Below, one piece after another: positions 1 to 33,179 of a stretch of DNA of 33,179 bases (position 1 is its first letter; every line of letters starts with the position of its first letter). The position numbers were made by a program, and so were the translations under genes. The notes beneath the pieces are model-generated. The model was not told where the DNA came from, made no database searches, and saw only the letters and a list, made by a program, of their open reading frames with translations. Source of the stretch: Verrucomicrobiales bacterium (lineage in GTDB: Bacteria; Verrucomicrobiota; Verrucomicrobiia; Methylacidiphilales; JAAUTS01); the NCBI GenBank assembly GCA_031265365.1, contig JAISCS010000067.1, positions 1 to 33,179 on the forward strand. Reading direction: 5' to 3'.

Positions 1-1133
1 GGGCGCGGGCGGTTACGCCATCGGCAGGAAAAGCGGGGCGTCACCGGCAGCGAGCAAACCCAAGGTGCCGTTCCACCGCGCCACCGGCAACGCGGGCGAT
101 ATGGCGTTGCTAATGGGAGCCCGTCATGTACCCACTCGATTTTAACCGGCGTGTCTACCAGCGCTTTAGGCTTACCTGCCAGCCGCGCCAGTAGCTCCGT
201 GCGAAAATAATACCGCGCTTTCTCGTTTTTGAACCCTGCCGCTATCGGCCCCGTTTGCTGCGGATACAACAACAGCCACGCCTTCAAATTCGGCTGGATC
301 TTCACCGTCCGCTGCGCGCTCTTAACTTTGACAATTTGCTCCGTTATCCGAATTTCATTCCGTTCCAAGTCAATCATCCGCCAGTCCATACGCAAACACT
401 CGAATGGCCGCACATGCGCGAACCCGCCCAGCGTAAACTGCCATAATAACGACTTCCATCGTTGCGCCCGCTTCACATCGGTTTCAATCAGTTCCAAAAT
501 TTTGTCGAGCATCACCCGCATTTGCAGCGGCGCATACACCCTTGGCATCCCGCGTCGCGGCGTTCGCATCCGGCGATAAACGCTTTTCGCCATCGGATTC
601 CGCACCACGTCCGCGTGCTCGAACAATGACCGCAACAATGAACGGTAATGCCGTCGTGATTTTGCCCCCACTTGCTCGGTCAGATAGCTGTCAAGCTCCT
701 TGGTGGTAATGCTATTCACATCGCGTTTGCCGAATGCCCGGCACAGAATTTTGGTCCGGTAATAATACCCATTGTACGACACCGCCTCAACCCGCGTCTT
801 GGCCAACGCCAAAAACCCATCCCCAACATCCTTGAAAGTGCGCGCCTTGATGTCGGCATTTTCAAAAAATTTCTTGAACACCATGTCCAGCGTGTACCCC
901 TGCGGCAACTTTTTCAAATTTTCATGCACCACCCGCCGCACCGCCGCCGGTAACTTCGGCGTTGTCTCTAACCGTGTGAATTCATCCTGCTTGCGTCGGA
1001 TAAAAAATTCGGCGGCATCTTTGGATTTGAAATAATTTTGTTCCTTTTCCTCCGGCGACCGCATGAACTTTGGAATTCGCACCCGCCACTTGAATGCTGG
1101 GCAAGACGGGTTGCGATACTGGCGGGCGGTCAT
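1..1133 (-). CDS. Tyrosine recombinase (phage-type integrase), 3' end probably lost; runs off the window
   Basis: The minus-strand frame opens at the ATG at 1131-1133 and stays open to the window edge. The first ~70 residues look like an integrase arm-binding region, residues ~95-190 like a SAM-like core-binding domain, and residues ~200-340 like the front of the catalytic domain. The first catalytic Arg is visible in AHVRPFECLRMDW (R242). After EWVHDGL (about residue 339) the frame reads PLATPYRPR instead of the expected R-H-S block, and neither the HxxR arginine nor the nucleophilic tyrosine follows. Another frame from about position 118 down to a TAA at 13-15 (RAPISNAISPALPVARW...) reads like ordinary GC-rich coding sequence. 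The integrase therefore probably ends at a junction or frameshift near 115-120. The gene is richer in A/T than its neighbours and lacks the GTCAGCG heptamer common elsewhere. Family assignment is fairly sure; the loss of function is inferred. Confidence 0.7.
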   Translation of the reverse strand, partial: MTARQYRNPSCPAFKWRVRIPKFMRSPEEKEQNYFKSKDAAEFFIRRKQDEFTRLETTPKLPAAVRRVVHENLKKLPQGYTLDMVFKKFFENADIKARTFKDVGDGFLALAKTRVEAVSYNGYYYRTKILCRAFGKRDVNSITTKELDSYLTEQVGAKSRRHYRSLLRSLFEHADVVRNPMAKSVYRRMRTPRRGMPRVYAPLQMRVMLDKILELIETDVKRAQRWKSLLWQFTLGGFAHVRPFECLRMDWRMIDLERNEIRITEQIVKVKSAQRTVKIQPNLKAWLLLYPQQTGPIAAGFKNEKARYYFRTELLARLAGKPKALVDTPVKIEWVHDGLPLATPYRPRCRWRGGTAPWVCSLPVTPRFSCRWRNRPR

Positions 1134-1511
1134 TTTGAATGACTTTTGGCATCCTCAATTTATAACCGTTTATAACCGTTTTTCAAGCAATATCTACAAC
1201 ATCCCGCAACATCAACAACACAACCAAAAATTCAATTACTCTGCCAACACCTAGATAAATACAAGAGCCAACATCAAACCCCCAATAAAATCAGGGCAAA
1301 AAAATCCCCGCCTGTGCCGTTAGGGCGAGGTCTTTTACCCCAGTAAGACTAGGTGGGACGGCCAGCCTCCGGTCAGCCTTCCTTAAAAAAGGCGTGACAT
1401 CATGAAGACGGGTTAATGCCCCATGTTTTATAACATCGGTTAAAAGCATAACGCCCGATACTCGAACACCGCAGGGATTTTTTTCAAATCTCCGCTGACT
1501 TTGCCAAAGAA
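1134..1511. other. Gene-free stretch between integrase and pheT
   Basis: No convincing gene is seen. Apart from the tandem decamer near 1161-1180, the DNA is AT-rich next to the integrase and turns GC-rich past about 1300. The part at 1345-1400 looks like degraded intergenic repeat material. No tRNA-derived attachment site or clear terminator with a T-run is visible. Confidence 0.5.
1161..1180. repeat. Tandem 10-bp repeat upstream of the integrase
   Basis: TATAACCGTT occurs twice in direct succession (1161-1170 and 1171-1180), 28 bp upstream of the integrase ATG read on the minus strand. A short tandem repeat here could be a regulator- or recombinase-binding site. That role is inferred from position only. 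Confidence 0.4.
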
Positions 1512-3797
1512 CTATGACCTCAGTTCGGCTCCCGCCCGCCGCGCGGCCTCGATTATCAGCCGCTCCCAGCCGTTGACGTCCTTTTCGTTCAAGGTACGTT
1601 CCCGCGAGCGATATGTCAAGGAGAAGGCCAGCGATTTTTTGCCGGCGGGTAACTTCCCGCCTTGGTCGTCGGCAAACACGTCGAAACATTCCACTTTCTC
1701 CAGCTCGCTGATGGTTACGGACTTGATGGCGCGCAGCAATTCCCCGTAGGTCACTTTGCGGTCGACGACAAACGCCAGGTCGCGCTTCACGGCGGGATAA
1801 TCCGGCAGCGCGGCGAACCGCTCCGGCTCCGGTTGCCGCAGTGCCGGCAGCGCCAGCTCCGCCGCGAAGACCGGCGTCTTGATGCCGTGTTTCTTCAACT
1901 CGCCGCCGCTGACCGCGCCAAATTCTTTCGGCAATTTTAATTCGGGGAACCGCGCCGTCAGCGCCTCCAGCGCGCCCTTGAGCGAAAAATAATCCGCCGG
2001 GCGCGCCGCCGCGTCCCAGCCCGCCGCCCGGTCGAGGCCGGCGCTGATGATGAGCAACCGTCGCTGCTCCACCAGCCGCCCGCCTTTGACTGACCGGTAA
2101 ACGGTGCCCAGCTCGAACGCCCGCACCGATTCCGCGCCGCGCGCGAGGTTTTGCCGCACGCACGGCAGCGCCGTCGAGAGCAAGTCGCGCCGCAACGCCG
2201 CGTGGTCCGCCGTCAGCGGGTTGATTAAATTCACCCCGTCGGCGGCCTCCGCGGACCGCGTCAGCAGGCTGTTCGTCACCATCTCGTAATAACCCCAGTC
2301 GCTGAGCGTCCGCGCCAGCTCCCGCTCGCGGTCGTAGTGTTGGTCGGCCTTCGAGCGCGGCGCCACGCCCGGCGCGATGCGGCCGGCGACGCGGTGCATA
2401 CCCTCGACGCGCGCGATTTCCTCAACCAAATCCACCTCGCGCGCCAAGTCGGGGCGATAGCTTGGCACGATAAATTCGTCACGGCCGGCGACTTTCTGGC
2501 AACCGAGCGCGCCAAGGATTTCCGCGACGCGCTCCGCGCCGACGCTGTAGCTGAGCAGACGCGGCACCGCGCCCGCCGCCAGCGGCACGACGCGCGGTTG
2601 CCCGACCTCAGCGGCCGTTTGCACCGCCAGCCCCGCCTTGCGCGCGCCGGCGATTTGCACCAACAAATCCGCCGCGCGTTGCAGGGCGCGGTCCACCGCG
2701 GCGGGGTCAACGCCGCGCTCGAAGCGGTACGATGAATCGCTAAACAACGCCAGCCGCCGCGAAGTGCGCCGCACCGCCGCCGCCGGGAACCGCGCGCTCT
2801 CCAACAACACGCGCGTCGTCCTCCCCGTCACGCCGCTGTGCCCGCCGCCCATCACGCCGGCGATGGCGACTGCGCGCTCACCGTCGGCGATGACGACGTC
2901 CGCCACCGTCAGCGCGTATTCCTTGCCGTCAAGCGCGAGGATTTTCTCGCCGTCAGCGGCGCGCCGCGCGGTGACTTGGCGGCCCCGCAACACATCCGCG
3001 TCAAAAGCGTGCAACGGTTGACCCAGTTCAAACATCACGTAATTGGTCACGTCCACGACATTGTTGACGGAGCGCGCGCCCTGCGCCGCCAGCTGCTCGC
3101 GCAACCACGCCGGGCTGGCGCCGACGCTGACGTTCACCAGCAAGCGCGCCGTGTAGCGCGGGCAAACCGCCGCGTCCGCCACCGCCACCGCGAAATCGCC
3201 ACTGACGGCGAACCCCTCCGGTTGAATAACCTCGCGCGCCACCGGCGTCGCGCCGAGCGCGATGAGTTCCCGCGCCAAGCCCGCGTAACTGAGCAAGTCC
3301 GCGCGGTTCGGCGTCACCTCGATTTCCAACACCGTCTCCCCCTTGAACAACTCGCGCAACGGCGTCCCCGGCGGAACATCAGCGGGCAACAACAACAGCC
3401 CCGCCGCGTCCGCGCTCAACTCCAATTCCCGCGCCGAGCACAACATGCCCCGCGACTCCACCCCGCGCAACTTGCTCTCCTTGATGATCGAGCCGGCGGG
3501 CAACCGCGCCCCCGGCAGCGCCAGCGGCACCACCGCCCCCGCCGCGAAATTCGTCGCCCCGCACACAATCTGGCGGGGGACGCCGCCGCCGTCATCCACC
3601 TGGCACACGTTGAGCTTGTCCGCGTTCGGGTGCGGGTCCCGCGTCAACACCCGCGCCGCGACAAAACCGTCCAGCGCGAAGCCCGTCCGGGCAATCCCCT
3701 CGACCTCCGTCCCGCTCATCGTCAGCCGCCCGGCCAATTCCTCATCCGTCCACGGCCACGTGCAAAACTCCCGCAACCAACTCAACACGATTTTCAT
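1512..3797 (-). CDS. pheT: Phenylalanine--tRNA ligase beta subunit
   Basis: Beta chain of the alpha2beta2 phenylalanyl-tRNA synthetase, which charges tRNA-Phe in the cytoplasm. The 761-residue product shows the family's domain order: an N-terminal MKIVLSWLREF start, an OB-fold tRNA-binding domain (HPNADKLNVCQVDDG, ~residues 55-75), B3/B4 editing region, B5 domain (LAREVDLVEEIARVEG), a synthetase-like core, and a complete FDX-ACB anticodon-binding domain from YPAVKRDLAFVVDRKVTYG to the end (last ~95 residues). It is slightly shorter than the usual ~800 residues, with no obvious break. The start is the ATG at 3795-3797, which matches the family N-terminus; no clear Shine-Dalgarno sequence precedes it. 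The alpha subunit gene pheS, usually adjacent, is not next to it; a tRNA gene lies upstream instead. Confidence 0.97.
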   Translation of the reverse strand: MKIVLSWLREFCTWPWTDEELAGRLTMSGTEVEGIARTGFALDGFVAARVLTRDPHPNADKLNVCQVDDGGGVPRQIVCGATNFAAGAVVPLALPGARLPAGSIIKESKLRGVESRGMLCSARELELSADAAGLLLLPADVPPGTPLRELFKGETVLEIEVTPNRADLLSYAGLARELIALGATPVAREVIQPEGFAVSGDFAVAVADAAVCPRYTARLLVNVSVGASPAWLREQLAAQGARSVNNVVDVTNYVMFELGQPLHAFDADVLRGRQVTARRAADGEKILALDGKEYALTVADVVIADGERAVAIAGVMGGGHSGVTGRTTRVLLESARFPAAAVRRTSRRLALFSDSSYRFERGVDPAAVDRALQRAADLLVQIAGARKAGLAVQTAAEVGQPRVVPLAAGAVPRLLSYSVGAERVAEILGALGCQKVAGRDEFIVPSYRPDLAREVDLVEEIARVEGMHRVAGRIAPGVAPRSKADQHYDRERELARTLSDWGYYEMVTNSLLTRSAEAADGVNLINPLTADHAALRRDLLSTALPCVRQNLARGAESVRAFELGTVYRSVKGGRLVEQRRLLIISAGLDRAAGWDAAARPADYFSLKGALEALTARFPELKLPKEFGAVSGGELKKHGIKTPVFAAELALPALRQPEPERFAALPDYPAVKRDLAFVVDRKVTYGELLRAIKSVTISELEKVECFDVFADDQGGKLPAGKKSLAFSLTYRSRERTLNEKDVNGWERLIIEAARRAGAELRS

Positions 3798-3866
3798 AAG
3801 GGGATGAAACTAGCCGCTGACGGTGAAATTTCCAGCAGTCTTTTTGGCGCGCGCTGGCGCCGGGCG

Positions 3867-3940
3867 CGCACCCGTCAGGAGTCGAACCTGAAACCTTCTG
3901 ATCCGTAGTCAGATGCTCTATCCAATTGAGCTACGGGTGC
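3867..3940 (-). tRNA. tRNA-Arg (anticodon ACG)
   Basis: The minus strand folds as a full cloverleaf. The 7-bp acceptor stem is GCACCCG/CGGGTGC, the D-arm is GCTCAATTGGATAGAGC, and the anticodon stem-loop TCTGA-CTACGGA-TCAGA carries anticodon ACG. The T-arm is CAGGTTCGACTCCTG. CCA is not encoded; the base after the acceptor stem is G. It sits between ubiX and pheT on the same strand. ACG (A34 becoming inosine) reads CGU/CGC/CGA arginine codons. Confidence 0.97.
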
Positions 3941-3989
3941 CGTGAAAGAGCGGTCATGTTACCGGCCCCGTCGGGGTTGGCAAGAAAAA

Positions 3990-4544
3990 TTATCGCCCCG
4001 CCCAACGTTTTAATCCAAGGTCGTCGAGGCCGAGCAAATCCAGCGCCCGCGCGACGGTCGTGTCAATCAACTCAGCCACCGTCCGCGGCGGGTGATAAAA
4101 CACCGGCAGCGGCGGATAGATAATGCCGCCCATCAACGTCACGCTTGCCATGTTGCGGAGGTGCGCGAGCGTCAGCGGCGTCTCGCGGGCCAGCAATACC
4201 AGCCGCCGGCGCTCCTTCAACGTCACATCCGCCGCGCGGGTCAGCAAATTGTACGGCGCGCCGTGGGCGACCGCCGCCAGGGTCCGCATCGAGCACGGCG
4301 CGATAATCATGCCGTCGGTCTTGAACGAGCCGCTGGCGATGGGCGCGGCGAGGTTGTCGTCGCGGTGCACGACGGCGGCGAGTTGTTCCACCTCCGGCAC
4401 GGTCAGCGACGTTTCCGGCAGGGTCAGGCGCGCGCCCTGCGAAATTACCAAATGGGTCTCGACTTCCAGGCGGCGCAGTTTTTCCAACAGGCGCACGGCG
4501 TAAATCCCGCCGGTGGCGCCGCTGATGCCGATGATTAATTTCAT
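3990..4544 (-). CDS. ubiX: Flavin prenyltransferase UbiX
   Basis: The 184-residue product matches UbiX, which joins dimethylallyl phosphate to FMN to make the prenylated flavin cofactor of UbiD-type decarboxylases. Visible family features are the N-terminal Rossmann motif GISGATGGIYAVRLL (~residues 6-20), the THLVISQGA strand, the SGSFKTDGMIIAPCSMRTLAAVAHG block around the FMN/phosphate site, the KERRRLVLLARETPL segment, and the C-terminal MGGIIYPPLPVFYHPP. I chose the ATG at 4542-4544; the longer in-frame start adds nine residues with no family match. In organisms using the futalosine menaquinone route (mqnA is at 31198 here), a UbiD-like step needs this cofactor, a plausible but inferred link. 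The tRNA-Arg gene follows 49 bp downstream. Confidence 0.95.
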   Translation of the reverse strand: MKLIIGISGATGGIYAVRLLEKLRRLEVETHLVISQGARLTLPETSLTVPEVEQLAAVVHRDDNLAAPIASGSFKTDGMIIAPCSMRTLAAVAHGAPYNLLTRAADVTLKERRRLVLLARETPLTLAHLRNMASVTLMGGIIYPPLPVFYHPPRTVAELIDTTVARALDLLGLDDLGLKRWAGR

Positions 4545-4613
4545 GACGAGAGGGTAGCGGGAAAATCCCAAATGCCAAAACCCAAATTCCGGTAGTGCCT
4601 CAGTTTGCAGAAT

Positions 4614-4709
4614 TTAACGCAAAGGCGCAAAAGAGCAAAGACGCAAAGGATATTTGAAACAGGTTGGTAATGATTTGTGCTCTTTGCGTTCTTTGCGCCT
4701 TTGCGTTAA
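4614..4709. repeat. Hairpin repeat, CGCAAAGGCGCAAA family
   Basis: TTAACGCAAAGGCGCAAA at 4614-4631 is perfectly complementary to 4692-4709, and further GCAAAGACGCAAAG-type copies extend the stem. Relatives occur at 18748-18799, 20384-20455 and 32733-32846. The element may terminate transcription or be a mobile hairpin repeat; the sequence alone does not decide. Confidence 0.8.
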
Positions 4710-4741
4710 AAACTGGTTCTATCCCGTGAACAGTGGAATTT

Positions 4742-4935
4742 AATTCCCCTTCCGTGAAGGGGTGGCGCGGAGCGACGGGGTAGTTCAGCGTTTGGTTTTG
4801 GCAGTTCCTTTAACGCTGAACTACCCCGTCCGCTCCGCGGCCACCCCTTCACGGAAGGGGAATTTGCTCACGCAGGGGTATGGGCGGTGGGGGGAGGGTC
4901 GGCATCAGCGCTGCCGCTGCTAACTGCGAGGAACC
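4742..4935. repeat. Large palindromic repeat, copy 1, with 3' tail
   Basis: Arms of about 51-53 bp (4742-4792 and 4812-4864), starting AATTCCCCTTCCGTGAAGG, surround a ~19-bp loop. A conserved tail (4865-4935) contains GCTCACGCAGGGG and GAGGAACC. A second full copy lies at 12387-12585, and partial copies near 9425-9567, 22120-22210, 26010-26045 and 32610-32728. Confidence 0.85.
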
Positions 4936-5010
4936 TAATATATCAAACTGACGCACTACTTGAGATTTGGGTTTTGTGCTTTGGGATTTTTCCCTATATA
5001 TTCTTCCCGC

Positions 5011-6120
5011 ATGAATACCACCACCATCCCGTACTTCAGTCTGGCCGAGCAAAACCGCGCCTTGCGCGCCGAGCTGGCGACGGTCATCGGCAACGTCATG
5101 GACTGCGGCGCGTTTTGCCTGGGGCCGGAGGTGGAGGCGTTTGAGCAGGAATTCGCCGCGTGGAACGGCAGCCCGCACGTCGTCGCCGTCAACAGCGGCA
5201 CCTCGGCGCTGCACCTCGCCGCGCGGTTGCTCGACCTCGGCGCCGGCGATGAGGTCATCACCACCCCGTTCACTTTCGCGGCGACTAGTTGGGCGATTTC
5301 CTACGTCGGCGCGCGACCGGTGTATGTGGACGTGGACCCGGTCACGTGCAACCTCGACCCCGCGCGCCTCGCCGCCGCCATCACGCCGCGCACCAAGGCG
5401 ATTATCCCCGTGCATTTGTACGGGCATCCGTGCGCGGTCGAGGCCATCGCGCGCCTCGCCGCCGCGCGGTGCCTCGGCGTTATCGAGGACGCCGCGCAGG
5501 CGCACGGCGCGACGGTCGGCGGCCGGAAGACCGGCAATTTCGCGCCGCTGGCCGCGTTCAGTTTTTACCCGACCAAAAACCTCGGCGCGCTCGGCGAGGG
5601 CGGCGCGCTGGTCATCCGCAGCGCCGCGCTGGCCCGGCGCGCCCGCGCCCTGCGCAACCACGGTTGTCACGAGCGTTACCGTTACGACGAGGTCGGCTAC
5701 AACTATCGCATGGAGGGGATGCAGGGCGCGGTGTTGCGCGTCAAGCTGCGGCATTTGGATGAGTTTAACCGCCGGCGCCGCGCGCTGGCCGGGTGTTACA
5801 CGGAGCGTCTGCGCGGCCTGCCGCTGACGTTGCCGGTGGAGTTGCCGAACTGCCGTAGCGCGTGGCATCTCTACGTCATCCGCGCCGCCGAGCGGGATGC
5901 TTTGGCACGGCATCTCGCCATGTATGGCATCGGCAGCGCGATACATTATCCCATCCCGTTGCACCGGCAAAAGGCCTACGCCAGGCTGGGCTACCGGGCG
6001 GGTGATTTTCCCGTGGCCGAGCAAGCCGCGCGCGAGGTGTTGGCGCTGCCGTTTTATCCGGAAATGCCGTTGGAGCACGTGGACCGCGTCAGCGCCGCGA
6101 TTCGGGCGTTTTACGAGTAG
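5011..6120 (+). CDS. DegT/DnrJ/EryC1/StrS-family PLP aminotransferase
   Basis: A 369-residue fold-type I PLP enzyme of the nucleotide-sugar aminotransferase family, which adds an amino group to keto-sugars for polysaccharide or lipopolysaccharide building. Visible motifs are NSGTSALHLAARLL (phosphate binding), EVITTPFTFAATSWAI, the Asp-containing IEDAAQAHGA (contacts the PLP ring nitrogen), the internal-aldimine lysine in FSFYPTKNLGALGEGGAL, and the RYDEVGYNYRMEGMQGA block. The start is the ATG at 5011; the longer frame to 4960 runs into repeat DNA. The GT9 and GT-C-like genes follow on the same strand after a hairpin repeat, so a role in surface-glycan assembly is likely. The exact sugar substrate cannot be read from sequence. 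Confidence 0.93.
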   Translation: MNTTTIPYFSLAEQNRALRAELATVIGNVMDCGAFCLGPEVEAFEQEFAAWNGSPHVVAVNSGTSALHLAARLLDLGAGDEVITTPFTFAATSWAISYVGARPVYVDVDPVTCNLDPARLAAAITPRTKAIIPVHLYGHPCAVEAIARLAAARCLGVIEDAAQAHGATVGGRKTGNFAPLAAFSFYPTKNLGALGEGGALVIRSAALARRARALRNHGCHERYRYDEVGYNYRMEGMQGAVLRVKLRHLDEFNRRRRALAGCYTERLRGLPLTLPVELPNCRSAWHLYVIRAAERDALARHLAMYGIGSAIHYPIPLHRQKAYARLGYRAGDFPVAEQAAREVLALPFYPEMPLEHVDRVSAAIRAFYE

Positions 6121-6130
6121 GCAATAAAAG

Positions 6131-6243
6131 GATGTTCGCGCAGAGACGCGGAGTTTTTTTTGTTAAATATATTCTTGCGGCTTGGCGGCTTTGCGCGAGT
6201 TTCCCAATAAAAAAACTCCGCGTCTCTGCGGCTCTGCGCAAAC
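6131..6243. repeat. Hairpin repeat, GCAGAGACGCGGAG family
   Basis: GCGCAGAGACGCGGAGTTTTTTT near 6138 has an inverted counterpart before 6240, so the pair forms a long stem with A/T runs. Related arms appear at 16370-16452 and, as a half copy, near 24314. The T-run after the stem would allow terminator function downstream of the aminotransferase gene; that is inferred. Confidence 0.75.
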
Positions 6244-6301
6244 CTTTTAATAAAAAAACTTTCGCCATTGGCCAATATTCCGCTACAGTGTCCCACCACT
6301 C

Positions 6302-7540
6302 ATGAGTGCCCGGTTCAGCAATAACGCGCAAGTCTTGCAACGCATTGACGCTCTCGTCGTGCCGGTGTTGTGCGCGGCGGTCACGTTGTGGCGCAAGGTC
6401 ATGGACTGGCTGGGGGGCCGCGCCGGGGGCTGCGAGCCGCGCAGCATTTTGTTCCTCAAGCTCGCCGAGCAAGGCTCCACCGTCCTCGCCCACGCGGCCA
6501 TCAAGCGCGCCACGGAGCGGGTCGGCCGGGAGCAGGTCTATTTCTTGTTGTTCGAGGAGAACCGGTTCATCCTCGACACGCTCGACTTGGTGCCGCGGGA
6601 GAATGTGTTCACCATCCGCACCAAGTCGCCGTTGACGATGGTGGCCAGCACGCTGCGGCGGTTGTGGGAAATCCGGCGGCGCGGGATTGCGGCGGTGATT
6701 GACATGGAGTTTTTCGCGCGCTCGTCGGCGGTGTTGAGTTACTTGACCGGCGCGCGGGTGCGGGTGGGGTTTCACACGTATTTCGGCGAGGGGCCATATC
6801 GCGGGGATTTGTTCACGCATCGGGTGATGTATAACGCGCACTTGCACACGGCGCGGATGTTTGGGTGCCTGGTCGAGGCGTTGAATCATCCGGCGGGGCA
6901 ATTCCCGACTTTCGGTTATGTGCCGCCGCCGCCCGCGGAGTTGCCGCGCTTCGCGCCGACGGTGGCGGAGCGGGAGGAGGCGCGGCGCATTATCGACGAG
7001 GTGGTGGGCGCGGGGCCGCGGTTGATTTTGCTCAACGCCAATGCCAGTGATTTGCTGCCGTTGCGCCGCTGGGCGCCGGAGAATTACGTCGAGTTGACCA
7101 AACGGCTGCTGGAGCAATTTCCCGACGTGAGCGTGGCCTTCACCGGCTCGCGCGGGGAGGCGGCGCGGGTGGGCGAGCTGGTCGCGCGCATTGGCGGCAC
7201 GCGGGTGGCGTGCCTCGCGGGGCGGACGACGCTGCGGCAGTTGCTGGTTATCTACGGGCTGGCCGAGGTGTTGGTGACGAATGACAGCGGCCCGGCGCAT
7301 TTCGCGGCGTTGACGGCCATTGACACGGTGGTGTTATTCGGCCCGGAGACGCCGCTGCTGTTCGGCGCGCTGACGCCGCGCCATCACAACCTGTGGGCCC
7401 ACACCGCGTGCAGCCCGTGCGTCAACGCCTGGAACAACCGCCAGACCGCTTGCCGCGACAACGTGTGCATGCAACTGCTTTCCGTCAACCAAGTATTCGA
7501 AACCGTATGTCAAGTATATCAAAAACGCACCAACCCGTAA
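6302..7540 (+). CDS. GT9-family glycosyltransferase (ADP-heptose:LPS heptosyltransferase-like)
   Basis: The 412-residue product has the two-Rossmann GT-B layout of glycosyltransferase family 9, which uses ADP-heptose or similar donors to extend the LPS core. The N-terminal domain starts at SILFLKLAEQGSTVLAHAAI. The C-terminal donor domain shows LILLNANASDLLPLRRWAPENY and the diagnostic VTNDSGPAHFAAL near residue 340. An unusual cysteine-rich tail (ACSPCVNAWNNRQTACRDNVCM) follows. The ATG at 6302 lies just after a hairpin repeat. The 3' end overlaps the next gene by 34 bp, so the two are probably translated together. The acceptor and exact sugar are unknown. Confidence 0.88.
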   Translation: MSARFSNNAQVLQRIDALVVPVLCAAVTLWRKVMDWLGGRAGGCEPRSILFLKLAEQGSTVLAHAAIKRATERVGREQVYFLLFEENRFILDTLDLVPRENVFTIRTKSPLTMVASTLRRLWEIRRRGIAAVIDMEFFARSSAVLSYLTGARVRVGFHTYFGEGPYRGDLFTHRVMYNAHLHTARMFGCLVEALNHPAGQFPTFGYVPPPPAELPRFAPTVAEREEARRIIDEVVGAGPRLILLNANASDLLPLRRWAPENYVELTKRLLEQFPDVSVAFTGSRGEAARVGELVARIGGTRVACLAGRTTLRQLLVIYGLAEVLVTNDSGPAHFAALTAIDTVVLFGPETPLLFGALTPRHHNLWAHTACSPCVNAWNNRQTACRDNVCMQLLSVNQVFETVCQVYQKRTNP

Positions 7541-9324
7541 GCGCCGACGCTGACGCGCAACAGCACCTCGCCCTCGGCGTGGCCAAGGCGGAACGCCAGT
7601 GGCTGTACGCCGCGCTGGTCATCCTCGCCGGCCTCTTCGTCGCCGCGCCCGCCTTCCACGGCACCTGGCTGTGGGATGATGACCAGGAAATCACCGCCAA
7701 CGGCGCGCTGCGAACGTGGGCCGGGCTGTCCGCCATCTGGAGCGGCAACGCGGGCGCCGATTTCCTGCCGCTGAAGTCCACGATTTTGTGGATTGAATAT
7801 CATCTGTGGGAGCAGAACAACACGGGCTATCACCTCATCACGGTGTTGGCGCATATCATCAACGCGCTGCTGGTGTGGAAGCTGTTGCACAAGCTCGGCC
7901 TCCGCGCGGCGTGGCTCGGCGGGGTGTTGTTCGCGGTGCACCCGGTGCTGGTGGAATCGGTGGCATGGGTGTCGGAGCAAAAGAACACGCTCTCGCTCCT
8001 CCTGCTCATCCCGGCGATGCTGGCCTACATTAATTATGACGAGAAGTTGCACGCCAAAAACTTCACCCACGCGCTCGGCGCGTTCGGCTGGGCGCTGGGG
8101 TTGTTCCTCGCCTCGCTGTTGTGCAAGAGCAGCGGCATCATGATGCCGGTGGCCATCCTGCTGTTCGCGTGGTGGAAGCGCGGGCGGCTCGGTTGGAATG
8201 ATGTGTGGAGCAGCGTGCCCTTCTTCCTGGTGGCGCTCATCATCAGCATCGTGACCATCCATTTCCAATTCAGAAACGCCATCGGCAGCGAGTGGATACC
8301 CGTCGGCGGCTATATCTCGCGCACCGCTTGCGCCGGGCTGTTGATTTGGTTTTATTTGTACTGCACCATCTTCCCGTTCGACCTGTGCCCGATTTATCCG
8401 AAGTGGAACGTCGACCCGCCGGAGTGGTACCTGTTCCTGTGCTGGCCGGCGCTGCTGGCGCTGCTCTGGTGGCTGTGGACGCACCGCAAGACGTGGGGCC
8501 GGCACGTCCTGTTCGGCCTCGGTTTTTTCCTCATCTTCCTCGTGCCGGTGCTGGGGTTCGTCACCATGTCCTACATGCGTATCACCTGGGCGGCGGACCA
8601 CTTCCTGTACATCCCCGCCATCGGCCTCATCGGCCTGGCGGTGGCGACGATAAACCGGCTCTACACCGCCACGCCACTGGAGTATAAAAAATGGACCCTG
8701 ACCGGCTTCATCGCCCTGTTTTGCGTGCTGACCGGCTTCGCCCACTTTTACTCCGGCGTCTTCGCCAACGAGGCCACGATGTGGACCTACACTCTCTCGA
8801 AAAACGAAAACGCCTGGCAAGCGCACAGCCGCTACGGCAAAGTCCTGCTCGACTCCGGCAACATTGACGCCGCGTGGGTGCACATTTTCCACTCCAACCG
8901 TCTGCGCCCCGACCTCGCCGAGACGAACAACAACATGGGCGTGTTGTTGATGCAAAAGAACCGCCCGCAAGAAGCCATCCCCTTCATGCAACGCGCCGCC
9001 AACATCATGCCGGAGGCGGTCCCTTTCCGCCTGAACCTCGCCAACCTGCTGGCCAACACCGGCCACCCGCGCGAGTCGCTGGCACACTACGAATACGTCC
9101 TGCAACGCGACCCGCGCAACCCGATTTTCCACACCAATTTCGGCTTCGCGCTGTATCTTGACGGCCAGCGCGACCGCGCCATCGCCGAGTTCCGCACCGC
9201 GCTGCAAATCGACCCGAACTTCCAAAGCGCGCGGAAGAACCTGGAAATGGCCTTAAACAACGAAAAACCGCCCCTCCCCGGCGGCCCCCCGCCCACCCCG
9301 CCCGCCCCGGCCCCGAAGAACTAA
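7507..9324 (+). CDS. TMTC-like polytopic membrane protein with C-terminal TPRs (GT-C-like)
   Basis: A 605-residue membrane protein. After the first membrane segment (WLYAALVILAGLFVAAPAF, ~residues 32-50) comes WLWDDDQEI (D57-D59), the acidic loop typical of GT-C lipid-linked-sugar glycosyltransferases such as the TMTC/O-mannosyltransferase group. About ten hydrophobic helices follow to ~residue 415. Then come several tetratricopeptide repeats (NNNMGVLLMQKNRPQEAIPF, LANTGHPRESLAHYEYVLQ, LDGQRDRAIAEFRTALQIDP) and a proline-rich tail. The ATG at 7507 gives the family-like N-terminus and overlaps the upstream GT9 gene by 34 bp. Role inferred: transfer of a lipid-linked sugar to proteins or glycans at the cytoplasmic membrane. 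Confidence 0.8.
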   Translation: MSSISKTHQPVSADADAQQHLALGVAKAERQWLYAALVILAGLFVAAPAFHGTWLWDDDQEITANGALRTWAGLSAIWSGNAGADFLPLKSTILWIEYHLWEQNNTGYHLITVLAHIINALLVWKLLHKLGLRAAWLGGVLFAVHPVLVESVAWVSEQKNTLSLLLLIPAMLAYINYDEKLHAKNFTHALGAFGWALGLFLASLLCKSSGIMMPVAILLFAWWKRGRLGWNDVWSSVPFFLVALIISIVTIHFQFRNAIGSEWIPVGGYISRTACAGLLIWFYLYCTIFPFDLCPIYPKWNVDPPEWYLFLCWPALLALLWWLWTHRKTWGRHVLFGLGFFLIFLVPVLGFVTMSYMRITWAADHFLYIPAIGLIGLAVATINRLYTATPLEYKKWTLTGFIALFCVLTGFAHFYSGVFANEATMWTYTLSKNENAWQAHSRYGKVLLDSGNIDAAWVHIFHSNRLRPDLAETNNNMGVLLMQKNRPQEAIPFMQRAANIMPEAVPFRLNLANLLANTGHPRESLAHYEYVLQRDPRNPIFHTNFGFALYLDGQRDRAIAEFRTALQIDPNFQSARKNLEMALNNEKPPLPGGPPPTPPAPAPKN

Positions 9325-9344
9325 ACCTCCCCCGCAGCGCCCCC

Positions 9345-9567
9345 CAACGTAGCACAGGCAATCCTGCCTGTGTTTTGCTGGCCGGACACAGGCAAGATTG
9401 CCTATAGAATCTGCTAACGCTGAGACCAACCTCGCTGACCATGCCCCCTGCGCGAGCTAATTTCCCTCTCGAAGAGGGGTGGCCGCGCCAGCGGACGGGG
9501 TGTTTCAGCGTTTTGTGCTGGATTCCCCCGAACGCCGCGCGCGCTCCCTCACGGAAGGGGAATTAAA
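9345..9567. repeat. Two intergenic hairpin repeats
   Basis: At 9345-9411, CACAGGCAATCCTGCCTGTG and a nearby ACAGGCAAGATTGCCTAT form a stem. At about 9425-9567 lies a diverged copy of the large palindrome family in reverse orientation, with the tail-like CCATGCCCCCTGCGCGAGCT first and CCTCACGGAAGGGGAATT at the end. Its loop (TTTTGTGCTGGATTCCCC) differs from that of copies 1 and 2 but resembles the copy near 32605. The block separates the convergent GT-C-like gene and sensor kinase. Confidence 0.7.
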
Positions 9568-10966
9568 CCATTAGGGGCAGACGCAAGGTGAAGGTGGAAC
9601 CCACGCCCAGTTTGCTGGCGACGCTGATGGCACCGCCGTGGGCTTGGACGATGGCTTGCACGAGGCTCAGGCCCAGGCCCAACCCGCGCTGGTTGCGGCT
9701 GTGGTCGGCGCGGAACATGCGGTCCCAGATGCGCGGCAAATCCTGCTCGGCAATGCCTTGCCCGTGGTCGCTGACGGTGAGGAGGCCGCCGCCGGCGTCG
9801 CGGCTGACGGTCAGCGCGATGTCACTGTCGGCGGGGCTGTATTTGATGGCGTTGTCGAGCAGGTTGGCGATGACTTGGTTCAGGCGCACGGCGTCAGCGC
9901 GGACTTTGACGCCGGCCGGGCCGTTGACGGTGACGCGAATGTTTTTTTCCTCGGCGACGATTTCGTACAACTCGGCGGCGCGCGCGCAGATTTCCCGCAA
10001 ATCCACGGCGCTGATGGCCAGCCGCATGCTGCCGGTCCGCGCCTCGGCGACATCCATGGTGACCTCCAGCATCTTCAACACATACTCGGATTCCTCCAGG
10101 CAATCCGCCAGGCTCTCGCGCAATTCCGCCTCGGTTTTGCCGCCGCCGAGGGCGGACTCGGCGGCGTTGCGGAGGCGCGTCAGCGGCGTGCGGAGGTCGT
10201 GCGCGGCGTTGTCAATGGACTCGCGCATCAGTTGCATCAGGCGCGCGTTTTGTTCCAGCAGCCGGTTGAACAACGCGGACAATGAGCCGAGTTCGGGGTC
10301 GGACGGGCGCAGCGGCGCGCGGGCGTCGAGGTCGCCCTCTTGCAACAGTTTTTGCATCGTGGCGTTGAGGTCGCGCAACGGTCGCGTGGTGCGGTAGGTG
10401 ATGACCGCGCCGCCGATGAGCGTGATGACGGTCAGCGGCAGGACTATTTTCAAAAAAATGGATTTTAATTGTTTCAGGATGAGCGCCGCCTCGTTGGAGT
10501 TTTTGCCGGCTTGCAGGGTGAGTTGGTCGCTGATCCTGACGGTGAACAAGGTCCACAGGCTGTTGTTCGGGTCGGGGCGAATGGCGATGGTGTCCACGCC
10601 GGGCCGGGCGGGGATGGAGCGCAAGGTCGCCGGGGAAAGCATGGTGAAATTATGCGGCAGATTGCTGTACAAGATGCGCTGCTCCGCCGGCGTGATGAGG
10701 CGCAGGAAAAAACCGTCGCGCTCCCGGCTTTGCAAATCCTTGAACCGGTTTTCCAGCGCGGGCAGGCCGCCCTGCGCCAGCCAGTGCTGGTATTCGACGA
10801 GGCGGTTTTTCAAATAATCCACCTCGCGGTCGCGGGTGAACTTCGCCATCGCCAGATACGTCGCGCCGCTGACGATGAGCAGCATGGCGGCGATGAACAG
10901 GCCGTACCACAGCGACAGCCGCAAACTCAGGCCGAGGCCGAGTTTATTGTGCATCTTTGAGAACAT
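9563..10966 (-). CDS. Two-component sensor histidine kinase
   Basis: A 467-residue membrane kinase. It has a transmembrane helix at ~residues 18-42, a periplasmic sensor domain of ~125 residues, a second helix at ~170-190, then HAMP (TTRPLRDLNATMQKLLQ). HisKA follows with the phospho-accepting H256 in DNAAHDLRTPLTRLR. The HATPase_c domain shows N-box NLLDNAIKYS, G1 DHGQGI and G2 GLGLGLSLV. The layout resembles kinases paired with CusR/CopR-type regulators, but the signal cannot be told. Its start overlaps the 3' end of the regulator gene; ATGs at 10966 and 10954 are both possible, and the first gives a 23-bp overlap. Translation is probably coupled. Confidence 0.93.
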   Translation of the reverse strand: MFSKMHNKLGLGLSLRLSLWYGLFIAAMLLIVSGATYLAMAKFTRDREVDYLKNRLVEYQHWLAQGGLPALENRFKDLQSRERDGFFLRLITPAEQRILYSNLPHNFTMLSPATLRSIPARPGVDTIAIRPDPNNSLWTLFTVRISDQLTLQAGKNSNEAALILKQLKSIFLKIVLPLTVITLIGGAVITYRTTRPLRDLNATMQKLLQEGDLDARAPLRPSDPELGSLSALFNRLLEQNARLMQLMRESIDNAAHDLRTPLTRLRNAAESALGGGKTEAELRESLADCLEESEYVLKMLEVTMDVAEARTGSMRLAISAVDLREICARAAELYEIVAEEKNIRVTVNGPAGVKVRADAVRLNQVIANLLDNAIKYSPADSDIALTVSRDAGGGLLTVSDHGQGIAEQDLPRIWDRMFRADHSRNQRGLGLGLSLVQAIVQAHGGAISVASKLGVGSTFTLRLPLMV

Positions 10967-11627
10967 AGCCCATGCCGCGGATGGTTTGGATGGCGGTTTG
11001 CCGGTTGGGGAAGTCCTTTTCGATTTTGCTGCGGAGGCGGCAAATCAGCACGTCCACGACGTTGGTCTGCGGGTCGAAATTGTAATCGTACACGTTTTCC
11101 AAAATCGCGGTCTTGGTGACGATGCGCCCCGGGTTGCGCATGAGGTATTCGAGCAGGGCGAACTCCTTGCTTTGCAGGGGGATTTGCTGCCTGCCGCGCG
11201 TGACCTCGCGCTTGAGCAGGTCGAGTTGCAAGTCGCCCACCGTCAGCGTCTGGGAATCGGGGATGGCGGCGGCGCGGCGCAGCAGGGCTTGGATGCGGGC
11301 GAGCAGCTCGGTGAAGGAGAACGGCTTGGTCAGGTAATCGTCGCCGCCGGCTTGCAGGCCGCGCACGCGGTCGTCCACGGTGTGCCTGGCGCTGAGGATG
11401 AGGACGGGGATGGTGACGCGCCTGGCGCGCAGGGTCTCCAGCAGCGCGATGCCGTCCATGCCGGGCAGCATGATGTCGAGGATGGCGGCGTCGTATTGCG
11501 TGGTGGTGGCGAGGTGCAGACCGTCGGTGCCGGTGGCGGCGAGGTCCACGACGAAGCCGTTTTCCTTAAACCCCTTGGCGATGAAGGAGCCGATTTTGTG
11601 GTCATCCTCGACGACTAATAATTTCAT
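10944..11627 (-). CDS. OmpR/CusR-type response regulator
   Basis: A 227-residue DNA-binding regulator and partner of the downstream kinase. The receiver domain has the acidic pocket E7-D8-D9, phospho-acceptor D51 (LDIMLPGMDG) and K101 (YLTKPFS). The C-terminal winged helix-turn-helix spans ~residues 127-222 (LTVGDLQLDLLKREV, FALLEYLMRNPGRIVTK, TNVVDVLICRLRSKI). It is most like the CusR/CopR branch that often responds to metals, but no metal-resistance genes are adjacent, so that link is only suggestive. The UPF0173 gene ends 6 bp upstream, so the three genes probably share one transcript. Confidence 0.94.
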   Translation of the reverse strand: MKLLVVEDDHKIGSFIAKGFKENGFVVDLAATGTDGLHLATTTQYDAAILDIMLPGMDGIALLETLRARRVTIPVLILSARHTVDDRVRGLQAGGDDYLTKPFSFTELLARIQALLRRAAAIPDSQTLTVGDLQLDLLKREVTRGRQQIPLQSKEFALLEYLMRNPGRIVTKTAILENVYDYNFDPQTNVVDVLICRLRSKIEKDFPNRQTAIQTIRGMGYVLKDAQ

Positions 11628-11633
11628 AAGTTT

Positions 11634-12314
11634 TCAAAATACGACGCTGTCACCGATGGCGGGCAGGTGCAGCGTCCGGTTGGCTTGGCGGAAAAATTCG
11701 ACGGCCTTGGCCCGGTCAATCTTGATGGGCGGGAAGGTGTCGTAATGCACGCCGACAATGCGGTCGCACTTGACGAACTCGCTCGCCGTCAGCGCGTCCG
11801 CGTAACCCATCGTGAAATTGTCGCCAATCGGCAGGACGGCGAATTTCAATTTCACCAATTCGCCGATGAGTTTCATGTCACACGTCAGCGCCGTGTCGCC
11901 GGAATAGTAGAACGTTTCGCCGCCGATGGTGACGAGAAACCCCGCCGGATTGCCGCCGTAGGCGCCGTCCGGCAGCGAGCTGCTGTGGATGGCGTTGGTG
12001 AGCTTGACCGTGCCGAAGTCGAACGCCGCCGTGCCGCCGTGGTTCATGGGCCGCGTGCTTGGCGCGCCATTGGCCGCGGCCCAGTTGGCGACCTCGAACG
12101 CGGCGATGACCGGCGCGCCGGTGCGCCTGGCGATGGCGGGCGCGTCGGCGACATGGTCGGCGTGCCCGTGCGAGAGCAGGATGTAATCGGCCTTGATGGA
12201 ATTAATATCAATGCGCGCCGCCAGCGGGTTCGGCGTGATGAACGGGTCGAACAACAGCGTCCGCCCCGCCGCCTCGACGGAAAAGCACGAATGTCCGAAG
12301 TAAGTCAGTTTCAT
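11634..12314 (-). CDS. UPF0173 metal-dependent hydrolase (metallo-beta-lactamase fold)
   Basis: The 226-residue product carries the metallo-beta-lactamase zinc motif LLSHGHADHVADAPAI (HxHxDH). Other parts typical of UPF0173 are MKLTYFGHSCFSVE at the start, FDPFITPNPLA, an IHSSSLPDG loop, FYYSGDTALTCDMKLIGE, the VLPIGDNFTMG block and VGVHYDTFPPI near the end. Members are short cytoplasmic hydrolases, and their natural substrate is generally unknown. It is the first gene of a minus-strand group with the response regulator and kinase, separated from the regulator by only 6 bp. Whether its job relates to the signal they sense is not known. Confidence 0.9.
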   Translation of the reverse strand: MKLTYFGHSCFSVEAAGRTLLFDPFITPNPLAARIDINSIKADYILLSHGHADHVADAPAIARRTGAPVIAAFEVANWAAANGAPSTRPMNHGGTAAFDFGTVKLTNAIHSSSLPDGAYGGNPAGFLVTIGGETFYYSGDTALTCDMKLIGELVKLKFAVLPIGDNFTMGYADALTASEFVKCDRIVGVHYDTFPPIKIDRAKAVEFFRQANRTLHLPAIGDSVVF

Positions 12315-12386
12315 GCCGTTATCTTGCCACGGTCAGCGCGCAGGTCAAATGACAGTTTTGTAATTTAACTGGCGCAGACGGCGGCA

Positions 12387-12585
12387 AATTCCCCTGCCGT
12401 GAAGGGGTGGCGCGGAGCGACGGGGTAGTTCAGCGTTACAGGAACTACCAAAACCGAACGCTGAACTACCCCGTCCGCTCCGCGGCCACCCCTTCACGGA
12501 AGGGGAATTAGCTCACGCAGGGGCATGGGCGGTGGAGAGGGTTCCGGCGTCAGCGCGGCCACTGCTAACAGCGAGGAACCGCCAA
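12387..12585. repeat. Large palindromic repeat, copy 2, with inverted loop
   Basis: Arms at 12387-12437 and 12457-12509 match copy 1 (4742-4864), and the tail to ~12585 (GCTCACGCAGGGG, GAGGAACC) is in the same orientation. The loop reads ACAGGAACTACCAAAACC, the reverse complement of the copy-1 loop with about three mismatches over 31 bp including the flanks. With the stem-loop at 12601 it fills most of the 350-bp gap between the UPF0173 and VWA genes; no gene is seen there. Confidence 0.85.
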
Positions 12586-12600
12586 TGTTATGATGAATTA

Positions 12601-12623
12601 CCGTATCGCCTGATGGCATACGG
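12601..12623. terminator. Stem-loop downstream of the VWA gene
   Basis: CCGTATCGCC and GGCATACGG pair around a TGAT loop, with one unpaired base. It lies 42 bp past the stop codon of the minus-strand VWA gene. No T-run follows, so the terminator role is tentative. Confidence 0.35.
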
Positions 12624-12664
12624 GTTGAGTTTGGGACGGCAACGTTGAAAACAAACCCCGCCGA

Positions 12665-13657
12665 CTACTTCACCTTCGGGGTGGCGAGGATTAGCTTGCC
12701 GCCGGTGGCTTCGGCGAGGGCGCGCGCGAAGGGCAGGCCTTCCCCCCGCGCGCTGCCGGAGAAGTTGTGGGCGATGAGTTTTACTTTCCGCGCTTTGACG
12801 TCGCGCGGGATTTTTTGTTCCCAGGTTTTGTTGACTTGGTCCTCGAAGTCGGAGAACCAGTAGATTGTGTCCACGCCCTTTTTCAGCAGCAGGGCGAAGG
12901 CGAATTGCGTCGGGCCGGTGTCGCCGCCGTAGAGGTACCAGACGTTCGGGCGCGCTTTGAGGCGTTTGAGGAGTTTGGCGACGGCGGGATTTTTTTGCGC
13001 GAGGATGAGTTGGTGGTGAATGGAACGGGCGTTGGCGGCGTCGCGCTCGGGGTCGATTTTGGCCTTGGCGAAGTCGAGTATTTGCACTTGCGCCTCGGTG
13101 ACGTGGTCGGCCATGCCGCAGCCGAAGACGAGCACGATGTAGGCGGTGGTGAAGTTTTTCTCAATTTCGTCGATGACGGCGGGCAGGTAGGTGTGGCCGG
13201 AGCCGGAGACGTCGATGATGACGCCGAGTTGGCCGCTTTCGATGGTGGCGCCGAAGAGGTTGCCGATGGTGATTTTTTTGGCGAGGCTGGCGTCGGCGCG
13301 GGCGCTGGTGGTGGCGGGGGCGGCGGAGTTGGTCATGGCGGCGGCGGGCAGATAGACGGCGGGCATGGCGGCGGGGTGGTTGACCGGGGCGGCGGCGATG
13401 AGGTCCGTGACGGCGCCGGTGGTGGTGGGAGCGGCGCTGTCAGCGGGGTCGGTCGCGTCAAAGGCCGCCGGCTCCGGCGCGTCGTCGGGCAAGTCGGGCG
13501 GCGGTTCGAGGGGCGTCGGCGCGCCAGTGTCAGCGGCGGCGACGGGGGTGAGTTTGGGCGCGACCGCTTGGATTAGCACCCAGCCGCCGACGGTCAGGAA
13601 AATGGCGAGGTGCAGCAGCAGCGAGATGCCGAACGCGCTGATGGATAGTTTTTTCAT
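12665..13657 (-). CDS. TonB-like N-terminus plus von Willebrand-A-like domain protein
   Basis: A 330-residue protein with three parts. A single membrane anchor at ~residues 8-31 (FGISLLLHLAIFLTVGG), like TonB, is followed by a proline/alanine-rich stretch (~35-120). A C-terminal domain from ~143 opens with GVIIDVSGSGHT, a DxSxS MIDAS-like motif of VWA folds at 149-153. The rest reads as an alternating alpha/beta domain (VWYLYGGDTGPT, IYWFSDFEDQ). Most of the protein would be periplasmic. Its ATG overlaps the stop of the 35-codon ORF, which in turn overlaps the GH2 stop, so it is probably the last gene of that operon. Exact function unknown. Confidence 0.8.
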   Translation of the reverse strand: MKKLSISAFGISLLLHLAIFLTVGGWVLIQAVAPKLTPVAAADTGAPTPLEPPPDLPDDAPEPAAFDATDPADSAAPTTTGAVTDLIAAAPVNHPAAMPAVYLPAAAMTNSAAPATTSARADASLAKKITIGNLFGATIESGQLGVIIDVSGSGHTYLPAVIDEIEKNFTTAYIVLVFGCGMADHVTEAQVQILDFAKAKIDPERDAANARSIHHQLILAQKNPAVAKLLKRLKARPNVWYLYGGDTGPTQFAFALLLKKGVDTIYWFSDFEDQVNKTWEQKIPRDVKARKVKLIAHNFSGSARGEGLPFARALAEATGGKLILATPKVK

Positions 13658-13761
13658 GCGACGGGTTCCTGGATGACGCGGTCGACGACCAGTCGCGGCG
13701 GCGTGGTGTTGCCGTAACCGGGCTGGACGTCAGCGACAGCTTTGACGAGGATGCTAATCAT
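13654..13761 (-). CDS. Possible 35-residue ORF bridging the GH2 and VWA genes
   Basis: The ORF reads MISILVKAVADVQPGYGN and onward to IQEPVA. Its ATG overlaps the GH2 stop (13754-13756) and its TGA overlaps the ATG of the VWA gene, so ribosomes could pass from one reading frame to the next. I recognise no family. It may be a real small protein, a remnant of a larger gene, or only a coupling leader; the overlaps at both ends are the main support. Confidence 0.4.
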   Translation of the reverse strand: MISILVKAVADVQPGYGNTTPPRLVVDRVIQEPVA

Positions 13762-16246
13762 GACGTTGCGCGAGTTGGTTGCCGGTGTGCAAAATTTTCG
13801 GCGCGGGGCGGTCGGACGGCCAGCGCAGCACGCGCGTCCGCCCAGGCAGCAGGTCGAAGAAATTGTCCGGCGGAAACTCCGCGCCGTCGAGGTCAAGGCA
13901 CACGTTCCACGCGAAGCGGTCGCTGGTGAAGCGCGCCTCACCGTCAGCGTGCTCGACGCGGATGTCCGGTCGCGGCCAGTCAATGTCCTTGAACAACTGC
14001 GGCAGCAGCCGGTCCTCGCCGACCGTGACGCCGTCCTGCTCCAGCGTGGCGAAGGGGAAGTGACGGTCCATGCCGCACTGCCGCCATTTGGCGAGGGAGT
14101 ATTGCACGAGCAACGTCGCGGAGTTCGCCTTGAGCGTGACCGCGAGGTGGCGCGTCAGCGGATAATCGCCCGTCGCCAGCGCGCACAAGCCGTACTGCAA
14201 CTGCCCGCGCCACTCCGCGCCGTCGTTGACGCCGTACACGGCGACGGTCTCCGCCTCGCTGACGATGACCGGAATCACCGGCGCGAACGCGCGGCGCACG
14301 GGATGATACGACGGCGTGCGGCGCAAGTAATAATCCACAATCGTCCAACTCCGCACCGACGGCCAGGCGTCGTTGTACATCCAAAACACCGCGCCCGCGC
14401 TGTCAAACATCCGGCGGCGGAAATTCTTGATGAACACCGCCAGTGCCTCGCCCTGCAACAGCCCCGCCCAGAACGTGAAATCGCTGACGCTCAACTCGTC
14501 GGCGCGCAGGCCCAGCCATTCCTCCAGCGCGCGGTCGGTGGAACGGCGGGCGTGCCAGTACGTGACCGCGTTCTCGTGATGCGTCCACGCGCGCGAGTGC
14601 AGCCGCTCCTCGCCGGCGGACAAACAGGCGCGCATGGTCGGCAACGCGGTGGGGCCGAGGTAGCCGCCCTCGTTGGGGAACCGGCAGGTCATGGTGCGGT
14701 ACTTGCGAAAATCCATGTCCGCGAAGCCGATGTCCCACGCGTGCTGGTCGCCGCTGTGCCAGTCGTTCGGCGCGACGCCGGCGGGCGACAGCGGCGAGCT
14801 GGGATGATAGTACCGTGCCGGGTCTTCCTCGCGCATGAGGCGCGGCAACTCCAGGTGAAACAAGCCGTGGTCGGGATGGCGCGGCGGGCGCTGGAACGGC
14901 GGAAATTCGTAATCGCAGATTTCGATTTCGTTATTGCCGCACCACATGAACAAGCTGGCGTGCTCGGCCAGCCGGCGCACCTGGTGGCGCGCCTCGCGCA
15001 ACACGTCTTGCAAAAAATCATCATCGCCGGCGGGATACTTGCCGCACGCGAACACAAATTCCTGCCACACCAGCACGCCGCGCTCATCGCAGCACCGGTA
15101 AAACTCGTCGCTCTCATACACGCCGCCGCCCCACACGCGCAGGCAATTAAAATTCGCCGCCAGCGCCAGGTCAACCAGTGCGCGGGTCTTCGCCGGCGTG
15201 ACACGCGCCGGCAGCAGGTCGGCGGGCACCAGGTTGGCGCCCTTGATGAAAATGGGCCGGCGGTTGACTTCGACGACAAACCACGCGCCGCGCCGCGGGT
15301 GCGGGTCCTGGTTGACGCGGACGTGGCGGAAGCCGACTTCCCGCTCGGTCGTGTGCAACCCCGCGTTGGCGTCGCTGACGGTGACCTCGACGCGGTACAA
15401 CCTTTGCGCGCCGTGCCCCGCCGGCCACCACAATTCGGGCGCGCTGACCGTGAGCGTGGCATCCAGGCACGTCTCGCCGTCCGTGGCGATGAAGCCGGCG
15501 GTGACGCGCAACCCCAGCTCGGCAATCCGCACCGTCAGCGCCAGCGGCGTCGCGCGCGGCGCGGTGACCCACGCGCGGGCGGTGACGCGGCCCTGGCGCA
15601 AATCCTCCGCCAGCACGGCGCTGACGCTGACCTGGTTGACCGCGGCCCGCCCCGTCTCCAGCCGCGCGCCGCCGGGGATGCCGACGGTGATGAGGCGCGG
15701 CGCCCAGTCCCAGCCGAAGACGAATTGCGGCTTGCGTAACCAACAGCGCTTGGTGATTTCATGGTCGAACGAGTTCGCCGTGTCGCGCGCGGGCCGGTGC
15801 GCGGCGTGAATCAACCCGCCGTCGAGTTGCACCAGCAAATCATTCTCTCCGTCGCGCAACACCTCGGTCACCTCGAGGCGGCACGGGTAAAAATAATTGC
15901 TATGCCGCCCGACTTCCCGGCCGTTCAAATAAATCACCGCCGCCAAGTCCAGACCCTCAAACACCAGCCACGCCCGCTCACCATCAGCGGGCTTGGTCGC
16001 GGTGAACGCGCGGCGGTAGAACCACAAATTTTCCTCCACCCACCGGCAGCGCAAGCTATTCAACCCAAGCGTCGGCTCCTCAATCAACCCGCCCGCCAAC
16101 AACGCCTCATGCACCGTGCCGGGCACCGCCGCCGCCAGCGGCGGGCAAGAATCATGGTCAGCGGCAAGCAAGCGCTCAAGACTATCGCCCCGCTGACCGT
16201 CAAACCAATGGAGCTGCCAAGTACCGGTTAAGTCGAGTGTGTGCAT
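13754..16246 (-). CDS. GH2 beta-mannosidase
   Basis: An 830-residue glycoside hydrolase of family 2 that releases beta-linked mannose from the non-reducing ends of oligosaccharides such as N-glycan cores and mannans. It has an N-terminal jelly-roll domain (LDLTGTWQLHW, VPGTVHEALL, WFYRRAF), an Ig-like domain, then a TIM barrel with NCLRVWGGGVYESDEFY and GVLVWQEFVFACGKYP, typical of beta-mannosidases. The acid/base is E440 in WCGNNE. The likely nucleophile is E526 in FPNEGGY. No signal peptide is visible, so it probably acts inside the cell on imported glycans. With the GH38 alpha-mannosidase it suggests breakdown of mannose-rich glycans. Start: the ATG at 16244-16246 gives the usual N-terminus. 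Confidence 0.92.
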   Translation of the reverse strand: MHTLDLTGTWQLHWFDGQRGDSLERLLAADHDSCPPLAAAVPGTVHEALLAGGLIEEPTLGLNSLRCRWVEENLWFYRRAFTATKPADGERAWLVFEGLDLAAVIYLNGREVGRHSNYFYPCRLEVTEVLRDGENDLLVQLDGGLIHAAHRPARDTANSFDHEITKRCWLRKPQFVFGWDWAPRLITVGIPGGARLETGRAAVNQVSVSAVLAEDLRQGRVTARAWVTAPRATPLALTVRIAELGLRVTAGFIATDGETCLDATLTVSAPELWWPAGHGAQRLYRVEVTVSDANAGLHTTEREVGFRHVRVNQDPHPRRGAWFVVEVNRRPIFIKGANLVPADLLPARVTPAKTRALVDLALAANFNCLRVWGGGVYESDEFYRCCDERGVLVWQEFVFACGKYPAGDDDFLQDVLREARHQVRRLAEHASLFMWCGNNEIEICDYEFPPFQRPPRHPDHGLFHLELPRLMREEDPARYYHPSSPLSPAGVAPNDWHSGDQHAWDIGFADMDFRKYRTMTCRFPNEGGYLGPTALPTMRACLSAGEERLHSRAWTHHENAVTYWHARRSTDRALEEWLGLRADELSVSDFTFWAGLLQGEALAVFIKNFRRRMFDSAGAVFWMYNDAWPSVRSWTIVDYYLRRTPSYHPVRRAFAPVIPVIVSEAETVAVYGVNDGAEWRGQLQYGLCALATGDYPLTRHLAVTLKANSATLLVQYSLAKWRQCGMDRHFPFATLEQDGVTVGEDRLLPQLFKDIDWPRPDIRVEHADGEARFTSDRFAWNVCLDLDGAEFPPDNFFDLLPGRTRVLRWPSDRPAPKILHTGNQLAQRHD

Positions 16247-16369
16247 AATTGGTTCAGTTTTTTGGAAAACGTAAGTTTGACTGACAAGGGGCAGGGTAAA
16301 GTATTTTGGCGCTAGGGCAAACTAATTTCCGGATTTTTTAAGGGGCGGACGGGCGGGGTGCGATGGTTT

Positions 16370-16452
16370 TATGTTCGCGCGGAGCCGCGGAGCCACGGAG
16401 TTTTTTTGGGTTTGGTTTTCTCCGCGTCTCTGCGGCTCCGCGCGAGGTTTCG
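16370..16452. repeat. Hairpin repeat, GCGGAGCCGCGGAG family
   Basis: TTCGCGCGGAGCCGCGGAGCC near 16374 pairs with CTCTGCGGCTCCGCGCGAGG near 16450 around a T-rich centre. It is related to the repeat at 6131-6243. It lies just past the 3' end of the PL22-like gene and upstream of the GH2 gene, both on the minus strand, so it could act as a terminator. Confidence 0.75.
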
Positions 16453-16458
16453 TAAGAT

Positions 16459-17604
16459 TTACTTCACCTCCCGCACCGGCACCAGCGCCACGCCCGCCGT
16501 GCCGCCCACCGTCGTGGTGTAGCTGATGAACTCGTCCTCCAGGCAAAACCTCGGCATCGCTTGCGTGTGAAAATTGCGCGCCGTCGTCGGCAACGGCGGC
16601 AGGTTCGTCGCAATCACCGTCACCCGCCCCGTCGCGCGATTGAGCAATCGCACGCTGTTCTCCGTCGGCGATGGCGCGCAGTTGGCCACCACTAGCCGCT
16701 CGTCGCGGCTCGCGTGGGCGAAGGACACTGTCGGCAATGACCAGACCTCGGCCACCGGCGGGTCGTCCACGCGGTCGGCGCGCGCGTTCGCCAGCGCCAC
16801 GCAACACACGCCGCGATGGTAACGCACAAACCAAATCCGCCGCCCGTCCGCGCTCCACCATTCGTGCCCGTCCAGGCCGGAGCCGCTGGCCGGCAGCACG
16901 GGGAACGCCCGCGCCCCGCGCCGGATGAGCCAGAGGCGGTTCTCCGGCGCCAGCGTCCCGCCGCTCAACGGATGCACTGCCGTGTCTTGCGCGATGAGTT
17001 GCAACTCGGCGTCAGCGGGGCAAAACTGCGCGTGATTATAACAGCGGTCGAACTTCTGCCACACGCGCGGCGGGGTGCCGTCGAGCGGGAAATCGCCGAC
17101 CAGCCAGTCCGTGCCGACCTCCGCGTCGAAATTCACCCGCTGGCCGTCGGCGGAAAACGTCAAGTGCGTCGCCACTCGCCACGGTCGCCGCCCGCGCGTC
17201 AAATCATCCGGCAGCCGGTTGACCAACTCCACCGTGGCGTCCGCGCCGGGGCCGCGCCGCCAGAGGTTGACCCCGCCGCACCAGAGCACCGCTCCCGTCG
17301 CCGCCTCCACCACCGGCGAGGCGTCGAGAAACTGCGTCTCAGGAAAATACCGCGTCGTGTGCGCCGCGAAATCCGCCACGCCCAGCGCCAGTCCCTCGTT
17401 ATGATTCCCCGCCGGCGGGAAGCCGCAGTAGAACCAATAATAACGCCCGCCGTCGCCAAAGCCGTCGTTGACGAAATAAAGCGGCTGCTGCCACGGCGCC
17501 GCTGACGAGGTCAGCACATAACTGGTCACCCCTGACCGCGGGTCGCGCCACGGCGTGAACAACGGCGACTGGTTGATATTCGAGGCGGACAATGGAAGGT
17601 TCAT
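16459..17604 (-). CDS. Oligogalacturonate lyase-like protein (PL22-type beta-propeller)
   Basis: The 381-residue product looks like a seven-bladed beta-propeller of the PL22 oligogalacturonate lyase type, enzymes that cut unsaturated digalacturonate inside the cell. Supporting features are repeated blade-like segments (LTFSADGQRVNF, ADAELQLIAQDTA, GRVTVIATNLPPLP), NHAQFCPAD, and the histidine-containing HEWWSADGRRIWFVR, the pattern seen around the metal site of Ogl proteins. Full catalytic residues could not be aligned, so activity is uncertain. The ATG at 17602-17604 is preferred over the one 13 codons upstream because a new divergent gene starts just beyond. No signal peptide is evident. 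It may be a pectin-related enzyme or another propeller protein. Confidence 0.6.
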   Translation of the reverse strand: MNLPLSASNINQSPLFTPWRDPRSGVTSYVLTSSAAPWQQPLYFVNDGFGDGGRYYWFYCGFPPAGNHNEGLALGVADFAAHTTRYFPETQFLDASPVVEAATGAVLWCGGVNLWRRGPGADATVELVNRLPDDLTRGRRPWRVATHLTFSADGQRVNFDAEVGTDWLVGDFPLDGTPPRVWQKFDRCYNHAQFCPADAELQLIAQDTAVHPLSGGTLAPENRLWLIRRGARAFPVLPASGSGLDGHEWWSADGRRIWFVRYHRGVCCVALANARADRVDDPPVAEVWSLPTVSFAHASRDERLVVANCAPSPTENSVRLLNRATGRVTVIATNLPPLPTTARNFHTQAMPRFCLEDEFISYTTTVGGTAGVALVPVREVK

Positions 17605-17620
17605 GCGAGCGAAAGATAGT

Positions 17621-18742
17621 ATGGCAAGCAACGGCAAGTTCAATTACAATTTGCCCAACGCCATGACCACCACGCCCTACCCGCTGCCATTCTTCAGCCC
17701 GGATAGTTTCTGGAACACCCCGCTCCCGCCGCGCGCCGCCGCCGACCATCACAGCGCGCGCTGGATGCAAACCCTGCGCGCCGCCCAGCCGTCGCGCCCC
17801 GGCCTGCACATTAACCTGAACGCCTGGACCATCCCCGTCTTCCACGCCGACGCCGCCACCCCGCGCCACCGCCTGTGCCCGAAGCTCCTGCGCTGCCACC
17901 TCTCCCAAGGCCATGTCAAAGCCAGCGAGCCGTATCTCAGCGCGACGCACCCCCTCGGCTTGCACGCGAGCGTGCGCGGCCACGCCATCCCCATCCCCGA
18001 CCGCGCCGCGCCCGACGGCGAGGCCGATGCCCACCTGAGCATCGTCGACCTGGGTACCCGCACCGCCTACGACCTCTGGCAATGCCGCCGCGACCGCGCT
18101 GGCCACTGGCACACCAACGCCGCCATCGCCTACCCGCTGGACGGCCCCGGCCTGTTCACCGTCAGCGGCCTCCACCGCGACGAGAGCGTGCACTTCCACG
18201 GCCCCTGCCGCGCCAGCGGCGTGCCCGCGCTGGCCGGCCTCATCATGCGCGAGGAAATCCGTGCCGGGCGCATCGCCCACAAACTCGCCTGGGCCTGCCC
18301 CGTGCCCGGCCTGCAACGCTACGTCTCCCCGCCCGCCGCGTGGACCGACGGCTGGTTACCCGGCGGCGTGCCGGAGGGCTGCACCTTGCGCCTCGACCCG
18401 GCGCTCGATTTGGCGCGTTTCGACCTGCGCCCCGCCGCGCTGACCATCGCCCGCGCGCTGCAAGAATACGGTGCGGTCCTGGTGGACTACGCCGGCGCGG
18501 TCACGCTCTACGGCGAACTCCTCACCCCGCACGGCCAGAGTTGGGCTGGGCGGCTGGGCGAGGAGGACTTGGCGGCGATCGGGCTGGAACACTATCACAT
18601 CCTCGCCACCGGCGCGCTGACCGAGGGCGGCTCGCATCCGGTCTATCATCAAGGCATGGCGCGATTGTTTTACGACTATATCGAACGGCACGGCACCGCC
18701 GGGTTGGAGCGGTTGGAACCGTGGCGCGGGGCGTATGTTTAG
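17621..18742 (+). CDS. Conserved-looking protein of unknown function, divergent from the PL22-like gene
   Basis: A 373-residue product (359 if the ATG at 17663 is used, which I find slightly more natural because it leaves room for a promoter). It is not a family I can name. Visible features are SPDSFWNTPLPPRAAADHHS near the start, several buried Trp/His-containing patches (HINLNAWTIPVF, AHLSIVDLGTRTAYDLWQCR), a VHFHGPCRASG loop, GLIMREEIRAGRIAHKLAWAC and ALTIARALQEYGAVLVDYAG. There is no clear signal peptide or membrane helix. It diverges from the PL22-like gene with starts only 16-58 bp apart, so shared regulation and a role in glycan handling are plausible but inferred. Confidence 0.7.
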   Translation: MASNGKFNYNLPNAMTTTPYPLPFFSPDSFWNTPLPPRAAADHHSARWMQTLRAAQPSRPGLHINLNAWTIPVFHADAATPRHRLCPKLLRCHLSQGHVKASEPYLSATHPLGLHASVRGHAIPIPDRAAPDGEADAHLSIVDLGTRTAYDLWQCRRDRAGHWHTNAAIAYPLDGPGLFTVSGLHRDESVHFHGPCRASGVPALAGLIMREEIRAGRIAHKLAWACPVPGLQRYVSPPAAWTDGWLPGGVPEGCTLRLDPALDLARFDLRPAALTIARALQEYGAVLVDYAGAVTLYGELLTPHGQSWAGRLGEEDLAAIGLEHYHILATGALTEGGSHPVYHQGMARLFYDYIERHGTAGLERLEPWRGAYV

Positions 18743-18744
18743 GA

Positions 18745-18895
18745 CATTTAACGCAAAGATATCGCGCCATTTGCCCCTTTGCGTCTTTGCGTTAAAAATG
18801 GTTCCATTATTTTTTACCAAGAGCACATGGAATTATTGGAGAAAGTTGACCTTGGCTAAACCGCCCTCCTCCAATTCCTCCATGTTCTCGTTGTA
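18745..18895. repeat. Two hairpin repeats between convergent genes
   Basis: At 18748-18799, TTAACGCAAAGATATCGCG and TTTGCGTCTTTGCGTTAAA pair (same family as 4614-4709). At about 18822-18895, GAGCACATGGAATTATTGGA pairs imperfectly with TCCAATTCCTCCATGTTCTC. The block lies between the 3' ends of the unknown gene and cysS, where bidirectional termination would be useful. Confidence 0.7.
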
Positions 18896-18906
18896 AAAGA
18901 TTCATA

Positions 18907-20331
18907 TTATTTCAACGGGGCGAGCTTGTAATCGTCCTTGGCGTCTTGCATGGCCCAGCCGAGGGCGGTCAGTCGCGCGCGATATTCATCGGCGAGTTGC
19001 CAGTTCTTTGTTTGCTTCGCGGCCCAGCGTTTGGCGGCAAGTTCTTGCACCCCGGCAGGGACGCTGACAATGGCGTCATCGTCAGCGGCGGGCAAGACCA
19101 GGCCGAGTGCGTTGATGATGCGTTGAAAGCCCAGCCAGGCCGCTGTTTTGTCGGCAAAATTTCCCGCGTCTTTCAAGGCGACGAATGTTTGCCCCAGCGC
19201 CTCGCTGACGTTGAGGTCGTTTTTCAACGCCTCCCACGCGGCGTGAAACGGGTTGTCCACTGACAGTGACGCGGCTTGGCTGACCAGTTGCTCATAAGAA
19301 ATTTCACCCGCGCCCGCTGACAGTGACGCCGCCGCCTTGGCGAGTTTTTTCAACGCCGCGCGCGCCGCTGACAGTGACTCCAGCGTGAAGTTCAGCGGTT
19401 GGCTGTATTTGCCGGCGAGCAGGACGTAGCGCGTTTCCATCGGCGTGCAACCTTTGTTGTTCAAATCCTCCAGCGTGAACAAATTCCCCTCGCTCTTGCT
19501 CATCTTGCGGTTCTCGACCAGCAAGTGCGCGGTGTGAAACCAGTGCGCGGCGAACTCCTTGCCCGTCGCCGCCTCGCTCTGCGCGATTTCGTTTTCGTGG
19601 TGCGGGAAAATCAAATCCACCCCGCCGCCGTGCAAGTCAAACGACTCGCCGAGATACCGCATGCTCATGCAACTGCACTCCAAGTGCCAGCCCGGCCGCC
19701 CCTCGCCCCACGGCGCGCACCACACATTCGCGCCGTCCTCCGGCTTGCGCGCTTTCCACAACGCGAAATCGGCCAGCGATTCGCGCTCGTATTCGTCGGA
19801 CAAATTCTTGCCGCTGCCGGTGCCGCCGGTGCTCAACTCGCGCTCCTTCACGCGCGAGAGCCGCCCGTATCGCGGAAACGACTCGATGCGGAAATACACC
19901 GATCCGTCCTCCGTGCGATAGGCGTGTTGCTTCATCAGCAGCGCCTCGACGAGCTTGATTTGCTGCGGGATGTGCGCGACCGCGCCCGGCTCGACGTGCG
20001 GTGGCAGCAGGTTCAGCGCGGCGCAATCGGCGCGAAACAGGCCGAGCCAGTGGCCGGTGAACTCGCCCAGCGTCTGCCCTTGCGCTTGCGACTGGCGGAT
20101 GGTCTTGTCGTCAACGTCGGTAATATTGCGAACGTGCTTGGTTTTCCAACCGGCGAGTTCCAGCGTGCGCCGCAACACGTCCTGCGCGACGAACGTGCGG
20201 AAATTCCCGATGTGCGCCGGCCCGTACACCGTCGGCCCGCAACAATAGAAGCGCACGGTCTCGCCGTCGGCGGCGCGGACGTTTTTCACGCTGCGGGTCA
20301 TGGTGTCGTGGAGGAGAATGTCTTGCGGCAT
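18907..20331 (-). CDS. cysS: Cysteine--tRNA ligase
   Basis: A class I cytoplasmic aminoacyl-tRNA synthetase of 474 residues that charges tRNA-Cys. The HIGH signature is AHIGNF (~39-44) and the KMSKS loop is exact at 276-280. Zinc-binding cysteines appear near the start (FYCCGPTVYGPAH) and at GWHLECSC (C219), with histidines in FPHHENE (244-245). The C-terminal anticodon region ends in KNWQLADEYRARLTALGW. The linker contains three SLS-type segments, each encoded by near-identical CACTGTCAGCG/CACTGTCAGTG DNA related to the window's iterated heptamer. The ATG at 20329-20331 matches the family start (MPQDILLHDTMTR). Confidence 0.97.
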   Translation of the reverse strand: MPQDILLHDTMTRSVKNVRAADGETVRFYCCGPTVYGPAHIGNFRTFVAQDVLRRTLELAGWKTKHVRNITDVDDKTIRQSQAQGQTLGEFTGHWLGLFRADCAALNLLPPHVEPGAVAHIPQQIKLVEALLMKQHAYRTEDGSVYFRIESFPRYGRLSRVKERELSTGGTGSGKNLSDEYERESLADFALWKARKPEDGANVWCAPWGEGRPGWHLECSCMSMRYLGESFDLHGGGVDLIFPHHENEIAQSEAATGKEFAAHWFHTAHLLVENRKMSKSEGNLFTLEDLNNKGCTPMETRYVLLAGKYSQPLNFTLESLSAARAALKKLAKAAASLSAGAGEISYEQLVSQAASLSVDNPFHAAWEALKNDLNVSEALGQTFVALKDAGNFADKTAAWLGFQRIINALGLVLPAADDDAIVSVPAGVQELAAKRWAAKQTKNWQLADEYRARLTALGWAMQDAKDDYKLAPLK

Positions 20332-20383
20332 AGGGTGTTTAAGCTAGGGCATGCGCCGCCAAAGCTCAATGCCAAAAAGGAAC

Positions 20384-20455
20384 TCGCGCCAAGACGCAAA
20401 GACGTTAAATTTTTTCGTTAAATTTCTTTGCGGCTTGGCGTCTTGGCGCGAGGGT
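20384..20455. repeat. Hairpin repeat downstream of DUF481 gene
   Basis: CTCGCGCCAAGACGCAAAGA near 20385 pairs with CTTGGCGTCTTGGCGCGAG ending near 20452, around an AT-rich loop. It fills the gap between the DUF481 stop and the cysS start on the minus strand. It belongs to the GACGCAAAG hairpin family. Confidence 0.8.
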
Positions 20456-20458
20456 GAC

Positions 20459-21331
20459 TTATTTCGCTCCCTTGCCGAATTTATAGACTAGCGCGCCGAT
20501 GGCGGAAAAATCGGCCTTCTGGCGATGGTCGGCGGGGGTGTTTTCGTATTGGTAACGGGCGCTCAGGCGCAGCGTGATGGTCTTGGTGACGGCGGTCTCG
20601 ATGCCGCCCTCAAGCAACCCCACCCAGTCGCCGGTGTTTTGCAAGTTGTCGAGGAAGGCGAACCGCTCGAACAATTTGGCGCTGTCGGTGAACTGCCAGT
20701 CGAACTCCTGCGCCAAGCGGCCGCGCACGCTGCTGGTGTTGGCATTGCCCTCCTGCCGTTCCCAGACATAGGCGGGGCCGCCCTCGACCAGCAGCGTGAC
20801 GGCGCTGTTCTTGACGAAATAATAGCCGAGGCCGGGGCTGGTGGTGTCGCGGAAGTCGAGGCCGCTGGCGCCGTCGTGCAGGAAGCTGCCGTTGACGAAC
20901 CAGTAGAAGTGGTCGGCGATGTTGTGGCGGTAGTTGACCTCGGTGAACAGACGCTCGGCGTCGAGATTGCCGTCGGTCTTGCCGTACTCGCCGGCGAGCT
21001 TGAAGACGAGCTGGTCGCCGTCGGTTTCGCGCACCGCCTGGAAGCCGGCGTTGCCGCGATAGGCGTTGATGTTGCCGGTGGCGTAGTTGCCGCCGGCGGA
21101 GACTTCCAATTGCCACGGGCTTTTCAACTTGGCGGAAACGGCACTGTCAGCGGCGGCGACAGTGGCGGGTTTCGGCGCATCTTTCAAGGCGGCGAGTTCC
21201 GCGACAAGGTCGGCGTTCTCGCGGCGGGCGGCCTCGAGTTCGGCGCGCAAGCGGACGATTTCAACGTCAGCGTCTTGCGCGCGGACCAGCGGCGCGCCGA
21301 GGATGAGCAGGATGCAGGCGAGGCGTTTCAT
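20459..21331 (-). CDS. DUF481-type outer-membrane beta-barrel protein with coiled coil
   Basis: The 290-residue product starts with a clear signal peptide ([19 protein letters not shown], cleavage near AQ-DADVE). A short coiled coil of ~45 residues ([24 protein letters not shown]) and an Ala/Pro linker follow. From ~residue 72 a beta-strand-rich region of DUF481 type begins ([64 protein letters not shown]). It is probably an outer-membrane barrel. Such coiled coil plus barrel layouts may anchor to the cell wall or oligomerise; function is not established. The ATG at 21329-21331 is chosen because it directly precedes the signal peptide. Confidence 0.85.
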
Positions 21332-21346
21332 AACGGGGGGAAATTT

Positions 21347-21416
21347 AACCACGAATGAACCCGGATGGACACTAATAAAAAAATTCGTGTTTATTCGTGT
21401 TCATTCGTGGTTTATA
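21347..21416. repeat. ACCACGAATGAAC hairpin repeat between divergent genes
   Basis: AACCACGAATGAACCCGGAT pairs with TTCGTGTTCATTCGTGGTTT around an AT-rich centre. A half copy of this family lies near 24350-24380. Here it sits between the divergent DUF481 and hisI starts, leaving only 10-15 bp on either side, so any promoters must overlap it. Confidence 0.8.
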
Positions 21417-21425
21417 TTGTGCCAC

Positions 21426-21893
21426 ATGACTGACTGGCAAAATATCTTCGCCGCGCGCGGGGACAAAAAACAACTGGAAGACGGCACCCTGCTGGCGCCG
21501 AAGTTTGACCAAAACGGGTTGATACCCGCCATCGCCACGGATTATGACAGCGGCGAGGCGCTGATGTTCGCCTACATGAACCGCGAGGCGCTGGCGCTGA
21601 CCATCAAGCTCGGCGAGGCGGTGTATTGGAGCCGCAGCCGCCAAGAAATCTGGCACAAGGGCGCGACCAGCGGCAACGTGCAGGTGGTCCGCGAACTCCG
21701 CATTGACTGCGACCAAGACGCCATTTGGCTGCGCGTCACGCAAAAAGGTTTCGGCAGCGCGTGCCACACCGGTTACCGTTCCTGCTTCTACCGCGCCATC
21801 CCGACCGGCGCTGCCGCTGCCGGCGGCGTGCAGCTGGTGTTCAAGGAGACGGAAAAATTGTTCGACCCTGGGACAGTGTACGGCAAAAAATGA
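21426..21893 (+). CDS. hisI: Phosphoribosyl-AMP cyclohydrolase
   Basis: A 155-residue enzyme for the third step of histidine synthesis: it opens the adenine ring of PR-AMP with water, using Zn2+. It has [22 protein letters not shown], the active-site block [18 protein letters not shown], the metal-binding [11 protein letters not shown] (DxDxD) and the conserved cysteines in [12 protein letters not shown]. No HisE (pyrophosphatase) domain is fused at the C-terminus. The ATG at 21426 gives the normal N-terminus; a longer frame extends back through repeat DNA and is rejected. It stands alone, not in a histidine operon. Confidence 0.96.
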
Positions 21894-22210
21894 ACCTATA
21901 TTTTACCATGAGAATTTTGGACAGGATTAACAAGATGGACAGGATTTTCAAAAAAACTATCCTGTGAATCCTGTAAATCCTGTCAGAAAAACTCCGTATC
22001 CCCGCGCGAATATCCCTGATAATAACCAGCGCTGGTAATACGACCGCATCCACGGGTAAAACGCTAGCACCCCGCCCATTCGCCCCTTAAAAATAGGTTC
22101 TATCCCATGAACAGTGGAATTGCCGTGGCGCGTGGTGGGCGCGTAATAATTCCCCCTCACGGAAGGGGAATGCGCTGGCGCAGAAGGCCGGGGCGGTGGG
22201 CCGGCCGCTG
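21894..22210. repeat. Intergenic repeat block between hisI and cstA
   Basis: At 21914-21985 a GGACAGGATT-type hairpin (GACAGGATTAACAAGATGGA against TCCTGTAAATCCTGTC) is present; half arms of the same family recur at 24398-24475. At 22096-22125 is GGTTCTATCCCATGAACAG, shared with the flank of palindrome copy 1 (4714-4740), followed by a reduced copy of the palindrome arm and tail (CCTCACGGAAGGGGAATGCG). No gene is seen. Confidence 0.7.
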
Positions 22211-24262
22211 TCAGCGCGGCAGAGCGACGTACTCGTCCTCCCTCAGCGGCAGCGACTGCCGGCCCGCCGCCAGCCGCCACCACACTCGCGCGCTGGCGGC
22301 GACAATGAGGATGACCAGCGCGAGGAACAACGCGGTGACGGCGGCGTTGATGTAATTGTTCACCATCAGCCGGTGCCAGGTGGCGGCCTGTTCCGTCGCG
22401 CCGCTGACGGCGAGCTGTTCGCCCAACTCCCGCGCCGCGCTCAGGAAACCGAGCCGACTGTCGGCGGCGAAGATTTTCATCCACCCCGCGCTCATCGTCA
22501 CCGCCAGCAACCACGTCAACGGCAGCGCCGTCACCCAGCAATAACGCGCCCGGCCCATTTTGAGCAAAACCGTCGTGCCCAGCGACAGCGCGATGACCGC
22601 CAGCAGTTGATTCGCCACGCCAAAAATCGGCCAGAACGAATTGATGCCGCCCAGCGGGTCAATCACGCCTTGGTACAAAAACCAACCCCACGCGGCCACG
22701 AACAGCGAACTCGCCAGCCAGTTCCCCGCCGCCGAGCCGGTGTGGCCCAGCGGTTTCCACACATGGCCCAGCAAATCCTGCGTCAAAAAGCGCCCCACCC
22801 GCGTCCCCGCGTCAATCGTCGTGAGGATGAACAGCGCCTCGAACATAATCGCGAAGTGATACCAAATCGCCACCGCCGTCGGATTGTTCACCAGCCGCGA
22901 GAACATTTGCGCCATGCCCACCGCGAATGTCGGCGCGCCGCCCGTGCGCCCAATCATCGTTTGCTCGCCGACGGCGGCGGCGAGGGCGCGCATCTGTTCC
23001 TCCGTCACCGGAAAACCCAGCGCCGTCACCTGCGCCACCACGTCGGCGGCGGCGCCCTTCATGTTAATCGCAAAGTATTCCCCCGGCGACATCACGCACG
23101 CGGCGATAAGCGCCATGACGCCGACCAGCATCTCCGTAATCATCGCGCCATAGCCCACCAGCCGCAGGTCGCATTTGCGCGCCAGCAGCTTCGGCGTCGT
23201 CCCCGACGCGATAATCGCGTGGAAACCGGAAATCGCCCCGCACGCGATGGTGATAAAACAAAACGGAAACACCGGCCCCGCGAACACCGGCCCGCTGCCG
23301 TCGATGAATTTCGTCACCGCCGGCATTTGCAGCGTCGGCGCAATCAGCACAATCGCCACCGCGAGAAACCCCACCGCGCCAATCTTCAAAAACGAGCTTA
23401 AATAATCCCGTGGCGCCAGCAACAACCACACCGGCAGCACCGACGCCAGCAAGCCGTAGCCCATGATGAGCCACGCCAGCGTCGTCCCTGACAAATGAAA
23501 CCACGCCTCCGCGCCCGTCCCTTGCAGCCACTTGCCGCCGACCACCGACAGCGCCAGCCCCGCGACCCCGGCGACGCTGATGGTCACCATGTTCGCCCAG
23601 CGGAACTTCATCGCCACGCCCATCACCAGCGCCAGCGGCACCGTCGCCGCGATGGTGAACAGACCCCACGAACTCTCCGCCAGCGCCTTGACCACGACCA
23701 GCCCCAGCACCGCGAGAATTATCACCATAATCGCCAGCACACTGACCAGCGTCACCGCCCCCGCGAAGGTCCCGACCTCCGCGCGCACCATCTCCCCCAG
23801 CGACCGCCCGCCGCGCCGAATGGAACAAAACAACACGATGGTATCATGCACCGCGCCGCCCAGCGTCGCCCCGATTAAAATCCACAACATCCCCGGCAAA
23901 AACCCGAACTGCGCCGCCAGCACCGGCCCCACCAGCGGCCCCGGCCCCGCGATGGCCGCGAAATGATGACCGAACACCACCCATTTGTTAGTCGGCACGA
24001 AGTCCCGGCCATCCTCGCGCGTCACCGCCGGCGTCGCCCGCCGCTCGTCAACGGTCAGCACTTTCGCCAGCAACCACGCCGAATGAAATCGATACGCCAG
24101 CGCGAACACGCACCCCGACGCCACGACCATCCACAGCGCGTTGACCTGTTCCCCGCGATTAAACGCCAACGTCGCCAGACACCCCAGCCCGACTAATCCC
24201 ACCAACAGCCACGCTGCCAGTGACCAACCTTTGTGTTTGCGCGTTCTTCCACCGTCATTCAT
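22211..24262 (-). CDS. cstA: Carbon starvation protein CstA family transporter
   Basis: A 683-residue inner-membrane transporter of the CstA/BtsT family, known for pyruvate or peptide uptake during carbon starvation. It has about 16 to 18 hydrophobic helices and the family signatures FGHHFAAIAGPGPLVGPVLAAQFG, GAVHDTIVLFCSIRRGGRSLGE, CGAISGFHAIIASGTTPK and FEALFILTTIDAGTRVGRF. The start ATG at 24260-24262 (MNDGGRTRKHKGWSLAAW) places the first helix correctly. An upstream in-frame ATG at 24412 reads through intergenic repeats and is rejected. The substrate (pyruvate or peptides) cannot be told. Confidence 0.93.
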   Translation of the reverse strand: MNDGGRTRKHKGWSLAAWLLVGLVGLGCLATLAFNRGEQVNALWMVVASGCVFALAYRFHSAWLLAKVLTVDERRATPAVTREDGRDFVPTNKWVVFGHHFAAIAGPGPLVGPVLAAQFGFLPGMLWILIGATLGGAVHDTIVLFCSIRRGGRSLGEMVRAEVGTFAGAVTLVSVLAIMVIILAVLGLVVVKALAESSWGLFTIAATVPLALVMGVAMKFRWANMVTISVAGVAGLALSVVGGKWLQGTGAEAWFHLSGTTLAWLIMGYGLLASVLPVWLLLAPRDYLSSFLKIGAVGFLAVAIVLIAPTLQMPAVTKFIDGSGPVFAGPVFPFCFITIACGAISGFHAIIASGTTPKLLARKCDLRLVGYGAMITEMLVGVMALIAACVMSPGEYFAINMKGAAADVVAQVTALGFPVTEEQMRALAAAVGEQTMIGRTGGAPTFAVGMAQMFSRLVNNPTAVAIWYHFAIMFEALFILTTIDAGTRVGRFLTQDLLGHVWKPLGHTGSAAGNWLASSLFVAAWGWFLYQGVIDPLGGINSFWPIFGVANQLLAVIALSLGTTVLLKMGRARYCWVTALPLTWLLAVTMSAGWMKIFAADSRLGFLSAARELGEQLAVSGATEQAATWHRLMVNNYINAAVTALFLALVILIVAASARVWWRLAAGRQSLPLREDEYVALPR

Positions 24263-24309
24263 GAAACCAAACCATAGCGTGTCAACGTCAAAAGACAATC
24301 CCGTCCGTA

Positions 24310-24475
24310 TTTTGTTGTTCGCGCGGAGCCGCTGAGACGCGGAGTTTTTAACCACGAATGAACACGAATGGACACCAATGAAAAGGGGTTCATTTTTTCT
24401 GACAGGATTCACAGGATGATTTTTTTGAGAGGGAAAGCATTTTTTTGAAAATCCTGTTCATCTTGTTAATGCCTC
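24310..24475. repeat. Composite of half-hairpin repeats upstream of cstA
   Basis: Three repeat families meet here in sequence: a TTCGCGCGGAGCCGCTGAGA arm (as at 16370), an ACCACGAATGAACACGAATG arm (as at 21347), and a TCTGACAGGATTCACAGGAT / AAAATCCTGTTCATCTTGTT pair (as at 21914). The first two have no partner arm, which suggests truncation by later insertions. The stretch is the 5' region of cstA. Confidence 0.7.
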
Positions 24476-25197
24476 CGCTGGATTTTCCTCCACGCTATCC
24501 CCCTGCAAGTAAATCAGCGAAAGCGCCAACTGCGCGGGCACCATGTTTCTGTTCAGCAGCAGCGGCGTACCACTTTACCGACTCGGCCATGTCTTGTTTC
24601 ACACCCTGACCGTTGCGATACAAATACCCCAAATACAATTGCGCCGGCGCAAATCCCGCCCCAGCCACCGGACGAAATTCCTTTGCCGCCAGTTGATAAT
24701 CCTGTGGCACGCCCTTCTCGCTGAAATACTGATATCCCTTATTATGATAATTTATCATAACATTGGCCGAGTACTCCGTCATCCTGAGCGCAGCCCTGAA
24801 GGGGCGCAGTCGAAGGAGCGGCCCAGCACGGACCAACAGGCTGATGACGACCAATCCGCTGACGTTCACCTAACCGCTCCTGCGACTACGCACCTACGGC
24901 GCTACGCTCAGGATGACGGGGTACTCTGCCATTGTCATAATGAAATGCTATAAATTGCGCGACGAGTTTTTCCTGCTTGACCCGTTGCTGATAGTGCGCG
25001 ACCGCCTCCGTAAATCCGCCAATCAATTCCACGCCGCGTTCCCGCATGGTTTGAAGCAGCGAAGGCGCGGGGCGGTTCCTATCCTCGTCCTGCGATTGGT
25101 CCACCGCCGCTGGCGGCTGCTGGTCAACCGGCTCCGCCATGGTCCAAGTGGCCAATCCCAAACAACCGAGTAGTCCCAAACATCGCCATAAATTCAT
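24458..25197 (-). pseudogene. Sel1-repeat secreted protein, broken by a hairpin element and a frameshift
   Basis: Read on the minus strand, the gene begins at 25197 with a signal peptide (MNLWRCLGLLGCLGLATWTMA) and a Gln/Pro-rich linker. It stays open to HYQQRVKQEKLVAQFIAFHY, where a ~190-bp hairpin element (24752-24942) interrupts it. Past the element it resumes with Sel1-type sequence (YFSEKGVPQDYQLAAKEF, LYLGYLYRNGQGVKQDMAES). Near 24533-24540 a one-base shift occurs: the in-frame reading ends AVGAFADLLAGG-stop, but the next frame gives AQLALSLIYLQGDSVEENPA, a proper continuation of the Sel1 repeat, and stops at 24458-24460. With two independent lesions the gene is almost surely dead. Sel1 repeats normally form alpha/alpha solenoids for protein contacts. 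Confidence 0.8.
24752..24942. mobile_element. MITE-like hairpin element inserted in the Sel1 gene
   Basis: The two ends are imperfect inverted repeats of about 43 bp. The left end reads TTATCATAACATTGGCCGAG onward through CGTCATCCTGAGCG, and the reverse complement of the right end reads TCATTATGACAATGGCAGAG and the same continuation, with a few mismatches. The ~100-bp middle has no ORF and contains one copy of the heptamer CGCTGAC. It has the form of a non-autonomous hairpin element. Its exact borders and any target duplication need comparison with an intact allele. Confidence 0.7.
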
Positions 25198-25300
25198 GCC
25201 CTATATTTACCATGTTTTCACCCGTCATCCAGCCAATATGTGTTTCGCGTTTGCCAAGAGAAAACTTGAACACCCACCGCTTTCGCCTACGCTAACGGCT

Positions 25301-25963
25301 ATGTTCAAAGCCGCTGACTATCTCGACTTCACACAGACGGAACACGTGGCGCTGTTCGAGGGCACCGAATATGTCTGGGACGCGCTGAAACAAATTTCCG
25401 TGTACCTGAAATTCCGCCTCAAACCGGCCATCCTCGGCCGCATGGTGGGCAAGCCCTTCGTCAGCGACCAAGTGTTCGTCGGCGAGGGGACGGTTATTGA
25501 CCCAGGCGCGTACTTGGTCGGCCCCGCGTGGATTGGGGAAAACTGCCACGTCCGGCACGGCGCTTACGTGCGGGAGAACGTCATCGTCGGCGACGGTTGC
25601 GTGCTGGGGAACAGTTGCGAGTTAAAGAACAGCGTGTTGTTTAACGGCGCGCAGGTGCCGCATTTTTCCTATGTCGGCGATTCCATTCTCGGCCACCGCG
25701 CCCATCTCGGCGCCGGCGTGATATTGTCCAATCTGCGGCTTGACCAAAAAGAAATCGTCATCCGGCACGAAGGCCAAACCATCGCCACTGGCCTGCGAAA
25801 ATTCGGCGCCATCGTTGGCGACCAAGCGGAGGTGGGGTGTAACGCGGTGTTAAACCCCGGCAGTATTTTGGGGCGCAAGTCGCTGGTATTCCCGACGGTG
25901 TCATGGCGCGGAGTGTTGCCAGCGGGCGGGAAAACGATGACGGGGCCAATAAGAACCGCCTGA
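25301..25963 (+). CDS. Left-handed beta-helix (hexapeptide-repeat) nucleotidyltransferase/acetyltransferase-like protein
   Basis: The 220-residue product begins with an alpha-helical region (FKAADYLDFTQTEHVALFEG) and then shows hexapeptide-repeat turns from ~residue 60 to 195: VFVGEGTVIDPGAYLVGPAWIG, CHVRHGAYVRENVIVGDGCV, LGNSCELKNSVLF, AHLGAGVILSNL. These build a left-handed beta helix as in GlmU's acetyltransferase half and related UDP-GlcNAc diphosphorylase proteins. There is no N-terminal pyrophosphorylase domain. The SNLRLDQKEIVIRH and GAIVGDQAEVGCNAVLNPGSIL segments resemble that subgroup. A role in sugar-nucleotide metabolism is probable. The ATG at 25301 is used because the upstream frame has no family match. 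Confidence 0.8.
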   Translation: MFKAADYLDFTQTEHVALFEGTEYVWDALKQISVYLKFRLKPAILGRMVGKPFVSDQVFVGEGTVIDPGAYLVGPAWIGENCHVRHGAYVRENVIVGDGCVLGNSCELKNSVLFNGAQVPHFSYVGDSILGHRAHLGAGVILSNLRLDQKEIVIRHEGQTIATGLRKFGAIVGDQAEVGCNAVLNPGSILGRKSLVFPTVSWRGVLPAGGKTMTGPIRTA

Positions 25964-26009
25964 CCAAATAAACCCAAACGTTGAAACACTCCATCACTAC
26001 GCACCACGC

Positions 26010-26047
26010 TTCTACGGGCGGCGCGGCGGACGGGGTGGTTCAGCGTT
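26010..26047. repeat. Fragment of the large palindrome family
   Basis: CGGCGCGGCGGACGGGGTGG followed by TTCAGCGTTCTC matches part of one palindrome arm. The rest of the element is absent. It lies between the convergent hexapeptide and GH38 genes. Confidence 0.5.
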
Positions 26048-26066
26048 CTCAAGGAGACGACGCAAA

Positions 26067-28484
26067 TTACGGTTTGGCGCCCACGCGGACGGTGACGATT
26101 TCATACGGCGCCAAGGCCACCGCGTAATGTCCGTCCCGCCCCGCCAGCCGCGCGGTCTTGCGCTCGTTGTCCATGACGCAACGCCAGACCTCGCCGTCAG
26201 CGCCAAATTCCACGACGCAGGACGACGCCCGCCCCGCGCCTTCCCACACGCGCAAAATCCAGCCGTCGCCGTCAGCGGCGGGTTTCAGCGCCGACCAGCC
26301 GACGTTGTCCGGCGCGCTGACCGTCAGCGGCAGGCGCGGCGGGCGCTTGGCCAGCGTCAGCGGCGGTTGGTGCAGTTCCTCCGCCAGCCGCAGCGCGCCG
26401 CCCGTCTGCCAGTCGCCGTCGTGCAATCGCAGGCTGAAGCGAAACTCGTGCCGCCCCTGCTCGTGCGAGCGCGCGTCGTGCAAAATTCCGCTCACCGGCA
26501 CCGCTTGGTCCAGCCAAATCGTCCCGCACTCATAATTACGCGGGTCGGGCGAGTGCAGCAAGTTCAGCAAAAAACGTCCGTCGTTGTGGCTCACGCCGTG
26601 CAACGCCTCGTGCACCACCGACACGCCCCACGCCCCGCAATCCGCCGACACGAAGCGCAGTGACGGCCACTCGCCGCCGCGATTGTCGGCGAACGGTTCC
26701 GTCACCGGCGCGTAAGCCGGACGCCGCCACACCGCGAACGGCGTCTCGTAAAACGCCTCGCGCAACGGGAACGGCAGCGGAATCGCCACGCTCAAGTCGC
26801 TGCCGGTGCCGGCCCAGTCCACGCGGTAAATAAAATCCACGCGGTCCTCGCCCCGCCACAGTCGGGTTTCCTGCTCCCACGCGCAGCGCAAATTCTCATC
26901 CCACGGCACGCCGCGCAACTCGCCGCTGACGGTCACTCGTTGCAACAACGTGCTTTCCTCAACCACACCGCGCGCGCCTCGTCCGGCGCTGACGCTCGCG
27001 CCGGTCGGCCGCGTGGTCCAAAAACCGCCGCGGTCCTCGCGCACCAGCAACTCGCCAATCATCCCTTCCAGCGCCAGCCGCTCGTCCCGCGCCGACACAA
27101 TGCGCCGCACCGCGCCATCGTCAGCGTCCACGCGGTAAAACTCATTCTCAATGCAGGTGCCATTGGCGGGTCGCAAAATTTCCGGCCCCGCGCCGCTCTC
27201 CGTCAGCTCAACAGAACCCAGCGCCGGTAGTGGCACACGCGCGAACACCTGACCGTCAGCAACCACCGCCGGCACCGGCTGACCGTCAGCGAGCACCGTG
27301 CGCGCGGTCGCCGGCAGCGTGATAATGGCGCTTCGCGGGAACGGAAGCGGATTGAACACATGCGCGCCCTCCGCGCCGTCGAAGCCCGCCGTCACCACCG
27401 CCAGCGCGCTGTCAAACTCCCGCTCCGCCGTGTCGAACCGCCGCATGATGTCGTCAAACGCGCTGTCACTCACGCACCCGCCCATCGAATCGTGAAACTG
27501 GTTCGCCAACAACAACCGCCAGCCCGCCTCCATGCGCGCCGCCACGCCCGCGCCGCGCGGCGCGCAACTCCACAACGCCTCCACCGCCAGCGCTTTGTTT
27601 TGCAACCGGGTGTTAGCCCGCTTGATGGCCGAGCGCATGGTGTAGCAGCCCGTGAACAACGGATTAAACTCGCCGTGAAATTCCTTGGGCCGAATGTCGC
27701 CGCTGACGGTCAGCTGTTCCAGCCGGTCAAAATATTCCGCCAGCGTGCCGAACCTCAGCGTCAGCGGGTCCTCCTCGCGCGCCAGTTGCAACAGCGCCTC
27801 GACCACATTCCGCTGCGGCAGCACCTCCTCGGAAGTCAGCCGGCACACCGACAGCGGCGTGGTTGCCGCCACCCGCGCCAAATTTTCCCGCACCTCGGCG
27901 ACGACTTGCGCGGTGTGCCCCGGCTCGTAAAAACCGAACACCGCGCCCGCGTCGCGCACGCCGTTGACCACGCGGCTGCCGTCCGCGCCCACCCAGACAA
28001 ACGGCGCGTCATCCGCGGCGCGGTTGCCGATACCGAGGTTGCGGCCCTGCACCAGCCGGCGCAGACCGAACTGCGTCAAAAGCTGCGGCATCTGCGCGCA
28101 TTGCCCGAAGGCGTCCGCCTGGCAACCAATCGTGGGGCGCGCGCCGAGTGTCTCCCGCAAATAGCGCAAGCCGGTTTGAAAATTCCGCACCAAGCTCTCG
28201 CCCAGCGGCAAATTCAAATCCACCAGCGCCCACGCCCCGCCGATGATTTCCAGCCGACCATCAGCGAGATGCTTTTCCAGCAATGGCTTTTTGTCCGGGT
28301 ACCACGACAAATATGTGTCCAGCGTGGCGGCCTGCTCCAGATAAAAAGTAAATTCAGGAAACCGTTCCATCAAATCCAACGCCTTGTTGATAATATCGCA
28401 TTCAATTTCGGCGTAATCGTGGAACGGTCTTTTCCACACCAAATCCATGTGGTTGTAAAAAATGATAAGCGAGAGATGTTTCAT
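26067..28484 (-). CDS. GH38 alpha-mannosidase
   Basis: An 805-residue glycoside hydrolase of family 38 that removes alpha-linked mannose using a catalytic zinc. The probable zinc ligands and nucleophile are visible: H12 and D14 in YNHMDLVWKRP, D124 in CQADAFGQC (nucleophile position) and H331 in NQFHDSMGG. A beta-sandwich C-terminal half follows (LPLTVSAPDNVGWSALKP). The first motif differs from the common HIDxAWLW, so it belongs to a divergent subgroup. No signal peptide is seen. Together with the GH2 beta-mannosidase it suggests complete breakdown of mannose-containing glycans. Several LTVS codons are encoded by perfect inverted pairs of the iterated heptamer. It diverges from the nuclease-transposase gene, with 59 bp between their starts. 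Confidence 0.9.
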   Translation of the reverse strand: MKHLSLIIFYNHMDLVWKRPFHDYAEIECDIINKALDLMERFPEFTFYLEQAATLDTYLSWYPDKKPLLEKHLADGRLEIIGGAWALVDLNLPLGESLVRNFQTGLRYLRETLGARPTIGCQADAFGQCAQMPQLLTQFGLRRLVQGRNLGIGNRAADDAPFVWVGADGSRVVNGVRDAGAVFGFYEPGHTAQVVAEVRENLARVAATTPLSVCRLTSEEVLPQRNVVEALLQLAREEDPLTLRFGTLAEYFDRLEQLTVSGDIRPKEFHGEFNPLFTGCYTMRSAIKRANTRLQNKALAVEALWSCAPRGAGVAARMEAGWRLLLANQFHDSMGGCVSDSAFDDIMRRFDTAEREFDSALAVVTAGFDGAEGAHVFNPLPFPRSAIITLPATARTVLADGQPVPAVVADGQVFARVPLPALGSVELTESGAGPEILRPANGTCIENEFYRVDADDGAVRRIVSARDERLALEGMIGELLVREDRGGFWTTRPTGASVSAGRGARGVVEESTLLQRVTVSGELRGVPWDENLRCAWEQETRLWRGEDRVDFIYRVDWAGTGSDLSVAIPLPFPLREAFYETPFAVWRRPAYAPVTEPFADNRGGEWPSLRFVSADCGAWGVSVVHEALHGVSHNDGRFLLNLLHSPDPRNYECGTIWLDQAVPVSGILHDARSHEQGRHEFRFSLRLHDGDWQTGGALRLAEELHQPPLTLAKRPPRLPLTVSAPDNVGWSALKPAADGDGWILRVWEGAGRASSCVVEFGADGEVWRCVMDNERKTARLAGRDGHYAVALAPYEIVTVRVGAKP

Positions 28485-28543
28485 GCGAGGCCTAAACTAA
28501 CCAACCGCCTCGCCGACTGTCAAGTGTGTGCTTGATTGAATAT

Positions 28544-31096
28544 ATGAAAATTACCGCCGAGTTGTTCGCCGCCTTTTTGAAGTGTCCGGTCAAATGCTGG
28601 CTGCGCTTTCACGCCGGACAGGGGGAGGGGAATCCCTACGCCCAATGGTTCCGTGAGAAAATGAGCGTTTATCGCGCGGAAGGCGTCAAGCGGCTGGCGG
28701 CCAAGGCGGAGCGGGAGACGCCGGCCATGCCGGTCCGTTTTTACTTCCCTAACAAGTTGGACCGGGATGAAAGATTATTGCTGGGGTTTGACGCGCTGGC
28801 CGGCAAAGGCAAAATAGCGCGCGGTTGGCTGGTGCACGGCGACCATTACACGGTGAAAAAAATCAAAACCGCCGAATGGTCGCGCGCGGCGCGCCGGCGT
28901 GTCGAATCAATCACCGCCCTGCTGTCAGGCGCGGCGCCGCCCGAACTGGTCTTGAACCGCCACTGCGCGGAATGTGAGTTCCAGGGCCGCTGTCGTCAAC
29001 GCGCCGCCGAGGAGGACAACCTCAGTCTGCTGGCCGGCATGAGTGAGCGGGAGCGGCTGAGATTGCGTGCCAGGGGAATTTTCACCGTCACCCAGCTTTC
29101 CCACACCTTTCAACCGCGGCGCAAACCCAGATGGCTGCAAAACCGCGCGGAAAAATACCATCATGCGCTCAAGGCGCTGGCCATCCGCGAGCGGAAAATT
29201 CACTTGGTGGGCAGGCCGGCGCTGAAGATTGAGGGCACGCCGGTTTATTTGGATGTCGAGGGCGTGCCGGACCGCGACCGTTACTATCTCATCGGCTTGC
29301 GCGTCGGGGACGGAGCGGCGGCTGTGCAACACAGTTTGTGGGCTGACGATGACGGGGAGGAGGAAAGCATCTGGCGGCAGTTTCTGGATATGCTAAACAC
29401 GCTCAAGCAACCGGCGCTAATCCATTACGGCAGTTATGAAACCAGTTTCCTGAAACGGATGCGGGCGCGTTATGGTAGTCCGGCGGCGGATACGCCGGCG
29501 GCGGCGGCCATGCTGGCACCGCTGAACATGGTGTCGGTGATTTTTGCCAAAATTTATTTCCCGACCTGCTCGAACAGCCTGAAGGAAATCGCCCGCTACC
29601 TCGGCTTTGTCTGGTCGCAACCGGACGCCACGGGCGTGCAGACCGTGGTGTGGCGGGACACGTGGTCGCGCACCCGGGCCGGGGCCGAGAAGGCCAGGCT
29701 GATTGCGTACAATGCCGACGACTGCGCCGCGCTGGCGGTGATTACGCAAGCGATTCTGGAACTGTCGGCGTCAGCGAATCCCGGAGTGGTTGACGCCGCC
29801 AGCCTGAAACGGGAAAACCTCTACGGCTTCAAACGCAACCGTTTTTTCTTTCCCGAACTCGCGGCCATCAACCAAGCCGCGTACTGGGACTATCAGCGGG
29901 AGCGGGTCTATGTCAAATCCGACCGCCGCCTGAAGCGCGCCCTGCCGTCCGCCACCGGCATCATGAAAAACGTGCCGGCCAATCGCCGCGTCCAATGCCC
30001 GCCGCCGCGACAATGCCCAAGCTGCGGCTCTCCCGACTTGCGTAAATACGACCGCGCCGACCGGACAATTTACGATTTGAAGTTCACCCGCGGCGGCCTG
30101 CGTCGCTGGGTGGTACACTATCAATTTCACCGCTACGAGTGCCTGGCTTGCCGGCGGGTGTTTCGCCCGCCGCTGCCGGAACTGCCGGATGGCAAGTTCG
30201 GCGCGGGACTGGTGGCCTACGCGATTTACCAAAACATCGAACTGCGCTTGTCACAGGAAATCATTGACCGCACCCTCAACGAATTGTTCGGCTTGCAACT
30301 CCCGCGCGGCAGCGCGCGAGGTTTCAAAATCAAGGCCGCGCGGGATTACGCCGCCGCCTATGCCACGCTCCTGTCGCGTCTGCGCCAAGGCCGGCTGCTG
30401 CACGTGGATGAAACCAAGGTCAGTGTGGCCGGCTTCCAAGGCTGCGTCTGGGCCTTCGCCAGTCTGGACACCGTCGCCTACGTGTACACGCCCAACCGCG
30501 CGAGCGAGTGGCTGGGGGATTTTCTGAAGGATTTCAAGGGCGTGCTGGTGACGGATTTTTACGCCGGCTATGACGCGCTGACGTGTCCCAAGCAGCGTTG
30601 TCTCATCCATTTCCTGCGCGACTTGAACGACGATTTGTACAAACATCCCTACGACGGGGACATGCAAAACCTGGGGCGGGAATTTGCCGGTCTGGTCAAG
30701 CCGATGCTCGCCACCGCCGAATGTCGTGGCTTGAAAACCCACTTCCTGCGAAAACACCAAGTATCAGTTGACCGCTTTTACCGCCGGCTGGCGCGCATGA
30801 AAGTCAACTCCGCGATTTTCAAAAAATATCGGGAACGCTTCGCCAAGGAACGCGGGGAACTGTTCACCTTCCTGCATCACGACGGCGTGCCGTGGAACAA
30901 CAACAACGCGGAGCACGCCGTCAAAGCCTTCGCCCTGCTGCGCCAAGTGATTAACGGCGTGACCTCGGAAAAAGGCCTGCGTGAATATCTGGTCCTGCTC
31001 AGTCTGCGCGAAACCTGCAAAGGCCTTGGGGTGAAATTTCTGGACTTTCTCCGCTCCGGTGCGCGGGATGTCCATCATTTCGCCGGACATCGTTAG
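28544..31096 (+). CDS. Cas4/RecB-like (TM0106-type) + RNase H-like DEDD + IS66 DDE transposase fusion
   Basis: An 850-residue protein with three enzymatic modules. Residues 1-155 resemble the TM0106/Cas4-like RecB group, with cysteines C14/C18 (KCPVKC) and C141/C144/C150 (HCAECEFQGRC) set as in iron-sulfur Cas4 proteins; the PD-(D/E)xK residues are less clear (D83 is one candidate). A short helical hairpin-like segment follows (160-190). Residues ~230-400 are an RNase_H_2/YprB-like DEDD domain: D237/E239 in YLDVEGVPDRDRYYLIG, E299 in HYGSYET, D392/D393 in YNADDC. Residues 491-536 form a zinc ribbon (CPSC...CLAC), and ~610-840 an IS66 transposase with a complete D622-D671-E790 triad (HVDETKV, VTDFYAGYD, NNNNAEHAVK). 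No tnpA/tnpB partners or clear terminal repeats are present. The ATG at 28544 is preferred to an upstream GTG at 28526. Confidence 0.88.
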   Translation: MKITAELFAAFLKCPVKCWLRFHAGQGEGNPYAQWFREKMSVYRAEGVKRLAAKAERETPAMPVRFYFPNKLDRDERLLLGFDALAGKGKIARGWLVHGDHYTVKKIKTAEWSRAARRRVESITALLSGAAPPELVLNRHCAECEFQGRCRQRAAEEDNLSLLAGMSERERLRLRARGIFTVTQLSHTFQPRRKPRWLQNRAEKYHHALKALAIRERKIHLVGRPALKIEGTPVYLDVEGVPDRDRYYLIGLRVGDGAAAVQHSLWADDDGEEESIWRQFLDMLNTLKQPALIHYGSYETSFLKRMRARYGSPAADTPAAAAMLAPLNMVSVIFAKIYFPTCSNSLKEIARYLGFVWSQPDATGVQTVVWRDTWSRTRAGAEKARLIAYNADDCAALAVITQAILELSASANPGVVDAASLKRENLYGFKRNRFFFPELAAINQAAYWDYQRERVYVKSDRRLKRALPSATGIMKNVPANRRVQCPPPRQCPSCGSPDLRKYDRADRTIYDLKFTRGGLRRWVVHYQFHRYECLACRRVFRPPLPELPDGKFGAGLVAYAIYQNIELRLSQEIIDRTLNELFGLQLPRGSARGFKIKAARDYAAAYATLLSRLRQGRLLHVDETKVSVAGFQGCVWAFASLDTVAYVYTPNRASEWLGDFLKDFKGVLVTDFYAGYDALTCPKQRCLIHFLRDLNDDLYKHPYDGDMQNLGREFAGLVKPMLATAECRGLKTHFLRKHQVSVDRFYRRLARMKVNSAIFKKYRERFAKERGELFTFLHHDGVPWNNNNAEHAVKAFALLRQVINGVTSEKGLREYLVLLSLRETCKGLGVKFLDFLRSGARDVHHFAGHR

Positions 31097-31197
31097 CGCC
31101 AATTAATATCCTCCATGAACTCCCAACAAAAAATCCTTCGCGCCCTGGCGTCTTTTTGGTTAGCGTAAATTCGCGTGATTAGCGCGGCCAAAAGACC

Positions 31198-31938
31198 ATG
31201 AAAAAAGAATTACAGGATTTTGCCATCGGCGCGGTGTCGTACTTGAACGCCAGGCCGCTGCTTTACGGCTTGCCGGATAATGTCATCTTGCTCGAACCGT
31301 CGGCGTTGGCGGCGGAGTATGAGCGCGGCGCGTTCGACATTGCGCTGATTCCCGTCGTCGCCGCGTTGCAAAATCCGGGCGCGCGCTTGCTCGACGTCGG
31401 CATCGGCGCTGACGGTGAGGTGTACAGCGTCATCCTGACCTTGCCCAAGCCGCTGACGGCGATTAAGACCGTCTCGTTGGATTCCTCCTCGCGCACGTCG
31501 GTTAACCTGGTCAAAATTATTTTGGCGCGTCACGGGCAGCGGCGGGTCGAATACGTCCCGCACGGCACGCCCGCTGACGCCCAGGTGCTCATCGGCACGA
31601 AGGCGATTGATTTTCGCGCCGCGCATCCCGACACTCCGGTGCTCGACCTCGCCGCCGCGTGGAAGGCATACACCGGCTTGCCGTTCATCTTCGCCGTGTG
31701 GACGGTGCCGCCGCGCTCGTCAATGTCAGCGGCCGACCTGGCCGCGTTCCGCGCCGCCACCCTCAGCGGCCTCGCGCATCGTCAGCGCATCGCCGGGAAC
31801 GATTTTGAATTGCGTTACCTGACGCGGTACATTCGCTACGAACTGACCGCAGACTATCAAGCCGCTGTACCGCGATTGTCAGCGGAATTGCGCGCGCTGA
31901 AGCTGCTGCCGGCGAGGGAGTCGCCAGTATTTGTGTGA
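31198..31938 (+). CDS. mqnA: Chorismate dehydratase MqnA (futalosine pathway)
   Basis: A 246-residue enzyme of the first step of menaquinone synthesis by the futalosine route: it dehydrates chorismate to 3-enolpyruvyl-benzoate. It has a periplasmic-binding-protein-like fold with the family start IGAVSYLNARPLLYGLP, then FDIALIPVVAALQNPG, a SRTSVNLVKIILARHG helix, LIGTKAIDF (LIGDKAL is common elsewhere) and LDLAAAWKAYTGLPFIFAVW. The ATG at 31198 is well placed. Its C-terminal region ([26 protein letters not shown]) has a diverged second copy at 32519-32602. UbiX at 3990 fits the same route through UbiD-type chemistry. Confidence 0.93.
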   Translation: MKKELQDFAIGAVSYLNARPLLYGLPDNVILLEPSALAAEYERGAFDIALIPVVAALQNPGARLLDVGIGADGEVYSVILTLPKPLTAIKTVSLDSSSRTSVNLVKIILARHGQRRVEYVPHGTPADAQVLIGTKAIDFRAAHPDTPVLDLAAAWKAYTGLPFIFAVWTVPPRSSMSAADLAAFRAATLSGLAHRQRIAGNDFELRYLTRYIRYELTADYQAAVPRLSAELRALKLLPARESPVFV

Positions 31939-31973
31939 TTTTATGCGTTGACGCCGACCGTCAGTGTCAGCGG

Positions 31974-32519
31974 TTATTTTTTGCCTATAAACTTGATGGT
32001 GAGTCCGTGACAAATGCCAATCCAGAATCCGCAAAACACATACAGTGGTGATACGTAAAGCAAGTTTTCTCCCAAACGAATAAGAGCATACCAAATTGAA
32101 TTTCGATAAATCTGTAAATAAATTCTAGCGAAGATATTCAATTCAGCAAAGTCATAGGTAATTACAATTACCAACCAGTATATCAATACAATCCATACAC
32201 ATTTCCAACTGGAGGGATTCAACCCTCGACGAAATCGATACAACAAACAGACATTGATGACGAGGCTAGGAATGAGTGTGATTAACCCGAGCAAAAACAA
32301 ACCACCACGAAGCTCCCGAAGCTCTTTTATGAACGTGTTTGATGGCGAGGATGAGTATAATAATGACCATGTTAGCATGAAACCAATAAGACCAAGCATG
32401 GCGATTGGACATGGCGAAAGAATAGTAACCAACGCGCGGACATTGTATTTCATGGGAGAATTAAACAACAAATAATTGAATACGCCATAAAAAACCATTG
32501 ACGATGAGATGTGTGCCAT
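31974..32519 (-). CDS. Small AT-rich membrane protein of unknown function
   Basis: The frame encodes up to 181 residues with about four hydrophobic helices ([74 protein letters not shown]). Start sites at 32519, 32498 or 32453 are possible; the last (MKYNVRALV) is also attractive. The DNA is visibly near 40% GC in a ~60% GC window and lacks the iterated heptamer, so it is probably acquired. No family is recognised. It lies convergent to mqnA, and its start abuts a fragment of a second mqnA. Confidence 0.65.
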
Positions 32520-32602
32520 CAGCGGACGACCTAGCCGCGTTCCGCGCCGCGACGTTGTCCGGCCTCGCGCGCCGTCAGCGCATCGCCGAAAACGATTTAG
32601 CA
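32519..32602 (+). pseudogene. Fragment of a second mqnA (C-terminal part)
   Basis: Plus-strand DNA reads [20 protein letters not shown] and on to RIAEND, almost identical to residues near the MqnA C-terminus ([26 protein letters not shown]). Over about 81 bp I count 13 differences from 31726-31806, many at silent positions, for example different codons for the same Leu and Ser. This suggests a copy that diverged while functional. It starts sharply at the end of the AT-rich segment and stops near the repeat at 32605. Confidence 0.75.
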
Positions 32603-32604
32603 TT

Positions 32605-32728
32605 TGTGCTGTATTCCCGATGAACGCTGAAACACCCCGTCGGCTCCGCCGCCACCCCTCTTCGAGAGGGGAATTCTGCGAGAGGGAAATTAGTGTTCTA
32701 GCGTTAGCGATTCCATTGCTAACAGCGA
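32605..32728. repeat. Half copy of the large palindrome family
   Basis: A loop-like TTTGTGCTGTATTCCC (as near 9511) leads into an arm with CTGAAACACCCCGTCGGCTC and CACCCCTCTTCGAGAGGGGA, then a tail with GCTAACAGCGAGAACC. The matching left arm is missing; the mqnA fragment lies there instead. Confidence 0.65.
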
Positions 32729-32732
32729 GAAC

Positions 32733-32846
32733 CTTTTTAACGCAGAGAGGCAAAGAGCGCGAAGAATTTTTGAAGCATGTTAGTCATGAATTATTGAAAA
32801 AATATTTGCGCTCTTTGTCCCTTTGCGCCTTTGCGTTAAAAATATT
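32733..32846. repeat. Hairpin repeat, CGCAAAG family
   Basis: TTTTTAACGCAGAGAGGCAA pairs with TTTGCGCCTTTGCGTTAAAA, with further GAGCGCGAAGA/TTGCGCTCTTTG pairing inside. It is the same family as 4614-4709 and lies upstream of the Nramp gene. Confidence 0.75.
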
Positions 32847-32907
32847 CAAACCGACGCGCCGCCAAGCTCTTGTTGAAATCGCCGGGTTTCCCGATAGTTT
32901 GTTACTC

Positions 32908-33179
32908 ATGTCCAAACCCAAACAGCATGGCTGGCGCGGGGCCGGGGGGCAACCGTCGCTGCCGGAGGCGCACCGCAGCATCGTGGTGCCGGGGCAGGGG
33001 TCGTTTTGGCGGAAGTGGCTCGCGTTCGCCGGGCCGGGGTTTTTGGTGGCGGTCGGTTATATGGACCCGGGCAACTGGGCGACGAATCTGGCGGCGGGGT
33101 CGCGGTTCGGGTACACGCTGCTGGCGGTGGTGCTGGTGTCGAACTTGATGGCGATGTTGTTGCAGCATCTCGCGATTAA
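32908..33179 (+). CDS. Nramp-family divalent metal transporter (5' part only)
   Basis: The first 90 residues before the window edge. A polar N-terminus is followed by [22 protein letters not shown], the first membrane helix with the DPGN metal-binding motif that defines Nramp (Mn2+/Fe2+:H+ symporters), and then the second helix ([20 protein letters not shown]). The ATG at 32908 is chosen because the usual Nramp N-terminal tail then precedes the first helix. The remaining ~350 residues lie outside the window. The metal (Mn or Fe) cannot be fixed from this part. Confidence 0.93.

Follow-up and report, generated by a model that had tools for sequence, protein, structure and literature searches.

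What is a gene whose product joins a Cas4-like fold, an exonuclease domain and an IS66-type transposase core: the sole gene of a mobile element, a host gene or something else? Such a gene lies in the window (the whole stretch of 33,179 nucleotides analysed here), where a first-pass annotation, made from the sequence alone, had described it as encoding a single protein that might process, trim and integrate DNA ends.

The fusion gene and its product

The gene runs from an ATG at 28544 to a stop codon at 31096 as a single uninterrupted frame of 850 codons, with an alternative GTG start possible at 28526. In Pfam/NCBIfam profile searches its product matched RNase_H_2 (residues 234-403, E 5.5e-21), DDE_Tnp_IS66 (residues 551-812, E 2.6e-29), TIGR03491 (TM0106 RecB-like; residues 90-400, 177.6 bits against a curated cut-off of 97.45) and NF033517 (IS66 transposase equivalog; residues 476-838, 201 bits against 180), in each case above the curated cut-off. 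Both the intact 850-residue frame and the union of Cas4/RecB-like, DEDD and IS66 parts in one polypeptide, as first described, are therefore confirmed. The domains have no well-defined arrangement in the full-length model (mean pLDDT 84.9, pTM 0.51), and an Rfam search of the fusion gene gave no RNA match at the gathering score. The features discussed below are as follows.

28544-31096, plus strand: fusion coding sequence, 850 aa, consisting of a dead Cas4/RecB-like module, a DEDDy exonuclease, a zinc ribbon and an IS66-type DDE domain (reading frame and profile searches)
28544-29008, plus strand: Cas4/RecB-like module, residues 1-155, with predicted Fe-S cysteines C14, C141, C144 and C150 (alignment, profile and fold)
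28736-28744, plus strand: place of the lost PD-(D/E)xK motif, residues 65-67, here R-F-Y where canonical TM0106/Cas4 has (D/E)xK (alignment with canonical relatives)
29243-29752, plus strand: DEDDy 3'-5' exonuclease-like domain (RNase_H_2), residues 234-403, with D237, E239, E299, Y389 and D393 (profile and alignment)
29741-30763, plus strand: place of the segment, approximately residues 400-740 from the zinc ribbon to the DDE core, that is exchanged between family members, as seen in relatives of the window copy (pairwise comparison)
30014-30151, plus strand: four-Cys zinc ribbon, C491, C494, C533 and C536, 100% conserved (alignment)
30194-30979, plus strand: IS66-type DDE domain, triad D622, D671 and E790 (profile, alignment and structure match)
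31097-31110, no strand: right-hand synteny break, at most about 14 bases past the stop codon, where same-genus homology upstream of mqnA begins (closest same-genus genomes)
1301-1480, minus strand: 6S RNA gene (Rfam, 62 bits)
3866-3940: tRNA-Arg

Elsewhere in the window, a fragment at 32501-32614, some 560 bases beyond mqnA, matches MqnA residues 171-208 (63% identical). It represents a partial duplication, which does not extend across the fusion gene. A long inverted repeat at 32735-32841, of the type TTTTAACGCAGAGAGGCAAAGAGCG ... CTTTGCGTTAAAA, is possibly a dispersed repeat.

A widespread family

A scan of GTDB genomes revealed 153 stretches that encode relatives of the fusion protein. Of these, 80 loci, many of them in metagenome bins, were kept. 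The alignment comprised 72 essentially full-length proteins, which represent at least 11 phyla and include some from isolates. Given these numbers, an assembly join, which the first-pass annotation would have suspected had the homologues always been split into separate genes, is ruled out: the fusion gene belongs to a family. The same architecture occurs in isolates (Pedobacter glucosidilyticus and Polaromonas among them), on plasmids and in another genome of the same genus, whose full-length copy (74% identical in protein) lies at a different locus with a different neighbourhood. Among 60 genomes searched, three had a match, namely the gene's own genome (2.76 Mb, ~78% complete), one other genome of the genus (1/4) and a third with a weak, partial match (28% identical).

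The pairing of domains already sits in the databases, as had been anticipated, where records label the same protein either as a TM0106 nuclease or as an IS66 transposase. A search of the open-access literature found no functional description of the fusion, in agreement with the earlier reading, and a paper on Cas4 phylogenomics makes no mention of it. No relative was found by tblastn against IMG/VR, and phage sequences gave only weak IS66 matches. The fusion is a widespread, unstudied family, carried between phyla as cargo.

Conservation of the catalytic modules

The Cas4/RecB-like module of the window copy is ~50 residues shorter than in most relatives. Its predicted fold (mean pLDDT 86.6, pTM 0.80) had as its best Foldseek match the Cas4 of a Cas4-Cas1-Cas2 complex (E 6e-10), followed by Cas4-Cas1, Dna2 and RecE, and the family profile matched Cas4 8d3l (E 6.4e-6). 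These matches bear out the description of the N-terminus as Cas4-like. In the alignment, C141, C144 and C150 are conserved in 100% of the sequences and C14 in 68 of the 72, the remaining four rows being gapped there; the proposed cysteine set stands for these four residues and falls for C18, which is present in 33/72. Canonical TM0106 proteins carry AGYADF and then a DTKL motif, whereas the fusion family mostly has P(I/V)RF at the second place: only one of the 72 fusion proteins retains [DE]xK at this site, which the canonical relatives L141, L142 and L144 all keep. With the catalytic (D/E)xK missing throughout the family, the Cas4-type end-processing activity proposed earlier is not supported. 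The N-terminal module has a Cas4/RecB fold, has kept its predicted Fe-S cysteines and has lost its nuclease residues (hence 'dead'). The neighbour families that recur at the fusion loci include no cas genes.

The other two sites are intact. D237, E239, Y389 and D393, together with E or D at position 299, are conserved in 100% of the 72 sequences, all of which carry the DEDDy signature (D-x-E, D/E, Y-x3-D). The first assignment of this site had D237, E239 and D393 right, had also listed D392 (the last Asp is D393) and had missed E/D299. D622, D671 and E790 are likewise invariant in all 72 sequences, as are the four cysteines of the zinc ribbon, and among solved structures the C-terminal half is best matched by the ISCth4 transposase (6xgx; E 1.8e-7). 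The full IS66 triad and the zinc ribbon were hence correctly recognized, and the catalytic residues do align. As judged from this conservation, the exonuclease (DEDDy) and strand-transfer (DDE) sites are intact, so that the chemistry first suggested is half right: the exonuclease and transposase sites remain and the Cas4 site is lost.

Exchange of a putative recognition segment

In many pairs of relatives, residues 130-360 are 75-87% identical, with four-fold-site identity of up to 89%, whereas residues 400-600 of the same pairs are only 24-44% identical, with near-random four-fold sites. The reverse pattern, a similar C-terminal segment with a divergent N-terminal part, was not seen among the pairs. 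In L053 and L055, both of which lie beside comM, the DNA of the N-terminal halves is 89.5% identical (comM, 74%) and much of the C-terminal halves cannot be aligned. The zinc ribbon and much of the DDE core fall within the exchanged segment, as does a helical region. These comparisons indicate that a putative DNA-recognition and DDE segment has been swapped between family members by recombination, as would be expected for an enzyme with a changing DNA target.

Absence of insertion-sequence features

No TnpA/TnpB partner ORF adjoins the fusion gene, TnpB_IS66 was not found in its own genome (~78% complete), and a search for terminal inverted repeats around the ORF found none above chance, in line with what had been noted from the sequence. 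A scan of all loci for 14-bp terminal inverted repeats plus a target duplication gave 12 weak matches, none of them IS66-like, against four in the one shuffled control, which scored equally high. The window gene and its relatives in L005 and L051 have no recognizable sequence in common outside the coding region, and repeats taken from the window gene's own flanks gave only weak partial matches within its genome. That genome has a single IS66 DDE match, i.e. one copy; the usual number is one to three. Where a genome has several copies, these are 35-71% identical to each other, and near-identical copies were found in none of the 16 genomes. Phyla are intermingled on the tree, with 34 label changes (the least possible being 10), a count to be read with the caveat that bins may hold stray contigs.

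The fusion gene therefore moves horizontally, but unlike an insertion sequence. Neither of the two identities first offered for it is borne out. An unusual one-gene element is unsupported because terminal repeats and target duplications are missing, the copies are divergent and several loci are bounded by other mobility systems; a host-owned enzyme, in the plain sense, is not right either, given an accessory gene whose tree does not follow phyla.

Carriers of the fusion gene

The fusion gene is found as cargo of other systems: an integron array, att-bounded islands, plasmids and a block between nuo genes. In L072 it lies within an integron array, with a perfect attC just downstream; a strict attC scan of the other loci gave nothing certain. 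Direct repeats flank it in five loci, formed by the 3' end of tRNA-Gly (L016 and L043), tRNA-Asn (L008), tRNA-Glu with a terminator (L030) or comM (L053), and the islands of L016 and L053 consist only of the fusion gene and a toxin-antitoxin (TA) pair (AbiE or HigBA). L016 and L043 have in common a 12-mer, AAAGCACTTACG, just inside the att copy, and a phage-integrase gene adjoins the L043 island. A tyrosine integrase is accordingly the likelier mover of these islands, which weakens the case for the fusion protein itself as the tRNA-island integrase. Three plasmid records match the fusion, one of them covering only 30% of the query. In L064, nuoA and nuoB are split by a 3763-bp block (5840-9602) that contains the fusion gene together with a RAYT gene and REP palindromes; in eleven related genomes the two nuo genes overlap or have no more than ~130 bases between them. 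A fusion plus AbiE unit, 95% identical, occurs in two different Bacteroidota contexts.

Several further observations concern these loci. REP palindromes were considered as the fusion gene's own ends and rejected, since the adjoining RAYT gene explains them (L025 and L064); in L025 they also occur inside the fusion reading frame (6194-6388), which is still open. In two Nitrospirota bins (L053, 2100-5730, and L055) the comM 3' end is the insertion site of the fusion gene together with HigBA, and a 143-base copy of the comM end (82% identical) lies beyond the L053 island. Besides the fusion gene, the tRNA-Asn island (L008, 3795-9297) encodes an HTH protein that looks, by eye, similar to ParB-like regulators; it also has a long reverse frame that, again by eye, resembles an AlbA_2 domain protein. 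The fusion plus AbiE unit is found in L078 (244-4725), L079 and L082; in L078 its boundaries are GTTACCTGC inverted repeats, and an attC-like stem lies alongside; the exact 9-mer is absent from the other loci. The attC-like arms (GTTACCTGC) of the Bacteroidota units do not fit GTTRRRY, so we offer them as attC sites only as a suggestion.

Toxin-antitoxin and other neighbours

Of 66 loci, 17 have TA genes within 1.5 kb downstream of the fusion gene; on the upstream side the figure is 4 of 56 (Fisher p 0.008). These counts come from assignments made by hand after the data had been seen and include some weak PIN/ParE calls. No TA family recurred (two or more members) among genes further from the fusion. 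L070 and L073 have in common a 6-kb unit (93% identical) containing a DNA methyltransferase gene and the fusion gene.

Possible functions

Our preferred reading, held tentatively, is that the gene is an accessory one that moves horizontally and encodes a transposase-derived DNA-processing enzyme, and that it does not represent an insertion sequence. In such an enzyme, the dead Cas4-like module would bind or position DNA ends, the DEDDy exonuclease would trim the 3' end, and the zinc ribbon with the DDE core would recognize a DNA sequence and nick or join it. Judging from the neighbours, its most likely role is that of an accessory weapon or a defence enzyme against incoming DNA. This is tempered by the fact that the neighbours are for the most part TA modules, which are typical cargo of integrons and islands in general, and that an invariant DDE triad is also expected of an active transposase.

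The main rival is self-mobility, in which the fusion protein would act as transposase or integrase for a small element of its own, mobilizing itself and adjoining TA genes, with ends that would be short, subterminal or not inverted and that are possibly aimed at the 3' ends of tRNA or other genes. We consider this rather unlikely. The invariant triad would suit such an element, as would the 95%-identical AbiE unit in its two contexts and the islands of fusion and TA genes with direct repeats (L016, L043, L008, L030 and L053), between which no recombinase gene was recognized. However, the scans for terminal repeats with target duplication did not exceed chance, near-identical copies are lacking in all 16 genomes, the window gene has nothing outside the coding sequence in common with L005 and L051, L072 is bounded by attC, and both AAAGCACTTACG in L016 and L043 and the L043 phage-integrase gene point to a tyrosine integrase.

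The three activities first named recall CRISPR spacer acquisition, a parallel that we treat as a resemblance. There is a small chance that the family is a one-chain, Cas1-free counterpart of CRISPR adaptation, with exchangeable target recognition and spread as integron or island cargo. Slightly more doubtful still is a one-polypeptide capture machine that would bind free ends (dead Cas4), trim them (DEDDy) and integrate them at a preferred site (DDE), much as Cas4, DnaQ and Cas1 do. The closest fold match of the N-terminus, Cas4 inside a prespacer complex with Cas1 and Cas2, and the co-occurrence of DEDDy and DDE sites in 72/72 members are consistent with this, but the Cas4 end-cutting residues are gone, and inspection of the sequence beside the window gene showed neither an array nor a repeat nor any acquired fragment. 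Least probable of all is a domesticated transposase kept as a low-copy housekeeping gene for host DNA repair, which would account for the one to three copies and missing terminal repeats but not for the patchy distribution (3/60 genomes matching, its own included, with most close relatives lacking the gene), the mixing of phyla on the tree, the plasmid copies or the different loci within one genus.

The family as a whole combines a transposase core that is catalytically intact in sequence with a lack of the usual insertion-sequence signs, and in it a Cas4-like module persists in a role other than cutting. If the proposed mechanism is correct, this would be a compact enzyme for binding, trimming and joining ends, and another way, alongside Cas4-Cas1, of combining these steps; were it a defence or addiction gene, it would still represent an undescribed enzyme class in at least 11 phyla.

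Comparison with known systems

Cas4 of the Cas4-Cas1-Cas2 complexes (8d3l, 7mi4) resembles the N-terminal module in fold and cysteine set, whereas the fusion protein lacks the catalytic (D/E)xK and is joined to a DDE enzyme rather than to Cas1. The ISCth4 transposase, the best solved structure for the C-terminal half, belongs to a different IS family (IS256) and is only 12-14% identical to the fusion. TM0106 proteins (TIGR03491) likewise begin with a Cas4/RecB-like part that carries Fe-S cysteines and continue with an RNase_H_2 DEDDy domain, and the fusion scores above their curated cut-off; unlike them, it has lost the nuclease (D/E)xK and ends in an IS66 transposase, the canonical relatives found having frames of ~500 aa or ~1140 aa. 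The C-terminal half resembles the single-ORF ISBst12 group of the IS66 family, which is likewise without TnpA/TnpB partners (PMC12898284), and the DDE core of the fusion exceeds the IS66 equivalog cut-off. In contrast to ISDge4, which has terminal inverted repeats with an 8-bp target duplication (PMC12898284), the fusion loci showed neither in the scan of all loci. Among stand-alone IS66 proteins on plasmids, even the nearest reach only ~25-29% identity to the fusion, which differs from the ISBst12 group also in its N-terminal extension of more than 400 residues.
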